Notes under the pieces: model-generated | Databases searched by the model: none | Told to the model about the DNA's origin: nothing | Seen by the model: the letters and a program-made list of their open reading frames with translations, nothing else | Made by a program: the position numbers and the translations under genes | Shown here: positions 1 to 64,000 of the stretch, piece by piece | How the letters are laid out: every line of letters begins with the position of its first letter | How positions within the stretch are numbered: position 1 is the first letter of the stretch | From: Herbaspirillum sp. RTI4 | GTDB lineage: Bacteria; Pseudomonadota; Gammaproteobacteria; Burkholderiales; Burkholderiaceae_D | Direction of reading: 5' to 3' | NCBI RefSeq assembly: GCF_034313965.1 | Contig: NZ_JAVIWQ010000002.1 | Location: 496,001-560,000, forward strand | DNA length: 64,000 nucleotides

Positions 1-1
1 C

Positions 2-340
2 GACGTGCAAGAACAAGTTCTCGCGGACATGCCGCAGCTTGCCTATGCCGGCGCAGTAGATTTGAGGGGGTATTTTCCGACGCACAACGATAAATTCTGT
101 CAGCCGCTCACCGGCGACTATGCGACCGATCTGGTCAACAATCGCACCAAGCGCATCTTCGACGACCGCACCGGTTCACGCTGCGGTTCCAACACCAAAC
201 CCTTCCTGCTGCAAACCTACAAACGCGACACCGGCGAAGTCATGCATGACTTATCGGTACCGATCATGGTCTGCGGCAAGCACTGGGGTGGATTCCGTAT
301 CGGCTACCGGTCGAGCGCGCCCGCGCATGCAGGCGAGTAA
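2..340 (+). CDS. Methyl-accepting chemotaxis protein, C-terminal fragment (5' end outside window)
   Basis: The reading frame is open to the left edge, so only the last ~112 residues are present. The fragment contains the tail module found at the C-terminus of many betaproteobacterial chemoreceptors: a THNDKFCQPLTGD-like stretch, NRTKRIFDD, a Cys-Gly pair, then PFLLQTYKRDTGEVMHD and a final HWGGFRIGY. In that family this tail follows the signalling coiled coil and has a PAS/Cache-like fold. The ligand-binding and signalling regions are not visible, so the ligand cannot be inferred. It converges with the hydrolase on the other strand, leaving only 12 bases between the stop codons. The identification rests on recalled family sequence; partial by position, not broken. 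Confidence 0.75.
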   Translation, partial: DVQEQVLADMPQLAYAGAVDLRGYFPTHNDKFCQPLTGDYATDLVNNRTKRIFDDRTGSRCGSNTKPFLLQTYKRDTGEVMHDLSVPIMVCGKHWGGFRIGYRSSAPAHAGE

Positions 341-352
341 GCCGCTTATCTT

Positions 353-1207
353 TTACGCTAACAGGGCGCCAATGACGGTCTGACACACCGGACTGGCCTC
401 ATCTGCCAGCGGCCACAGCACCGTGTAATGGTGAGTCGCCGGCACCACATGATGCGCAACGACTTGCGGCCAGCATTGGGCCATCACCGCAGCCTGCAAA
501 TGGAACTGCGCCGTTTCTTGTTCACCGATGATGGTGTGAACTGGCGTCGTTCCCGGCCCGTCCAGAAGCACCGGGCTCAGATTGTCGGCACGCCGCGTAT
601 CCAGCGTCAAGGCCTTGTTCAGTGAAGTCGGAATCAAGGGCGCGAGATCGAACACGCCGCTGACGGCGAATACGGCATGCACTGGATTTTCCACACGTTG
701 CGCGGCCACGAGTGCGGCCAGATGACCGCCCGCAGAATGTCCCATCAAGGAAATCCGCGCCGGATCGATATCAAGCTCGCCGGCCATCCGCTCCACATAC
801 GCAAGAAAAGCATGCACCTCATCGACCATCTGCTCCATCGGCGCCACCGGCGCAAGTGAATAATTCATGACCGCCACATGGATGCCGGCCCTGACATACG
901 GCGCAGCAATAAATCCGATGTCGCTCTTGTCCCCGCCCTGCCAATAGCCGCCGTGAATGAACACCAGCAAAGGTCGGCCGTGGCCTGCGGCGCGATAAAA
1001 ATCAAACCGCTGAAGATCGGCGGAACCGTAGGCCACATCGGCGTCCGTCAGCATAGAACCGCGCAGCGCAGCCGACGCCTGCTGCCACTGCTGCAAAACC
1101 TGTGGAAAATCGGGGAAGGCCGCTTTCAGGTTGTAGCCGGCTTCACTTTCCTCCAGCGCACAAACCACACGGCAGGGTGAGGCGCTACGGTTCATTTCTT
1201 GTTTCAT
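353..1207 (-). CDS. Alpha/beta hydrolase of the arylformamidase (kynurenine formamidase) type
   Basis: A 284-residue alpha/beta hydrolase. The HGGYW oxyanion motif lies at residues 85-89, the nucleophile elbow GHSAGG has Ser158, and the catalytic His is in the ATHHYTV stretch near the C-terminus. HGGYW is characteristic of kynurenine formamidase-like enzymes, which cleave N-formyl or N-acyl arylamines. I start at the ATG at 1207 because AAGGA sits seven bases upstream; an in-frame GTG at 1258 overlaps livF and lacks a ribosome site. It is the last gene of the operon that begins with the Rieske oxygenase, 43 bases after the LivF-type ATPase. That context suggests an N-formylanthranilate or anthranilate-amide substrate (inference). 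Tryptophan dioxygenase and kynureninase are not in the window. Confidence 0.8.
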   Translation of the reverse strand: MKQEMNRSASPCRVVCALEESEAGYNLKAAFPDFPQVLQQWQQASAALRGSMLTDADVAYGSADLQRFDFYRAAGHGRPLLVFIHGGYWQGGDKSDIGFIAAPYVRAGIHVAVMNYSLAPVAPMEQMVDEVHAFLAYVERMAGELDIDPARISLMGHSAGGHLAALVAAQRVENPVHAVFAVSGVFDLAPLIPTSLNKALTLDTRRADNLSPVLLDGPGTTPVHTIIGEQETAQFHLQAAVMAQCWPQVVAHHVVPATHHYTVLWPLADEASPVCQTVIGALLA

Positions 1208-1250
1208 TGTCAGTCCTTGTGGTGGCGATGCGCCCCGGTTTGATATGGCG

Positions 1251-1961
1251 TCAGACACTCAGATAACGATCCCACAAATCCGGCTGCGCCGACAGTTGCG
1301 CCGAATCGCCGCGCCAGACCACCACGCCTTTTTCCAGGATCGTATGACGGTCCGCAAAACCAATCAGGCGCTTGATGTATTTGTCGATCACGATAATGGT
1401 CAGGCCATATTCGCGCAGCGCTTTCAGGCAAGACCAGATTTCTTCCCGCACCAGTGGCGCCAGCCCCTCGGTCGCTTCATCGAGAATCAGTAAATGCGGA
1501 TTGGTCATCAGCGCCCGTCCGATGGCCAGCATCTGTTGTTCGCCGCCAGACAATTGACCGCCGCCATTACGCCGACGTTCTTGCAAGCGCGGAAATTGGC
1601 GGTAGATTTTTTCCAGCGTCCAGGGATTGTCCCGCCCGTTACGGCGCGCCGCAAAAGCGCTGAGATTCTCTTCCACCGACAGGTTCTTGAAAATCTGACG
1701 CCCCTCCGGCACGATGGCAATCCCGCGCCGGGCAATCTGATCGGCGGTCTGACCGGCCAGCGGCTGGCCGCGAAACCGCACCTCGCCGCCGGTGGTCTTG
1801 TTCAGGCCAAGGATAGTGCGCAAGGTGGTGGTTTTGCCCATCCCGTTGCGTCCCAGCAAAGTCACCACCTCACCTTCGCTGACCGTCATGTCGATGCCAA
1901 ACAAGACCTGACTGGAACCATAGCCACCGGTCAGCCCGGCCACTTCCAAAAGTGCTGTCAT
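1251..1961 (-). CDS. Branched-chain amino acid-type ABC transporter ATP-binding protein, LivF type
   Basis: A cytoplasmic ATPase of 236 residues, the usual LivF length. Walker A is GRNGMGKT (37-44), the signature is LSGGE (137-141), and Walker B is LLILDE (157-162) followed by ATEGLAP, typical of LivF. It pairs with the LivG-type ATPase upstream to power uptake through the LivH/LivM-type permeases. The ATG overlaps the TGA of the LivG gene by four bases and has a GAGGA ribosome site, so the two are translationally coupled. The cassette sits inside an aromatic oxygenase operon, so the cargo is more likely an aromatic acid than leucine (inference). Related HAA-family importers are known for benzoate-like compounds. 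Confidence 0.93.
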   Translation of the reverse strand: MTALLEVAGLTGGYGSSQVLFGIDMTVSEGEVVTLLGRNGMGKTTTLRTILGLNKTTGGEVRFRGQPLAGQTADQIARRGIAIVPEGRQIFKNLSVEENLSAFAARRNGRDNPWTLEKIYRQFPRLQERRRNGGGQLSGGEQQMLAIGRALMTNPHLLILDEATEGLAPLVREEIWSCLKALREYGLTIIVIDKYIKRLIGFADRHTILEKGVVVWRGDSAQLSAQPDLWDRYLSV

Positions 1962-2713
1962 TGCTCGTCCTCTTCGCCCAGATAAGCCAGCCTGACCTCG
2001 GCATTGGCGCGGATCTCATCGACCGTCCCGGTGGCCAGTACCGCGCCTTGCACCAGTACCGTAATCCTGTCGGCCAGGGCAAACACGGCGTCCATATCAT
2101 GCTCAACCAGCACCACCGTCAACTCTTGCTTGAGCGACTGAATCAGCACAATCATCTCTTCCGACTCTTCATGCCCCATGCCGGCCATAGGTTCATCGAG
2201 CAACAGCACGCGCGGATTGCACGCTATCGCCAGACCGATATCCAAACGCCGCCGCGCACCATGCGAAAGCTGCGCCGCATTGCTCCCAGCATCGTCCCCC
2301 AAACCCACGCGTTGCGCGATAGCGTGAGCGGCAGCGCGGGCTTCCCGGTCGCGGCGACTGGGGGATAGCAACCCGTAGCCGGAATAGCGCTGACGTTGCA
2401 CGGCCACCAAAAAATTTTCCATCACACTCAATTCATCGAACACGCTGGTGATCTGAAACGAGCGCCCCATACCCGCCGCTACCCGATCCTGCTCGCTGCG
2501 ATGATGCAAGGCTTCGCCGAACAGAAAAATCTCTCCGGCATCCGCTGTCAGCGCGCCCGACAACAAGGACAGCAAGGTCGTCTTACCCGCCCCGTTCGGG
2601 CCGATAATCGCATGCACATGACCCGCCTGCACAGTGAGCTGCACATCCCTGGTAGCGGATAAACCGCCGTAGCTTTTCTGCAAGCCACGCACATTCAAGG
2701 CATCAGGCGCCAT
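1958..2713 (-). CDS. Branched-chain amino acid-type ABC transporter ATP-binding protein, LivG type
   Basis: A 251-residue ATPase with Walker A GPNGAGKTT, a signature variant LSHGARR in place of LSGGQ, Walker B VLLLDEPMAGM, and the long tail that separates LivG from LivF. The start chosen is ATG 2713, with a GGGAG site six bases upstream; an earlier in-frame start would add 21 unconserved basic residues overlapping the permease gene. It overlaps the LivM gene by 11 bases and the LivF gene by four. Energises the importer together with the LivF-type protein. The signature change (His for the first Gly) also occurs in other LivG proteins and need not mean loss of activity. Confidence 0.92.
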   Translation of the reverse strand: MAPDALNVRGLQKSYGGLSATRDVQLTVQAGHVHAIIGPNGAGKTTLLSLLSGALTADAGEIFLFGEALHHRSEQDRVAAGMGRSFQITSVFDELSVMENFLVAVQRQRYSGYGLLSPSRRDREARAAAHAIAQRVGLGDDAGSNAAQLSHGARRRLDIGLAIACNPRVLLLDEPMAGMGHEESEEMIVLIQSLKQELTVVLVEHDMDAVFALADRITVLVQGAVLATGTVDEIRANAEVRLAYLGEEDEQ

Positions 2714-3683
2714 GCTGCTCTCCCTGCGGCAATGTTTTTCCTTTGAGCGCTTTCGCCATCGTCGCCAGCGAACCAAGCCCTTGCGGCGCGACCATGACCA
2801 TCAGCAACAACACCAGCCCCACATAAATTTGCCAATATTCGAAATGGGTGGACAGCACTTCTTCCAGCGATAAAAACACCAGCGCGCCGAGTATCCCGCC
2901 GTAAAAATAACCGACCCCGCCCAGCGCCACCATCACCAGCAATATTCCCGATTGCGACCAGTGCAGCAACTTGGGACTGACAAATAAATTGTGCATGCCC
3001 ATCAGCGACCCCGCCACACCGGCCAACATGGCAGCAATCACAAAGGCCACTAGCTTGTACTGCCGCACTGAATAGCCGATCGCTTGCGCCCGGCGTTCAT
3101 TTTCGCGGATGGCATTGAGCGCCAGACAGAAACGTGATGTCTTTAGCCGCGCCAGCAGCACATGCACCGCAACCAGCCACGCCAGCACGACCAGATAGAA
3201 GCCCTTGTCGCTACTGATATCAAGACCCAAGCCGATGACAGGTCGCGCAGTGATCTGAAGGCCATCATCCCCGCCGTAATAACGGAACCCGACGAAGAAG
3301 TAATAGAACAGCTGCGCCAAGGCCATGGTGATCATGATGAAATACACCGCCCGCGTACGCAGGGCAATCGCGCCCATGGCCCAGCCGCACAGGCCACTCA
3401 CGGCGGCGGCAAGCAGCCAGATCAGCCAGGCGTTGGTGATGCCATGAAAACTGGCGATAGCCGTGGTGTAAGCGCCCAGACCGAAAAATACAGCATGACC
3501 GAAACTGACCATGCCGCCATAGCCCAGAATAAAATTCAGACTCGATGCAACGACTCCGAAAATCATGATCCGGGTAAGCACACCGATGTAATAGTCCAGC
3601 CCTGCCGCCTGCGCCAGCAGCGGCGCGAAAGCAAACAAGGCAATGACTATCCCCACGGTAAAAACTGATAACAATCGTTGCAT
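2703..3683 (-). CDS. Branched-chain amino acid-type ABC transporter permease, LivM type
   Basis: An inner-membrane permease of about 326 residues with roughly eight to ten hydrophobic segments. It carries the LivM hallmark GYGGMVSFGHAVFFGLGAY near residue 50 and the NERRAQAIGY cytoplasmic loop that contacts the ATPase. Start chosen at ATG 3683, preceded by GAGGA; an upstream in-frame start at 3728 would overlap the LivH gene and lacks a ribosome site. Eight bases separate it from the LivH stop codon. Forms the translocation pore with the LivH-type subunit. Confidence 0.92.
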   Translation of the reverse strand: MQRLLSVFTVGIVIALFAFAPLLAQAAGLDYYIGVLTRIMIFGVVASSLNFILGYGGMVSFGHAVFFGLGAYTTAIASFHGITNAWLIWLLAAAVSGLCGWAMGAIALRTRAVYFIMITMALAQLFYYFFVGFRYYGGDDGLQITARPVIGLGLDISSDKGFYLVVLAWLVAVHVLLARLKTSRFCLALNAIRENERRAQAIGYSVRQYKLVAFVIAAMLAGVAGSLMGMHNLFVSPKLLHWSQSGILLVMVALGGVGYFYGGILGALVFLSLEEVLSTHFEYWQIYVGLVLLLMVMVAPQGLGSLATMAKALKGKTLPQGEQHGA

Positions 3684-3691
3684 GAAAATCC

Positions 3692-4606
3692 TCAGGTACG
3701 TGCGGGAAACAAACCGCTGGGCCGCCAAAACAGCACCACGATCATGACCAGATAAATCAGCATCGACCCAACCGCCGGGCCGACTGACGCCGCCGCATCG
3801 GCATCGAGAAAAAGAGCGAACAGCTGCGGCAGCAGACCGCGCCCCAGCGTATCGACCACCCCGACAATCAGCGCGCCGATCGCCGCCCCGGCGACCGAAC
3901 CGATGCCACCGATGACCACCACCACAAACGCCAGAATCAGGACATCGTCGCCCATGCCGGCCTGTACCGCTACCAACGGTCCCAGCATGATTCCCGCCAG
4001 CGCCGCCAGCACCAGCCCGGCGCTGAACACCAGCCGGAACAGCAAACGGATGTTGATCCCCATCGCGGTGACCATTTCAAGATTATGCGAACCGGCTCTG
4101 ACCCACATGCCGATCCGTGTCTTGTTAATCGCCAGGTACAGCCCGACTGCCACGGCAATACCGACAACCATGATCAGCAAACGGAAACTCGAATAGGGCA
4201 AACCGAAAAGGATGACCGGTCCGGCAAACATGGCGGGCATGTTCAGCGGCAAGGGCTGCGCACCCCAAAGCATGCGCACCGCATCGTTGAAAATCAGGAT
4301 GAAGGCGAAGGTCGCCAGCACATGCACCATGTGACTTTTTTTATACAGATGGCGGAATATCAGCCACTCCAGCGCGCATCCGAGCAGCGCCGTCAGCGGC
4401 AGCGCCCCTGCCAGTCCGAGCCAGAACGAGCCAGTCGCACCGGCAATCCAGGCGGCCAGATACGCGCCTATCATGAAGAAACTGCCATGCGCCAGATTGA
4501 CGAAATTCATCACCCCGAAAATCAGCGTCAGACCCGAGGCAATCAGGAACAGCATGATGCCGAATTGCAGGCTGTTGAGGAGCTGCTCAAAAATTAGATT
4601 ATTCAA
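3692..4606 (-). CDS. Branched-chain amino acid-type ABC transporter permease, LivH type
   Basis: A 304-residue hydrophobic protein with the LivH motif GLTLIFGVMNFVNLAHGSF in the first membrane segments and the GGIGSVAGAAIGALIVG stretch near the C-terminus. The start is a TTG at 4606 (Leu codon read as Met); no ATG lies nearer than residue 18, which would cut into the first helix. The gap to the substrate-binding gene upstream is 152 bases and holds a run of six 11-bp repeats, so expression of the permease may be tuned separately from the binding protein. Confidence 0.9.
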   Translation of the reverse strand: MNNLIFEQLLNSLQFGIMLFLIASGLTLIFGVMNFVNLAHGSFFMIGAYLAAWIAGATGSFWLGLAGALPLTALLGCALEWLIFRHLYKKSHMVHVLATFAFILIFNDAVRMLWGAQPLPLNMPAMFAGPVILFGLPYSSFRLLIMVVGIAVAVGLYLAINKTRIGMWVRAGSHNLEMVTAMGINIRLLFRLVFSAGLVLAALAGIMLGPLVAVQAGMGDDVLILAFVVVVIGGIGSVAGAAIGALIVGVVDTLGRGLLPQLFALFLDADAAASVGPAVGSMLIYLVMIVVLFWRPSGLFPART

Positions 4607-4630
4607 GGTCGTCTCTTGGAGCCTGTTTCA

Positions 4631-4696
4631 ATAAGAAATAAATAAGAAATAAATAAGAAATACTTACGAAATCAATACGAAATCAATAGAAAATCA
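4631..4696 (+). repeat. Six tandem 11-bp repeats between binding-protein gene and LivH gene
   Basis: Six consecutive 11-bp units: three are ATAAGAAATAA-like and three are ATACGAAATCA-like. They fill positions 4631-4696 in the spacer between the livK-type gene (ends 4759 on this strand) and the LivH-type gene. The block is strongly AT-rich compared with its flanks. It falls in the transcribed spacer of the operon. Confidence 0.9.
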
Positions 4697-4758
4697 ATGG
4701 CGATGGAGGCAGCGCCAGACCCGGCTGCCTCCATTCGCACTTAACAATGCCGCTCCGC

Positions 4759-5943
4759 TTATGGCATTTTGCATTCGGCAACGTAGGCATCCACATGCGC
4801 CGTCATCACTGTTTGCGTCATGTTGTTGACGTACTTGCCATCGGCCCCCTTCACCACTACCCGCGCGTACTGATTCTGAATCGGATAGTGATTAGCAGCG
4901 AATTTGAAATTGCCGCGTATCGACTTGAAGTTCGCCGACTTCATGGCGGCAATCAGCGCCTCCTTGTTGTCCATTTTCCCGCCGACGGCCTTGACTGCAC
5001 TGTCGATCAGCATGGCGGCGTCATACGCCTGCGCGGAAAACATGGAGGGCTGGTGGCCGTATTCCTTGACGAAGGAAGAAACAAATACGCGGTTCTGCTC
5101 ATTGGGCAAATCCGACGACCATTGGCCGGTATTGGCCACGCCGGCAATCAGGTCGCCATTCGAAATCATTTGCTGGTCGGCGTCATAGGCGGGCATCACG
5201 CGCACAATCTTGGCATCCATGCCGGCCGCCGCATATTGCTTGACGAAATTGATCCCCATGCCCCCCGGTAAAAAGTAGTAAACCGCATCGACACCGGCTG
5301 CGCGCAATTGCGCAATTTCGGTGGCGAAATCGAGCTGACCGAGTTTAGGAAACAATTCCAGCGCGGGCGCATTTTTGAAGTAGCGTTTGAAACCGGCCGA
5401 CGCATCCTTGCCCGCCGGATAATTCGGCGCAATCACTGCCACGCGTTTGTATCCCTTGTCCGCCATCAGTTTTCCGGCTGCTTCATGGGCGGCATCGTTC
5501 TGATAACTGGCGCTGAAAAAGTAGGGTGAGCATCCGCTGCCAGCCAGCTGCGCCGGTCCGGCATTCGCGCTGACGATCACGGTCTTGCTGGCAAACGCAG
5601 CAGGGGCCACGGCAAGCAAAATGTTCGAATAGACGAAGCCACTCAGAATATCGACCTTTTCCTTTTTAATCAGACGGTCCGCGCCCTGTTTGGCGGCGTC
5701 AGGACTGAACTGATCGTCGACGAGGATGACTTCCGCCGGAAAGCCGCCCAATTTTCCGCCCAGTTGTTTCATGGCCAGCATGAAGCCATCGCGCTCATCG
5801 ACGCCTGGCGCGCTGGCAGGGCCGCTCAGCGTGGTCAGAAAGCCAACCTTCACGGGTTCCGCTGCCTGCACGCAGGTCGCCATGGCCAGCACCGCCGCAC
5901 TCACCGTCGTGGCAATCGTTGCCATTGTTGCGATTCGATTCAT
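4759..5943 (-). CDS. Periplasmic ABC substrate-binding protein, LivK/Leu-Ile-Val-binding type
   Basis: A 394-residue secreted binding protein. Residues 1-27 form a signal peptide ending in CVQA before AEPVKVGFLTT, which opens the first Rossmann-like lobe. The Cys does not sit in a lipobox, so the mature protein is probably soluble. VGFLTTLSGP and the DDQFSPDAAKQ stretch are typical of periplasmic-binding fold type I. Start at ATG 5943, with a GGGAGTG ribosome site; in-frame Met codons further upstream lie in non-conserved sequence. First gene of the importer, 55 bases downstream of the reductase gene, so very likely cotranscribed with the oxygenase. The ligand is probably the oxygenase substrate or a close relative (inference). 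Confidence 0.9.
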   Translation of the reverse strand: MNRIATMATIATTVSAAVLAMATCVQAAEPVKVGFLTTLSGPASAPGVDERDGFMLAMKQLGGKLGGFPAEVILVDDQFSPDAAKQGADRLIKKEKVDILSGFVYSNILLAVAPAAFASKTVIVSANAGPAQLAGSGCSPYFFSASYQNDAAHEAAGKLMADKGYKRVAVIAPNYPAGKDASAGFKRYFKNAPALELFPKLGQLDFATEIAQLRAAGVDAVYYFLPGGMGINFVKQYAAAGMDAKIVRVMPAYDADQQMISNGDLIAGVANTGQWSSDLPNEQNRVFVSSFVKEYGHQPSMFSAQAYDAAMLIDSAVKAVGGKMDNKEALIAAMKSANFKSIRGNFKFAANHYPIQNQYARVVVKGADGKYVNNMTQTVMTAHVDAYVAECKMP

Positions 5944-5998
5944 CACTACACTCCCGTTGGATTTACAGACAAGGTGAAAACTACGACAACGGCAGCAC

Positions 5999-7087
5999 TT
6001 ACTTCCGCGCATCCGCTTTGGAAAGAAAGGCATCCGCAAAAAAACAATGCTCCGGCAAGCCGCAGCCGGCAATAAATTCACGACGTGCGGTCTCGACGAC
6101 AATCGGCGCGCCGCAGGCATAGGCTTCGTACTGCGTCATGTCGGTGCAGTCCTGCATGACCGCGAGATGCACATAACCTGTGCGACCGCTCCATTGCGCG
6201 CCGACTTCAGGCTCCGACAGCACCGGCACATACTCAAACCAGGGCAGCGTCGCGGCCCACTGACGACACAAGGCATCCATATACAAGTCAGCCTGCTTGC
6301 GGCCGCCCCAGTAGAGGCGCATGGGTCGCTGATTTTTGGCGGCGATCGCCTCTTCGACCAAGGCTTTAATGGGAGCAAAACCCGTGCCACTGGCCAGCAA
6401 AATCACGGGCTTCGCGGTTTCTCTTAAATAAAAATTGCCGCCCGGGCCTTCCAGCGACAAGCTTTCGCCCGCCTGCAAGCTGCCGAAAACGCGATCCGTA
6501 AACACGCCGCCCGGCAAATGGCGCACATGCAACTCCAACAGACTGCCGCCCGGCGCGGCCATCGAATAGCTACGCCGCTGGCCATCGGCAAGCAGCACAT
6601 CCACATACTGACCCGCGCGATAGGCGAAGCCGGCACTGGCGTCGGCGTCGGCATCAACATCGATGCGCAAGTGCAATACCGCCACATCGCCTGCCGCACG
6701 GGTAATCGTTTCCACCACGGCGGAAAGCTGGCGCACTGCCGCTTGCGGCTTCTCCGCAACCTCAGCGGCAGGCGCAGCAACATCCACCTCGACCCGACCC
6801 GCCACCACTCTGACCGGAAAACTGCGCACCGCATCCGTCACCGGCGCGCAACGCGGTGCGCCGCTGCGAATGTCGAACAAGCCCTGATGCAGCGGGCATT
6901 CGATACAACCATTCTCGACATAACCATCGGACAGTTTTGCGTTGCCGTGGGTACACAGATCTTTCAGCGCAAACACATCGTCGCCCAAGCGGAATACGGC
7001 CAGTGCCTGACCCCCTGCATGCGCCGGTGCGACTTCGCCGTCGGCAAAATCATCGGCACTCCCGATATCGAACCAATCCTTGTTCAT
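5999..7087 (-). CDS. Rieske ferredoxin-FAD/NAD reductase fusion, electron-transfer component of ring-hydroxylating oxygenase
   Basis: A 362-residue protein with two parts. Residues 1-105 are a Rieske [2Fe-2S] ferredoxin with Cys45-x-His47 and Cys64-x2-His67 ligands. After an Ala/Glu-rich linker (~104-120), residues 120-350 are a ferredoxin-NAD(P) reductase module with the FAD motif RSYS (172-175) and the nucleotide-binding motif GTGFAP (234-239). It passes electrons from NAD(P)H via FAD to the oxygenase alpha subunit. Classic anthranilate or benzoate reductases (AntC, BenC) instead carry a plant-type ferredoxin with four Cys ligands, and AndA-type systems use separate ferredoxin and reductase genes. 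Here both roles sit in one chain. The gene starts five bases after the beta-subunit stop codon. Confidence 0.88.
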   Translation of the reverse strand: MNKDWFDIGSADDFADGEVAPAHAGGQALAVFRLGDDVFALKDLCTHGNAKLSDGYVENGCIECPLHQGLFDIRSGAPRCAPVTDAVRSFPVRVVAGRVEVDVAAPAAEVAEKPQAAVRQLSAVVETITRAAGDVAVLHLRIDVDADADASAGFAYRAGQYVDVLLADGQRRSYSMAAPGGSLLELHVRHLPGGVFTDRVFGSLQAGESLSLEGPGGNFYLRETAKPVILLASGTGFAPIKALVEEAIAAKNQRPMRLYWGGRKQADLYMDALCRQWAATLPWFEYVPVLSEPEVGAQWSGRTGYVHLAVMQDCTDMTQYEAYACGAPIVVETARREFIAGCGLPEHCFFADAFLSKADARK

Positions 7088-7092
7088 GGCGA

Positions 7093-7566
7093 TTAAATCG
7101 GCGTAGCGAGCAGAGTTGCCACGCGGGAGGTGTCGTAAATGACCCGCCGTTTGGCGTAGCGCCAGCCGGCATCGGTTTTCACCACACGGTCGATGTAGCG
7201 GCCAGCCTGATAGACAAACGATTCTCCGTTTTGCAAGGTCTGTATCACCACGTAGCTTGATTCGGTTTCAACAGTCTGCGCATCGACCGGCCGTATCATC
7301 AGGCCCGATGTCATGTGCCGATAGCTGTGCGCCTCAAAAATATTGGCGTGACGCAGCGACAGAACCCGATCGCGCAACATGCGTTTGCTATCGCAATAAA
7401 TGATGCCTATCGGCAGACCGGCGTCTGCATTTTCACGCGGGATAATTTCATACAGACAGTCTTCGGTAAAAAACTCGGGCCAGTCTTCAAGCCGGTCGTT
7501 GTCCAGTGCATTGACATACGCCTCTTGCAGCTGGTGCAGTTCAAACCATAATTTCATCTTTTCCAT
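7093..7566 (-). CDS. Aromatic-ring-hydroxylating dioxygenase, beta (small) subunit
   Basis: A 157-residue protein of the SnoaL-like/ring-hydroxylating beta family. It opens with LHQLQEAYVNALDNDRLEDWPEFFTEDCLYEIIPREN, and RHMTSGL and WRYAKRRVIYDTS follow; these are family features. The subunit is structural and supports the alpha trimer. The gene starts one codon after the alpha-subunit stop, so the two are coupled. A second ATG three codons downstream has an equally good ribosome site, so the N-terminus is uncertain by three residues. Length matches AndAd/NagH-type small subunits (~160). Confidence 0.9.
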   Translation of the reverse strand: MEKMKLWFELHQLQEAYVNALDNDRLEDWPEFFTEDCLYEIIPRENADAGLPIGIIYCDSKRMLRDRVLSLRHANIFEAHSYRHMTSGLMIRPVDAQTVETESSYVVIQTLQNGESFVYQAGRYIDRVVKTDAGWRYAKRRVIYDTSRVATLLATPI

Positions 7567-7569
7567 CGC

Positions 7570-8847
7570 TCAGGCCCTTCCAAAATCCATCAGTTTTTGA
7601 TAACCCATCCAGAACTTGCGGATCAGGCTTTCGGTAATCAGCGTGTCTTCCTGATCGGGATTGTCTTTGCCCATATCCATTACGGAACAATCGTCCGGGT
7701 CACGCGCCGTACCGCGCTGCACCAGCTCCGTCGCTTCGGTGTCTTCCATCGAGATATAACCGGCCGGACCGACCAGATTGGCTTGCTTGATGCGCAATGC
7801 ACGCATTTCCGGGGTGTCGTCTTCGTAACCGAAAAAATGGAAAATCAGTTCAAAATTATCCGGCCCCTTGGCCAGCAATTGACGCGCCACCAGCGTGTTG
7901 TGAATCTGCTGCACCACCAGCTGCGGAAAAATCGGCTGGATATGGTTGGTGGTCATTTCTTCGAATTCCTTGATCTGCCCCAACACGGAAGGGTCTTCCA
8001 GCACAAAGCCATCGTCGAAGGAACGGATGGCCTGCTCTTTGTAAGCATCCGATGTTTCTTCTTCGTTTTTGGTGGCCGTGATGATGCTGTGCAAACCATG
8101 CCGCTTGTCGGCCACTGAACGCGCCTTCATGCCGACCCGGAAAATATTGAACGTGGTGTGGAACAAGTGCAGCAGGCTGGCGTGGTAAGGGTCTTTCACG
8201 TTTTCCAGATACAGCTTCCAGTTCGATTTGGAGTACTGCCGCGTGCAGCCGAGATACACGATAGGTTTATGGAAAATGCGATCCAGCCAGGGCCGCATTT
8301 CGGCACCGATGTAATCGGCCAGCGGCTCTACCGTTTCGCTGAAGGTGGCAAATACCAGGCCACGGTAGCTTTCCACGCGCAGCTGGCGCAGACCATGACA
8401 TTTCGGATCGAAGTCCTTGGCCATGCCGGCGCTGCCTTTTTGGCCGCGACGGAAAGGCACGCCCAGCAAATTGCCGCGCAGGTCGAAGCTCCATTGATGA
8501 TAGGCGCAGCTGTGCGACGCGGCATTGCCGCGCGGCGTGCGACAGACCATCGCGCCACGGTGCGAGCATTTGTTGACCCATGCCGCCAGGCCGCCGTCTT
8601 CGGTGCGCGTCACCACTACCGGTGTATCGCCGACAAAAGTGCTTTTGAAATCGCCGCTGGCGGGAATTTCCGCTTCCAGACCCAGAAAACTCCAGACCGG
8701 CCCGCGGAAAATCCGCTCCTGCTCCAGTTCATAGACTTCCTGCGAGCTGAATGCCTTGTACGGTGTGCGCGATCCATCCGTGCGCGGAAACTGAACCAGC
8801 GGCACGAAACCGGCTTGTTCGCCCTGAGTAGTGGTATTGCTCATCAT
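7570..8847 (-). CDS. Aromatic-ring-hydroxylating dioxygenase, alpha (large) subunit; probable anthranilate 1,2-dioxygenase type
   Basis: A 425-residue catalytic subunit. The Rieske centre is Cys94-x-His96 and Cys114-x2-His117. The mononuclear iron ligands lie in ENVKDPYHASLLH (Asp219, His222, His227), with a further acidic ligand expected near SMEDTEATELV. The start is the first of two adjacent ATGs; GAGGA is five bases upstream. Overall size and the KDPYHASLLH active site resemble the AndAc/NagG group (anthranilate 1,2-dioxygenase, salicylate 5-hydroxylase). The divergent catBCA-pcaD genes need catechol, which favours anthranilate (or salicylate 1-hydroxylation) over a gentisate-forming reaction. 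The substrate remains inference. Seven 13-bp repeats sit directly upstream. Confidence 0.88.
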   Translation of the reverse strand: MMSNTTTQGEQAGFVPLVQFPRTDGSRTPYKAFSSQEVYELEQERIFRGPVWSFLGLEAEIPASGDFKSTFVGDTPVVVTRTEDGGLAAWVNKCSHRGAMVCRTPRGNAASHSCAYHQWSFDLRGNLLGVPFRRGQKGSAGMAKDFDPKCHGLRQLRVESYRGLVFATFSETVEPLADYIGAEMRPWLDRIFHKPIVYLGCTRQYSKSNWKLYLENVKDPYHASLLHLFHTTFNIFRVGMKARSVADKRHGLHSIITATKNEEETSDAYKEQAIRSFDDGFVLEDPSVLGQIKEFEEMTTNHIQPIFPQLVVQQIHNTLVARQLLAKGPDNFELIFHFFGYEDDTPEMRALRIKQANLVGPAGYISMEDTEATELVQRGTARDPDDCSVMDMGKDNPDQEDTLITESLIRKFWMGYQKLMDFGRA

Positions 8848-8873
8848 GCATTTCCTCACATGTTCAGTCTGAA

Positions 8874-8964
8874 AATGACCGTAAAAAATGAACGTAATAA
8901 ATGAACGTAATAAATGACCGCAATTAATGACCGCAATTAATGACCGTAATTAATGACCGTAATA
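8874..8964 (+). repeat. Seven tandem 13-bp repeats in the oxygenase leader
   Basis: Seven head-to-tail 13-bp units of the form AATGAMCGYAATW run from 8874 to 8964, and an eighth decayed unit begins at 8965. Neighbouring units are identical or differ by one to three bases. The array starts 26 bases before the alpha-subunit start codon, so it lies in the mRNA leader or promoter-proximal DNA of the oxygenase operon. Confidence 0.93.
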
Positions 8965-9126
8965 AATGTCTGCCATTTCAGCAGGTACGATTCAAATAGT
9001 AGAGAAGACATGACGCCAAATCTATCCGCCGATTGCACACCGGTGCCAGCTCACTATCCGTTTTTTGCAGTAAGCCGGGACTCTGCGCGCAGCCACTCCG
9101 CAGCGATCCGCTCGCAAAGCTGCGTT

Positions 9127-9141
9127 ATACCCAACAGGTAT
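9127..9141. promoter_or_regulatory. LysR-type (CatR/BenM-like) operator upstream of catB
   Basis: A perfect ATAC-N7-GTAT palindrome, the consensus bound by BenM/CatM/CatR regulators. Its centre is about 65 bases before the likely catB transcription start, where LysR recognition sites usually lie. A CatR-like gene is present at 12646-13566. Confidence 0.75.
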
Positions 9142-9161
9142 GCAGCCTGCCAAAAACGGTC

Positions 9162-9192
9162 TTGGACAGATGCTCGCTTTTGTTCCTAAGAT
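9162..9192 (+). promoter_or_regulatory. Candidate sigma-70 promoter of catB
   Basis: TTGGAC at 9162-9167 and TAAGAT at 9187-9192 with a 19-base spacer, longer than optimal as is common for activator-dependent LysR-controlled promoters. It lies between the ATAC-N7-GTAT site and the catB start codon. Confidence 0.5.
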
Positions 9193-9227
9193 AGGGCAAA
9201 TAATCTGAGATCACGACACCCATCACG

Positions 9228-10409
9228 ATGCCCATTTCCCCCATCAAAATTACCGCAGTAGAAGTGCTGCTGCTGGACGTGCCGACTATCCGTCCCCACC
9301 TGCTGTCGGTGGCCACCATGCGCCAGCAAACGCTGGTTCTGGTGTTCATCCGCAGTGACGACGGCATACTCGGATATGGCGAAGCGACCACCATAGGCGG
9401 GCTGGCCTACGGCGAAGAAAGCCCGGAAAGCATCAAAACCAATATCGATACCTATATGGCGCCGCTGCTCATCGGCGGCGACGCGACCAATATTGCGGCC
9501 AGGATGCAATCGCTACGCAAACCTGTGCAAGGCAACCGGTTTGCCAAGTGCGCCATCGAAACCGCGCTGTTCGACGCCCACGCCAAGCGTCTCGGCGTTC
9601 CTCTCAGCACCCTGTTCGGCGGGCGCATCGTCGACAGTCTGCCGGTGGCATGGACACTGGCCAGCGGCAATACCGAACGCGATATCGCCGAAGCTGAAAC
9701 CATGCTGGACCTGAAACGCCACCGGATTTTCAAACTGAAGATAGGCTTGCGTGAGGTGCGCGAGGATGTCGCGCATGTGGCCGCCATCAAGCGCGTGATC
9801 GGCGAGCGCGGCAGCGTGCGGGTGGATGTTAATCAGGCATGGACCGAAACCGAGGCCATGCTGGGCATGCACATGCTGCATGACGCCGGGATTGATCTGG
9901 TGGAGCAACCTATCGCCGCCGGCAATCACGAAGGCTTGCGCCGACTCAGGAATCAGAACCGCATCCCGCTGATGGCGGATGAATCGCTGCACGGCCCAAG
10001 CGACGCTTACCAGCTGGCGAAGCACCACGCGGTCGATGTGTTCGCCATCAAAATCACGCAGTCCGGCGGACTCACCGGCGCGCGGGATGTGGCCTCCATT
10101 GCCGAAGCTGCGCACGTAGAACTGTATGGTGGCACCATGCTGGAAGGTGCCATCGGCACGATAGCCTCGGCGCAGTTATTTTCAACATTCCCTGCGCTGG
10201 CCTGGGGCACTGAATTGTTCGGCCCCTTGCTGCTGACCGAAGAAATTCTGCGTACGCCGCTCACGTATAAAGATTTTTCCCTGCAACTGCCAACCGGCCC
10301 GGGACTGGGAATTGAACTGGACGAAGACCGCATCCATTTCCTGCGCCGGGATAAAGCCAGTATCAAAGAGAAAAACAAAGATAAAAACGCGCTGTTTGCC
10401 ACGCGATAA
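9228..10409 (+). CDS. catB: Muconate cycloisomerase
   Basis: A 393-residue enolase-superfamily enzyme that converts cis,cis-muconate to (+)-muconolactone in catechol ortho-cleavage. Visible catalytic features: Lys169-x-Lys171 (KLK), metal ligands Asp200 (DVNQAW), Glu226 (EQP) and Asp251 (DES), Lys275, and the GTMLEG loop around residue 306. The C-terminus has about 15 extra Lys-rich residues after the conserved end. First gene of the catBCA-pcaD set, 28 bases before catC. The ribosome site is weak. The upstream ATAC-N7-GTAT site points to induction by muconate through the CatR/BenM-like regulator. Confidence 0.95.
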   Translation: MPISPIKITAVEVLLLDVPTIRPHLLSVATMRQQTLVLVFIRSDDGILGYGEATTIGGLAYGEESPESIKTNIDTYMAPLLIGGDATNIAARMQSLRKPVQGNRFAKCAIETALFDAHAKRLGVPLSTLFGGRIVDSLPVAWTLASGNTERDIAEAETMLDLKRHRIFKLKIGLREVREDVAHVAAIKRVIGERGSVRVDVNQAWTETEAMLGMHMLHDAGIDLVEQPIAAGNHEGLRRLRNQNRIPLMADESLHGPSDAYQLAKHHAVDVFAIKITQSGGLTGARDVASIAEAAHVELYGGTMLEGAIGTIASAQLFSTFPALAWGTELFGPLLLTEEILRTPLTYKDFSLQLPTGPGLGIELDEDRIHFLRRDKASIKEKNKDKNALFATR

Positions 10410-10437
10410 ATTAATCACCCTTTCTGAAGGAGACACC

Positions 10438-10728
10438 ATGTTATTCAAAGTCACGATGGACGTGAAACTCCCGGCGACCATGCCGGAAGCGACCGCAGAT
10501 GCATTGAAGAAAAAGGAAAAAGAACTGGCCCACGCACTGCAAAGTTCAGGCAAGTGGCGTCATCTGTGGCGGGTGGTCGGGCAATACGCCAACGTCAGCA
10601 TTTTTGACGTCGCCAGCTCAACTGAATTGCACGATCTGCTGCTGAGTCTGCCGCTGTTCCCCTACATGCAAATTGAAGTGGAGGCCCTGTGCCGGCACCC
10701 TTCATCGATACACCAAGACGATCGTTAA
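10438..10728 (+). CDS. catC: Muconolactone delta-isomerase
   Basis: A 96-residue protein, the standard CatC length. It starts MLFKVTMDVKLPATMP and contains the WRHLWRVVGQYANVSIFDV core and LPLFPYM, all typical of the family, which forms a decamer that shifts the double bond of muconolactone to give 3-oxoadipate enol-lactone. Start ATG 10438 with a strong GAAGGAGA ribosome site. Confidence 0.96.
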   Translation: MLFKVTMDVKLPATMPEATADALKKKEKELAHALQSSGKWRHLWRVVGQYANVSIFDVASSTELHDLLLSLPLFPYMQIEVEALCRHPSSIHQDDR

Positions 10729-10813
10729 GCTTTCGTCCTTAGCCTTTGCTGACAGAGAAAATACGCAAGTACCCGATTCGACGCACCATAAAGAAAGATA
10801 AACGGAGACCACC

Positions 10814-11725
10814 ATGGATAAAAATCAAATAGCCGCGCTGCTGCAAAAAATCGAAAGCACGGAAACGGCCAGCGGCAGCGCGCGCGTCAAAACAATCGTC
10901 AACCGCATCGTGAAAGATTTGTTTCACACCATTGAGGATCTGGACATCCAGCCCGATGAGTTCTGGGTAGCCATCAATTATTTGACCGAAGCCGGCCGCT
11001 CCGGGGAATACGGCCTGATTGCCGCCGGTCTGGGATTCGAGCACTTCCTCGATCTGCGTATGGATGAAGACGATGCAAAGCATGGCGTGACCGGCGGCAC
11101 ACCGCGCACGATCGAAGGGCCGCTGTATGTGGCAGGCGCGCCAGAAACCAAGGGGATGGCGCGACTCGATCAGGATGTCGCACCGGGCGAAGTCTTATTC
11201 ATGCAAGGCCAGGTGCGCGACAGCGCCGGGAAAGTCCTGCCGAACGCGCTGGTGGAAGTCTGGCACGCCAATCATCTGGGCAATTATTCTTTTTTTGATT
11301 CCAGCCAAAGCCCGTTCAATTTGCGCGCCAGCATCCGCACCGATGCGCAAGGACGTTATCGTTTCCGCAGTCTGGTTCCAGTGGGTTATAGCGTGCCGCC
11401 CAAGGGTGCAACAGACCAGTTGCTCACGCAGCTCGGACGGCATGGAACGCGTCCGGCGCATATCCATTTCTTTGTTTCCGCGCCAGGCTTCCGCAAGCTC
11501 ACCACGCAGATCAATATCGACGGCGACCCCTTCCTGTGGGACGACTTTGCCTTTGCTACTCGCGAAGGTCTGGTCCCGCCCATCGTGCGTATCACCGATG
11601 CCGCAGCGCTGCGCAGCAACGAAGTCGATGCGCCGTTTTACTCCATCGATTTCGACCTGACCCTGCATGCCGAGCAGCAAGGTTTGCCCTCCGGTGAAAT
11701 TAAACGCCCCCGCATGAGCGTTTAA
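10814..11725 (+). CDS. catA: Catechol 1,2-dioxygenase
   Basis: A 303-residue intradiol ring-cleaving dioxygenase that converts catechol to cis,cis-muconate. The non-haem Fe(III) ligands are Tyr158 (GNYS), Tyr192 (VGYSVP), His216 and His218 (PAHIHF), with the family spacing. An N-terminal helical domain (1-~100) precedes the beta sandwich. Start ATG 10814 has CGGAGA upstream. Gene order catB-catC-catA-pcaD lets one transcript carry the pathway from catechol to 3-oxoadipate. Hydroxyquinol 1,2-dioxygenase is the main alternative, but the catB/catC neighbours favour catechol. Confidence 0.94.
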   Translation: MDKNQIAALLQKIESTETASGSARVKTIVNRIVKDLFHTIEDLDIQPDEFWVAINYLTEAGRSGEYGLIAAGLGFEHFLDLRMDEDDAKHGVTGGTPRTIEGPLYVAGAPETKGMARLDQDVAPGEVLFMQGQVRDSAGKVLPNALVEVWHANHLGNYSFFDSSQSPFNLRASIRTDAQGRYRFRSLVPVGYSVPPKGATDQLLTQLGRHGTRPAHIHFFVSAPGFRKLTTQINIDGDPFLWDDFAFATREGLVPPIVRITDAAALRSNEVDAPFYSIDFDLTLHAEQQGLPSGEIKRPRMSV

Positions 11726-11780
11726 GGTGATCATGCGCACACGCCCTGCGCATGTCTCCCTCAATCAACCGGAATTTCTC

Positions 11781-12554
11781 ATGTCGACACTCCTTCTGAA
11801 CGGCGAAACCGTTTCCTATTCGCTGCACGGACCGGCCGGCGCGCCCGTCCTCCTGTTTGCCAATTCGCTCGGCACCGATTACTCGCTTTGGGATTACCAG
11901 GCGTCGCGCTTGCTGTCGCAATACCGGGTCTTGCGCTACGATGCGCGCGGCCACGGCGGCAGCAGCGTTTCCACCACGTTCGTCACGCTCGCGCAACTGG
12001 GCGGTGATGTGATCGGCCTGCTCGATGCGCTGGAAGTGGAGCAAGTCCATTTCTGCGGCATTTCTATGGGCGGCATGATTGGTTTGTGGCTGGCCATTCA
12101 CGCCGGCGAGCGTTTGAACACGCTGGTCGTTGCCAATAGCGCCGCACGCATCGGTACGGCAGAAGGCTGGCGTACCCGCGCCGAACTGACGGCCACCGGC
12201 ATGGATGCCATTGCCGACGGTGCGGCTTCGCGCTGGTTCACGGCAGATTTCATCGCCCGCTCGCCGGAGCTGGTGCAGCGGTATGTAGAAGGTTTGCGGA
12301 AGTGCTCGCCGGCCGGTTACGCCAGCGGTTGTCAGGCCCTGGCCGAAGCCGATTTGCGGGATGCCATTTCGACTATCAAGACCCCGACACTGATCATCGC
12401 CGGCAGCCACGATCCGGTCACCACGGTGGACGACGCTCTGTTCATGCAGTCCAACATACCGGATGCGGTGCTGGAACAACTGGACGCGTCGCATTTATCC
12501 AATCTGGAAGCACCGGTGGAATTCACCCATCTTTTGCAGGAGTTTTTACGCTGA
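11781..12554 (+). CDS. pcaD: 3-oxoadipate enol-lactonase
   Basis: A 257-residue alpha/beta hydrolase. The catalytic triad is visible as Ser95 in GISMGG, Asp211 in GSHDPVT and His238 in ASHLSN. ARGHG and LLFANSLGTD are typical of PcaD/CatD. It hydrolyses 3-oxoadipate enol-lactone to 3-oxoadipate. I chose ATG 11781 with GGAA upstream; an in-frame ATG 18 codons earlier begins right after catA but adds unconserved residues. The subsequent steps (3-oxoadipate CoA-transferase and thiolase) are not in the window. A tandem repeat array begins seven bases after the stop codon. Confidence 0.93.
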   Translation: MSTLLLNGETVSYSLHGPAGAPVLLFANSLGTDYSLWDYQASRLLSQYRVLRYDARGHGGSSVSTTFVTLAQLGGDVIGLLDALEVEQVHFCGISMGGMIGLWLAIHAGERLNTLVVANSAARIGTAEGWRTRAELTATGMDAIADGAASRWFTADFIARSPELVQRYVEGLRKCSPAGYASGCQALAEADLRDAISTIKTPTLIIAGSHDPVTTVDDALFMQSNIPDAVLEQLDASHLSNLEAPVEFTHLLQEFLR

Positions 12555-12561
12555 AGAGGGT

Positions 12562-12665
12562 ATGCGACTGAGGTGCGAGACTGAGGTGCGCAACTGAGGC
12601 GCGTAACTAAGACACACAACTAAGGCACTCAACTAAGGCACTCAACTAAGGCACACAACCAAGCG
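12562..12665 (+). repeat. Eight tandem 13-bp repeats between pcaD and the LysR gene, extending into the LysR coding end
   Basis: Eight 13-bp units run from 12562 to 12665. Each follows an NCNCAACTAAGGC-like pattern, drifting from ACTGAGGT forms on the left to AACTAAGGC forms on the right. Two adjacent units (12627-12652) are identical. The LysR stop codon is at 12646, so the last six codons of that gene are encoded by repeat DNA. Confidence 0.92.
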
Positions 12666-13566
12666 CTTCAGATGCAGCGGCCTGCTGCAATGCAATTTCC
12701 GATGCCAGCGCACGCAAATGCTGCAACAAGGCAGATTGATCGTTGGCCCGGAAATTCATGATGACCGGTGAAAAAACATCCTTGGTCGACAACGCCCGGT
12801 ACACCACATCGCTACGGTGCAGGCCCTGCACCGACTGTGGTACCAGCACCACGCCGACACCGGCAGCGACCAGACCGATGGCGGTCTGCATTTCATTGGC
12901 TTCTTTAACGATTGTCGGTTTCAGGCCACGGCTGGCGAACAGTTCCAGTACCTGATCGGCATAACTGGGGCGCGGTCTGGCGGGGTACAAGATGAAATTT
13001 TCGTTTGCCAGCATCTCCAAGCCGATTCTGGATTTTTTCAGCAAGCGATGTCCGACCGGGAATACCGCCACCAGAGGCTCCTGAAGGATGGTTTCGCAAA
13101 TGATGTCGGGATCGCTCATCGGCAGGCGGCCGAAACCGACGTCGATGCGTCCCGATTTCAAGGCCTCGACTTGCTCCATCGTCATCAGCTCCGTAAAGCC
13201 GACTTCAATGTCGGGCATGTCCGCCCGGAAGCGCTTGATCAGTTCGGGCAGCAAGCCATACAGCACGGAAGGAACGAAGCCAATGCCAAACCACTGCTGC
13301 TGGCTGCGCGCAATGCGGCGCGTGCTTTCAGCAATTTCATCGACGCGTGCAAGAACTTGCAGCGTTTGCTCATAGAAAAATTTGCCGGCCATGGTCAGCG
13401 CAATCGGGCGGGATTTCCGGTCGATCAGTTCAGCGCCGACAAGGTCTTCCAGCTGGCGGATTTGCCGGCTCAGCGGCGGCTGCGCGATATGTAGCAGTTC
13501 GGCGGCGCGGCTGAAACTCAGCGTGCTGGCAACGGCATTGAAATATTTGAGATGTCGCAGTTCCAC
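12646..13566 (-). CDS. LysR-family regulator of the CatR/BenM/CatM type
   Basis: A 306-residue LysR-type regulator. The N-terminal winged helix (1-60) is MELRHLKYFNAVA followed by SFSRAAELLHIAQPPLSRQI, which matches CatR/BenM closely. The effector domain follows at ~90-290. This group activates catechol and benzoate genes with cis,cis-muconate. It is convergent with pcaD, not next to catB, but a perfect target site lies before catB. The last six codons come from the 13-bp repeat array, so the C-terminus has probably been rewritten by repeat growth. Start ATG 13566, 431 bases from the divergent AraC-type gene. Confidence 0.88.
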   Translation of the reverse strand: MELRHLKYFNAVASTLSFSRAAELLHIAQPPLSRQIRQLEDLVGAELIDRKSRPIALTMAGKFFYEQTLQVLARVDEIAESTRRIARSQQQWFGIGFVPSVLYGLLPELIKRFRADMPDIEVGFTELMTMEQVEALKSGRIDVGFGRLPMSDPDIICETILQEPLVAVFPVGHRLLKKSRIGLEMLANENFILYPARPRPSYADQVLELFASRGLKPTIVKEANEMQTAIGLVAAGVGVVLVPQSVQGLHRSDVVYRALSTKDVFSPVIMNFRANDQSALLQHLRALASEIALQQAAASEALGCVP

Positions 13567-13997
13567 ACTACCTCCATACCTTCAGGAGCATACAAGGATG
13601 CAAGAGCAGGTATTGTACTGAGGAAGTTCGGGCGCAGTGGCGCGAACGATGCAAGGACAGGGCACGAGGCGGTGGCGGAGATTGCATCGTGCAGCCGTCA
13701 CTGCATCGCAGATAATCACAGAGAACCGCAGAGGCATCCGCATCAACTGGCAATCGCTTCTCATGCTATTGTCAGCGACAGCACAAAACTAAATAGAACG
13801 ACACAGAGACCGCAGCATAGAGCAGCACAGAGACCGATAAAAAATAAGTATTACTTACGCCCCCCCGGGCATGAATATTGCACCTGTTTTTCACATGGCC
13901 TGAAGCGTAGAACGCGACAGGCCGGCATCCATTCTGACTTCTACCGCCGTCACGCCAGGTACTGGCTCGCGCGGCACTACACCGTCGTGAGGTAAGC
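13567..13997. promoter_or_regulatory. Divergent spacer between LysR and AraC-type regulators
   Basis: 431 bases without a convincing gene. Two features stand out: an 11-bp direct repeat CACAGAGACCG at 13802-13812 and 13826-13836 (24 bases apart), and a palindrome TAAGTATTACTTA at 13845-13857 followed by a C-run. Either could be a regulator site, for example self-control by the AraC-type protein. No clear promoter was found. Confidence 0.45.
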
Positions 13998-15008
13998 ATG
14001 CACACCATCAGTCACTCGCTCAGCCTGGCGCCCCTTTACCGGCGATGCGTTTTCCAATCGAACAAGAAAGTGGACTCGCACGCCCAGATTGCCAGAGAAC
14101 TCTCCGAGCATGACCTGCAATGGAAGGGCGACGATGTGAATACGGTGCTGTTCAAAGCGGCGATTCACAAAATGCAGATTTTCATGCTGAAGTACGGCGC
14201 GGAAGTCATCGTCAAACCCAGGCTGTTCGATGGCTTTGTGCTGGTGCACATGACGCTGAGCGGCCATGCCGAAATCGAATCCGATGGTCAGAAAGTGTGC
14301 ATTCCGCAAGGCTCCACCGCCCTCATTGCACCAAAGAAGAATCTGCGATTGTGGTGGCAGGCAGGATCGGAGCAATTAATCTTGAAAGTACCGCTGGCCC
14401 TGTTTGACGACATCGGCGTGCCCGATGCCAGCCACCCGTTGACCATGCCTTCACTGTTCCTGCTACCGGAACACTCCGCGCCGCACTGGGATCTGCTGGT
14501 GCAGTCGCTGCTGCGGGTGCTCGCCCTGCCAAGTCTGGACGATGGCCATGATATGTGGATAGACCACTTTGAACGCAGCGCCGCGCAATTCCTCTGGTCG
14601 CAGCTTTCCGCCGCCCCTTTGATCCGTCCGACTGAAGCCGGCGTGGCCGCCGAAGAATCGGCCGACAGTCTGGTTGGCTGCGCCAAAGTGCAACGGCTGG
14701 ATGCGCTTGAAAAATATATCAGGACGCGACTGTGCGCACCACTCTCGCTGGCCGATCTGGCACATGCGGCAGGGGTCAGCGTGCGTGCGGTCAATGTGCT
14801 GTGCCATCAGCATCACGGCGTAGCGCCAATGGATCTGTTGCGCAATATCCGGCTCGATGCCGCCCGTGACCGTTTGCTGTCACAACCGGACACCAACATT
14901 TCCGACACCGCATTTGAATTCGGCTTTGGCCATCTGGGCCGCTTCTCGTCCTACTACCGCGAACGCTTCGGCGAGCTACCTAACCAGACGCGCGCCTGCG
15001 CCCGCTAA
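13998..15008 (+). CDS. AraC/XylS-family transcriptional regulator (AndR-like)
   Basis: A 336-residue regulator. The N-terminal ~200 residues form an AraC-binding-like cupin domain of the XylS type (HMTLSGHAEIESDG, IPQGSTALIAP). The C-terminal ~100 residues carry two helix-turn-helix motifs: SLADLAHAAGVSVRAVNVLC and ISDTAFEFGFGHLGRFSSYY. Ribosome site GAGGTAAGC. Known anthranilate (andR, antR) and benzoate operons use regulators of this class, so activation of the minus-strand oxygenase operon is likely (inference), although it lies on the far side of the cat genes. Final residues are a short Arg/Ala-rich tail. Confidence 0.85.
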   Translation: MHTISHSLSLAPLYRRCVFQSNKKVDSHAQIARELSEHDLQWKGDDVNTVLFKAAIHKMQIFMLKYGAEVIVKPRLFDGFVLVHMTLSGHAEIESDGQKVCIPQGSTALIAPKKNLRLWWQAGSEQLILKVPLALFDDIGVPDASHPLTMPSLFLLPEHSAPHWDLLVQSLLRVLALPSLDDGHDMWIDHFERSAAQFLWSQLSAAPLIRPTEAGVAAEESADSLVGCAKVQRLDALEKYIRTRLCAPLSLADLAHAAGVSVRAVNVLCHQHHGVAPMDLLRNIRLDAARDRLLSQPDTNISDTAFEFGFGHLGRFSSYYRERFGELPNQTRACAR

Positions 15009-15030
15009 GGGCAGGGCGCGCCTTTCTGAC

Positions 15031-16293
15031 TCAGACCCGCACCGCGCTCGCCAGTATGGCGTGCAGCAATACATTAGCGCCCGCTTCCAGATGCTCGGGT
15101 TTGGCATCTTCGATTTCATTGTGGCTCACGCCATCCTTGCACGGCACGAAGATCATGCCGGCCGGCGCCAGACGCGCGGCATAGATCGCGTCATGCCCCG
15201 CGCCCGACACCACGTCCATCGTCGGATAGCCGAGCAGTTCCGCCGCAGCACGCACGTTCGAGACGCAAGCGGGATGGAAAGGGCAGGGAGGGAAATCCGA
15301 TACGCGCTGCAACTCAATGCCGAGGCCGGTATCGCTGCGCATTTTTGCCAGGAAATTTTCCAGATCGCGGTTCATGCTGACCAGTAATTCAGGGCTGACG
15401 TTACGCAAGTCGATAGAGAATTTGACCTGCCCCGGAATCACATTGCGACTGTTCGGCATCACCTGCACCATGCCGACCGTGCCGCGCCCGTAAGGCGGAT
15501 AGCGCAGCGCAATGGCTACCACTTCCTGCATGATGTAAGTGGCGACCTGTAAGGCATCCTTGCGGATTTCCATCGGCGTCGGACCGGCGTGCGATTCAAA
15601 ACCGGTAACGGTGCAGTCGTACCAGGTCAGTCCCAGCACAGCCGGTACCACGCCGATGACAATGTCGGCGTTTTCCAGCACCGGCCCCTGTTCGATATGC
15701 GCTTCGTAATACGCGCCAATCGGATGATCGCCGCATTGTTGCTCGCCGATATAACCAATGCGCGCCAGTTCGTCCCGTACATTCAGACCCGCCGTATCGG
15801 TGGCGGCATAGGCATGTTCCAGTGAAAACGCGCCGCAAAAAACGCCCGATCCCATCATCACCGGCACGAAGCGCGAACCTTCTTCATTGGTCCAGACCGC
15901 CACTTCAATCGGCGCTTCAGTTTCGATCTGGTGCTGATTAAGCGTGCGAATCACTTCCAATCCGGCCAGCACGCCATAGTTGCCGTCGAACTTTCCACCG
16001 GTCGGCTGGGTATCGATATGCGAACCGGTAACGACCGGCGCCAGCGCATTATTGCGCCCGGAACGGCGCATGAAAACATTGCCGATCTGATCGACGGTCA
16101 CGCTCATGCCCTCGCTGACGGCCCAGGCGCAGACCAGATCGCGGCCCTGCTTGTCGAGGTCGCTCAACGCCAGCCGGCACACGCCGCCCTTGGGCGTGGC
16201 ACCTATTGCGCCGAGTTCCATCAGCGAATTCCAGAGCCGTTCGCCGTCAACGCGCAGTGTGATGTTCGTCGTAGGGGGAGTGCGTGCATTCAT
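15031..16293 (-). CDS. Zn-dependent M20-family amidohydrolase (N-carbamoyl amino acid / ureidopropionate hydrolase type)
   Basis: A 420-residue enzyme of the hydantoinase/carbamoylase family. Metal-site residues are visible: His92 and Asp103 in GSHIDTQPTGGKFDG, Glu137-Glu138 in TNEEGSRF, the His of EAHIEQGP, and the SHNE His near the C-terminus. A lid/dimer domain sits between (GPTPMEIRKDAL). The family hydrolyses N-carbamoyl-L-amino acids, N-carbamoyl-beta-alanine or allantoate. The transaminase gene just upstream handles beta-alanine-like amines, which favours N-carbamoyl-beta-alanine or a similar ureido acid (inference). No dihydropyrimidinase is in the window. Confidence 0.85.
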   Translation of the reverse strand: MNARTPPTTNITLRVDGERLWNSLMELGAIGATPKGGVCRLALSDLDKQGRDLVCAWAVSEGMSVTVDQIGNVFMRRSGRNNALAPVVTGSHIDTQPTGGKFDGNYGVLAGLEVIRTLNQHQIETEAPIEVAVWTNEEGSRFVPVMMGSGVFCGAFSLEHAYAATDTAGLNVRDELARIGYIGEQQCGDHPIGAYYEAHIEQGPVLENADIVIGVVPAVLGLTWYDCTVTGFESHAGPTPMEIRKDALQVATYIMQEVVAIALRYPPYGRGTVGMVQVMPNSRNVIPGQVKFSIDLRNVSPELLVSMNRDLENFLAKMRSDTGLGIELQRVSDFPPCPFHPACVSNVRAAAELLGYPTMDVVSGAGHDAIYAARLAPAGMIFVPCKDGVSHNEIEDAKPEHLEAGANVLLHAILASAVRV

Positions 16294-16352
16294 GTTGTTG
16301 TCCGTTTTCTATGCCATGGTTTCATCGTGCTTCGTGCTTCGTGCGTCCTACA

Positions 16353-17681
16353 TCAAGCCAGCGTTTGCAAAATTTTCGTCAGCTTGCCGAACAATTCATC
16401 GATATGTTTTTTCTCGATGATCAGCGGTGGCGACAAGGCAATGATGTCGCCGGTAGTGCGGATCAGCAGACCGTCGTCGAAGGCGCGACGGAAGGCATCG
16501 AAAGCGCGCGCGCCGGCCTTACCGGGAATCGGTTCCAACTCAATGCCGACAATCATGCCGATGGTGCGGATATCAATCACATGCGGCAAACCGCGCAGCG
16601 CATGCGCGGCATCCTGCCAGTATTCGCACACGCTTTGCGCATGCTCAAGAATGCCGTCCTGCTCGAAAATATCGAGCGACGCCAGACCGGCGGCACAGGC
16701 CAGCGGATGACCGGAATAGGTATAGCCGTGAAACAGCTCGATACCGTCCGCGCCATGCATAAAGGCATCGTGGATATGCGGCTTGACGAACACCGCACCC
16801 ATAGGCACCACGCCGTTGGTGAGTCCCTTGGCGGTTGTCATCAGATCGGGCTGCACCCCGAAATAGTCGGAAGCGAAGGGCGTGCCGAGACGGCCAAAGC
16901 CGGTAATGACTTCATCGAAAATCAACAGAATGCCGTGCTTGGTGCAAATGTCGCGCAAGCGCTGTAAATAGCCTTTCGGTGGAATCAACACGCCGGTCGA
17001 ACCCGACACCGGCTCGACGATCACGGCGGCGATGTTGGAGGCATCGTGCAGCGTCACCAAACGTTCGAGTTCATCAGCAAGATGCGTGCCGTATTCCGGC
17101 TCGCCGCGTGTGAAGGCATTCTTTTCAAGATTATGGGTATGCGGTAAATGATCGACGCCGGGAATCAGCGCCGAGTTGAAGGTCTTGCGGTTACCGCCGA
17201 TACCGCCGACCGACATGCCACCAAAACCGACGCCGTGATAGCCACGTTCGCGCCCGATGAAGCGGGTGCGGGTACTGTCGCCGCGCACGCGATGGTAGGC
17301 CAGTGCAATTTTAAGCGCCGTATCCACCGCTTCCGAACCGGAGCCGGTATAAAACACTTGGCTGAATTGATTGCCAGTGTATTGCCTGAGGCGCTCCGCC
17401 AGCCGGAAAGCATCCGGGTGGCCCATCTGAAAAGTCGGCGCAAAATCGAGCGTGGCAACGGCCTTTTGCACCGCCGACACAATCCGCGGCTGCGCATGGC
17501 CGAGCGGCACGCACCACAGACCGGCAGTACCGTCCAGCACCGCGTTGCCGGCATCATCCTGGTAGTACATGCCGGAAGCCGACACCAGCAGGCGCGGATG
17601 GGCCTTGAAATTCCGGTTGGCCGTATAGGGCATCCAGAAAGCGGACATATCAAGGGAAGCGGCAGGTGTGGCGGTAGTCAT
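16353..17681 (-). CDS. Class III aminotransferase, beta-alanine/omega-amino acid:pyruvate type
   Basis: A 442-residue PLP enzyme. It opens with FWMPYTANRNFKAHPRLL, as omega-amino acid:pyruvate transaminases do. The PLP phosphate motif YTGSGSEAVDTALK, the IFDEVITGFGR stretch with the PLP-binding Asp, and the Schiff-base Lys in TTAKGLTNG are visible. It would move the amino group of beta-alanine or another terminal amine to pyruvate. Start ATG 17681 has AAGGA nine bases upstream; the in-frame start 24 codons earlier would run into the operator region. 59 bases separate it from the amidohydrolase gene, so the pair is probably one operon controlled by the divergent MocR-type protein. Confidence 0.9.
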   Translation of the reverse strand: MTTATPAASLDMSAFWMPYTANRNFKAHPRLLVSASGMYYQDDAGNAVLDGTAGLWCVPLGHAQPRIVSAVQKAVATLDFAPTFQMGHPDAFRLAERLRQYTGNQFSQVFYTGSGSEAVDTALKIALAYHRVRGDSTRTRFIGRERGYHGVGFGGMSVGGIGGNRKTFNSALIPGVDHLPHTHNLEKNAFTRGEPEYGTHLADELERLVTLHDASNIAAVIVEPVSGSTGVLIPPKGYLQRLRDICTKHGILLIFDEVITGFGRLGTPFASDYFGVQPDLMTTAKGLTNGVVPMGAVFVKPHIHDAFMHGADGIELFHGYTYSGHPLACAAGLASLDIFEQDGILEHAQSVCEYWQDAAHALRGLPHVIDIRTIGMIVGIELEPIPGKAGARAFDAFRRAFDDGLLIRTTGDIIALSPPLIIEKKHIDELFGKLTKILQTLA

Positions 17682-17805
17682 TAGGGGCGGTCCTTGCGTG
17701 GGGTCTCGGTATGGTTGATCGGTTTGCGAACAGGATAGGTACGCTGTTGGCACCTTGATTATTGCGAGACATCGTCAGTATTGTTAGATACACTTTGAAG
17801 ATTGA

Positions 17806-17841
17806 CGCAAAACAGTATTCCACTTTCCGCAAAACTGTATT
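17806..17841 (+). promoter_or_regulatory. Direct-repeat operator candidate for the MocR-type regulator
   Basis: Two 14-bp near-identical direct repeats, CGCAAAACWGTATT, at 17806-17819 and 17828-17841, spaced 22 bases (two helical turns). A third half-copy CAGTATTG lies at 17776-17783. They sit between the divergent transaminase and MocR genes. MocR proteins commonly bind direct repeats in such places. Confidence 0.65.
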
Positions 17842-17869
17842 GCTCACACTTACGCAAAGGACCGGGGCA

Positions 17870-19288
17870 ATGGCGAAGACACAGCAGAATCCGATTCATC
17901 TTGCGCTCGACCGAAACACCGCAGTGCGGCTGGTAGAACAAGTCGCCAGCGGCCTGACAGCACTGATTGAACAAGGCCAGCTGCGCGCCGGCGATCGCCT
18001 GCCCTCGGTACGCTTGTTTGCCGAAACGCACAGCATCGGCACCTCGACGGTAGTGGAAGCCTACGAGCAACTGGTGGCGCGCGGCCTGCTATTAGTCCGG
18101 CGCGGCGCGGGATTTTTTATCGCTGTCAGGGGCGTCCCCGCCAGCCCCCTGCTCAGTTTTTTGCCGCCGGAACCGGTGATCGACTCGGCCTGGCTGCTGG
18201 GCGAAATGTTTGCCGACGAGCGCGTGCCGATCAAAGCCGGCTGCGGCTGGCTGCCCGGCAAGTGGCTGGACGGCGAAGGACTGCATCAGGCCGAACGGCG
18301 CATTTCCCGCGCCCCCGGCACGCAGCAAGTCGGCTACGGCCATCCCTATGGCTACGTCCAGCTGCGCCAACTGATTTCTCAATTCCTCGCCAACTGGTCG
18401 CTGGACGTGCCGGTGGAACAGATCCTCACCACCCACGGCGCAACGCAGGGACTGGACCTCATCATCCGCACCATGCTCAAGCGCGGCGACACGGTCCTGA
18501 TCGACGACCCCGCCTACTGCAACCTGATCCCCATGCTGCGACTGGCCGACCTGAACGTGATCGGCGTACCGCGCACGCCAACCGGCGTCGATACCGAGGC
18601 ACTGGACACGCTGGCGCGTCTGCACAAGCCAAAAATGTTGTTCACCACCAGCGTCCTGCACAACCCGACCGGCACTTCCTACACGCCGGCGTGCGCCATG
18701 CGCGTGCTGCAAGCGGCCGAACGGCACGGCTTCTGGGTGGTAGAAGACGACATTTTCCGCGAACTCGGTCAGGCCACCGACCCGATGCTGGCCGCGCTCG
18801 ATGGCCTGCAGCGCGTCATTTACGTCGGCAGTTATTCCAAGACGATTGCGCCGTCACTGCGACTCGGCTTCATCGCTTGTCACCGCGATATTGCGCGGCA
18901 GTTGGTGCATACCAAGATGGTGCTGACGCTGACCAATTCCGAAATCACCGAACGACTGGTGCATGGCGTATTGACCGAAGGCCATCACCGTCGTCATGTG
19001 GAAACGCTGGCCGCCTCGTTGCTGGGCGCGCAGGCGCGAGTCAACGCCCGGCTGAGTGAAGTCGGCCTCACCCCGTTCACCACGCCGCGCGGCGGCATGT
19101 TTTCATGGGCGCGTCTGGATGGCTGTGCCTTGAGCGCGCGCGACATCGCCGACCGTGCGCGACAAAAAGGCATCTGGCTGGCACCCGGCGATTTTTTCCA
19201 TCTGTCGCCATCTCAGGAAACCTGGTTCCGTTTTAATGTCGCCTATTCGGATGCACCGGAATTATTTGCCTTCTTCCGGCAGCTTTGA
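17870..19288 (+). CDS. MocR-type regulator: GntR winged helix fused to class I aminotransferase domain
   Basis: A 472-residue regulator. Residues 1-~85 are a GntR winged helix (LRAGDRLPSVRLFAETHSIGTSTVVEAYEQL). Residues ~120-470 are a fold-type I aminotransferase domain with the putative PLP-Lys in GSYSKTIAPSLRLG. Members use PLP as a sensor and usually control amine or amino acid metabolism next door. Start chosen at ATG 17870 with AAAGGA upstream; a longer frame begins at 17762 but would include the operator repeats. Likely regulates the divergent amidohydrolase-transaminase pair. Confidence 0.9.
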   Translation: MAKTQQNPIHLALDRNTAVRLVEQVASGLTALIEQGQLRAGDRLPSVRLFAETHSIGTSTVVEAYEQLVARGLLLVRRGAGFFIAVRGVPASPLLSFLPPEPVIDSAWLLGEMFADERVPIKAGCGWLPGKWLDGEGLHQAERRISRAPGTQQVGYGHPYGYVQLRQLISQFLANWSLDVPVEQILTTHGATQGLDLIIRTMLKRGDTVLIDDPAYCNLIPMLRLADLNVIGVPRTPTGVDTEALDTLARLHKPKMLFTTSVLHNPTGTSYTPACAMRVLQAAERHGFWVVEDDIFRELGQATDPMLAALDGLQRVIYVGSYSKTIAPSLRLGFIACHRDIARQLVHTKMVLTLTNSEITERLVHGVLTEGHHRRHVETLAASLLGAQARVNARLSEVGLTPFTTPRGGMFSWARLDGCALSARDIADRARQKGIWLAPGDFFHLSPSQETWFRFNVAYSDAPELFAFFRQL

Positions 19289-19599
19289 TGCACTAAAAAA
19301 TACACAATACAGCGCTGATGCCCGCTGATACCTTTCAGCAATCTACGCAATCGCAGGACAAGACGCGCCACGCTAAAAGCACACCGTACCGTTGCTTATT
19401 CCGCTGACGCGATTCACTACCGCCGTGCAGCGCCGATCAGTATTGGTGCAAACAGTCCCCTTCCTCGCCCGACTTTTTCTTCTCCATTTTTTCGCTCCGC
19501 TCTCCGTACTCTCTGTGCGGAGAGCGAAAACGCATGTGGCATACAAGTTGCTCATACGGCTGCTGTGGTCAGACCAGTCAGACCGATCAGGGGCTTTCG
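19289..19599. other. Spacer with an inverted repeat upstream of GntR gene
   Basis: 311 bases with no gene. A perfect 9-bp inverted repeat, CGCTCTCCG (19498-19506) and CGGAGAGCG (19518-19526), with an 11-base loop, lies 74 bases before the GntR-family start. It lacks a T-tract, so an operator is at least as likely as a terminator. Nothing else was recognised. Confidence 0.5.
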
Positions 19600-20301
19600 A
19601 TGAGCATGTCCAATACCGCCGCGCAACACCTGCAACGCCAGATACTGTCCGGCGTCTATCAGACGGGCCACATGCTGCCCGGTCAGCGCGATCTGGCCGA
19701 AACGATGGGCATTAGCCGCGCCTCTTTGCGGGAGGCGCTGTCCATGCTCGAAGCGCTCGGCTTCATCCGCACCGTACCGGGCAAAGGCACGCTCGTCACT
19801 TCCGGCAAAGGCCCGGGGAAAAGCGGCAAGGCCAGCAAAGTCAGCACCAAGCGCGGCGCGATCACCTCCAGCACTTCCGATATACCGGCCACGCTGCAAT
19901 TGCGTTTCGTCATCGAACCCGCTGCCGCCGCACTGGCCGCACGCGGCGTCAACGTCCATGCCACTGCGCGACTGTGGAACATACAAGCGCGGCTGGAGAA
20001 CGCACTCAAGAATCTGGATCTGATCGAAGCCTCGCAAGCCGATCTGGAATTCCATCAGCTCATCGCTGAATTGTCCGGCAATCCCGACCTGCAACGCGTG
20101 CTGCGCGATTTCAGCGAGCGCATCAGTCACAGCCTGCGTCTGCCGTTTGCCGACCATGCCCGAATTTGGGAGCCGTGCGAAGAACACCGCCTGATTGCCG
20201 CCGCCATTTCCCTCGGCGATGCCGACGGCGCGCGCGCGGCCATGCAAACCCATTTGCGCAATTCCGCTGCACGCGCAGAAATCCCTCTGATTGAGCCATG
20301 A
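19600..20301 (+). CDS. GntR-family (FadR subfamily) transcriptional regulator
   Basis: A 233-residue regulator with an N-terminal winged helix (LPGQRDLAETMGISRASLREALSMLEALGFIRTVPGKGT) and a C-terminal all-helical FCD ligand-binding domain from ~85. The FCD metal-binding His/Asp pattern (EFHQLIAELSGN, EHRLIAAAI) is present. A Gly/Ser/Lys-rich linker (SGKGPGKSGKASKVSTKRG) joins the two and is longer than usual. The start at ATG 19600 avoids 22 unconserved residues. It lies directly upstream of, and in line with, the peptide-type ABC operon, which it probably represses (inference). Confidence 0.87.
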   Translation: MSMSNTAAQHLQRQILSGVYQTGHMLPGQRDLAETMGISRASLREALSMLEALGFIRTVPGKGTLVTSGKGPGKSGKASKVSTKRGAITSSTSDIPATLQLRFVIEPAAAALAARGVNVHATARLWNIQARLENALKNLDLIEASQADLEFHQLIAELSGNPDLQRVLRDFSERISHSLRLPFADHARIWEPCEEHRLIAAAISLGDADGARAAMQTHLRNSAARAEIPLIEP

Positions 20302-20406
20302 ACATTTTTTCAATCGGTTTGTAACGCGAGGAATGTTGTTGATTTACTCCTCATTTGTCTTTGTCGTAGTTGTTGACAGTTGCCACCCTCACCCATCAAG
20401 GAAAGC

Positions 20407-22074
20407 ATGAATATGAATATCAACATAAGCATGAGCAAGAAAAGCGCACTCGTCATTGCCTGTAGTCTGGCGCTCGGTATTTTTGCCGGCAATGCCGCCG
20501 CCGAAAAAGTACTGCGTATCGGCATGACCGCCGGCGACATTCCTCGCACATCAGGGCAGCCCGATCAGGGCTTTGAAGGCAACCGCTTTACCGGCATTCC
20601 TATGTACGACAGTCTGACCCAGTGGGACCTGAGCAAGGCCGATCAGGCCAGCGTGCTGATTCCCGATCTGGCACTGTCGTGGACCGTCAATCCCAAGGAC
20701 AAGACCAAGTGGATTTTCAAGCTGCGCCCGAATGTGAAGTTCCATGACGGCTCTTCTTTCAATGCCGATGCGGTGGTGTGGAATGTCGAGAAAGTACTCG
20801 ACAAAGATGCGCCGAATTTCGACCCCAGCCAGGTCGGCACCACCGCTTCGCGCATGCCAACGCTGCGCTCAGCCAAAAAAATCGACGACCTGACCGTCGA
20901 ATTCACCACCTCCGAGCCGGACTCCTTTTTGCCGATCAACCTGACCAATCTGTTCATGGCCTCGCCCATTCATTGGGCCAAAAAACTGGCAGCCGTACCG
21001 GCGTCGGTCTCCGGCAAAGCCGAGCGCTCGAAGCAGGCATGGAATGCCTTTGCGGCCGATGCTTCCGGCACCGGACCATTCAAGATGAGCAAATTCATTT
21101 CGCGCGAACGCCTGGAGTTAGTCAAGAATCCAGAGTACTGGGACGCCAAGCGCCGCCCTAAAATCGACAAGGTGGTGATGTTGCCGCTGCCGGAAGCCAA
21201 CTCCCGCACAGCCGCCTTGCTGTCGGGTCAGGTCGACTGGATTGAAGCGCCCGCACCGGATGCACTGGATACCCTCAAAGGCCGCGGCTTCAAGATCTAT
21301 TCCAATCCGCAACCGCATGTGTGGCCGTGGCAATTATCGTTCGTGCCAGGCTCGCCGTGGCTGGACAAGCGCGTGCGTTACGCGGCCAATCTCTGCGTCA
21401 ATCGTCCGGCGATGAAGCAATTGCTCGGTGGCTTGATGGGCGAAGCCACCGGCACAGTGGAACCGGGCCATCCGTGGCGCGGCAAACCGCAGTTCAATAT
21501 CAAGTACGACCCGGATGCCGCACGCAAGCTGATGCAGGAAGCCGGCTATTCCGCTGCCAAACCAATCAAGGTCAAGGTGCAGATTTCCGCCTCCGGCTCA
21601 GGTCAGATGCAACCGCTGCCGATGAATGAATTCATGCAGCAGAATCTGAAAGCCTGCTTCTTCGACGTTCAGTTCGATGTGGTGGAGTGGAACACGCTAT
21701 ACAACAACTGGCGCGTCGGTGCCAAAGACCCGAGCGCGCATGGTGCGGATGCGGTCAACATCAGCTTTGCCGCCATGGACCCGTTCTTTGCAATGGTGCG
21801 TTTCGTCAGCTCCAAAGCTGCGCCTCCGGTATCGAATAACTGGGGCTTCTACAGCAACCCCAAGATCGATACGCTGGTTGAAAAAGCCCGCACCACCTTT
21901 GAAGACAAACCACGCGATGCTTTGTTAGCGCAGTTGCACGCCAGCATCGTCGATGACGCCCCGTTCATCTGGGTCGCGCATGACACCGGTCCGCGCGCCA
22001 TGTCGCCCAAGGTCAAAGGTGTAGTGCAACCGCAAAGCTGGTTCATCGATATCGCCACCATGTCGATGGACTAA
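20407..22074 (+). CDS. Dipeptide/oligopeptide-type ABC transporter substrate-binding protein (SBP family 5)
   Basis: A 555-residue periplasmic protein with a signal peptide at ~1-34 ending GNAAA before EKVLRIG. Family-5 features include NVKFHDGSSFNADAVVWNVEKVLD and GTGPFKMSKF. Start ATG 20407 with AAGGAAAG upstream. It delivers ligand to the dppBCFD-type importer encoded downstream. The downstream amidase and ureidoglycolate lyase-like gene argue for an amide or ureide rather than a plain peptide (inference). Confidence 0.9.
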   Translation: MNMNINISMSKKSALVIACSLALGIFAGNAAAEKVLRIGMTAGDIPRTSGQPDQGFEGNRFTGIPMYDSLTQWDLSKADQASVLIPDLALSWTVNPKDKTKWIFKLRPNVKFHDGSSFNADAVVWNVEKVLDKDAPNFDPSQVGTTASRMPTLRSAKKIDDLTVEFTTSEPDSFLPINLTNLFMASPIHWAKKLAAVPASVSGKAERSKQAWNAFAADASGTGPFKMSKFISRERLELVKNPEYWDAKRRPKIDKVVMLPLPEANSRTAALLSGQVDWIEAPAPDALDTLKGRGFKIYSNPQPHVWPWQLSFVPGSPWLDKRVRYAANLCVNRPAMKQLLGGLMGEATGTVEPGHPWRGKPQFNIKYDPDAARKLMQEAGYSAAKPIKVKVQISASGSGQMQPLPMNEFMQQNLKACFFDVQFDVVEWNTLYNNWRVGAKDPSAHGADAVNISFAAMDPFFAMVRFVSSKAAPPVSNNWGFYSNPKIDTLVEKARTTFEDKPRDALLAQLHASIVDDAPFIWVAHDTGPRAMSPKVKGVVQPQSWFIDIATMSMD

Positions 22075-22080
22075 TCCTGC

Positions 22081-22139
22081 CGCAGGCGGTGGCAGAAGTT
22101 GCCACAAGAAGTTGCCACAGATAGACGCCACCGCCTGCG
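22081..22139 (+). other. Perfect 13-bp inverted repeat downstream of substrate-binding gene
   Basis: CGCAGGCGGTGGC (22081-22093) pairs perfectly with GCCACCGCCTGCG (22127-22139). The loop holds a direct repeat GTTGCCACA. No T-tract follows, so it is more likely an RNA-stabilising or partial-attenuation hairpin that raises binding-protein levels over the permeases than a full terminator. Confidence 0.75.
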
Positions 22140-22161
22140 CCTCATTATCCCGCTCACCGGA

Positions 22162-22185
22162 GGCTGCCGCCGCAAGACGGCAGCC
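22162..22185 (+). other. Leader hairpin before DppB-type gene
   Basis: GGCTGCCG (22162-22169) and CGGCAGCC (22178-22185) form an 8-bp stem with an 8-base loop. The left arm overlaps a GGAGG motif at 22159-22163 and the start codon is at 22196, so folding could affect translation of the permease. Confidence 0.6.
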
Positions 22186-22195
22186 GCACAGCACG

Positions 22196-23149
22196 ATGAT
22201 TTCCTATTTGATACGCCGCATTTTGTACGCCATGCCCATCATGCTGGGCGTGGCCTTTCTTTGTTTCATGCTGGTGCATATCGCCCCCGGCGATCCGCTG
22301 TCGTCCATTCTGCCGCCGGACGCCTCGGTCGATCTGCGCAACCAGCTCATGGAACTCTACGGTTTCAACCGCAGTTATCCCGAACAGTTTTTTAGCTGGA
22401 TTATCCGCGCCTTCCACGGCGATCTCGGCAGTTCCATCGCCACCGGCAGGCCGGTGGCAGAAGAAGTATTCAAGGCCGTCGGCAATACCCTGATGCTGGC
22501 CTCGGTGGCGACGCTGATCGGGTTTTTCTTCGGCTCGCTGTTCGGCTTCGTGGCCGGTTATTTCCGCCACTCCTGGGCTGATCGGTTGGCCTCGCTGATT
22601 TCCGTCGTCGGCGTCAGCGTGCCGCATTACTGGCTGGGCATGGTGCTGGTGATCGTGTTTTCGTCGCAGCTGATGTGGCTGCCGCCCACCGGTGCCGGCC
22701 CTGACGGCTCTGCCGCCTGGGTCTGGGATATGGAGCACATCAAGTACATGATCATGCCGGCAGTGACCATGTCCTTCATCCCTATGGGCATCATCGCTCG
22801 CACCGTGCGCGCACTGGTGGCCGACATCCTCTCGCAGGAATTTGTGCTCGGACTCAAGGCGCGTGGATTGCTGGAGTTCGGCGTGTTCAAGCATGTGCTG
22901 AAAAATTGCGCACCGACCGGGCTGGCAGTCATGGGCCTGCAACTCGGTTATCTGCTGGGCGGCTCCATCCTGATCGAAACCGTGTTTTCCTGGCCCGGTA
23001 CCGGCTTCTTGTTGAATCAGGCGATTTTCCAACGCGACCTGCCGCTGCTGCAAGGCACGATCCTGATCCTGGCCCTGTTTTTTGTCTCGCTCAATCTGCT
23101 GGTGGACATCCTGCAGACCGTGCTCGATCCCCGCATAGAAAGAAGCTGA
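22196..23149 (+). CDS. Dipeptide-type ABC transporter permease, DppB type
   Basis: A 317-residue inner-membrane permease beginning MISYLIRRILYAMPIMLGV, the canonical DppB opening, followed by VHIAPGDPLS and the NRSYPEQFFSW loop. About six membrane helices and the EAA motif region (LGLKARGLLEFGVFKHVLKNC) are visible. An in-frame TTG 28 codons upstream is less likely as start. The DppC-type gene follows after two bases. Confidence 0.93.
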   Translation: MISYLIRRILYAMPIMLGVAFLCFMLVHIAPGDPLSSILPPDASVDLRNQLMELYGFNRSYPEQFFSWIIRAFHGDLGSSIATGRPVAEEVFKAVGNTLMLASVATLIGFFFGSLFGFVAGYFRHSWADRLASLISVVGVSVPHYWLGMVLVIVFSSQLMWLPPTGAGPDGSAAWVWDMEHIKYMIMPAVTMSFIPMGIIARTVRALVADILSQEFVLGLKARGLLEFGVFKHVLKNCAPTGLAVMGLQLGYLLGGSILIETVFSWPGTGFLLNQAIFQRDLPLLQGTILILALFFVSLNLLVDILQTVLDPRIERS

Positions 23150-23151
23150 CC

Positions 23152-24042
23152 ATGCAAGCTACCACTACCGCACTCCCTGCCAGCCCGACCAGCTTCGTCC
23201 GCTCACGCGGCCATCTCACTAACGTCGCAGCGCGCATCGTGCGCAATCCCATCGCCATGGCCGCTGCTGCGGTGATTGTCGTGTTGCTGGTCATGGCGAT
23301 CGCCGCGCCGTGGCTGATGCCGGGCGATCCCTTCGAGGCCTCAATGTTTACCCGCCTCAAGCCGATAGGCACCGTCGGCCATCTGCTCGGCACCGATGAA
23401 CTCGGCCGTGACATGCTGTCGCGTCTGATGCTGGGCGGTCGGCTGTCGCTGTTCATGGGACTCACCCCGGTGCTGCTGGCATTCCTGATCGGTAGCAGTC
23501 TCGGCATTCTGGCCGGCTACGCGGGCGGCATCATCAATACGGTGGTCATGCGCAGCATCGATGTGCTGTATGCGTTTCCCTCGGTGCTGCTGGCCATTGC
23601 GCTTTCCGGCGCGCTGGGCGCGGGCATTCTGAACGCCCTCACTTCGCTGACGATTGTGTTCATCCCGCAAATCGCACGGGTGGCGGAAAGCGTCACCACG
23701 CAAGTGCGGCGCAGCGATTATGTCGACGCCGCCCGCGCCTCCGGTGCTGGTCCGTTTGCCATTGTGCGGGCGCATGTGCTGGGCAATGTACTGGGGCCGA
23801 TTTTCGTTTATTCGACCAGCTTGATTTCGGTCTCGATGATTCTGGCCTCCGGCCTGTCCTTCCTTGGTCTGGGCGTGCGGCCACCGGAGCCGGAATGGGG
23901 TCTGATGCTCAACACCCTGCGCACCGCCATCTACACACAACCGTGGATCGCGGCCTTACCGGGCGTATTCATTTTCATGACTTCGATTTCTTTCAATATG
24001 CTGTCGGACGGCTTGCGTGCGGCGATGGAGGTGAAGCAATGA
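23152..24042 (+). CDS. Dipeptide-type ABC transporter permease, DppC type
   Basis: A 296-residue permease. A ~30-residue hydrophilic N-terminus is followed by the first helix ([21 protein letters not shown]), [19 protein letters not shown], and the EAA loop [25 protein letters not shown] that docks to the ATPases. It ends [16 protein letters not shown], typical of DppC. The stop codon overlaps the next start (ATGA). Confidence 0.93.
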
Positions 24043-25142
24043 GCGATTCAAGCATCAATGCAGAAAACGCAGTCAGCGCCCACGTTGACATCCGTGATGT
24101 CGGCGGCCCGCGCCAGCCCCTGCTGCAGGTCAGGAATTTGCTCAAGCACTTTCCCCTGAAAAACAAGGCGCTGCAATTCGGTAAAGTATATCGTCGCTCG
24201 GTGCGGGCGGTGGACGGTGTCAGTTTCGACATCCTCAAAGGCGAAACGCTGGGCGTGGTGGGCGAGTCCGGCTGCGGCAAATCGACCACGGCGCGGCTGC
24301 TGATGCAGTTGATTGAACAAGACCGCGGCGAGCTGGTATTCGACGGTGAAACAGTTGGCTCGCGTGCCTTGCCCTTGCGCGAATTCCGGCGGCAAACGCA
24401 GATGGTGTTTCAGGACAGTTATTCCTCGCTCAATCCGCGCATGACCATCGAAGATTCGATTGCGTTTGCGCCAACGGTCCACGGCACACCGGCACGCACT
24501 GCGATTACCCGCGCCCGTGATTTGCTGGCACGGGTAGGTCTGGAGCCGCAACGCTTCGCAGGTCGCTATCCGCATGAGTTGTCGGGCGGACAGCGCCAGC
24601 GGGTCAATATCGCCCGGGCGCTGGCACTGGAACCGCGACTGGTGATTCTGGACGAAGCGGTGTCCGCGCTCGATAAATCGGTCGAAGCCCAGGTGCTCAA
24701 TCTGCTGCAAGATCTGAAGCAGGAATTCGGCCTGACCTATTTATTCATCAGCCACGATCTGAATGTGGTGCGCTTTATTTCCGACCGCGTGCTGGTGATG
24801 TATCTGGGCGAAGTGGTGGAAATCGGTAGCGCGGATCAGGTGTTCGACCAACCTAAACATCCCTACACGCAGGCCTTGCTGCAATCGATGCCCACCTCCG
24901 ACCCGCTGCAAAGGACGATGGTTGCCCCACTGTCCGGCGATCCGCCGAATCCGATTAATCCGCCGTCCGGCTGCCGCTTCCACACGCGCTGCGCACTGGC
25001 GCAAACGGTGTGCAGCGAGCGCGCACCCTTGTTTATTAACGATGCCAGCGGACACGGCGCGGCCTGTCTGCGCTACGAGCCGGATTCCGGCTATGTCGGT
25101 GCCACTACCTTTTTACCTGCCTGGGGGACTGCTGATGTCTGA
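24039..25142 (+). CDS. Dipeptide-type ABC transporter ATP-binding protein, DppF/OppF type
   Basis: A 367-residue ATPase with Walker [10 protein letters not shown], signature LSGGQRQR, Walker [13 protein letters not shown], and the C-terminal oligopeptide-transporter extension with the Cys-rich [18 protein letters not shown] motif, which in relatives can bind an iron-sulfur cluster. The STTARLL and FPL-type N-terminus mark it as the F-type ATPase. It comes before the D-type ATPase, the reverse of the usual dppDF order. Overlaps the DppC-type gene by four bases. Confidence 0.92.
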
Positions 25143-26136
25143 TACCAACATGATCAGTTTGCGCGATTTCCACGTCAGCTTTGCCGCACCCGGCAAACTG
25201 GTGCGCGCTGTCAACGGCGTGAATCTGACCGTGGCACAGGGCGAAGTGGTGGCGCTGATTGGCGAATCGGGTTCCGGCAAAAGCGTCACGCTGCGCGCCA
25301 TCATGCGTCTGCATTCGGAACGCTCCACCCGCATGAGCGGCCAGCTGGAAGTCGATGGCCAGGATGTACTGAAGCTGTCGCCACGCGGTCTGGCCGACTT
25401 GCGCGGAAAAACCGTCGCCATGATTTTTCAGGAACCGCTGCTGGCACTGGACCCGGTCTATACCGTCGGTGCGCAAATCATGGAAGTGATTCGTCGCCAC
25501 AAAAAAGTGTCGCCACAAGAAGCGCACCGGCAAGCGCTGGCCTTGTTTGAGAAAGTGCGCATTCCCAGCCCTGAAAGCCGGCTCGATGCCTATCCGCATG
25601 AAATGTCGGGCGGCATGCGGCAGCGGGCCATGATTGCCTTGGCGCTATCGTGCTCGCCCAAAGTCTTGCTGGCCGATGAACCGACTACCGCGCTGGATGC
25701 AACCGTGCAGATTCAGATTTTGCTGTTGCTGCGCGATCTGCAAAAAGAGCTGGGCTTGTCCATTGTGTTCGTGACCCACGATATCGGTGCGGCAGCCGAA
25801 GTGGCCGACCGCATCGCAGTGATGTATGCCGGCAAGATCATCGAACAGGGCAGTGCTGCTCGTCTGCTCACTGCGCCGCGCCATCCTTACACGCAATCCT
25901 TGCTGATGAGTCGTGGTCATGGCGCGATGCAAAAAGGGCGGCGGCTGGAAACCATCATCGGTGCGCCACCGGATTTATCGGACTTGCCGCCGGGCTGCGC
26001 GTTTGCCGCCCGCTGCAAATACGCCGCGCCGGAATGCCTGCTTGCCACACCGCCCGAAGTGGCCCTCGGTGAGGGTCATGTCGTCAGCTGTGTGCGTCTT
26101 GAGCAAATTGCCGCATCCGCATTGGCAAGCTCATAA
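25135..26136 (+). CDS. Dipeptide-type ABC transporter ATP-binding protein, DppD/OppD type
   Basis: A 333-residue ATPase. Walker A GESGSGKSVT, Q-loop MIFQEPLLALDPVYTVG, signature MSGGMRQRAMIA, Walker B VLLADEPTTALD, and a C-terminal PPGCAFAARCKYAAPEC motif. GKSVT and MRQR identify the D-type subunit. Its ATG lies eight bases before the end of the F-type gene. Last component of the importer; the amidase gene starts 56 bases later. Confidence 0.92.
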   Translation: MSDTNMISLRDFHVSFAAPGKLVRAVNGVNLTVAQGEVVALIGESGSGKSVTLRAIMRLHSERSTRMSGQLEVDGQDVLKLSPRGLADLRGKTVAMIFQEPLLALDPVYTVGAQIMEVIRRHKKVSPQEAHRQALALFEKVRIPSPESRLDAYPHEMSGGMRQRAMIALALSCSPKVLLADEPTTALDATVQIQILLLLRDLQKELGLSIVFVTHDIGAAAEVADRIAVMYAGKIIEQGSAARLLTAPRHPYTQSLLMSRGHGAMQKGRRLETIIGAPPDLSDLPPGCAFAARCKYAAPECLLATPPEVALGEGHVVSCVRLEQIAASALASS

Positions 26137-26192
26137 ACGCTCTGCTTTTCCTTGCTTCCTCCCTCTGTTTTTCCATTGTGAAAGAGTGATTC

Positions 26193-27413
26193 ATGCCTTC
26201 GATTACGCTTAAAACTACGCTCTCCGACGCCGATGCCGATGCCGCCCACTGCTTCGTGCCCTATCCGACCAGCACTACGCCTGTCGCCGGTGCCGTCAGT
26301 TCCTCGCCACTAGCGGGATTACGTTTTGCGGTGAAGGATATTTTCGATGTGGCCGGCTACCCGACCGGCTGCGGCAATCCGCACATGCTGGCGCTCTCCG
26401 GTATCAAACCCGTCTCCGCGCTTGCGGTGCAGGCACTGGCGCAGGCCGGTGCGACTTTCGTCGGCAAAACCATTACCGATGAACTGGCCTTTTCCATGAA
26501 TGGCAAGAACGCCCATTTCGGTACGCCACGCAATGGCGCAGCGCATGAGCGGATTACCGGCGGCTCCAGCTCGGGTTCGGCATCGGTGGTTTCCAACGGG
26601 CTGGCCGATATCGCGCTGGGGACCGATACCGGCGGTTCGGTGCGCGCACCCGCCAGTCATTGCGGCCTGATTGGTCTGCGTCCGACCCACGCGCGTATCG
26701 ACCTCAAGGGGACCATGGACTTGTCTCCCGGCTTCGATACTTGCGGCTGGTTCGCACGCGATATCGATACCTTTGCTCTCGCAGGCGGGGTCTTGCTTGG
26801 GGCCGATACCGGCACCTTGCCAGCGTCGCCGGAAATCATCGTTCCGACTGACTTACTGGCCTTGCTCAATCCACGGGTGCAATCCGTGTTTGCGCAAACG
26901 CTGCAACAGTTGTCGTCCAAGCTGGGCGAGGCAAAGCCGGTGAACGTTGCCGCGCCGTCATTCGATGCGATGTATTGGGCCTTCCGCCACATTCAGGGGT
27001 ATCAGGCCTGGCAAAGTCACGGTGAAACCATCACCCGCTACGGTCTGCAACTCGGGCCGGGAGTGAAAGACCGTTTTGCGTGGTCGAGTCAGATTACGGA
27101 AACGCAACTGGCCGAACATAGCGCGATACGCGCCAATTTTTGCGCGCATTTCACGTCCTTGCTGGCGGGGGGAAAGCTGATGGTCTTGCCGACCATGCCC
27201 GATGTTGCGCCGCTGCTGTCGGATACGGAAGACATGCTGGAAGACTATCGCAATCAAGCGATTCGTATGCTGTGCCTGTCCGGCTTATCGGGCTTTCCGC
27301 AAATTTCCTTGCCGCTGATGCACATTGATGGCGCGCCGCTCGGGTTTTCTCTGATCGGCCCGCCGGGCAGCGATCTGGCCTTGATCCGCTTTGCGCGCAC
27401 CTTGCTGGCATGA
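26193..27413 (+). CDS. Amidase signature-family hydrolase
   Basis: A 406-residue amidase. The Ser-cisSer-Lys triad is visible: Lys48 (AVKDIFD), Ser125 in GGSSSGSA and Ser149 in GTDTGGSVRAPA. The size and the GYPTGCGNP and TDELAFSMNGKN stretches match small amidases such as AtzF-like or AMI1-like enzymes. The substrate cannot be read from sequence. It is coupled to the downstream ureidoglycolate lyase-like gene (4-base overlap) and follows the importer, which suggests hydrolysis of an imported amide or ureide with ammonia release. Confidence 0.88.
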   Translation: MPSITLKTTLSDADADAAHCFVPYPTSTTPVAGAVSSSPLAGLRFAVKDIFDVAGYPTGCGNPHMLALSGIKPVSALAVQALAQAGATFVGKTITDELAFSMNGKNAHFGTPRNGAAHERITGGSSSGSASVVSNGLADIALGTDTGGSVRAPASHCGLIGLRPTHARIDLKGTMDLSPGFDTCGWFARDIDTFALAGGVLLGADTGTLPASPEIIVPTDLLALLNPRVQSVFAQTLQQLSSKLGEAKPVNVAAPSFDAMYWAFRHIQGYQAWQSHGETITRYGLQLGPGVKDRFAWSSQITETQLAEHSAIRANFCAHFTSLLAGGKLMVLPTMPDVAPLLSDTEDMLEDYRNQAIRMLCLSGLSGFPQISLPLMHIDGAPLGFSLIGPPGSDLALIRFARTLLA

Positions 27414-27931
27414 GTCTGCGCCTGATTACGGCAGTCCCACTGACTGCCGCTGGGATTGCGCCGTTCGGTGATCTGCTGATGCCGCACGCGCAAGCGGGGG
27501 TCGAAAGTGTCGCGGGTGTGGCCATCAATGCCGGTACAGCGCAACGCTTCGACCTTGCGCATCTGGATGTAGCCGGCGAGGGCGGTACGGCCTGCGTAAC
27601 GATCTTCCGCACGCAGGAAGGAGCGCATCGCGCACCGTACCGGCTCACCGCATTCGAACGGCACCGCCACGGCAGTCAGACTTTCGTTCCTTTGGGCGCG
27701 GCGCGCTGCCTCGCCGTCGTTACCTCGGGCGCGGATGCGCCGGATGAGTCGGCGATCCGCGCCTTCATCGTCGAGCCGGGTCAGGGACTGACGCTGCGAC
27801 GCAGTGTCTGGCACCATCCGCTCATTACTCTCGACGCGGCCGACGTGTTAGTCATCGAGCGCCGCGCAGCGGAAGTCGATTGTGAGGTCCAGCCGATTGC
27901 GGGGCAGTTTGCTGTGGTGATCGGGGATTAG
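27410..27931 (+). CDS. Ureidoglycolate lyase (AllA)-family protein
   Basis: A 173-residue cupin-like protein. FERHRHGSQTFVPLG and RRSVWHHPLITLD contain the family His residues. AllA converts ureidoglycolate to glyoxylate and urea in allantoin catabolism. No allantoinase or allantoate hydrolase gene is adjacent, so true ureidoglycolate activity is uncertain; a related ureido substrate supplied by the amidase is possible. Its ATG overlaps the amidase stop codon. Confidence 0.83.
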   Translation: MSLRLITAVPLTAAGIAPFGDLLMPHAQAGVESVAGVAINAGTAQRFDLAHLDVAGEGGTACVTIFRTQEGAHRAPYRLTAFERHRHGSQTFVPLGAARCLAVVTSGADAPDESAIRAFIVEPGQGLTLRRSVWHHPLITLDAADVLVIERRAAEVDCEVQPIAGQFAVVIGD

Positions 27932-27990
27932 TGCAGCACCCACCTGAGCAGCATGAGAAATAGGTAAGGCACTGTCTTAAGGCCAAAAAA

Positions 27991-28911
27991 CTATTCCGCC
28001 GGACTGCCTTTGCGCACGCTCTCCAGCATGATCCATTTGCGGAAGGTATAAGAAGCGGTCGATTCGGCGCGGTCGCTTGGCCATACGGTGTAGTAGCCGC
28101 CACCAAGACTGGCACTGGCGCTGCCCTTGCATGCACGCACCAGCAGCCCGGAGTCGATGCAGGAGTCGATCATGTGGCGCCATCCGAGAACGATGCCGCC
28201 CCCTTCGATGGCGAGCTGAATCAGCAAGGGGTAATGGTTTGCCACCAACGTGGTCTGAAAGCGTGAGGTCGAAATGCCGTTTTGCGCAAACCACGCCTCC
28301 CAGGACATCCATTGCCGCTGTCCGTCTTCCAGCATCAGCAGCATTTCTTTCGGCAGGTCGACTGGCAAAATGGTGCGGCCTGCCAGATATTTCGGAGAGC
28401 AGACAGGAAACACTTCTTCCCCGTAAATCCGACGCGCAGCCAGTCCTTTTGGCGCGCCTTCGCGCAGATAATAAATGCCGACATCAAAGTCGGATTCCGA
28501 CAGCGAAGACAAACTGTCGTTGACGATCAGGCGCAGGTGCACTTCGGGATGTTCCGCGCGAAAATTGCCGAGTCGGGGCGCGAGCCAGAGCACCGTCGCG
28601 CCGGAAGAGCAGGCAATCGTCAGTTCGCTGCCGCCCTTGTTTTTCATCAGCGCGCCGGTCGATTCGGCGCAACTGACGAGCAGACGCTGTACCTGTTCGG
28701 CATAAATCTGACCGCTGACCGTGAGCCGCAAGGTGCGGCGCTCACGCAAGAATAATTTTTTGCCGAGGAATCGTTCGAGCTGCGCAACCTGACGGCTGAT
28801 GGCGCTTTGAGTCAGGTGCAGTTCGTTGGCGGCGCGCGTGAAACTGCCGTGTCGCATGACGGCTTCAAACGCAATCAGCGCCTGAAGCGGTGGAAGGGGG
28901 GAGATGCGCAT
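27991..28911 (-). CDS. LysR-family regulator, GcvA-like
   Basis: A 306-residue regulator with the winged helix (PPLQALIAFEAVMRHGSFTRAANELHLTQSAISRQVAQLE) and a substrate-binding domain from ~95. The opening MRISPLPPLQALIAFEA is typical of the GcvA/AmpR-like group. It converges with the AllA-like gene, leaving 59 bases. Its target is not obvious; the amidohydrolase in the same orientation 135 bases upstream is one candidate. Confidence 0.87.
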   Translation of the reverse strand: MRISPLPPLQALIAFEAVMRHGSFTRAANELHLTQSAISRQVAQLERFLGKKLFLRERRTLRLTVSGQIYAEQVQRLLVSCAESTGALMKNKGGSELTIACSSGATVLWLAPRLGNFRAEHPEVHLRLIVNDSLSSLSESDFDVGIYYLREGAPKGLAARRIYGEEVFPVCSPKYLAGRTILPVDLPKEMLLMLEDGQRQWMSWEAWFAQNGISTSRFQTTLVANHYPLLIQLAIEGGGIVLGWRHMIDSCIDSGLLVRACKGSASASLGGGYYTVWPSDRAESTASYTFRKWIMLESVRKGSPAE

Positions 28912-29046
28912 GGACTACCCGGAAATAAAGTAGCCCCGATGATAAGTTCAAACACGGCTCATGTATATCGCTTATCTTTGCCGCGCATTTCTGCTGCATA
29001 TCTCCCCTATGTGATTGCTGCGCCGTGATTCAAGTCTATTCGAACC

Positions 29047-30276
29047 TCAGTCACCATTCCGTATCCGCCCACCCTGCATCACCACCGAGATATGCTGCGC
29101 ACCGTTGGAGAGGAAAGAAATGTCGGCCAGCGGATTGCCGTCCACCACAATCAGATCGGCCATCGCGCCTTCACGGACGGTGCCGAGTTCGCCTTCGCGC
29201 TGCAAGATGGCGGCGGCAATCGAGGTGGCCGAACGGATGGCTTCCAGATTGCCGATCAGTTCGGCGCGGAGGCGGAATTCGCTGGATTGGTCTTCGTGCA
29301 TTTCGCCCAGCAAATCAGAGCCAAAGCCCATAGGTACGCCAGCCTCGGCATAAATCAGCAGCGAATTGCGGCCGGCCAGTCGCACCGAGTCAACTTTCGC
29401 AATCGATTCGGGCGGCATGCCCAGACGCGCGCCGTCGCGTGCCAGCGCTTCATATGTCACTAGGGTCGGAACGACGAAGGCACCGTGTTTGCGCATCACG
29501 TCGGCGGCTTCGCGGTCGACCAGATTGCCATGTTCGATTGTGCGCACACCGCAACGCACGGCGCGGGCAATGGCGCGGCCGGTGTAAGCATGGGCCATGA
29601 CATAGGTTTGCGCCGCTTCGGCTTCGGCGACGATGGCGCGGATTTCTTCCTCGCTATATTGCGTGTTGCCGATAGGATCGACCGGGGAGGCAACGCCGCC
29701 GGAGGCCATGATTTTGATCTGCGTTGCGCCCTTCTGGATTTCTTCACGCGCTGCCAGTCGTACCGCATCGACACCATCAACGATGCGGGCAATGGCACCG
29801 GCCTGGAAAGCGCAGGAGCAAGGTTCCATGTTTTCCAGACGAGCCCGGAAATCGCCGTGGCCGCCGGTCTGCGACAGCGCCTTGCCGGAGGGGAAGATAC
29901 GCGGTCCGGGTACCAGTCCCAGTGCGATTGCATGCGCCAGTCCCCAGTCAGCACCGCCAGCGTCACGCACCGTGGTGAAGCCGCGCTTGAGCATGGCCTC
30001 CAGGATAGGCAGCGAACGGAGGGCGATCAATACCGAAGGGGTCTTGGCATTCAGACCGAGATTGGCGTTGGAGGCCAGCACATGCACATGGCAATCGATC
30101 AGACCGGGCATGACGGTTTTGTCCGTTGCATCAATCACTGTTGCACCGGGTGCGTCAATGGGCGTTGCCGACACCTGCTTGATGCGGTCGCCCTCAATCA
30201 ATACATCGTGGCCGGCGAGAATGGTGCCGAGGCCGGGATCGAAGACGTTGCCGTTTTTAAAAAGGATCTGGGTCAT
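29047..30276 (-). CDS. Metal-dependent amidohydrolase (imidazolonepropionase-like/prolidase-like family)
   Basis: A 409-residue TIM-barrel amidohydrolase. Metal ligands: DCHVHV (His-x-His), the Lys in QIKIMASGG, the His in MAHAYTG and IEHGNL, and the Asp in GFGSD. The small beta domain at both termini is present (ILFKNGNVFDPGLG, EGAMADLIVVDGNPL). Members include Xaa-Pro dipeptidase-like and ochratoxinase-like enzymes, so cyclic or peptide amides are plausible substrates. Start ATG 30276; an upstream in-frame Met at 30339 adds 21 unlikely residues. It is divergent from the second Liv-type importer, which may bring in its substrate (inference). Confidence 0.85.
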   Translation of the reverse strand: MTQILFKNGNVFDPGLGTILAGHDVLIEGDRIKQVSATPIDAPGATVIDATDKTVMPGLIDCHVHVLASNANLGLNAKTPSVLIALRSLPILEAMLKRGFTTVRDAGGADWGLAHAIALGLVPGPRIFPSGKALSQTGGHGDFRARLENMEPCSCAFQAGAIARIVDGVDAVRLAAREEIQKGATQIKIMASGGVASPVDPIGNTQYSEEEIRAIVAEAEAAQTYVMAHAYTGRAIARAVRCGVRTIEHGNLVDREAADVMRKHGAFVVPTLVTYEALARDGARLGMPPESIAKVDSVRLAGRNSLLIYAEAGVPMGFGSDLLGEMHEDQSSEFRLRAELIGNLEAIRSATSIAAAILQREGELGTVREGAMADLIVVDGNPLADISFLSNGAQHISVVMQGGRIRNGD

Positions 30277-30664
30277 GATTGCCTGATAGAAAGAGAGTGT
30301 CTTGGTGGTGAACGCACATAGGGCAATTTCAATCGTCATTGCAGAGCCGATTTAAATGCCGCCTTGAAGCCGGGCTGAATGCTAGCTTAGTGTTTATTTC
30401 AACTACGATAGTAGGGCCGTCCATGCCGCTGGCGGTAATGAATTTTTCGCATGTATCTATTCGCAGAATTCATTTTCAGTTCTGGCTTGCCTGGCTCTAT
30501 GATCGCTGAGCAAGTTTGTTGTCCTCAGTCAAATGTGGACTGATCGTAAATGTTCAGGGATGATCGGGGCGCAACGTATCGGTGCCATGGTTACAGTGGC
30601 CATGCGTTGCCCAGTAGATAGTGCAGCAGCTGAATGATCGCCTTTTCACAATAACTTAAAAGAG
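30277..30664. promoter_or_regulatory. Divergent spacer between amidohydrolase and second Liv-type operon
   Basis: 388 bases without a gene. One possible hairpin: GGGCGCAACG (30567-30576) against CGTTGCCC (30605-30612), enclosing CCATGG and GGCCATG elements. It lies 52 bases before the importer start. No promoter consensus was clear. Confidence 0.4.
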
Positions 30665-31888
30665 ATGAATATGAATCGTCGCAAGCTCATCACGCTCGGT
30701 ACCGCCGCGCTCATCGCATGTCAGTTCGGTGCTTCCGCATTGGCGGAGCAGGGAACATTCAAGGTCGGCTCACTCAATCCGATTACCGGCGCAGGCTCAC
30801 CGTACGGCTCCGGCATGTTGAAAGCGTCGCAAATGGCCGTCGCAGAAGTCAATGCAGCGGGTGGTGCTGGCGGTGCCAACTTTGAGCTGCTGCCGGAAGA
30901 TTCGCAGACCAGTCCGCAGGCCGCCGTGCTTGCCGCCAAAAAACTGATTGAAGTACAGAAAGTCAAAGCGATCATCGGCACCTGGAGTTCCGGCGTGTCG
31001 CTGGCGGTGATTCCGATTACCAACGATGCCAATGTGCTGCTTCTGCATACCTCCGGCGCACCCGCGCTGAGCGTGGCCCCGGCCAATGCAAAAAAACTGG
31101 GCTTCCGCTTTCAGGCCACCAATGACCGTTTCGGTCGTGCGTTTGCCGAAATCGCCAAGCGCGAAAAATTCAAGCGTCCTGCCACGATGGCGTTCAACAA
31201 TGCGTCCGGCATCGGCAATACCGAAGGCTTCCGCAAATCGTGGACGGCCAGCGGCGGCACTGTGGTGGCCAACGTGGTGTATGAACCGAACCGTCCTTCC
31301 TACCGCTCCGAATTGCAGGAAGTGCTGCGCGGCAAACCGGATGTGATCGTGACCGGTTCCTATCTGGCCGACACCACCATCATCCTGCGCGAGTGGTATC
31401 AGAGCGGTCAGCCGGCACGCTGGATCATTCCGGGCTGGGCGGCCAATAGCGACTTGCTCAAGGCGCTCGGTCCCGATGTGACCGAAGGCATCATCTCGGT
31501 GGAATCGATCAGCGCTGAAAACTCGCCTTCCTACAAGAGCTTCGCGGATCGTTTTGCGAAGCAGACCAAGATGGCAGCGCAGGACAATGTGTATGCCGCG
31601 ATGACCTACGATCAGGTGATGGTTCTGGCACTGGCAGTGCAGGCAGTCGGTCCGACCGCCAGCGCCGATGTGCTGGCCAAGAAGGTGCATGAAATCGGCA
31701 CACCCGGCGGAACCATCGTCAACAGCTTTGCAGAAGGCAAGAAGCTGCTCGCCGCCGGCAAACGTGTGACGTATAACGGGGCCTCCAGCGCGCTCAATTT
31801 CGATGAATTCAACGACGTCACTCCCGACTTCGCGGCGTCTTTTGTCGAAAAAGGCAAGCTGGTCCGTAAATACGTCGTCAAGCTGTAA
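30665..31888 (+). CDS. Periplasmic ABC substrate-binding protein, branched-chain amino acid type (second system)
   Basis: A 407-residue secreted protein. The signal peptide has a twin-Arg-like start (MNRRKLITLGTAALIACQFGASALA) and is cleaved before EQGTFKVGSLNPITG. Periplasmic-binding fold type I features: NPITGAGSPYGSGM, EDSQTSPQAAVLAAKKLI. Only about half resembles the first LivK-type protein here by eye, so the two systems are not a recent duplication. A second ATG two codons downstream is an alternative start. Confidence 0.9.
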   Translation: MNMNRRKLITLGTAALIACQFGASALAEQGTFKVGSLNPITGAGSPYGSGMLKASQMAVAEVNAAGGAGGANFELLPEDSQTSPQAAVLAAKKLIEVQKVKAIIGTWSSGVSLAVIPITNDANVLLLHTSGAPALSVAPANAKKLGFRFQATNDRFGRAFAEIAKREKFKRPATMAFNNASGIGNTEGFRKSWTASGGTVVANVVYEPNRPSYRSELQEVLRGKPDVIVTGSYLADTTIILREWYQSGQPARWIIPGWAANSDLLKALGPDVTEGIISVESISAENSPSYKSFADRFAKQTKMAAQDNVYAAMTYDQVMVLALAVQAVGPTASADVLAKKVHEIGTPGGTIVNSFAEGKKLLAAGKRVTYNGASSALNFDEFNDVTPDFAASFVEKGKLVRKYVVKL

Positions 31889-31902
31889 GCGGAGCGAATC
31901 GA

Positions 31903-32775
31903 ATGACTCTTGCGGATTTCATCAATCTGGCGCTCAACGGTCTGGTGGAGGGATTGCTGATCGCACTCCCTGCGCTGGCCGTGACGCTGGTCCACGGGCT
32001 GGCGCGCTTTCCTAACGCCGCCACCGGCGATGTGGTGGCGGCCGGCGGTTTTGGCGGCTACCTCAGCTTCAACGCCACTGGTTCGCTGCTGCTGGCGGGT
32101 CTCGGCGGCGCGCTGGTCGGCGCGATCGTGTCGCTGGCGTCTTACTATCTGGCGTTCAAGGCGGTGATGCGACGCTCGGTCATTACCCTGCTGCTGACCT
32201 CGATCGGGGTCGGCTTTTTTATCCGCGCAGTGATGGGCTTGAGCTTCGGCCATGAATTGAAGATGTTCAGTCTGCCACTGACCCGCTCTCTCAATTTCGA
32301 CGGCATCATGCTCAACCCGACTGATGCGACGCTGGCCGGTATCATCCTTGCCGTTCTGGCAGCGGTGTTTGCGATGTTGTATGTCGCGCCGGTCGGCCGC
32401 ATGATGCGGGCGCTGGCAGATGATCCTGACCTGGGCCGTGTCAGCGGCATTCGCAATGATCGTGTGATGCTGATCATGTGGTCGGTGACCGGTGCCGTGT
32501 GCGGTATCGCCGGCACCGTGCTGGGCATGCGCACCGTGTTGTCGCCAGAAATGGGATGGGCGATGTTGCTGCCAGCCTTTGCCGCCGCAGTCATCGGCGG
32601 ACTCGGCAATCCGGTCGGCGCTGTGGCCGGGGCATTGTTGCTGGGCGTGGTGCAGGAGTTATCGACGCCGGTAGTGGGCTTTGTTTACAAGATCGCGCTG
32701 GCTTACGTCGTGATGCTATTGGTATTGCTGGTGCGTCCGCAAGGTTTGTTCAATCGTCCTCAGGGAGTTCGCTGA
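31903..32775 (+). CDS. Branched-chain amino acid-type ABC transporter permease, LivH type (second system)
   Basis: A 290-residue permease with about eight hydrophobic segments, the AVTLVHGLARFPNAATGDVVAAGGFGGY region, and the GRMMRALADDPDLGRVSGI cytoplasmic loop. It ends with LLVRPQGLFN as LivH/LivM proteins do. GCGGAGCG ribosome site. Its stop codon overlaps the next ATG by one base. Confidence 0.9.
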   Translation: MTLADFINLALNGLVEGLLIALPALAVTLVHGLARFPNAATGDVVAAGGFGGYLSFNATGSLLLAGLGGALVGAIVSLASYYLAFKAVMRRSVITLLLTSIGVGFFIRAVMGLSFGHELKMFSLPLTRSLNFDGIMLNPTDATLAGIILAVLAAVFAMLYVAPVGRMMRALADDPDLGRVSGIRNDRVMLIMWSVTGAVCGIAGTVLGMRTVLSPEMGWAMLLPAFAAAVIGGLGNPVGAVAGALLLGVVQELSTPVVGFVYKIALAYVVMLLVLLVRPQGLFNRPQGVR

Positions 32776-33662
32776 TGCTCAGCTACCTGCTCACGATTCT
32801 GATCGTCATGCTGATTTATATCTTGCTGGCGTTCTCGCTTGATCTGCAATACGGGTTTACCGGTCTGATCAACTTCGGGCTGGTCGGTTTTTTTGGCGTG
32901 GGTGCATACACGTCTGCGCTGGTGACCATGAATCTCGGCTTGCCGGCGTGGATATCGTTTCCGGCGGCGATGCTGGCGGCGGGATTGCTATCGTGGCCGC
33001 TGGGACGCATTGCGCTGCGCTTGCGCGACGATTACCTTGCCATCGTGACGCTGGGGTTTTCGGAAATTATCCGACTGGTGATCGTCAAGGAAGACTGGCT
33101 TACACATGGCGTGCAGGGCATTTCCGGTGTGCCGCGTCTGTGGCCGGAGTGGCGCAGTAGCGCCAGCGAATTATTCCTGTTCGGTGCGCTGGTCACGGCC
33201 TGCGCCGTCACCACGGTAGTCATGCGTCGTATCACGCAAAGCCCTTATGGCCGCACCATTCAGGCCATTCGGGATGATGAAGTCGCCGTCATTGCGCTCG
33301 GCAAAGACCCTGCCATTTTCAAAACGCAAGTGCTGGTGATAGGCGGTGCGATTGCCGGTCTGGCGGGTGCTTTTTATGCGCATTACATTACGTATATCGT
33401 GCCTGACCAGTTCGTGCCCGTCACCACCTTCTACATCTGGATGGCGATCATTATGGGTGGCGTGGCGCGCTTGCTGGGGTCGGTATCGGGTGCGGTCTTG
33501 TTGGTAGTGCTGCTGGAAGGCACTCGCTTCCTGCGCGGCGTCGTGCCGGGCGTGACGGATGCCGGCATGGCCAGCTTTCAGCTTGGCGTGATCGGCTTGC
33601 TACTGATTCTGTTCATGCGCTTCCGTCCGCAAGGTCTGTTCGGCAAACGGAGCGCCTCATGA
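32775..33662 (+). CDS. Branched-chain amino acid-type ABC transporter permease, LivM type (second system)
   Basis: A 295-residue permease with DLQYGFTGLINFGLVGFFGVGAYTSA near the N-terminus, RTIQAIRDDEVAVIALGKD in the ATPase-contact loop, and FMRFRPQGLFGKR at the end. Start ATG 32775, nested in TGATG with the LivH-type stop codon. Confidence 0.9.
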   Translation: MLSYLLTILIVMLIYILLAFSLDLQYGFTGLINFGLVGFFGVGAYTSALVTMNLGLPAWISFPAAMLAAGLLSWPLGRIALRLRDDYLAIVTLGFSEIIRLVIVKEDWLTHGVQGISGVPRLWPEWRSSASELFLFGALVTACAVTTVVMRRITQSPYGRTIQAIRDDEVAVIALGKDPAIFKTQVLVIGGAIAGLAGAFYAHYITYIVPDQFVPVTTFYIWMAIIMGGVARLLGSVSGAVLLVVLLEGTRFLRGVVPGVTDAGMASFQLGVIGLLLILFMRFRPQGLFGKRSAS

Positions 33663-34438
33663 GTATTGCTGCGACATCCACGCCTATGCTGAGTACTTCC
33701 GGTCTCGAATTATCGTATGGCGATTTCAAGGCGCTCGACGGCGTGACGATGGAAATGAACCTGAGCGGATTACACGGCATGATAGGGCCGAACGGCGCAG
33801 GCAAAAGCACCTTGTTTGCGGTATTGAGCGGCTTTGCGCGACAAACAGCGGGCAAGGTGAATTTTGCGGGGACGGCGTTCGAGTCCCTGTCACCGGTAGA
33901 ACGCGCGCGCCACGGTTTTGGCCGTACCTTCCAGGTGCCGCGTGAATTCAAACATTTGACTGTGCGTGAAAATCTGAAAGTCGGCGCACGCAAACAACCG
34001 GGCGAATCCTTGCTCAAGCTCTTGCTTGCACCGCGTGAAGTGCGGGAAGCGGAAGCCGCGCTCGATGCGCGTGTCGAACAGAGCCTCGATTTTCTGAAGT
34101 TGCGTCCCGTTGCTGACGTGCCTGCCAGCGGATTATCGGGCGGCCAGAAAAAACTGCTGGAACTGGGCCGCATTTTGATGTCCGATCCGCAATTCATTCT
34201 GCTCGACGAACCTTATGCCGGCGTGAATCCGGTATTGATTGAAGAAATTTCCGAACGCATCCGCGAACTGAACCAACAAGGAATCGGCTTCTTGATCATC
34301 GAGCACAACCTGGAAGCCCTGAACCGTCTGGTCGACGATTTGTATGTCATGGACCGCGGCGCCTTGCTGGCACACGGCAAGCCGGACGACGTACTAGATA
34401 ACGCCGCCGTGCGGGCCGCTTACATGGGGAGCCAATGA
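33659..34438 (+). CDS. Branched-chain amino acid-type ABC transporter ATP-binding protein, LivG type (second system)
   Basis: A 259-residue ATPase: Walker A GPNGAGKST, signature LSGGQKKLLELGR, Walker B FILLDEPYAGVNP, H-loop LIIEHNLE. ATGA overlaps with both neighbours indicate tight coupling. Unlike the first system's LivG, the signature motif is canonical. Confidence 0.92.
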   Translation: MSIAATSTPMLSTSGLELSYGDFKALDGVTMEMNLSGLHGMIGPNGAGKSTLFAVLSGFARQTAGKVNFAGTAFESLSPVERARHGFGRTFQVPREFKHLTVRENLKVGARKQPGESLLKLLLAPREVREAEAALDARVEQSLDFLKLRPVADVPASGLSGGQKKLLELGRILMSDPQFILLDEPYAGVNPVLIEEISERIRELNQQGIGFLIIEHNLEALNRLVDDLYVMDRGALLAHGKPDDVLDNAAVRAAYMGSQ

Positions 34439-35142
34439 TGAATCCCGTTTTCGATATCAAGGGGCTCAGCGGCGGCTACGGCGAAGTGGACATCCTCAAG
34501 GGGATCCATCTGCATGTCATGCCGGGCGAAATCGTGACCATTGCCGGGACCAACGGCGCGGGTAAATCGACCATCATCAAGGCGGCAATGGGCTTGCTGC
34601 CGCGTGTCAGTGGCAGCATCCTTTTTAATGGCGTCGATATTGCACACGCCAGTGTGGAATCGCGCCTTGAGCACGGCATCGGCTACGTTCCGCAAGTGGC
34701 GAATGTATTTCCGTCGCTGACCGTGCATGACAATCTGCTGGTGGTACAGGGCGTGCGTCAGCAGAAGCAGCGGGCGGAAGAAATGTATGCCTTGTTTCCC
34801 GCCCTGGCCACGCATCGCAGGCGCAAAGCAGGCTTGTTGTCGGGTGGCGAACGGCAACAGCTGGCGTTCGCTCGTGCATTGATGCGCACGCCCTCCATGA
34901 TGCTGCTGGACGAACCCACGGCCGCGCTTTCGCCGTCGCTGGTCGAAGAAATTTTTACCTACGTCGCCCGCCTGCCTGCGGCGGGTGCGGCGGTGTTGAT
35001 GGTGGAGCAGCGAGCGCGCCAGTCGCTCGCCATCAGCCATCGTGGTTACATCATTGATCAGGGAAGCGTTGCGATGGAGGGCGACGCTGCCATGCTGCTC
35101 AACGATCCGCGTGCGGCTGATCTTTTTATCGGCAAGCACTGA
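34435..35142 (+). CDS. Branched-chain amino acid-type ABC transporter ATP-binding protein, LivF type (second system)
   Basis: A 235-residue ATPase: Walker A GTNGAGKST, signature LSGGERQQLAFARAL, Walker B MMLLDEPTAALSP, and the MVEQRARQSL tail usual for LivF. It is the last gene of the operon; a strong stem-loop follows 32 bases after the stop codon. Confidence 0.92.
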   Translation: MMNPVFDIKGLSGGYGEVDILKGIHLHVMPGEIVTIAGTNGAGKSTIIKAAMGLLPRVSGSILFNGVDIAHASVESRLEHGIGYVPQVANVFPSLTVHDNLLVVQGVRQQKQRAEEMYALFPALATHRRRKAGLLSGGERQQLAFARALMRTPSMMLLDEPTAALSPSLVEEIFTYVARLPAAGAAVLMVEQRARQSLAISHRGYIIDQGSVAMEGDAAMLLNDPRAADLFIGKH

Positions 35143-35173
35143 TCCGGCACTTCTGATGCGGTACTCTTGATAC

Positions 35174-35212
35174 GGCAGCTTCAGGCGGACGTCCTCATTG
35201 CCTGAAGCTGCC
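35174..35212 (+). terminator. Terminator hairpin after second Liv-type operon
   Basis: GGCAGCTTCAGGC (35174-35186) pairs perfectly with GCCTGAAGCTGCC (35200-35212), followed by ATTCATTTTGTT. Three loose 14-bp TGATNCGGYA repeats (35140-35181) precede and partly overlap the left arm. Confidence 0.8.
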
Positions 35213-35381
35213 ATTCATTTTGTTGCGGAATTTGCGCAGTAACTCGCTACTGACACGCAAGTACGGGTCATCTTCGGCAAACACTTCCCTCTGTTTTCTG
35301 ATCGCCAGGATGCGGCCGCTTCCCATGCATTCTCATGGCGACAAGGCAGGCATTCCCGTCCCTCCCTTCCTGTTTTGCGCA

Positions 35382-35418
35382 CAACATTGTTGACACATCA
35401 CAATATTTTGCCTATTCT
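35382..35418 (+). promoter_or_regulatory. Strong sigma-70 promoter of GntR gene with overlapping palindrome
   Basis: TTGACA (35390-35395), a 17-base spacer and TATTCT (35413-35418) give a near-consensus promoter. An 11-bp palindrome CAACATTGTTG (35382-35392) overlaps the -35 box, a good position for self-repression by the GntR-family protein encoded 54 bases downstream. Confidence 0.7.
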
Positions 35419-35471
35419 TGCCCCACCGGTCTTACCACTGAAGTGGCAAAGCTCCACCTTACCCCCACACC

Positions 35472-36194
35472 ATGTCATTCGATCCCATTATTCAAACCAC
35501 GGTCTCCGAGCAGGTTGCGCAGCGCTTGCTGGGCATGATCCGCAGCGGCCAACTCAAGCCGAATCAGCAGTTACCGCCCGAACGCGAACTGGCCGCCATG
35601 TTTGACGTCGGCCGCCCGGCGGTGCGCGAGGCGATCAAGGGATTGTCCTTGCTGGGTCTGCTGCGCATCCGCCAGAGCGAAGGGACCTTTGTCGGTTCGC
35701 TGGAAACCCGCGAACTGCTGGAGCCGCTGGAGATGATCATCAACCTTAATGCTGGCACGCTGGATGCGCTGTTCGATGCGCGCATCGTCATCGAAAGCGG
35801 CGTTGCTGCACTGGCGGCGCAACACATCAGCGACGAGCAACTGGCCTTTCTGACGACGACGATCGACAGCGAAAGCGGCTTGCTGGGCGATGGCGAGACG
35901 TTTGCCGCTTCCGATGTGGCCTTCCACGAGACCATCATCGAGGCTTGCAACAATCCCTTCATGCAAAGCATTGCCGGCAGTTTGTACGTGCTGGGCAAAA
36001 AGAGCCGCGCCATTACGTCGCGCATTCCGGCCGTGCTGGAGCGCAGTTTGCAAGATCACCGCGACATTCTGGAGGCGTTGCAAGCACGCGATCCTGAGCG
36101 CGCAGCGCAGGCCATGCGTCAGCATTTGCTGCGGGTGCGGGAGGGCTATCACCACGCCGAGAATGCTGCCTCTCTGACTGCGTCGGTCAAGTGA
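35472..36194 (+). CDS. GntR-family (FadR subfamily) transcriptional regulator
   Basis: A 240-residue regulator: winged helix (LKPNQQLPPERELAAMFDVGRPAVREAIKGLSLLGLLRIRQSEGTFVG) then an FCD domain from ~80 with the ligand/metal residues in DVAFHETIIEACNN and LQDHRDILEAL. FadR-type regulators with this layout commonly control sugar-acid catabolism (LldR, UxuR, GntR groups). It lies before, and in line with, the SDR and FAH genes that it probably controls. Confidence 0.9.
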   Translation: MSFDPIIQTTVSEQVAQRLLGMIRSGQLKPNQQLPPERELAAMFDVGRPAVREAIKGLSLLGLLRIRQSEGTFVGSLETRELLEPLEMIINLNAGTLDALFDARIVIESGVAALAAQHISDEQLAFLTTTIDSESGLLGDGETFAASDVAFHETIIEACNNPFMQSIAGSLYVLGKKSRAITSRIPAVLERSLQDHRDILEALQARDPERAAQAMRQHLLRVREGYHHAENAASLTASVK

Positions 36195-36320
36195 ACGGCC
36201 ACTCGAAAGTCAGCGCCGGGCTCGCACTATCCGGTCGGCAATCGGTGATGAGCGGACAGCGCCTACGCACACCAATCCTGCTTCATGTCACTTCATTTAT
36301 CCCCTCTTAAGGAATCATTC

Positions 36321-37076
36321 ATGACCAATCGCCTGACGGGTAAAACCGCGCTGATTACCGCTGCTGCTCAGGGCATAGGACGCGCGACTGTCGAAACTTT
36401 CCTGCGGGAAGGCGCGCGCGTCATCGCCACCGACATCAACGAATCGCTGCTCGCGGAACTGGCCGGGTTGCCTAATTGTGTCGTGCGCAAACTGGATGTC
36501 ACCAGCAGCGCCGAGGTTAATGCACTGGCCGCTGAGTTGGGCGCGATCGACGTGTTGTTCAATTGCGCCGGTTACGTGCATCACGGCTCCATCCTTGAGT
36601 GCGACGAAGACGCCTGGAATTTCTCATTCAACCTCAACGTGAGTGCCATGTACCGCACTATCCGCGCCTTCCTGCCGGCCATGCTGAAAAATGGCGGCGG
36701 CTCGATCATCAACATGTCCTCCGCGGCGTCGAGCATCAAGGGCGTGCCGGCGCGCTTCGCTTATGGTGCCAGCAAGGCGGCCGTGATTGGCCTGACTAAA
36801 GCAGTGGCCGCAGATTTTATTTCGCAGGGCATCCGCTGCAATGCGATCTGTCCCGGCACAGTGGAATCGCCTTCGCTGCGCGGGCGCATCGCCGATCAGG
36901 CGCACAACAGTGGCAAGAGCGATGCGCAAGTGCGCGAGATGTTTGTGTCGCGCCAGCCCATAGGCCGCGTCGGCAAGGCCGAAGAAATCGCTGCACTGGC
37001 GCTATATCTGGCATCGGACGAATCGGGATTCACCACCGGCACCAGCCAGATTATTGACGGCGGCTGGTCCAACTAA
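36321..37076 (+). CDS. SDR dehydrogenase, probable 2-keto-3-deoxy-L-fuconate dehydrogenase type
   Basis: A 251-residue short-chain dehydrogenase. The cofactor loop TAAAQGIG (13-20), Asp38 at the end of beta-2 (NAD rather than NADP preference), NCAG (81-84), Ser133/134, Tyr148-x3-Lys152 and the C-terminal GTSQIIDGGWSN are all present. AAAQGIGRA with ATDIN resembles the DHRS6/2-keto-3-deoxy-L-fuconate 4-dehydrogenase group. The FAH gene 12 bases downstream encodes the type of enzyme expected to cleave the 2,4-diketo product. Start ATG 36321 with AAGGAAT upstream. The specific substrate is inference. Confidence 0.85.
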   Translation: MTNRLTGKTALITAAAQGIGRATVETFLREGARVIATDINESLLAELAGLPNCVVRKLDVTSSAEVNALAAELGAIDVLFNCAGYVHHGSILECDEDAWNFSFNLNVSAMYRTIRAFLPAMLKNGGGSIINMSSAASSIKGVPARFAYGASKAAVIGLTKAVAADFISQGIRCNAICPGTVESPSLRGRIADQAHNSGKSDAQVREMFVSRQPIGRVGKAEEIAALALYLASDESGFTTGTSQIIDGGWSN

Positions 37077-37088
37077 AAGGAAATCACC

Positions 37089-37949
37089 ATGAAGTTATTA
37101 CGTCACGGCCCCAAGGGCCACGAAAAACCCGCTGCCATCGACGCCAGCGGCAAGATCCGCGATTTGTCCTCCGTCATTGCCGACATCACGCCGGAAATGT
37201 TGTCCCCCTCCGGATTGGCAAAACTGCGCGCGCTCGATCTGTCTAGCCTGCCGGAAGTTCTTGCGCCCAAGCGCATCGGCACGCCGTTCACCGGCCTGGG
37301 CAAGTTCATGTGCGTCGGACTCAATTACAGCGATCACGCGGCGGAATCCGGCCTGCCGGTACCGCCGGAGCCAGTGCTGTTCAATAAGTGGAATAGCAGC
37401 TTTACCGGCCCGAATGATCCGGTAGTGATGCCGAAAAATTCAGTCAAGACGGATTGGGAAGTTGAACTCGGCGTGGTGATCGGCAGCAAGGCACGCTACG
37501 TTACGCTGGAAGATGCGCTGAACCATGTCGCCGGTTACACGGTGATTAATGACGTGTCGGAGCGCGAATATCAAATCGAGCGCAGCGGCACCTGGGACAA
37601 GGGAAAAGGATGCGACACCTTCGGCCCGGTCGGTCCGTGGCTGGTGACGTCCGATGAAGTCGGCGATCCGCAAAACCTCTCGATGTGGCTGGAAGTGAAC
37701 GGCAAGCGCTATCAGAACGGCTCGACCAAAACTATGATTTTCGATGTCGCGTTTCTGGTGCATTACATCAGCCAGTTCGCCACCTTGTATCCCGGCGACA
37801 TCATCTCCACCGGCACGCCTCCCGGCGTCGGCATGGGCCAGAAGCCACCGGTGTATTTGAAGAATGGTGATGTGATTCGCCTGGGTATCGACAAGCTGGG
37901 TGAGCAGCAACAAACGGTGCATAGCTGGGATGAATCCTTGCTCGACTAA
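37089..37949 (+). CDS. Fumarylacetoacetate hydrolase-family protein, probable 2,4-diketo-3-deoxy-L-fuconate hydrolase type
   Basis: A 286-residue FAH-fold enzyme. The divalent-metal site is visible as Glu124-x-Glu126 in DWEVELGVV and Asp155 in VINDVSEREYQ. Other family blocks are GLNYSDHAAESG, FGPVGPWLVT and ISTGTPPGVGMG. With the SDR upstream it fits the last two steps of the non-phosphorylating L-fucose/L-rhamnose-type route, giving pyruvate and lactate. Ureidoglycolate lyase has often been assigned to this family and is an alternative. AAAGGAAATCACC precedes the ATG. Confidence 0.85.
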   Translation: MKLLRHGPKGHEKPAAIDASGKIRDLSSVIADITPEMLSPSGLAKLRALDLSSLPEVLAPKRIGTPFTGLGKFMCVGLNYSDHAAESGLPVPPEPVLFNKWNSSFTGPNDPVVMPKNSVKTDWEVELGVVIGSKARYVTLEDALNHVAGYTVINDVSEREYQIERSGTWDKGKGCDTFGPVGPWLVTSDEVGDPQNLSMWLEVNGKRYQNGSTKTMIFDVAFLVHYISQFATLYPGDIISTGTPPGVGMGQKPPVYLKNGDVIRLGIDKLGEQQQTVHSWDESLLD

Positions 37950-38003
37950 ACAGGAACGTCGTTTTTGAAAAGTGACGACGGTGATTACGGAGCAGACCGG
38001 CGT

Positions 38004-38168
38004 GCCGCCGGATCCTTCGATACGGCGCGATGCGCCTACTCAGGACGAACGGTGGGTGGATATTGAAACTGCAAACGACGACACATTATTCGTCACTGGC
38101 AGCAGCTCAAGCATCACTTACCGTTCGTTCTGAGTAGGGAGGCAATCCCGATCGAAGGATCCGGCGGT
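38004..38168. repeat. Inverted pair of ~50-bp repeats (REP/BIME-like)
   Basis: Two arms in opposite orientation, 38004-38053 and 38120-38168, share GCCGGATCCTTCGAT and TACTCAGRACGAACGGT around a variable hairpin centre (GGCGCGATGCGCC on the left, GGGAGGCAATCCC on the right). 66 bases lie between. The CCTTCGAT...TCAGGACGAACGG pattern resembles a widespread intergenic palindromic repeat of proteobacteria. It fills most of the 390-base spacer before the MFS gene. Confidence 0.85.
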
Positions 38169-38339
38169 AAGCCGGCCGAATCGCCAACATGAATTGGCGT
38201 CCTTCAAATGCCGCTCATCTCCCATGCAATCGCGTTTATATGCAGTGTTGGTATAGAACAAGCTTAAATATTCCATGTGATTGCGTCGGATAGTCGCGTC
38301 ATCAGTGGTTCATCAATAATAAAATCTCAGGAGACAAAC

Positions 38340-39659
38340 ATGACAGCAAGTCCCGGCCTTCTTTCGGCCAGCAGCAAGGCATTTGAAGAAGCGACCTATC
38401 GCAAAATTACCTGGCGCATCATTCCCTTTTTGATCGTCTGTTTCATCTTCGCGTATTTCGATCGCGTCAATATCAGCTTTGCCAAACTGCAAATGCAAGG
38501 CGACCTTGGCTTGAGCGATGCGGCCTACGGTTTCGGCGCGAGCATCTTTTTCATTGGTTATTTCATTTTTGAAATCCCGAGCAACATCATCCTGCATCGG
38601 GTCGGCGCCAAGCTCTGGATTGCGCGCATCATGGTGTCGTGGGGCATTGCTTCCTCGCTGCTGATGCTGGTAGAAAACGAGACCTGGTTTTATGTGCTGC
38701 GCTTTATCATCGGCGCTACCGAAGCGGGTTTCCTGCCGGGCATCATCCTGTATTTCACTTACTGGTTTCCGGCACAGAGAAGAGCGCGCATCAACGCGAT
38801 TTTCATGACCTCGATCGCCATCTCGGGCGTGGTCGGCGGTCCCATTGCCGGTTTCATCATGACCCGTTTTGCCGGGGTGAATGGCTGGGCCGGCTGGCAA
38901 TGGCTGTTCCTGCTGGAAGGGGTGCCGACCATCGTGCTGGGCTTGCTGGTACTGCTGTGGCTGGACGATAACATCGGTAAAGCGAAGTGGTTATCGACGG
39001 AAGAGAAAACGCTGTTGCAAGACAATATCGACCGCGACAGAAGTGCCGCAGTAGCGCATAGCTTCCTCGATGCGGTCAAACAGCCTGTCACTATTTTTCT
39101 TTCCGTGGTGTATCTCTTCATGCTGATGGGTCTGTACGGCCTGACCTTCTGGCTGCCGCAACTGATCAAGAATACCGGTGTCGCCAGTCCGATGACGATT
39201 GGCCTGCTGAGTACCATTCCCTACGCAGCCGCAGGTATCGCGATGGTGCTGATTGCGCGCAGTTCCGACCGCCACGGCGAACGTCGCTGGCATCTTGGCT
39301 TGTCGGTGCTGGTCGGTGGGATTGGGTATGTGCTGAGTGGTTTGTTTGGCGATCATACGGCTATTGCGATTGCGGCATTGTCGCTGGCGGCCGTCGGTGT
39401 GATTGGTTGTCTGCCGGTGTTCTGGACGCTGCCGCCCAAATTTTTATCGGGCAGCGCCGCCGCCGGGGGTATCGCGCTGATTAATTCCATCGGCAATCTG
39501 GGCGGCATCATCAGCCCCTACATGGTGGGCAAGGTAAGGGACGTCACCGGCAGTACGGCCGGCGGTCTGTACGCCATCGCTGCCGTCACACTGTTAGCCG
39601 CGCTGCTCATTTTGTTTGCTTTGCCGCGCAGCATATCGGAGAAGGATCCGGTGCACTGA
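38340..39659 (+). CDS. MFS transporter of the anion:cation symporter (ACS) type, probable sugar-acid or carboxylate importer
   Basis: A 439-residue carrier with about 12 hydrophobic segments. The N-terminus FLIVCFIFAYFDRVNISFAKLQM is the ACS-family hallmark (phthalate, tartrate, hexuronate carriers), followed by RVGAKLWIARIMVSWG and EAGFLPGIILYFTYWFPAQRRAR. Strong ribosome site CAGGAGAC. It follows the SDR-FAH pair and is probably the uptake route for the same sugar acid; an inverted TGTT-N7-AACA element at ~38247 could be a GntR site. A terminator follows. Confidence 0.88.
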   Translation: MTASPGLLSASSKAFEEATYRKITWRIIPFLIVCFIFAYFDRVNISFAKLQMQGDLGLSDAAYGFGASIFFIGYFIFEIPSNIILHRVGAKLWIARIMVSWGIASSLLMLVENETWFYVLRFIIGATEAGFLPGIILYFTYWFPAQRRARINAIFMTSIAISGVVGGPIAGFIMTRFAGVNGWAGWQWLFLLEGVPTIVLGLLVLLWLDDNIGKAKWLSTEEKTLLQDNIDRDRSAAVAHSFLDAVKQPVTIFLSVVYLFMLMGLYGLTFWLPQLIKNTGVASPMTIGLLSTIPYAAAGIAMVLIARSSDRHGERRWHLGLSVLVGGIGYVLSGLFGDHTAIAIAALSLAAVGVIGCLPVFWTLPPKFLSGSAAAGGIALINSIGNLGGIISPYMVGKVRDVTGSTAGGLYAIAAVTLLAALLILFALPRSISEKDPVH

Positions 39660-39683
39660 ACTGTCGTTTGATCTCTGCATCAT

Positions 39684-39724
39684 GAAACCGGCAGCCGGGC
39701 AGATTTGCTCCGCTGCCGGTTTTC
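39684..39724 (+). terminator. Rho-independent terminator after MFS gene
   Basis: GAAACCGGCAGC (39684-39695) pairs with GCTGCCGGTTTC, followed by TTTCC. The A-rich left side could also stop transcription of the convergent EamA gene. Confidence 0.85.
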
Positions 39725-39766
39725 TTTCCGGCCTCCTTATTTTTTGCTCCCACTCTCCACGGCATC

Positions 39767-40663
39767 TCAGCGCTTGCGCTCTTTTGCCGGCGACCTGAGC
39801 ATGGCCCAGATTGCCGCGCAGATACAGGCTCCGCCGACGAAATGCGCCAGGGTCAGCGTTTCGTTCAGAAATATCACCCCCCATAAAACACCGAACGGCG
39901 GAATCAGAAACGTGACGGTCATCGACCGCGTCGGACTAATATCGGCAATGAGCCGGTAATAAATAATGTAAGCGAACGCGGTGCATGCCAGTCCCAACCC
40001 CGCCATGGCCAGCCATACGCCGCTACCGCCCCAGCTTACCGGCGGCGCGGCAAGTACGCTATATGCCGCGAATGGCAACAGCAACAGCACCGCGCCAAGC
40101 TGACTGCCTAGCGCAAGCAAGGTACTGTCGAGCCCGCCTTTTTCTGAAATCCATTTTCTCGTGAGAAAACCGCCCAGACCGTAGCAGGCCGTGGCGATAA
40201 GGCAGGCTCCTGCCCCCATCAATACCTCGGGCGTCAGTTTCACCGGTCCCGCATTGGTGAGTATGGCAACACCGGCAATGCCCAGAAATACGCCGGCTAC
40301 TTTTAACGGTGTCAGTTTTTCAGAAAAGAACAAGGCGCCGATAACCGCACCCATCAGCGGCGTAGTGGCATTAAAGATGGCCGAGTATCCCGCCGGCAGT
40401 ACCCGTGCGGCGACGCTATACATGGCAAACGGAATCCCGGAATTGACGACACCCAGCAGCAATGCAAGACCCAGCTTGCCCTGATAGCGGAGACGGATGC
40501 GCAACAGCAGCGCAATGGCGAACAATCCGCCCGTGGCCAGCAGTACCCGAAAAAATGCCGTCGGCAGTGCGCCAAGGACCGGCACGATCATCCGCATAAA
40601 CATAAAACTGGCACCCCAAACGGCGGCCAGACCAAGCATGCGCAAGCTATCTGCTGTTCTCAT
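39767..40663 (-). CDS. EamA/DMT-family transporter
   Basis: A 298-residue membrane protein with ten hydrophobic segments in two EamA halves. The first half opens MLGLAAVWGASFMFMRMIVP and ends TPLKVAGVFLGIAGVAIL; the second ends TLTLAHFVGGACICAAIWAML. Members export amino acids and other metabolites (RhaT, YdcZ, RarD groups). No neighbour reveals the substrate. Start ATG 40663; the ribosome site is weak. Confidence 0.9.
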   Translation of the reverse strand: MRTADSLRMLGLAAVWGASFMFMRMIVPVLGALPTAFFRVLLATGGLFAIALLLRIRLRYQGKLGLALLLGVVNSGIPFAMYSVAARVLPAGYSAIFNATTPLMGAVIGALFFSEKLTPLKVAGVFLGIAGVAILTNAGPVKLTPEVLMGAGACLIATACYGLGGFLTRKWISEKGGLDSTLLALGSQLGAVLLLLPFAAYSVLAAPPVSWGGSGVWLAMAGLGLACTAFAYIIYYRLIADISPTRSMTVTFLIPPFGVLWGVIFLNETLTLAHFVGGACICAAIWAMLRSPAKERKR

Positions 40664-41009
40664 GGATTTTAAAATAGTCGGCCAGTGTTGATGGCGACGA
40701 GAGTAAGTAATAAGGGCTGACAGTCTAACCGTGATGATCGTTTGGCTTTTGCAGAAAGCGCCGCATCATGGCGCATGCCAAATGCGGCAGGGTTTAACTC
40801 CCCCGATAATCAATAATCAATAATCAGCACGAACAATTGCCTGGAACTTACGCAAAAGCCTTTTGACTGTGTTGCTTTTTACTATCTTTTTTAGCGCGTA
40901 ATGTAGCCGTGTTTTATCGGCAGTGCTAGACTGCCGCGGTGGGTTGAAAGCGATTGTTTTCTTGAAAAGCGCGCTGCCATTGTCATAACAACAACAATTG
41001 AGCACAAAA
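40664..41009. other. Spacer between EamA and outer-membrane protein genes
   Basis: 346 bases without a gene. It holds three tandem ATAATCA 7-mers around 40806-40826 and a perfect 7-bp inverted repeat CGGCAGT/ACTGCCG (40918-40936, 5-base loop). Promoters could not be assigned. Confidence 0.45.
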
Positions 41010-41594
41010 ATGATTACATCTGTCATGGCAAGAGTGGATATAAAGAAGATCATGGGCATCGCCTTATTGGCCATTAGCCCGACTGCCTTTGCACAATCCC
41101 AGAATTTTGAAGGCGTTGGAGTCTCGCTGGACTACGGGCTTTTTGCCATCAAAGACAAGTCCACTCCAGGCAGCAGCATCACCAGCAATAGCGGGATTCC
41201 TGCCGTCACACTAGATTATTACCATGCCGTTACCGACAAAGTGTTATTGGGCGGGTATTTTACTTATGACCTGGTATCAAGCGATACTTACGGCTCGGAT
41301 CCCGATGCGCAACATCCGATGGAGTTGGGCGCTAAAGCCGCCTATGCGGTAACGGATTCGCTCATAGGCTATGTCAAGCTCGGTTATGCGTGGACTAGAT
41401 TCAGCTCTCCCGGGTTTTACCAAATCATGCGCGGCCCGGCTTTCGGTATTGGTGCCGAATATTTATGGACCAAAAATATCTTTACCCGTGTTGAGATTGC
41501 CCGTCAAAATTACAAGCAGGTCAACTGGTCCGATGGTACTGCCGACAAGGTCAACATCGATTCCTATACGGTTTCTGTCGGCTACCGGTTTTAG
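41010..41594 (+). CDS. Small outer-membrane beta-barrel protein
   Basis: A 194-residue protein with a signal peptide ending SPTAFA before QSQNFEG. The mature part shows alternating strands rich in aromatic residues (VSLDYGLF, AVTLDYYHAV, LIGYVKLGYAWTRF, GIGAEYLWTK) and ends VSVGYRF; a terminal Phe is the usual barrel-assembly signal. It looks like an eight-stranded OmpA/OmpW-like barrel without known function. ATG 41025 is a second possible start giving a shorter signal peptide; neither has a good ribosome site. It stands alone, with a terminator downstream. Confidence 0.85.
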   Translation: MITSVMARVDIKKIMGIALLAISPTAFAQSQNFEGVGVSLDYGLFAIKDKSTPGSSITSNSGIPAVTLDYYHAVTDKVLLGGYFTYDLVSSDTYGSDPDAQHPMELGAKAAYAVTDSLIGYVKLGYAWTRFSSPGFYQIMRGPAFGIGAEYLWTKNIFTRVEIARQNYKQVNWSDGTADKVNIDSYTVSVGYRF

Positions 41595-41651
41595 TAACCC
41601 GTAAAACCTGTATGCCGTTGGTTTTCCGAAAATGCTAACGGCAGGCAACGT

Positions 41652-41702
41652 AAAAAATCCCCGCTCGGTTCAGAACTTAATGAACTTAAGCGGGGATTTT
41701 TT
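41652..41702. terminator. Bidirectional terminator between outer-membrane gene and acxC
   Basis: AAAAAATCCCCGCT (41652-41665) is the perfect inverse of AGCGGGGATTTTTT (41689-41702). The T-tract on both strands suits the convergent gene pair. Confidence 0.9.
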
Positions 41703-41817
41703 ATGCCAAGCGCACTTTTAAAACCACGCATCAGTACGTACAACTCTTCATAAAAAAATCACAACATCCAGCGTGAACGGAAAGAGACCGGATGCAATGT
41801 CCGGCCTCTGGAGCACC

Positions 41818-42324
41818 TTAGTTAGCTTTTTCCGGCAAAGGCAAATGCACCCAGTCGTTGTAAAAAGCTTCGATATCCGGCTCAAATTCATGGATCACCG
41901 GGTACCAGGGAGTCGGCGCTTCCACATCGTGCATGATGCCGCATTCAGGACAATAGTACTCACGATAAACCTGCCAGGCGGTGTCCGGTGCCATCAGCGT
42001 CGGATAAATTTCGTGCATCGCTTCCGGCGTATCGCGCACATAGACCAGGGCTTCCAGCTTCCAGTTTTTCCGATAGTCGCCGAATTCATGGCCACAACTG
42101 CACTTGGTCACCCACTCTTTGCTGGTCTTGTTTTGCGCGATGTAGAGATGCAGACTGATCGGCAGAATCAACTTGTCATCCCACGTTAATTTGGACTGCA
42201 AGGTATTCAAATACATCTTGAAGCGGTCATGGTCCTTGGGCATCGACAGCATGCGCATGGTGGTTTCCCAATCCAGCTTGCCTTCCACCAGATAGTTCAC
42301 TTGCTCTTGTGTATAAACAGACAT
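41818..42324 (-). CDS. acxC: Acetone carboxylase gamma subunit
   Basis: A 168-residue protein, identical in length to known AcxC. It contains a zinc-binding pattern Cys-x-Cys (KCSCGHEFGDYRKNW) with a distant Cys-x2-Cys (YYCPECGIMHDVE). The gamma subunit caps the (alpha-beta-gamma)2 enzyme that carboxylates acetone to acetoacetate at the cost of ATP. A strong AGAGGAGA ribosome site precedes the ATG. The 66-base gap to acxB contains a stem-loop, so its level may be set independently. Confidence 0.95.
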   Translation of the reverse strand: MSVYTQEQVNYLVEGKLDWETTMRMLSMPKDHDRFKMYLNTLQSKLTWDDKLILPISLHLYIAQNKTSKEWVTKCSCGHEFGDYRKNWKLEALVYVRDTPEAMHEIYPTLMAPDTAWQVYREYYCPECGIMHDVEAPTPWYPVIHEFEPDIEAFYNDWVHLPLPEKAN

Positions 42325-42346
42325 TGTTATCTCCTCTATATGGGGT

Positions 42347-42385
42347 GGTCGGGGTGCATCCCGCTTCGCGGAAGCAACCCCGACC
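42347..42385 (-). other. Stem-loop between acxB and acxC
   Basis: GGTCGGGGT (42347-42355) pairs with ACCCCGACC (42377-42385). An inner CCGC/GCGG hairpin sits in the loop. There is no T-tract on the transcribed strand, so RNA processing or stability is more likely than termination. Confidence 0.7.
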
Positions 42386-42390
42386 TGAAA

Positions 42391-44715
42391 TCACTCTTCG
42401 ACCAGAACCACCGTACGAACATCCGGCAACTTCGACAGATCCATCCGGTACTTGGAACCGAAAGACGGAACGCCCAACTCGGATTCCGGCAATTCCCAAT
42501 CTGCAGGCAGATCCCAAAAAGCCTTGAACTCATTTTTGAATTTGGCGCTGAGATCGAAGCTGGTGGAAAACATATGCCGCACCTGCACCGAAGCCTGCTT
42601 GGTGACAATGCGTTCACGCTCCTCTTTCATCCATTCACGCGTCGGCTTGGCTCTGGCAATACGTTCTTTACGAATTTCCTTGCGACGCTTGGTCGTCTCC
42701 GCCACATTAACCTTCCACTCCTGATTCGCATCCAGCTTGATAACAACGCCGTAGACCTTTTGCGCAAACTCGGGCAACACGAAGCGAGAATTGAGATCCG
42801 TTTCAATCGATGCGCAATCGCGGTCGAGTGGATCACCGAAACCGGGGCCGCCGCGAATATAGTTCAGATATAAATCGTGGTTTTCAAAAATGGCTTCGGT
42901 CGTGGTGCATTGCTGATCACGCTTGACCTCCGCCGTCGAACTGATGTGCTGCTCGTATCCGGCCGTTTCAGGATTACGATCGGCCCCCAGAGGCAGCGAC
43001 AGATTCTCTCTGATGCGTGCTTCCAGATCGGTCTTGTGCGCTTCAAAGCGATAACCGGTAGCAGACGGATAACCGCCCATCAGACCCCAATCGCTATTCA
43101 TGTAACCATTGCCCATGAAATACATGCTCCAGTCTTCGGCCTTCCACACCATGCGCAGCGTTTCGAAACCGCAACCGCCGCGATACTTGCCGTAGCCGCC
43201 GGAGTTCGTCTTCACATTGCGTCCGAGATAGAGCAGCGGCTCAGCCATTTCCCAAATTTCGATATCGCCCATATCGCCTTCAGGGTTCCACACCGCAGCC
43301 GCATGGTTGAGCCCATCCTTCACCGCGCAAGCACCGGTGCCGCAAGCCGCCGGTTCGAAACTATTGACCGCATGCGCCTCACCATCCTGATTGATACCGC
43401 CGCCTTGCAACCAGTTAGAAGTGTTGGCGTTACCGGCATTCACTTCTTCCAGATAACCGCGGGCAAAGTAAGACTGACTCATGCCGCGCCAGATCGCGCT
43501 CCAGCCCGACACAAGGAAATGCCATGCATAAGAATGCGCCGTGCGACGGTCATCCGGATTCATCCAGGTGCCTTTCGGCAGTTTGAATTCGGTGGCGTAA
43601 TACGCGCCATCATTGATGCGCGCAGTGGGAACCAGCGTTTGCGTGAGCATCACCCAAATGCCGCTGGTAAAGGCCACTTGATTAGCATTGAAGCTATGCC
43701 AACCCCAGCGACTTGCCCCCTCGAAATTAAGCCGCCAGGTGGCATCAGGACGGATCGTCATTTCGCAAGGTGCGTGCATGATGGTGTTCATCTTGCCGAA
43801 TTCGGAAGCGAGATGCACATCGTCATGCGCATAAGGAATATCGACAAAAGCAACGCGGCGATACACGCCCGGCACGGTCATCGCTTTGAGCCGCGCCTGC
43901 AGGCCGCGCCGCCCCTCTTCGATAATTTCGTGCGCGAACTTGGTGTAGCTCTCAATGCCTTCCGCCGCCAGCACTTCCTCGACGAGCGTGCGCACCATAT
44001 GGCAACCGGCAATGCGAGTGCGTTCGTCCAGAATCCAGTATTTGGTAGTGCGCACATTACGCTGGCTCTCATGCAACCAGTCGCGCAGCGGCGTATCGTT
44101 GATCCCGGTCTTGCGGCAAGTGACTTGCATGCCGTCACCGAAACGCGATACCTGCCCGGTGGACATCGAACCGGGCGTCATTGCGCCAAGGTCGATCACA
44201 TGCGTAACACCGCCGACCCAACCGACTAACTTGCCTTCCCAGAAAATCGGCACGATGGTGGCGATATCGCAAGGATGCACATTGCCGATGGAACAATCGT
44301 TGTTGGTAAACATGTCGCCGGGATTAATGCCGGGATTGTTTTCCCAGGCGTTCTCGATCATGTACTTGATGGCTGCGCCCATGGTGCCGACGTGAATGAT
44401 AATCCCGGTCGATGTGAGCAGGCAGTCGCCGGCGGCGTTATACAGCGTGAAGCACAGCTCCCCTTCTTGCTCGACGATAGGCGATGCGGCAATTTTTTTC
44501 GCAGTTTCGCGGGCATGCACCAGACCGCCGCGAATTCTGGAAAACATTTTTTCGTAAGTGATCGGATCGGATTCCTTGAACTCCAATGTCTCCAGTCCGT
44601 TGTAGAAGCCGGTTTGCTTGGTCCGCTCCAATACCTCGTCGCGGTGTTCCTTGAGGGTTTTGCCGTTGCCCAGCAAATCGGGAAATCCCATTTCTTTTCT
44701 CGACATCGTATTCAT
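42391..44715 (-). CDS. acxB: Acetone carboxylase alpha subunit (HyuB family)
   Basis: A 774-residue protein matching the ~776-residue alpha subunit. His147, Asp150 (NVHPCD) and His172 (VTHVID) are good candidates for the Mn ligands of the family. GGGINQDGEAHAVNSFEP and GGYGKYRGGCGFE are HyuB features. The alpha subunit holds the Mn site where the acetone enolate meets carboxyphosphate-derived CO2. Start ATG 44715 with GAAGGAG; it overlaps the acxA stop codon. Acetophenone carboxylase is a related alternative, but subunit number and sizes favour acetone carboxylase. Confidence 0.95.
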   Translation of the reverse strand: MNTMSRKEMGFPDLLGNGKTLKEHRDEVLERTKQTGFYNGLETLEFKESDPITYEKMFSRIRGGLVHARETAKKIAASPIVEQEGELCFTLYNAAGDCLLTSTGIIIHVGTMGAAIKYMIENAWENNPGINPGDMFTNNDCSIGNVHPCDIATIVPIFWEGKLVGWVGGVTHVIDLGAMTPGSMSTGQVSRFGDGMQVTCRKTGINDTPLRDWLHESQRNVRTTKYWILDERTRIAGCHMVRTLVEEVLAAEGIESYTKFAHEIIEEGRRGLQARLKAMTVPGVYRRVAFVDIPYAHDDVHLASEFGKMNTIMHAPCEMTIRPDATWRLNFEGASRWGWHSFNANQVAFTSGIWVMLTQTLVPTARINDGAYYATEFKLPKGTWMNPDDRRTAHSYAWHFLVSGWSAIWRGMSQSYFARGYLEEVNAGNANTSNWLQGGGINQDGEAHAVNSFEPAACGTGACAVKDGLNHAAAVWNPEGDMGDIEIWEMAEPLLYLGRNVKTNSGGYGKYRGGCGFETLRMVWKAEDWSMYFMGNGYMNSDWGLMGGYPSATGYRFEAHKTDLEARIRENLSLPLGADRNPETAGYEQHISSTAEVKRDQQCTTTEAIFENHDLYLNYIRGGPGFGDPLDRDCASIETDLNSRFVLPEFAQKVYGVVIKLDANQEWKVNVAETTKRRKEIRKERIARAKPTREWMKEERERIVTKQASVQVRHMFSTSFDLSAKFKNEFKAFWDLPADWELPESELGVPSFGSKYRMDLSKLPDVRTVVLVEE

Positions 44716-46874
44716 GACTTGGCTCCTTCTTTAATTTCTTTCAAATGAAATAAGCGATGGGTGTCGCAGTAGGTTTCAAAGCCCAGCGGCACGATGAAGG
44801 TGGTGGAAGGCGATTCAACAATCGCCGGACCCACCACGCGATTGCCTGCCTTCAATGCTTCCATCGACCAGATTTTGGCGTCCTGCCATGCTTTATGCCG
44901 ATAGAAAGGACGGCTGCCAATCAAGGCTTCCGGTGGCGGAATTGGCCCTGCGTCCGGCTCTTCAGGCAGTTCCGGTTTGGAAGAGATGACGCTGCCGCGC
45001 ATGATGGCGCCGGTCACACCGAAGCCGAGTTCCGGCGAACTGGCCGAACTCGCGTACACCCGCGCATAACGATCTTCAAACGCGCGCACCAACTGATCCC
45101 AATCCTCCAGCGTCGACGCATTCGTGACCGGCGAATTAATTTCCAGATCATTGAGCTGCCCCATGAACTGCATGCGGTAGCCAGGACTCAGCAAGACGTC
45201 TTCCGGTTTGAAGCCATTGATGATGAATTCTTCGATGACCTTTTCAGCCAGATCACCCCAGGCTTCGGTCAGTGTTTTGCAGGCGGCAATTTTTTCTGCA
45301 TCGCTGGCTTTCGGGCCAACGCCAAGATCGACGCTCTTGTCGTAACGGTATTCATATTCAGCGCAAGCGCAACCGAAGGCAGAGAAACCGGCTGCCCAAG
45401 CGGGAACAACGACATCTTTGAAATTCAGACCTTCGGTGTAACCGTAGGTATGCACCGGGCCAGCGCCGCCATATGAGAAGCAAACGAAGTCGGCCGGGTT
45501 GTAACCCTTGGCGCTAATGGTGGAGCGCATGTATTCGCGCAAATTCAAATCCAGCAGTTCGATCACGCCTGCGGCGGCATCTTCAACGGTCAGGCCTAGC
45601 GGATCGGCAATCTGCTCTTTCAGATATTTGCGCGCGCGGTTGACGTCGAGCTTGATCGCGCCACCGAGGAAATTATCCGGATTCAGATAACCGAGCACGA
45701 CGTGGCAATCGGAGACCGACACGGTGTCCAGTCCGCTATCAGCCCAACACATGCCGACGCGATAGCCTGCGCTGTCCGGCCCGAGCTTGATGGCCTTGCT
45801 GTACGGATCAATGCGGATGAAGCTGCCGGCACCGGCACCCACGGAATCCATTGCCACCAGCGGCAAAGACAGCAACAGACGCGCCATATCGGGATCAGAT
45901 TGAATCGCGAAATTGCCCTTCGTAATAATCGCCATATCGAAACTGGTGCCGCCGATATCACTACAGGCGATGTTGTCGTAACCCAGTTTTTCGCCGAGAA
46001 ATTTCGAGCCTATCACCCCGCCGATAGGGCCGGAGACGATGGTGCGCGCCAGTTCCTTGGCTTTCCAACCGATGGTGCCGCCGTGTGTTGCCATCACGCG
46101 CAAATCAAACTTTGCGCCGTGCTTCTTGAAACGGTCACTGACTTTTTTCAGCGTTTCACGCGAAGGTTCGGCGGCATAGGCTTCGAGGATGGTGGTGTTG
46201 GTGCGATGCGTTTCTTTGCGTGAGGGGTAGTAATCGACCGTGGCAAATACAGGAATAGTCAGCCCCATTGCCGTCAATTCTTCGCGGCAGATATCGCGGG
46301 CGCGCAGTTCGCTTTTATCGTTCTTGTGTGACTGCAACAAGCTGATCACGATGGCCTTCGATCCACGGGCAACCAGTTCGCGGGTGGCGACGCGGACTTC
46401 TTCTTCGCGCAACGGAATGACGACTTGCCCCTGCACATCGGTACGTTCGGTAACGCCACGCGTACGCGACAGCGGTACCAGTGGTTCTTCGTAGCGATGG
46501 CAGTTCAGATGGATGCGTTCTTCCAGCGCATAACCGAGATAACTCTGCGCGGCGCGACCCATGGAATGAATATCTTCAAAACCGCGATTGCACATCAGGC
46601 CCACGTCCAGACCCTTGCGCTGAACGACGCGGTTCAACATCGCCGTGCCGGAATAGACGCAGGTCAGCAGCTCAGGAAAAACGTCGTCTACTTGACGGTT
46701 CCATTCGAGCAGCGCATCGATCGATGATTCGTAGATAGCCTGCGACTCGTCACCGGGATTGCTCTGCGCTTTACCGACAACGAAAGCGCCGTCCTCCCTG
46801 ACGAAAAAGGTGTCGGTCATCGTGCCACCGGCATCGATGCCCATCACCTGAACGGGCGAATGTGGAGTGTGCAT
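44712..46874 (-). CDS. acxA: Acetone carboxylase beta subunit (HyuA family)
   Basis: A 720-residue protein (known AcxA ~717). The N-terminal ASKHA-like nucleotide-binding motif DAGGTMTDTFFV and the second phosphate loop CSDIGGTSFDMA show where ATP and bicarbonate are activated. First gene of acxABC, with the TAAGGAG ribosome site eight bases before ATG 46874. A sigma-54 promoter lies ~120 bases upstream. Confidence 0.95.
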   Translation of the reverse strand: MHTPHSPVQVMGIDAGGTMTDTFFVREDGAFVVGKAQSNPGDESQAIYESSIDALLEWNRQVDDVFPELLTCVYSGTAMLNRVVQRKGLDVGLMCNRGFEDIHSMGRAAQSYLGYALEERIHLNCHRYEEPLVPLSRTRGVTERTDVQGQVVIPLREEEVRVATRELVARGSKAIVISLLQSHKNDKSELRARDICREELTAMGLTIPVFATVDYYPSRKETHRTNTTILEAYAAEPSRETLKKVSDRFKKHGAKFDLRVMATHGGTIGWKAKELARTIVSGPIGGVIGSKFLGEKLGYDNIACSDIGGTSFDMAIITKGNFAIQSDPDMARLLLSLPLVAMDSVGAGAGSFIRIDPYSKAIKLGPDSAGYRVGMCWADSGLDTVSVSDCHVVLGYLNPDNFLGGAIKLDVNRARKYLKEQIADPLGLTVEDAAAGVIELLDLNLREYMRSTISAKGYNPADFVCFSYGGAGPVHTYGYTEGLNFKDVVVPAWAAGFSAFGCACAEYEYRYDKSVDLGVGPKASDAEKIAACKTLTEAWGDLAEKVIEEFIINGFKPEDVLLSPGYRMQFMGQLNDLEINSPVTNASTLEDWDQLVRAFEDRYARVYASSASSPELGFGVTGAIMRGSVISSKPELPEEPDAGPIPPPEALIGSRPFYRHKAWQDAKIWSMEALKAGNRVVGPAIVESPSTTFIVPLGFETYCDTHRLFHLKEIKEGAKS

Positions 46875-47322
46875 GTGTGTCTCCTTAGTAGGTATGTTGC
46901 TTTTTGAAAGTCAGCCATTCAGTCTCAAATCAGCTTCACTTCAGCTTCATTGAGCGCCTTTGGCTGCCCACCGTGCGTATGAATCGCATGCCGGTAAGCC
47001 ACTAAGCGCAAGGACTATGCCAATGCGTCATAGGCTGATTTTTCCGGGTTCTTTTTGCTATGAAGATCAGATAGCGAGAACATCGAATCAGGCACTGTCC
47101 GGCATTGTTGCGAGCGTCTGTTTTCCGGCCGCTCTGACTCAATGCGACCGGAAATCGAACGCTGGATTGGAAGCCCGGACGCGGTTCGATATGCCTGCAT
47201 ACATCAAGGGATACCTCAATGGAGCGGCCCGTCAGCGTATTGAGGTGTATAGTAAAAATCGGTCCGCCAGGGGAAGCGATGACTCACCACAAAAATAGAA
47301 TGCACACCCAGTAGGAGACAAC
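46875..47322. promoter_or_regulatory. Divergent control region acxA/acxR
   Basis: 448 bases without a gene. It contains the acxA leader with two TCAGCTTCATT-like 11-mers near 46927-46948, the sigma-54 promoter (47007-47022), the TTTCCGG inverted repeat (47122-47154), and the acxR leader with a TAGGAGA ribosome site. The acxR promoter was not identified. Confidence 0.7.
47007..47022 (-). promoter_or_regulatory. Sigma-54 (-24/-12) promoter of acxABC
   Basis: On the minus strand the sequence reads TTGGCATAGTCCTTGC: GG and GC are exactly 12 bases apart, as required. Transcription would start near 46995, leaving a ~120-base leader before acxA. Upstream, TTTCCGG (47122-47128) and CCGGAAA (47148-47154) form an inverted repeat that could be an AcxR activator site. 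Confidence 0.8.
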
Positions 47323-49365
47323 ATGATGCTTAACCCGCCAGATCAACGGCACTCCAATCCACGCAACGACCAGAAGATCATGGCGGCGTGGGAAGGCTTT
47401 GTCAGCGGCCATGCGCCACATGCGAATGCGCTGCGTTGTCTGATCGACGATTCCTGGCGGCGCTGCCTCGATGTGCAGGTCGACCCAACGCGCCGACAAG
47501 CACCTGCTCCTGTCAACGAAGACATCCTCACATCCTTGCAACACCAACACCGGGAATTACTGAGCGCCGGAAAACAGGTAATGGCCATGGCCAGAGATTT
47601 TCTGGCAGAGACCGGCACCATCATGATTCTGACCGATCCGAACGGGATGATCCTGGGCGTGGAAGGCGACTACCGCGCGCTGGCCTCGGCAGAATCCATT
47701 CATCTCATTACCGGTAGCAACTGGAATGAAGGCGTGTGCGGTACCAATGCGATCGGCACGGCGCTATCGATTGGTCAACCGGTGCAGATTCACGCGTCAG
47801 AACATTTTTGTGCCGGCGTCAAACAATGGACCTGCTCCGCCACGGTGATTCGCGATCCTTATGATGGCGCGATTCTGGGAGCCGTCGATGTATCGGGATT
47901 AGGTCAGACATTCAACCCGCATAGTCTGGCTCTGGCAGTCACTACAGCCAGCCGTATCGAGAGTCAATTGGCGCAGTTAGAGATGGATGTGCGCTATCAC
48001 TTGCTGGAACGAGGCATGGCGAAAATCACGACGGGGACCGACGGCGTGATTATTTGCGATCGTCGCGGTTATCCGATCAAGGCCAACGAACAGGCTGCCA
48101 CAGCCCTGTTGGAGCGTGGTATTGATTACGATCTGAAAATCAAGACGCTGATTCCAACTCTCCGCACGGGCACATTCGCCTCGCCCACTAGCATCTGCGC
48201 ACCCGAATGGCTCAGTGCCGATTGGATAGAGCCGATCATTGAGGCGGGTGAGCGCATCGGCACACTACTGACGATTCCGCGCATGCCGCAGTACGCCAAT
48301 ACTTCCGGTTTTTCACGCAAGGAACGCAGCGCGAAAGTCGCCATGACCTCGGACATCAAAGGCTTCGCGGGAATCGTCGGCAATAGCACTGTGCTGGCTC
48401 AAGCGGTGCAGAAGGCCAAGCTACTGGCACGAACCAATGTCCCTGTTTTGCTGCTTGGCGAAACCGGCGTTGGAAAAGAAAACTTTGCGCAAGGTATTCA
48501 CCGCTCAGGACACACGGAAGAACGACCCTTCGTAACGCTGAACTGTGGCGGTCTGTCCAAAGATTTGCTTGCTGGTGAACTGTTTGGGCACTGCGAGGGT
48601 GCGTTCACTGGTTCGCGTCGCGGCGGCATGATCGGCAAGGTTGAGGCAGCGAACGGCGGCACTTTGTTTCTGGACGAAATTGGCGAAATGCCGCTGGAGC
48701 TGCAACCGCATTTTTTGCGCGTGCTTGAAGAGGGCGAAATTTATCGCATCGGCGAAACTACGCCGCGCAAGATTGCATTCAAACTCATCACGGCCACCAA
48801 CCGCAGTTTGCGCGAGGAAGTGGCAGAAGGTCGCTTCCGCATGGATCTTTTTTATCGGGTGTCGGTGACCAGCATCACTATTCCCCCGCTGCGTGAGCGG
48901 GCAATCGATATTGCACCGCTCGTCGAACACTTCCTGCAAAAATTCGCGGCAAAATACGCGCTGGGTGCCAAGCGCATTGCGCCGGAAGTGATCGCCGCAT
49001 TGAAACTCCATGCATGGCCAGGCAATGTGCGCGAACTGCGCAATGTGATCGAGAGCATGTTTCTGACGACGGTCGGAGAGACGCTAGGCTTGAGCGAGTT
49101 GCCGCCGGAAATCGGAATGGCTGGAATAGCCGGAATAGTGATACCTTCTGGCACACCGATTGTTACGGCGGGTTCATCGGCTGCTGCCGGAACGCTGGAA
49201 GATGCGGAGTTGAAATCGATACGCGAAGTACTTGAGTCCGATCACGGCAACCTTACTCTCGTTGCCCGACATTTGGGAATTGCGAAAAGTACCTTGTATG
49301 TGAAGCTGAAGAAGTATGGCCTGGATCAGGTGGTGAGTGGGGCGAGGGGGCAACCACTACACTGA
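47323..49365 (+). CDS. acxR: Sigma-54-dependent activator of acetone carboxylase, AcoR/AcxR type
   Basis: A 680-residue enhancer-binding protein. Residues ~70-215 form a GAF-type sensor with the AcoR-family GVCGTNAIGTAL motif. The AAA+ domain (~345-580) has Walker A GETGVGKE (379-386), the sigma-54 contact loop GAFTGS (426-431, Ser for the usual final Ala) and Walker B TLFLDE (447-452). A Fis-type helix-turn-helix closes the protein (GNLTLVARHLGIAKSTLYVKL). It is divergent from acxABC, which carries a sigma-54 promoter, as in known acxRABC clusters. Confidence 0.93.
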   Translation: MMLNPPDQRHSNPRNDQKIMAAWEGFVSGHAPHANALRCLIDDSWRRCLDVQVDPTRRQAPAPVNEDILTSLQHQHRELLSAGKQVMAMARDFLAETGTIMILTDPNGMILGVEGDYRALASAESIHLITGSNWNEGVCGTNAIGTALSIGQPVQIHASEHFCAGVKQWTCSATVIRDPYDGAILGAVDVSGLGQTFNPHSLALAVTTASRIESQLAQLEMDVRYHLLERGMAKITTGTDGVIICDRRGYPIKANEQAATALLERGIDYDLKIKTLIPTLRTGTFASPTSICAPEWLSADWIEPIIEAGERIGTLLTIPRMPQYANTSGFSRKERSAKVAMTSDIKGFAGIVGNSTVLAQAVQKAKLLARTNVPVLLLGETGVGKENFAQGIHRSGHTEERPFVTLNCGGLSKDLLAGELFGHCEGAFTGSRRGGMIGKVEAANGGTLFLDEIGEMPLELQPHFLRVLEEGEIYRIGETTPRKIAFKLITATNRSLREEVAEGRFRMDLFYRVSVTSITIPPLRERAIDIAPLVEHFLQKFAAKYALGAKRIAPEVIAALKLHAWPGNVRELRNVIESMFLTTVGETLGLSELPPEIGMAGIAGIVIPSGTPIVTAGSSAAAGTLEDAELKSIREVLESDHGNLTLVARHLGIAKSTLYVKLKKYGLDQVVSGARGQPLH

Positions 49366-49397
49366 ATACCGTGTGCGTATACCGTAACGAGTTCCAT

Positions 49398-49421
49398 AAG
49401 GGCCTGCTGCCTGGCCTTTTT
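49398..49421 (+). terminator. Terminator after acxR
   Basis: AAGGGCC and GGCCTTTTT form a short stem (one bulged G) with an 8-base loop, followed by T residues and GATAC, 33 bases after the acxR stop codon. Confidence 0.65.
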
Positions 49422-49646
49422 GATACAAAAGACCGCATCATTTTTCTCCCGAAATATCGCATTCGCAATACACTACGCGTCCTTCGTTTATTTCACTCGA
49501 TCGCGAACTACACCAACGCCTGAACACTCCACGGGCAATGAAAGTCGACACCTCTCTTCCCTTGCTCCGCGCAAGTTATGCAAGTCCACCAAGTAGTTAA
49601 CGGACTCGGGGCGGCGCAACGACCGCCTCCAGACCAGGAGATCGCA

Positions 49647-50366
49647 ATGACCGTTATAGATTTATTGCCACTCATCGGCATCCCGATAGTGGTTGCTGGC
49701 TTTGCGTTTAAATTTAACCCCCTGCTGGTTGTGACCGTGGCAGGTCTGGCAACCGGCCTGTCAGTGGGTATGGATGTCGGGACTTTGCTGGAATTATTTG
49801 GCGAAAAATTTATTAATAGCCGTTCCCTGGCGGTCTATGTGCTGATCCTGCCGATAATCGGCCTGCTCGAAAGTTATGGTCTGAAAGAGCGTGCGAAAGA
49901 CTGGATTTCCAGCATGGCTGGCGCCACTTCCGCACGTATTCTGATGTTGTATTTTATTTTGCGTCAGGGATTGGGCGCGCTTGGATTAACCTACATCGGC
50001 GGTCATGCGCAAACGGTGCGGCCACTGCTTTCACCGATGGTGGAAGGTGCTGCAACAGCGCGCTACGGTGAATTGCCGCGGCACATTCGCGACAAGTTGC
50101 GCGCGCATTCTGCTGCGTGCGACAACATCGCCGTGTTCTTTGGTGAAGACATTTTCATTGCCTTCGGCGCGGTGCTACTGATGGATGCCTTCCTCAAGGA
50201 AAACGGCATCACCAATATCGAACCCTTGCATCTCGGGCTGTGGGCTATCCCTACCGCTATCGCGGCCCTCATCATTCACATGTTCCGCCTGGTGCGCTTA
50301 GATGCCCGTATTGATCGCGATGTCACTGCCTGGAAAAAATCGAATGCGCAAGGAGCAAGCGCATGA
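49647..50366 (+). CDS. DUF969-family membrane protein (predicted 5-oxoproline transporter subunit)
   Basis: A 239-residue protein with about five to six hydrophobic segments (LIGIPIVVAGFAFKF, VLILPIIGLLESYGLKERAK, LGLWAIPTAIAALIIHMF). YIGGHAQTVRPLLSPMVEGAA is a conserved DUF969 block. DUF969 and DUF979 always pair, and comparative genomics has linked the pair to 5-oxoproline (pyroglutamate) uptake. Start ATG 49647 with CAGGAGATC upstream; an earlier in-frame start is less likely. It overlaps the DUF979 gene by four bases. 5-oxoprolinase genes are not in the window. Confidence 0.85.
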   Translation: MTVIDLLPLIGIPIVVAGFAFKFNPLLVVTVAGLATGLSVGMDVGTLLELFGEKFINSRSLAVYVLILPIIGLLESYGLKERAKDWISSMAGATSARILMLYFILRQGLGALGLTYIGGHAQTVRPLLSPMVEGAATARYGELPRHIRDKLRAHSAACDNIAVFFGEDIFIAFGAVLLMDAFLKENGITNIEPLHLGLWAIPTAIAALIIHMFRLVRLDARIDRDVTAWKKSNAQGASA

Positions 50367-51349
50367 GCACCCTGCTTACCCTTAATGAAATCTACTATCT
50401 GATCGGCGTTATTCTCATGCTGCTGGTTGGCATGACCTTGCGTGATAAAGGAAATCCGAAACGCCTGACCACGGCACTATTCTGGTTTTTGTTTGGTTCG
50501 GTATTCCTGTTCAGCGATTTGCTGGTTTCTTCACTAGGAAAGCCGCTGGCCTATCGCATCATCGGCGCGATGGTGATACTGATGTCGCTGATCGCCGGCG
50601 GCGGTTTGCTGTCCATCGGCTCGTATAAACAACGCAGCGCCGAAATGCGCCAGGCATCCGCCAATCGGATTGGCAACTGGATATTCTTGCCAGCCCTGCT
50701 GATACCGATTGTCACTGTGCTGTGCACGGTTTTTCTCAAAGGCGTGTCCATCGGCGGGGTCTATCTGCTCGACCAGAAACAACTAACGCTGGCCGCTCTG
50801 TGCGTTGGGTGTATCTGCGCGATTCTGACTGGTTGGAAACTCACCGGTGGCACGCCGCTGCATGCAGTGCGTGAATCGCGTCGGCTGCTCGATGCCATCG
50901 GCTGGGCCGCTGTCTTGCCGCAAATGCTGGCGATGTTGGGTGGTGTGTTCGTTGCCGCGCACACGGGCAAATCGGTGCAGGATGTGGTCAGCCTGTTTAT
51001 CAATCCAGACAGCCGCCTCATGCTGGTTGTGATTTACTGCGTCGGCATGGCCTTGTTCGCGATGATCATGGGCAATGCCTTCGCTGCTTTTCCTGTCATG
51101 ACCGCGGGTATCGCCTTGCCCTTTTTGATTGTCGGCCAGCATGCCGATCCTGCACCGCTGGTAACGATGGGCATGTTGGCCGGCTATTGCGGAACTTTGA
51201 TGACGCCCATGGCCGCCAACTTCAACATCGTGCCGGCGGCGCTGTTGGAGCTGAAGGATAAATACCTGGTCATCAAGGTCCAGATTCCCACTGCATTGAC
51301 GCTATTGGCCGCCAATATTGTGTTGATGTATTTCATCATATTCCGTTAG
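50363..51349 (+). CDS. DUF979-family membrane protein (predicted 5-oxoproline transporter subunit)
   Basis: A 328-residue integral membrane protein with eight to ten hydrophobic segments. It begins LLTLNEIYYLIGVILMLLVGMTLRDKGNP; GNAFAAFPVMTAGIALPF and GYCGTLMTPMAANFNIVPAALLELKDKY near the C-terminus are family blocks. It forms a two-subunit system with the DUF969 protein; the mechanism is not established. Confidence 0.87.
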   Translation: MSTLLTLNEIYYLIGVILMLLVGMTLRDKGNPKRLTTALFWFLFGSVFLFSDLLVSSLGKPLAYRIIGAMVILMSLIAGGGLLSIGSYKQRSAEMRQASANRIGNWIFLPALLIPIVTVLCTVFLKGVSIGGVYLLDQKQLTLAALCVGCICAILTGWKLTGGTPLHAVRESRRLLDAIGWAAVLPQMLAMLGGVFVAAHTGKSVQDVVSLFINPDSRLMLVVIYCVGMALFAMIMGNAFAAFPVMTAGIALPFLIVGQHADPAPLVTMGMLAGYCGTLMTPMAANFNIVPAALLELKDKYLVIKVQIPTALTLLAANIVLMYFIIFR

Positions 51350-51358
51350 GGAGATTCC

Positions 51359-52369
51359 ATGCAGCTCACTCTTGATCAGGTTTCGGCCTTCGTTCGCTTG
51401 CCTCTGCGCTCTTTGCGCCACGAATATCCGAATCACATCATGCACGTCTTGAACGACCCGCAGGATATCTTGTCGCCGCGTACCCTGCACCCGGTGTTCT
51501 ACGGTTGCTACGACTGGCATTCAGCGGTACACGGCTACTGGCTGTTGGTCCGTTGCGCCCGTCTTTATCCGCTGCTGGAACAGCAAGATGAAATTGCAAC
51601 GCTGTTCGACGAACACTTTACTACGGCCAATATGCACCAGGAGCTGGCGTATTTTCAGGCACCGGGACGCGCTCCTTTTGAACGCCCTTACGGCTGGGCG
51701 TGGATCATGGCGCTGGCGCAGGAACTGGAAACGTGGCAGCACCCAAAGGCGAAAATCTGGCTGGCAAGCATGGAGCCTTTGGTCGCGGAAATACGCGCGC
51801 GCGTGTTCAGTTATTTCGCCAAACTCAGCTATGCCATTCGCGTCGGTACCCATTACAACAGTGCGTTTGCCTTAAAGTTGATACTCGATTTTGCTCGCCA
51901 TCGCGGTGACACGGAACTGGAAAACGCCGTGGTCAACGCCGCCCTCCGTTACTTCACGGGCGACAGCAATTATCCAGCGCATTACGAACCGGGCGGCGAC
52001 GAGTTCCTGTCGGCTGCGTTGACTGAAGCCCTGCTGATGGCCGATGTGCTTGATGCGGAGGTCTTCATCGACTGGTTTGCCCAGTATTTGCCGGCGTTAG
52101 CTGACATCGACAGACTGATGAACCCGGCCGAGGTCAGCGATCATAGCGACCCCAAGATTGCCCATTTGAATGGTTTGAATTTGAGCCGCGCCTGGTGCAT
52201 GAAAAAGATCGCCCGACATTTGCCGGAAAGCGCACCGGTCACGTCCACATTGCTTGCGGCGGCGCACCGTCATATTGAGGCGGGTCTACCCCATGTTGTC
52301 AGCGGCGAATATGCCGGTGAACACTGGCTGGCGACGTTTGCCATGCTGGCGTTGGAATCAGCAAACTAG
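51359..52369 (+). CDS. DUF2891-family protein
   Basis: A 336-residue soluble protein with no signal peptide. It is rich in helices, with His/Trp-containing blocks (HPVFYGCYDWHSAVHGYW, ERPYGWAWIMAL, THYNSAFAL, HYEPGGDEFLSAALTEA, LNGLNLSRAW) in an arrangement like an alpha/alpha-barrel. The many conserved aromatic and acidic residues suggest an enzyme active site, but the reaction is unknown. It follows DUF979 by nine bases and shares its ribosome-site style (GGGAG), so it is part of the same unit. Confidence 0.85.
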   Translation: MQLTLDQVSAFVRLPLRSLRHEYPNHIMHVLNDPQDILSPRTLHPVFYGCYDWHSAVHGYWLLVRCARLYPLLEQQDEIATLFDEHFTTANMHQELAYFQAPGRAPFERPYGWAWIMALAQELETWQHPKAKIWLASMEPLVAEIRARVFSYFAKLSYAIRVGTHYNSAFALKLILDFARHRGDTELENAVVNAALRYFTGDSNYPAHYEPGGDEFLSAALTEALLMADVLDAEVFIDWFAQYLPALADIDRLMNPAEVSDHSDPKIAHLNGLNLSRAWCMKKIARHLPESAPVTSTLLAAAHRHIEAGLPHVVSGEYAGEHWLATFAMLALESAN

Positions 52370-52425
52370 GAGGGAGCAGGCATTGTCTGCTTATGAAGAG
52401 GCTTGAGATAACTGTGGCATATAGA

Positions 52426-52466
52426 GAGGCATTGAAGGGCTGCATTGCACGGCCTTTCAATGCCTC
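52426..52466. terminator. Stem-loop between DUF2891 gene and gyrB
   Basis: GAGGCATTGAAGGG (52426-52439) pairs with CCTTTCAATGCCTC (52453-52466), with one G-T pair. Lies 57 bases after the DUF2891 stop codon. A clear T-tract is missing, so termination is likely but not certain. Confidence 0.65.
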
Positions 52467-52485
52467 TTGCCCTTGATGAAATTCC

Positions 52486-52529
52486 AGAGTCTGTTGAGGT
52501 TTCGTTAGTGAGTAGTGTCAACAGACTCT
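52486..52529 (-). terminator. Stem-loop after gyrB
   Basis: AGAGTCTGTTGA (52486-52497) is the perfect inverse of TCAACAGACTCT (52518-52529), with a 20-base loop, starting seven bases after the gyrB stop codon (minus strand). No strong T-tract. Confidence 0.6.
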
Positions 52530-52535
52530 AACTCA

Positions 52536-55073
<2,538 letters not shown>

Positions 55074-55171
55074 TCAAAGACTGAATGCGCAAAACTAATT
55101 GCAAAATCACTTGTAAAACTGAATTCTTAAAAGCGGCAAAGGGGCGCGCTGTTGCGGCCCCTTGCGGTAAT

Positions 55172-55201
55172 GCGGCGCTTGCCGCGGGGACCGAAGTCCC
55201 C
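55172..55201 (-). terminator. Twin GC-rich hairpins between dnaN and gyrB
   Basis: GCGGC-GCTT-GCCGC (55172-55185) and GGGGAC-CGAA-GTCCCC (55186-55201) sit back to back just after the dnaN stop codon. There is no T-tract, so they may lower read-through or protect the dnaN mRNA end rather than stop transcription fully. Confidence 0.55.
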
Positions 55202-55208
55202 GGCGGTG

Positions 55209-56315
55209 CTAGATGCGCATTGGCATGACGACGTATTTGAAGTCGGCTTGCTCAGGCACGGTGATCAGTGCGGATGAGTTGGCGTCGCCCAGCGCGATGT
55301 TGACGCTGTCGGACTTCAGATTGTTGAGTACGTCGAGCAGATAGGTGACGTTGAAGCCGATGTCGACGCTGTCTCCGCCGTAATCGATTTCCAGTTCTTC
55401 GACGGCTTCTTCCTGATCCGCATTGGTGGAGCTGATCTTGAGGCTGCCCGGTGCAACAATCCAGCGCACGCCCTTGAACTTGTCGCTGGTCATGATGGCG
55501 GCGCGTTGCAAGGAACGCAGCAATTGATCGCGTCCGATGGTGAAGTTGTTTTTGTAGCCTTTAGGCACTACGCGGGTGTAGTCGGGGAATTTGCCCTCGA
55601 CCAGCTTGGAAATCAGTTCGATATCGGCAAAGCCGAGCTTGACCTGATTGTTGGCAATGTCGATCTGCACCGGCTCATCGCTGTCGCCTAATAAGCGTTG
55701 CAGTTCGATGATGGTCTTGCGCGGGATGATGACTTCCTGACGCGGGAAATCCTGTTCGGTTTCGACCTGGCAGAAAGCCAGACGATGACCGTCAGTGGCC
55801 ACGGCGATCACGTTTTTGCCTTCGACGACGAGCAGCAATCCGTTGAGGTAATAGCGGATGTCCTGTTGCGCCATGGAGAAATGAACCATGTTGAACAGGT
55901 GCTTGAGCGTTTTTTGCGGCAGGCTGACGGAGGCGTTGTAGTGCTCGGCCTGGGCTACGGTCGGAAACTCTTCCGCTGCCAGCGTTTGCAGTGCGAAGCG
56001 CGACTTGCCCGATTGCACCGTAAGGCGCTTGTTGGACAAGGTCATGGTGACTTCGCCGGTGTCAGGCAGGGCGCGCAGGATGTCGAGCAGTTTGCGCGCG
56101 GCGACGGTGGTGGCGACGCTTTCACTGCCGGAACCGACTTCTGCGTGCGTCGTGATCTGCACTTCTATATCGGTAGACAGAAAGGAAACCTTTTCGCCGT
56201 CTTTGCGTATGAGGATATTGGCCAGAATCGGCAATGTGTGCCGACGCTCGACAATACCGCTCACGATTTGCAGTGGCCGGAGAATGGTGTCTCTGCTGGT
56301 TTTGACCAATTGCAT
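55209..56315 (-). CDS. dnaN: DNA polymerase III beta subunit (sliding clamp)
   Basis: A 368-residue protein of three repeated clamp domains. It starts MQLVKTSRDTILRPLQIVSGIVERRHTLPILANILI and ends YVVMPMRI, both canonical for DnaN. The dimer rings DNA and tethers the replicase. It lies 323 bases downstream of dnaA and 174 bases upstream of gyrB, all on the minus strand and co-directional with a fork leaving the candidate origin at 63.4-63.9 kb. Confidence 0.98.
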   Translation of the reverse strand: MQLVKTSRDTILRPLQIVSGIVERRHTLPILANILIRKDGEKVSFLSTDIEVQITTHAEVGSGSESVATTVAARKLLDILRALPDTGEVTMTLSNKRLTVQSGKSRFALQTLAAEEFPTVAQAEHYNASVSLPQKTLKHLFNMVHFSMAQQDIRYYLNGLLLVVEGKNVIAVATDGHRLAFCQVETEQDFPRQEVIIPRKTIIELQRLLGDSDEPVQIDIANNQVKLGFADIELISKLVEGKFPDYTRVVPKGYKNNFTIGRDQLLRSLQRAAIMTSDKFKGVRWIVAPGSLKISSTNADQEEAVEELEIDYGGDSVDIGFNVTYLLDVLNNLKSDSVNIALGDANSSALITVPEQADFKYVVMPMRI

Positions 56316-56638
56316 AGTCTCGAACCCTTACGAAGAGTGGTTGATAAGTTGCCCGGGGCGACTGCATTGAGAGGCGCTTTTTTGCGCTTGCCGCCGGGTG
56401 TCATGACTGCATTGCGACTTCATTACGACTGTATTGCGGCCTTCATTCCATTCACTTCTCAGTACATTTCCAAGCTCTGCTGCTAAATTGCATCAACTGC
56501 ATGTATTTTTTGCTATCGCCGTACAAAAGTCTGCTTTTATCTTGCATCACCGCCAAATAGTCAGCTTATTACTGCTGCTGTACGGATTTGTGAAAAAAGC
56601 ACTCGCCATTGTATCAAATCAGCCCTGACCCGGCTGTT
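56316..56638 (-). other. dnaA-dnaN spacer with short tandem repeats
   Basis: 323 bases with no gene. Three 11-bp units GACTGCATTGC-like occupy 56405-56437. The part next to dnaA is AT-richer and may carry a dnaN promoter, which I could not define. Confidence 0.5.
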
Positions 56639-58015
56639 TTAACCCTTCAGGGTCTGCTCAAGCACATGCAACTCATGATTGCATTCGGGATTCTTGAGGC
56701 GGTCCGCTGTGATCTTGCGTACCGCATGCAAGACGGTGGTGTGATCGCGACCACCGAACAAGTCGCCGATTTCCGGCAAGCTTTTTTGTGTCAGTTCTTT
56801 GGCCAGGTACATGGCGATCTGACGTGGCCGCGCAATGTTGGCTGGCCGTTTTTTGGAGTACATGTCAGCGACTTTGATATTGAAAAAGTCAGCCACGGTC
56901 TTTTGGATGTTCTCTACTGAAACTTGTCGGTTCTGCACCGAGAGCAAGTCCTTGAGAGCATCCTTGACTACGTCAATGGTGATGTCCTTGCCGTGAAAAC
57001 GCGAGTACGCCAGAATTTTGCGCAACGCGCCTTCGAGTTCGCGCACGTTAGAGCGCAAATGCTTGGCGACGAAAAAGGCGACGTCATCGCTCAGCTGCAC
57101 CCCTTCCTGCGTGGCTTTTTTCATCAGGATGGCAACCCGCATTTCAAGCTCGGGCGGTTCGATCGCTACCGTCAGGCCGGAGTCGAAGCGCGAAGTGAGG
57201 CGCTCGTCCATGCCGGTGATTTCCTTGGGGTAGGTATCGCTGGTGATGATGATTTGTTTTTTGGCGGCGATCAGCGCTTCGAATGCGTAAAAGAATTCTT
57301 CCTGCGTGCGGCTCTTGCCGCCGAAAAATTGAATATCGTCAATCAGCAACAAATCGAGTGAATGATAGTAGCGCTTGAAGTCGTCGAAACCCTTGCGCTG
57401 ATAGGCCGTCACCACGTCGCGCACATATTGCTCGGCGTGGATGTAGCGGATTTTTGCCGACGGATTGTCGATAAGGACCTGGTTGCCGATTGCGTGAATC
57501 AGATGGGTTTTGCCCAATCCGACGCCGCCGTAGAGAAATAGCGGGTTGTAGGACACCCCGGGATTATTCGCGACCTGGGTTGCGGCGGCGCGCGCCAGCT
57601 GGTTGGCTTTTCCGGTGACGAAGTTATCGAAAGTCAGGACATCGTTGATGCGCGACAGGTCTTGACGTGGCACAACCGGTGCTTGCGCTTCCGGAGACCT
57701 CTGTTGAGACGCGACGTAAGAAGCCGCCTCGGTATTACCGGCCGGATAAGCAACGGGCGCGGTTTTTTTAGCGCCGCGTGGATCGAGGACGAATTGCACA
57801 TCGATCGCCATTTCCCAATACGATGCGGCGATTGCTGTAATACGGCTCGCGAACTGCGTCTTGACCCAGTCGAGCTTGAAGCGATTAGGCGCGGCAATGC
57901 GCAGCCGGCCGTCTTCGTAGTCCAGCGGTACCAGCGGCTTGATCCAGGCACTGTACTGCTGGGGCGTCAGCTCTTGCTCTAATTGCGCAGAGCAAGCCTG
58001 CCAGAAATTTTCCAT
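56639..58015 (-). CDS. dnaA: Chromosomal replication initiator protein DnaA
   Basis: A 458-residue initiator. Domain I (1-~80) begins [26 protein letters not shown] short Ala/Pro/Gln-rich domain II follows. The AAA+ domain III has Walker A GGVGLGKT (163-170) and Walker [10 protein letters not shown]. Domain IV carries the DnaA-box signature [15 protein letters not shown]. The start at ATG 58015 matches the conserved N-terminus; the frame runs 58 codons further upstream without conservation. Unlike most relatives, its upstream neighbour is a glutamine amidotransferase, not an oriC/rpmH region. One DnaA box lies upstream. Confidence 0.98.
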
Positions 58016-58219
58016 GAATCTACTTATGACAAGAGGTGAAAAGCGCATCCGCTGCCAACGAGTGGCAGCAGACAATATGGGGGTACGGGGTGGTATTGAT
58101 TCAGGAACTGCCAGCTGTTTCAGCTGCCGCGTGCTATTAATTTTACCGGCATGCCTGTTCAACGAAGAGGACATGGCCGCTTGATGCACGGTAGGTCATT
58201 TTACTCCCGACAGCGAAAG

Positions 58220-58228
58220 TTATCCACA
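58220..58228 (+). promoter_or_regulatory. DnaA box upstream of dnaA
   Basis: A perfect TTATCCACA, 205 bases before the dnaA start codon and 50 bases before the amidotransferase end. It is single and is not followed by DnaA-trios or an AT-rich stretch, so autoregulation of dnaA is more likely than origin function. Confidence 0.75.
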
Positions 58229-58277
58229 GGCGGCTTCTTTTTTACGAACAGATTTTTATTACATGAACCGTTTAAGC

Positions 58278-59042
58278 TTATGCAACTTCTCCGTCGATGA
58301 ACGTGATGAGTTCACCGCTTTGAAACGCCGTCCAGGTTTCGTTGGTCGTCAGCGGTTGGGTGACGATGACCGCCACCCGATCATTGGTAGTCGTGACCTC
58401 GGCGAAGTCGACACTCAGGTCTTCATCCGATAACTTGGCGGTGGTGAAGGGGTGCTGGCGAATTACGTAGTACAGATTGGTGGAGCAATGTGCAAACAGC
58501 GCAGAGCCATCCGACAACAGCATGTTAAATGCGCCGTGTGCTGCAATTAGTGGCATCAGCCGTGCTAACTCCGCGCGCAAGTCTGCCAGGGGTGGCAAGG
58601 CAGAACCGAACGTACGTTGTAATTCTTGCAAAAGGTAGCAAAAGGCGTGTTCGCTGTCAGTGGTTCCGACGGGCCGATAAGGGCCATCCAGCGTCGGGTT
58701 GAAATTCTTCAAGTCCCCGTTATGCGCAAACACCCAGTAACGCCCCCACAGTTCCCGGACAAACGGGTGACAATTGGCGAGTGTGACTCGTCCTTGGGTT
58801 GCTTTACGGATATGGGCAATAACGTGCTGCGATTTGATCGGGCAGCGACGGATAAGATCGGCTACGGGCGACGTTACCGCCGCCTGATAATCGACGAAAT
58901 GGCGTACGCCAGAGCCTTCGAAGAAGGCGATGCCCCAGCCATCGCTGTGATGATCGGTCAAACCCCCGCGTGTTGCGAAACCGGTAAAGCTAAAAACGAT
59001 ATCAGTGGGCGTATTGCAATTCATCCCGAGTAACTGGCACAT
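58278..59042 (-). CDS. Class II glutamine amidotransferase (YafJ-like)
   Basis: A 254-residue Ntn-hydrolase. After Met removal Cys2 is the nucleophile (MCQLLGMNC). HIRKATQG, NCHPFVRELWGRYWVFAHNGDLKNF and TDSEHAFCYLLQEL are typical of stand-alone glutaminase-domain proteins of the YafJ type. No synthetase domain is attached. The physiological acceptor is unknown. It occupies the place directly upstream of dnaA. Confidence 0.92.
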   Translation of the reverse strand: MCQLLGMNCNTPTDIVFSFTGFATRGGLTDHHSDGWGIAFFEGSGVRHFVDYQAAVTSPVADLIRRCPIKSQHVIAHIRKATQGRVTLANCHPFVRELWGRYWVFAHNGDLKNFNPTLDGPYRPVGTTDSEHAFCYLLQELQRTFGSALPPLADLRAELARLMPLIAAHGAFNMLLSDGSALFAHCSTNLYYVIRQHPFTTAKLSDEDLSVDFAEVTTTNDRVAVIVTQPLTTNETWTAFQSGELITFIDGEVA

Positions 59043-59202
59043 GTCTGTTTGGTCAAGCTGTAGCGGATAAGGGTGGAGGGATGGGCTGCGTTTTCTTAGC
59101 TGGTTACGGTAACACGCGACTGCGGCTCGAAAAATATAAATTACTGCCAGCGTTTTTTTCAGCTTTGAACAGAGGATTAACCGCTACACCCCCGGCATCA
59201 AT

Positions 59203-59235
59203 AAAAAAACCCCGCATGTAAAAACAGGCGAGGTT
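59203..59235 (-). terminator. Terminator for the small-protein gene at 59310
   Basis: On the minus strand AACCTCGC (59228-59235 inverse) pairs with GCGGGGTT (one G-T pair), followed by a run of seven T. Located 75 bases after the stop codon at 59310. Confidence 0.8.
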
Positions 59236-59309
59236 CGTTTTACGGCAAATCTTACTTCTTGGTATAGCCTTACTAACAGTCTTACGCTAAGCAGTTTTAC
59301 AAGCCAAAA

Positions 59310-59636
59310 TTAATCGCGGGCAGCAATAGCGCGCAACTCCGCAGCAAGTCCTGGTTGGCTATTGTTATAGTGGTTGGCCATACGGTTCATTATGCGCAAG
59401 CCTTCAAAGCGGTGTTTTTCACGGCGTTCTGCCAAAGACTGCCTTGGCTTGAACAGCACCAACAATGCGCGCAATACCCCTGCAACCAGCGGTTTGAATA
59501 CCACTAATAATGTGGCCAGGGCTCCAACACCCAAAACAGGGCGAACCAGTGCGATTGTTGCGCCGGCTACCGTTTGTGCGAAAGGGGCCGCAGCTTCAAT
59601 TGCTTCCATTGGGAAGGCTAAGTTGGTCAGGAACAT
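59310..59636 (-). CDS. Small membrane-associated protein with QPxLAAELRxIA C-terminal motif
   Basis: A 108-residue protein of unknown function. A long hydrophobic stretch (~residues 20-65: ATIALVRPVLGVGALATLLV, then ALLVLFKP) suggests one or two membrane helices, followed by a basic segment RQSLAERREKHRF and the C-terminal MNRMANHYNNSQPGLAAELRAIAARD. The last ~25 residues match the next small protein upstream. Start ATG 59636 has GAAAG upstream; in-frame alternatives at 59675 and 59771 exist. A terminator follows. Confidence 0.7.
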   Translation of the reverse strand: MFLTNLAFPMEAIEAAAPFAQTVAGATIALVRPVLGVGALATLLVVFKPLVAGVLRALLVLFKPRQSLAERREKHRFEGLRIMNRMANHYNNSQPGLAAELRAIAARD

Positions 59637-59811
59637 GGTGTTGCTTTCTTTAGTGATTGCCTGCTGTTGTTTCATTGCGGCTGTCGTTGTGGCCGCAGGG
59701 CAACTCAACAGCGAGGCAAATCGGTCATGCTTTTTGTGCGGCGCGGAAAGAACTCTTTTCTCCGCTTTCAACCGACGATCAGCGAGTGATTAACGTACGT
59801 TTGGCGGGTTA

Positions 59812-60045
59812 TTAACCGCGTGATGCAATGAAGCGCAATTCTGCCGCCAGATTCGGTTGCGTTGCTTCCATGCTGTTGCTCATGCTGTTCAAATAGGCCA
59901 GTTCACGATCCGCATGCAGGTTTTGCGCATTCAGCAAGCGTTGTTTCTTGTTTGCTGCAATAGCGATGGACAATGTATGCAATACAGTGCGGATCTTGCT
60001 AACAAGACTGGTGTGGGAAGAGTAAGAAGCGGTCAGGGTGCTCAT
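59812..60045 (-). CDS. Small protein sharing the QPxLAAELRxIA C-terminal motif
   Basis: A 77-residue protein without a membrane segment: helical, basic middle (IAIAANKKQRLLNAQ) and the C-terminal NSMSNSMEATQPNLAAELRFIASRG. It aligns with the end of the 108-residue protein downstream (about 14 of 25 identical), while most codons for the shared residues differ at the third base, which indicates selection on the protein. AAGGAATAC precedes the ATG. It lies divergent from a LysR gene. Function unknown. Confidence 0.75.
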   Translation of the reverse strand: MSTLTASYSSHTSLVSKIRTVLHTLSIAIAANKKQRLLNAQNLHADRELAYLNSMSNSMEATQPNLAAELRFIASRG

Positions 60046-60309
60046 GATGTATTCCTTGGTAGTTGATTTTCAATGTAGGGGCTGGCGCTAACGCGGCACT
60101 GCATCCCTATGAATTTCATCTCTAAATGCGTTAATGTTGCATTGCAGTGTAATGATCCCCTCGAATAATTTCCAATTTTGATTGGCGATAACAGTTATAT
60201 TGTTCATGAATGTGTTTTGCATGCGTTATCAGCCTCAGCGCTAGCGGCTATTGCGACCTTCGCCCCCGCACCTTCACCGTCATCGACACCGTCAATTTGC
60301 AGGACTGCC

Positions 60310-61260
60310 ATGAACTTTCTGACTCTCGATCTCAACTTGTTACGCGTCTTCGACGCTGTAATGACCGAACAAAACCTGACACGCGCCGCCAATCTGCTGG
60401 CGATGACACAGCCGGCGGTATCGAATGCCTTGAAGCGTTTGCGCGATTCCCTGCACGATGACTTACTGATCCGTACCGCACACGGCGTAAAGCCAACACC
60501 CCGCGCCGAAGAGCTCTGGCCGACCATACGCCGGGCCTTATCGGAACTGGAGGCGATTATTACGCCGGAGACCTTTGACGTGACGCGCGCCCAGAACACC
60601 TTTCGCATGGCGATGGTGGATGCGACAGCCGCTCTGTGGCTACCGTCGCTGGTGCGCACCATACTGCGTGAGGCCCCACAACTTAAAATCCGCATGATGC
60701 CGTTGACCACCCGCGACCCACGCTCGATGCTATTGCGCGGTGATGTTGATCTGGCAATTGGGTTTTTCCCGGGCGTTGCGGCACAACTTGCCGATGGCGG
60801 CATGGCAAAAACGCAAATCAGCCATCAGCGTCTGTATACCGGCCACTATGTCTGCGTGATGAACAAGAACCATCCTTTAGCAACGCAAGAAATGACGCTG
60901 GACCGGTATTGCGCTGCCGATCATTTGCTCGTGAGTCTTTCAGGCAAGCCGCACGCTGTTATTGACGATGTGCTGGCCAGCATGAACCGCGAACGGCGTA
61001 TTTTATTGACCGTGAACCAATTTTTTACTGCGGGTCGCATCGTTGCCAGTTCCGATCTGATCACGGTATTACCGCGCCATCTGATCGCCGCCACAGGAAT
61101 GACGGAAGCGCTGGTCGTCAAGGAATTACCGTTTCAGACCCCACAAGAGCATGTCGATATGCTCTGGCATGAGCGCGATGCCCGCAATCCGGCCCATAAA
61201 TGGCTGCGAGCGCACTTGAGCGCCACCACACACGACGAATTCGGTCGTATTGATACTTAA
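60310..61260 (+). CDS. LysR-family transcriptional regulator (NodD/LeuO-like group)
   Basis: A 316-residue regulator. It begins MNFLTLDLNLLRVFDAVMTEQNLTRAANLLAMTQPAVSNALKRLRD, typical of the group with NodD, NahR and LeuO (LDLNLL opening), with an effector domain from ~95. AGGACTGCC precedes ATG 60310; the frame continues 44 codons upstream without conservation. The target is not known; the divergent small-protein gene is the nearest candidate. Confidence 0.88.
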   Translation: MNFLTLDLNLLRVFDAVMTEQNLTRAANLLAMTQPAVSNALKRLRDSLHDDLLIRTAHGVKPTPRAEELWPTIRRALSELEAIITPETFDVTRAQNTFRMAMVDATAALWLPSLVRTILREAPQLKIRMMPLTTRDPRSMLLRGDVDLAIGFFPGVAAQLADGGMAKTQISHQRLYTGHYVCVMNKNHPLATQEMTLDRYCAADHLLVSLSGKPHAVIDDVLASMNRERRILLTVNQFFTAGRIVASSDLITVLPRHLIAATGMTEALVVKELPFQTPQEHVDMLWHERDARNPAHKWLRAHLSATTHDEFGRIDT

Positions 61261-61292
61261 AAATCAGACTTATTAGGTCTATCAGGACTCAC

Positions 61293-63305
61293 ATGCACTC
61301 TCTCCCCAAATACGTCGCCTGGTTTTTTGCCTTTATCGTCACTCTGATTATTCTGTGCGCGGCCATCTTGCTCAACCTCGATATCGACCGTTTCAAGCCT
61401 TGGTTAAATCAGCGCATCAGTAACAATACTGGTCGGCATTTTGCTATTAACGGCCCGCTTTCTTTGGAGTGGAAGAAATCACAAACAGCCCATCAAGGCT
61501 GGATACCTCTGCCAGAAATTACAGCACAGGATATTCGCCTGTCCAATCCTGATGGGGCATCTGCTACCGAGGACATGCTGAAAATAGACCGTTTGCGCTT
61601 CAGCGTAGAACTGTTGCCCTTGTTGCAGATGAACATCGTGTTACCGACACTGGAAATGGATGCCCCGTCGCTTTCTCTCTCTCGCAGTAAATCCTTACAA
61701 AATAACTGGACCTTCAAAGTATTACCTCCTTCCGCATGGAATGTTCGCCTGGAACGCATTGCTATCAACAAAGGATCGGTGCAACTCAACGACGCCTTCC
61801 TGAAAATTCGCGCTCGCATGCTGATGGACACCTTACCGCAGGCGCTCCCGGGCAGTTATGGCTTGCTATGGTCGGTGAATGGTGATTACAACGGCGCGCC
61901 CATTGTCGGCAACGGTAAGGCGGGTTCCGTACTTTCGCTGCAAAATGAAGCCGTCCCTTTTCCGCTGGAAGCTAAAGTGCAGCTCGGTAAAAGCGCTATT
62001 GCGTTCAAAGGTAACCTGACAAAACCAAACAATCTGGCAGCAATTGATCTGCAACTCAGTTTATCGAGCGACAGCATGGCGCATCTGTTTCCCCTCACGG
62101 GCATCTTGTTGCCGCAGACACCGCCCTTCCACACGGAAGGGCATTTAACCGGGCAATTGGATAAAGTCCACAGCCTTTGGACCTACGATCAATTTTCCGG
62201 CAAGGTGGGTGCCAGCGATCTGAGCGGTTCGGTGCAATACGAAACCAGTCCACAGGCCCGCCCTGTTTTGAGCGGCAAAGTAGCGTCGCGTCTGCTGCGA
62301 CTACAGGATTTAGGCCCGGTCATTGGTGCTGATTCGAATGCGTCCAAACAGCAGCGCGGCGCGGAAGAAAGGCAACCTACAGGAAAAGTGCTGCCACAGA
62401 TGCAGTTTCAAACAGCCAACTGGGATGCGCTAGACGCCGATATCCAGTTCACGGCCCGGCAAATCGTGAAAGACAAAAATCTGCATTTTTCCGACTTGGT
62501 CACGACTATTCGCATGAAAGATAAAGTACTGACGCTGTCACCACTTAATTTTTCTATGGCTGATGGCCAACTGGTTTCCAAGGCAATTCTGGATGGACGT
62601 TCGGAACGCATTAATGCGGCAGTTACCGTGTCAGCACGGCATCTAAAAATTCAAAAGTTATTCCCGGCGCTGGAAGTGAATCAAACAAGTTTCGGCGAAA
62701 TTAACGGAGATGCTCACCTATCAGCCTCTGGTGATTCCGTTGCAATGATGCTGGGGAATTCGAACGGTGAACTAAAGACTTTGATCAACCAAGGGGCTAT
62801 CAGCAAGTTATTGCTGGAAGAAATGGGGCTGAATCTGGGAAATATTGCTGTTTCCAAGATGTTCGGAGACAAGCAGGTGAAATTGAACTGCCTTGTCAGC
62901 GATTTCAATATCAGTCATGGGGTCATGGATGCACGTACCTTCCTTCTCGATACCGAAGACGCGCTCATATCCGTCACAGGCCAGATCAATCTGAACAAGG
63001 AAGTGATCGCCTTGAAGATCAATCCCAAAAGCAAGGGCATCCGTATTTTTTCCCTGAATGCTCCGCTTTACGTTACTGGCAGCTTTAACCAGCCGGATAT
63101 CAGCGTCGACAAGGGCGTGCTTGCTTTGCGTGCAGGTGGCGCTCTGGCGCTGGGACTGCTGGCGGCTCCGGCGGCTTTGCTGCCCTTAATGTACGCAGGA
63201 TCGAGCAACGATGATAACTGCAGCCAGTTTCTTGTCAAAGCCGGCATCAAACCCCTCGCAGCCGTTCCTGTTACGGCTGCGCCGCTTCCAGGTCCTACCA
63301 ACTAA
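61293..63305 (+). CDS. AsmA-family protein
   Basis: A 670-residue protein with one N-terminal membrane helix (~8-28, VAWFFAFIVTLIILCAAILL) and a long periplasmic beta-rich region. It starts with the AsmA block LDIDRFKPWLNQRISNNTGRHFAINGPLSLEW and has the C-terminal conserved half (DNSNGEL-like SNGELKTLINQGAISKLLLEEMGLN, TGSFNQPDISVDKG). AsmA proteins belong to the bridge-like lipid-transfer group at the cell envelope. It ends about 100 bases before the origin-like region. Confidence 0.9.
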   Translation: MHSLPKYVAWFFAFIVTLIILCAAILLNLDIDRFKPWLNQRISNNTGRHFAINGPLSLEWKKSQTAHQGWIPLPEITAQDIRLSNPDGASATEDMLKIDRLRFSVELLPLLQMNIVLPTLEMDAPSLSLSRSKSLQNNWTFKVLPPSAWNVRLERIAINKGSVQLNDAFLKIRARMLMDTLPQALPGSYGLLWSVNGDYNGAPIVGNGKAGSVLSLQNEAVPFPLEAKVQLGKSAIAFKGNLTKPNNLAAIDLQLSLSSDSMAHLFPLTGILLPQTPPFHTEGHLTGQLDKVHSLWTYDQFSGKVGASDLSGSVQYETSPQARPVLSGKVASRLLRLQDLGPVIGADSNASKQQRGAEERQPTGKVLPQMQFQTANWDALDADIQFTARQIVKDKNLHFSDLVTTIRMKDKVLTLSPLNFSMADGQLVSKAILDGRSERINAAVTVSARHLKIQKLFPALEVNQTSFGEINGDAHLSASGDSVAMMLGNSNGELKTLINQGAISKLLLEEMGLNLGNIAVSKMFGDKQVKLNCLVSDFNISHGVMDARTFLLDTEDALISVTGQINLNKEVIALKINPKSKGIRIFSLNAPLYVTGSFNQPDISVDKGVLALRAGGALALGLLAAPAALLPLMYAGSSNDDNCSQFLVKAGIKPLAAVPVTAAPLPGPTN

Positions 63306-63407
63306 AACGACTGCACTGGCTTGCTGAATGCTTTCTGGCAAGCCAGCAGGCACGTCGCTCTCTTCCCCACTTTCTGTCTGTCGCTTGAAGCAAGCCCTTG
63401 TTTCGGC

Positions 63408-63416
63408 TGTGGATAA
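63408..63416 (-). promoter_or_regulatory. DnaA box, copy 1 left
   Basis: TGTGGATAA, the reverse of the consensus TTATCCACA, facing the box at 63565. Confidence 0.85.
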
Positions 63417-63564
63417 GCCTGGGGATAAGCTGTTGAGCATTATTGGACAACTCCCGCCATTTACCCCCCTTCCGTTTTTATCCCAAACTCATCCTGCGTT
63501 CATACAGAGTTTACAAGTCACTTATTTTCGCGATAAGTACCTGTATATAAAGAGGAATAGTGAC

Positions 63565-63614
63565 TTATCCACAATTTAGCGAATGCCTACTATTATTACT
63601 ATTTATATATATAA
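63565..63614 (+). other. Basal origin unwinding element 1: DnaA box, spacer, DnaA-trios, AT palindrome
   Basis: TTATCCACA (63565-63573), a 13-base spacer containing GCGAATGC, then five trios on the lower strand read 3' to 5' as GAT GAT AAT AAT GAT (63587-63601), then the palindrome TTATATATATAA (63603-63614). This order and polarity match the DnaA-box/DnaA-trio unwinding system described for bacterial origins. Confidence 0.82.
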
Positions 63615-63722
63615 GCTGTTAACTTAATAAATCAAAAACGGGATTTTTTCAAACTGAGGGGATTTTTTCTTTTTTTAAAAACGGAAAACAACTTTATTCA
63701 AAACAAGTCTTGTTAATAACTC

Positions 63723-63731
63723 TGTGGATAA
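63723..63731 (-). promoter_or_regulatory. DnaA box, copy 2 left
   Basis: TGTGGATAA, inverse consensus, 315 bases after the matching box of copy 1 and facing the box at 63868. Confidence 0.85.
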
Positions 63732-63867
63732 GCTGTTAGCTATTAATGAACAACTAACAAAAAAATCGCCTTGTCTTTTTTTATCCTGAATTCATCCTCC
63801 TTCCATACAGAGTTTACGAAGCATTTATTTTCGAACCAAGTACTTGAAAATAAAAGAGAAAAACCAG

Positions 63868-63917
63868 TTATCCACAAATTTTGCACTCCCTACTATTACT
63901 ACTATTTATATATATAA
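63868..63917 (+). other. Basal origin unwinding element 2: DnaA box, spacer, DnaA-trios, AT palindrome
   Basis: TTATCCACA (63868-63876), a 13-base spacer, lower-strand trios GAT GAT AAT GAT GAT (63890-63904), then TTATATATATAA (63906-63917). Box-to-trio spacing is identical to element 1 although the spacer sequence differs, which suggests both copies are kept functional. Confidence 0.82.
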
Positions 63918-64000
63918 GCTTTTAATTTAAGAACACGATAAAGCCATCTCAAACCAAAACATCCCGAAACAACATATTTGGAAACTCAAACCGACAGTTT

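Follow-up and report, generated by a model that had tools for sequence, protein, structure and literature searches.

Repeated E. coli-like oriC units at the likely chromosome origin of Herbaspirillum sp. RTI4 and in related Oxalobacteraceae

If two origin-like units lie side by side at one chromosomal site, does replication start from only one of them, or can it start from either? This question is raised by the window analysed here, a 64-kb stretch of the genome of Herbaspirillum sp. RTI4 (64,000 nucleotides in all), whose last 600 bases hold two diverged direct repeats, in the same direction and in a +303 register. A sequence-only reading of the window had described two direct repeats with DnaA boxes, DnaA-trios and a TA palindrome, and all of these elements were recovered, letter for letter. 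The features of the two repeats, hereafter units A and B, are as follows.

63408..63633, plus strand: origin unit A, an oriC-like module with the complete E. coli-type layout (match to profile R1, 70.6 bits)
63408..63416, minus strand: perfect inverted DnaA box of unit A, at -157 from the forward box
63420..63428, minus strand: near DnaA box of unit A, TGGGGATAA, one mismatch, at -145
63534..63546, minus strand: IHF-like site of unit A at -31, weak (2 mismatches)
63565..63573, plus strand: perfect forward DnaA box of unit A (position of E. coli box R1)
63587..63601, plus strand: five DnaA-trios of unit A, CTACTATTATTACTA (CTA CTA TTA TTA CTA)
63602..63614, plus strand: AT-rich stretch of unit A, with the 12-bp TA palindrome TTATATATATAA at 63603-63614
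63711..63936, plus strand: origin unit B, an oriC-like module with the complete E. coli-type layout (match to profile R1, 69.2 bits)
63711..63719, minus strand: degenerate inverted box of unit B, TGTTAATAA, at -157
63723..63731, minus strand: perfect inverted DnaA box of unit B, at -145
63837..63849, minus strand: IHF-like site of unit B at -31 (1 mismatch)
63868..63876, plus strand: perfect forward DnaA box of unit B
63890..63904, plus strand: five DnaA-trios of unit B, CTACTATTACTACTA (CTA CTA TTA CTA CTA)
63905..63917, plus strand: AT-rich stretch of unit B, with the 12-bp TA palindrome TTATATATATAA at 63906-63917

Compared in the +303 register, units A and B are identical at 162 of 226 positions: 9/9 in the forward box, 27/28 in the trios plus palindrome and 6/13 in the spacer. 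Forward box and trios are separated by 13 nt in each unit, so the earlier statement that the spacer has diverged while its length and the register of the trios were kept is correct. On the lower strand, the trios of unit A read 3'-GAT GAT AAT AAT GAT-5'. An inverted box had also been claimed for each copy; both copies indeed have one, but the position of the perfect box is -157 in A and -145 in B, and the perfect inverted boxes of the two units are thus not positionally equivalent. A perfect box followed 10-20 nt on by at least four trios was found twice in the window and in none of 200 first-order Markov copies, and the window holds 5 perfect DnaA boxes against a mean of 0.24 in such copies. 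No third complete copy was detected in a filters-off profile scan of the 9 kb around units A and B.

The position of the units on the chromosome was judged from the GC skew of the 3.92 Mb contig, taken in 20-kb samples that are not continuous and are locally noisy. The skew was negative in 6/6 blocks over 1-496 kb and mixed over 496-615 kb; all 11 blocks between 640 kb and 2.42 Mb were positive, and all 5 from 2.6 Mb onwards were negative. Its sign therefore flips twice, around 0.56 Mb and between 2.42 and 2.60 Mb, at mutually opposite places on the contig. Units A and B (559.4-559.9 kb of the contig) lie within the zone of the first sampled switch. Since the sign changes around the units and again opposite them, this place is likely to be the chromosome origin of Herbaspirillum sp. 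RTI4, which lends support to the chromosomal role that had been proposed for the module from its letters. A dif-like pattern had no match in the genome at up to 3 mismatches, and the terminus is placed by the sampled skew. A proximity search that paired plasmid records with dnaA gave no match.

The genes on the left side of the units include those of the initiator and the sliding clamp.

55209..56315, minus strand: dnaN, DNA polymerase III beta clamp (Pfam DNA_pol3_beta domains)
56639..58189, minus strand: dnaA (TIGR00362, 570 bits), about 5.2 kb from the origin
58220..58228, plus strand: single perfect DnaA box just upstream of dnaA
61293..63305, plus strand: AsmA-family gene, the left neighbour of the origin

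Both dnaA and dnaN lie 5-8 kb from the origin units. In 79 of 80 loci, too, one perfect DnaA box precedes the aligned dnaA sequence by about 40-350 bp (the remaining locus, L021, starts at dnaA); the box before dnaA probably reflects dnaA autoregulation. To the right of the window come LysR regulator, aldehyde dehydrogenase and GMC oxidoreductase genes. The same kinds of genes, an MTA/SAH nucleosidase gene or an AsmA-family gene adjoin the units in the tested loci L203, L214, L219, L220, L223, L234, L237 and L292; in the last of these, from genus g23, it is likewise an AsmA-family gene that borders the origin units. With such similar neighbours, the tested relatives look as if they carry the same origin locus.

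The organization of the units was then compared across 100 related modules. Profile R1, a sequence-only profile of 138 positions derived from an alignment of 44 modules, starts about 85 nt ahead of the forward box and runs up to and including the TA stretch. For the counts in the 100 modules and for the tree described below, L228 was left out (its second match was poorly placed), and L224 duplicates L215. IHF-like sites were scored against the IHF consensus. A site on the reverse strand, starting at -31 from the forward box, had at most one mismatch in 96 of the 100 modules (no mismatch in 50, one in 46 and two in 4), while the next best offset gave such a site in 1/100; the site of unit A is one of the four with two mismatches. 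An inverted box at -154 to -160 was perfect in 69 modules, with one mismatch in 28 and two in 3. A perfect forward box was absent in 10/100. Among the modules outside the R1 training set (n=76, matched by name and hence approximate), the IHF site was present in 73 and the inverted box in 74, each with no more than one mismatch. The IHF site falls within R1 and the position of the inverted box does not; as the former is part of the profile and most R1 training loci had been collected by a search for paired boxes, the IHF site and the inverted box are both partly ascertained.

This layout closely recalls the oriC of E. coli (DUE - R1 - IHF site - ... - R4), in which a forward box lies beside an AT-rich stretch, the IHF site is found on the same strand as here and the outer box is inverted. 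In the E. coli K-12 oriC stretch, the IHF site starts exactly at -31 from box R1, as in the units, and the perfect inverted box is located at -180, as against about -157 here. The sequence of the E. coli IHF site is printed in PMC4285127. Thus, an IHF site at a fixed distance and an inverted outer box (97/100 modules, at most one mismatch) are shared with the E. coli type, whereas its GATC sites and SeqA sequestration are not: the region 63408-63936 contains no GATC site, and a search for SeqA gave no match in the RTI4 genome (the control matched in E. coli only). A gene for IHF alpha is present in the genome, with a score above the cut-off. The units further differ from E. coli oriC in their trio runs and in that most of the sampled relatives have two to three copies. 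The earlier description of a repeated unwinding module therefore holds as regards the tandem duplication but understates the repeat, which is larger and comprises the whole layout of an E. coli-type oriC. Each repeated unit looks like a complete oriC of this type rather than an unwinding element only, and the units appear to be E. coli-like in layout but not in SeqA/GATC regulation.

Compared with the E. coli-like layout, the trios are less constant among the modules. The longest row of [C/T]TA triplets after the forward box, taken as the trio run, comprised five trios in 10 of the 100 modules; runs of four (31 modules), three (34), two (22) and one (3) made up the others, so that 25/100 had fewer than three trios in a row. 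In a 2021 survey, a basal unwinding system (BUS) was recorded in 1755 of 2070 predicted origins (PMC8287927). According to our reading of the published BUS rule, at least three 3'-NAN-5' triplets have to start within 16 nt of the DnaA box; 23/100 modules conform to it, mainly because in many relatives the clean trios start about 17-18 nt from the box. Units A and B both conform, with a 13-nt spacer and five trios each, and in this they resemble the BUS of Bacillus subtilis and others, as judged by the criteria given in PMC8287927. They differ in that the whole unit is duplicated here and in that the distance rule extends to only 23 of the 100 related modules; the BUS passages that were found do not mention several BUS per origin. 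The box-trio architecture that had been assigned to the repeats is therefore present in both window units, but a 13-nt spacer with five trios is not a rule of the family. The mean longest trio run was 2.4 in copy class 1 (n=15), 3.9 in class 2 (n=8) and 2.7 in class 3 (n=9).

Herbaspirillum frisingense and Herbaspirillum sp. alder98 (loci L022 and L024) have a degraded TA palindrome in copy 1, and copy 2 keeps TATATATA. The degraded palindromes read TTATAAACAG and TTATACACAG, respectively, beside a forward box that is still perfect; the trios of copy 1 are short in L022 and number four in a row in L024.

The sequence-only reading had called two complete modules at one origin unusual, which is not the case among the relatives. 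A match to profile R1 was found in 352 of 385 genomes of the family; by a hand count, 33 genomes had none, 49 had one and 303 had two or three (the closeness of the matches was checked in part of these genomes). All 49 named Oxalobacteraceae genomes, taken from 80 loci, match R1, and 48 of them contain at least two units: 36 have two and 12 have three, the weak distant third matches in G392 and G395 being left out of the latter count. The one exception is Herminiimonas contaminans, whose single unit lies at a contig end. Within the genus of the window, two matches were found in 31 of 34 genomes, one in G292 and none in two assemblies (of 820 and 450 contigs). The exact paired-box pattern occurs in 281 of 392 family genomes, and its reversed control gave 0 among the matches listed. 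The listed members of the small-genome genus g5 have one match each, and those of another such genus, g7, one match or none; larger genomes mostly have two or three, a comparison controlled neither for phylogeny nor for profile sensitivity.

G292 carries one complete unit and the first half of another. The half unit, recognized by a perfect inverted box (L220, 9649-9657) and its surroundings downstream on the minus strand, comes after the complete unit; it has no second forward box and looks like a natural loss within the genus of the window.

At the level of the order, an R1 match was found in 69 of 200 genomes, mostly single and weak. Two matches within 5 kb, some of them weak, were detected outside the family in G466, G496, G531, G532, G556, G570 and G592. 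With a profile that had not been tuned to these groups, origin-like modules paired in the same direction were also observed in L246 and L247 (family f49) and in G466 and G592 (family f27). Since R1 was trained inside the family, the lower counts outside it partly reflect sensitivity, and we do not claim repeated units as exclusive to the family.

The arrangement of the units was examined in 67 genomes and in regions picked to cover genera and layouts, so that the layout tallies are not population frequencies. In the 40 distinct regions chosen, the units had the same direction in 25, were convergent in 7 and divergent in 1, and 7 had a single unit. Among the named multi-unit genomes (n=48), only Noviherbaspirillum suwonense has convergent units. 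The starts of neighbouring units are separated by as little as 273 bp in G297 and by as much as about 3.6 kb in Rugamonas sp. CCM 8940. An ORF of 653-1041 aa, in the direction of the trios, lies between the copies in 13/13 regions (L199-L210 and L236). The tested ORF between copies, from Massilia sp. BJB1822, codes for a GGDEF-EAL protein. A nucleosidase gene separates the units in L214, L223 and L292; that in L292, flanked by convergent units, is of the PNP_UDP_1 family (nucleosidase-like). Thus, the geometry is rigid inside the unit, while the spacing, number and orientation of the units vary. Such free spacing and orientation point to self-sufficient units rather than to one composite machine.

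Convergent units are found in 6 of the 7 regions picked from genus g23 (L292-L297, from genomes G127, G140, G161, G183, G172 and G194). In five of these six (not in L297), the units lie in inverted repeats of 169-302 nt with 95-98% identity, which contain the whole R1 stretch. These near-perfect repeats suggest either that the origin copies undergo gene conversion or that the segment is invertible.

The history of the copies was followed in a tree of the 100 modules, with FastTree's own local values as supports. Copy 1 of 14 genomes of the Massilia, Duganella, Rugamonas and Pseudoduganella type forms one clade (0.978; Massilia alkalitolerans, whose copies group by genome, was left out of this test), copy 3 forms one clade of nine that includes Janthinobacterium (0.988), and copy 2 falls into two clades, not one (0.971 and 0.985). 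Copy 1 together with Janthinobacterium makes a single split only once copy 1 of Undibacterium aquatile is added (0.797). Copies 1 and 2 form distinct clades in six genomes of Herbaspirillum (0.928 and 1.0; H. autotrophicum, Herbaspirillum sp. Sphag64 and Herbaspirillum ST 5-3 were left out of these two tests) and in genus g28 (0.995 and 0.915). In H. autotrophicum and Herbaspirillum sp. Sphag64, the copies do not sort fully by position. Copy 2 of L219 stands beside G000, the genome of the window, with a support of 0.028, i.e. none. Overall, in 34 of the 42 genomes with several copies, the copies fail to come together as a single genome-specific group, and the tree suggests that they are old in several lineages. 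They are each other's closest relatives in the other 8 (M. alkalitolerans, G000 with a support of 1.0, Glaciimonas, L221, L227, L235, L238 and Undibacterium terreum), which indicates that duplication or homogenisation was recent there.

Conservation was compared within five copy classes (15, 8, 9, 8 and 8 modules). Pairwise identity was 1.00 in the forward box, 0.81-0.87 in the trio/TA stretch, 0.72-0.86 in the IHF site, 0.55-0.64 in the spacer, 0.50-0.69 between the IHF site and the box and 0.64-0.70 in the rest of the upstream part. The pattern that had been named as telling against an origin module, relatives with variable trios between conserved flanks, was thus not seen: in each of the five classes, the trio/TA stretch is more conserved than the spacer.

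We lean towards the view that the locus of Herbaspirillum sp. RTI4 is a cluster of redundant, self-sufficient oriC units, two of them in tandem. Under this model, DnaA would bind the boxes of a unit and IHF would bend the DNA; starting at the inner box, DnaA would then extend along one strand on the AT-rich side and melt this stretch, where the helicase would be loaded. Either unit could start a round, and its neighbour would then be copied passively. Each unit would be able to open and to load helicase, and their use would be shared. The trio/TA stretch, conserved in each copy class, argues against mere DnaA reservoirs, and the varied spacing and orientation argue against an obligatory composite. 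On the other side stands the inequality of the copies, namely the weak IHF site of unit A, the differing trio runs and the degraded copy-1 palindromes, together with the 10 modules that lack a perfect forward box and the 8 genomes, that of RTI4 among them, whose copies cluster by genome. For the Oxalobacteraceae at large, the broader proposal, a multi-unit origin with 2-3 complete oriC units of which any can fire and whose distinct copies are kept across genera in several lineages, is in our judgement finely balanced. GC skew cannot resolve copies 300 bp apart. Where the copies are about 3 kb apart, the skew at 4-fold sites of the gene between them was computed in 13 genomes, and in five with 100 kb of context; in these five the medians were -0.147 for the intervening gene, -0.165 for plus-strand genes on the right side and +0.015 for minus-strand genes on the left side, with no clear leading/lagging contrast between the sides.

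The same inequalities are what one would expect if only one unit were the start site and the other a DnaA reservoir or timing element descended from an origin copy. Reservoir or timing elements of this sort in E. coli are datA and DARS. The weak IHF site in unit A, the unequal trio runs of the copy classes and the degraded copy-1 palindrome in two Herbaspirillum genomes speak for this reading. A reservoir, however, needs boxes only, yet the trio/TA stretch is held at 0.81-0.87 against 0.55-0.64 for the spacer in five copy classes, and the trios and palindromes of A and B agree at 27 of 28 positions. We therefore regard this alternative as unlikely, though it deserves to be kept in mind. A less probable reading makes the units one composite origin whose parts must cooperate, e.g. 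with one helicase loaded at each, somewhat like a bipartite origin. The frequency of multiple units across the family would agree with this, as would the convergent pairs of several genera, which place trios on opposite strands, an arrangement natural for the loading of two helicases. An obligatory partnership is difficult to reconcile with a spacing that varies more than tenfold, with the genes that intervene in many cases, with same-direction units in 47 of 48 named multi-unit genomes and with the 49 of 385 genomes in which one unit was detected, including the member of the window's own genus with half of another. Finally, that the second copy is a functionless, transient by-product of recombination seems very improbable: A and B cluster together, as do the copies in 7 other genomes of the 42, and the near-perfect inverted copies of genus g23 show exchange between copies, but copy-wise clades have been kept across genera with element-specific conservation.

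Redundant, self-sufficient units would also differ from the arrangements described so far. Bipartite origins, as in B. subtilis and Helicobacter pylori, likewise combine two DnaA-box clusters, which in some cases are separated by a gene, but the DUE is found in only one of their sub-regions (PMC4285127); units A and B both have trios and a TA stretch, and thus do not show the restriction of the DUE to one cluster. More than one oriC-like region per chromosome is known from the putative double origins of DoriC and from the two autonomously replicating elements of Pseudomonas aeruginosa (PMC4403523). The DoriC cases, as presented there, concern a few representative species, were recognized by box counts and mostly involve regions far apart, whereas the complete units described here are clustered and frequent across the family. 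In Cupriavidus metallidurans, 3 perfect DnaA boxes within 213 nt have been noted beside the skew switch, about 90 kb from dnaA (PMC2864759). In the literature covered, largely at the level of abstracts, we found no description of complete oriC units that occur repeatedly in Oxalobacteraceae. As far as we have seen, the parts of the origin are known and their frequent multi-unit arrangement has not been described.

With two or more units per origin, it becomes possible to ask which one is used and why the spares are kept. If the multi-unit origin is real, chance or regulation would have to pick the firing unit in each round, and the unfired neighbour would have to be kept from re-firing without SeqA. 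The family offers natural variants with one, two or three copies, in tandem, convergent or divergent order and 0.3 to 3.6 kb apart, and copies about 3 kb apart make the use of individual units resolvable by sequencing. Such variants could serve to test what constitutes a minimal oriC, how once-per-cycle control operates with several units, and whether the loading of two helicases depends on which way the trio strand runs.
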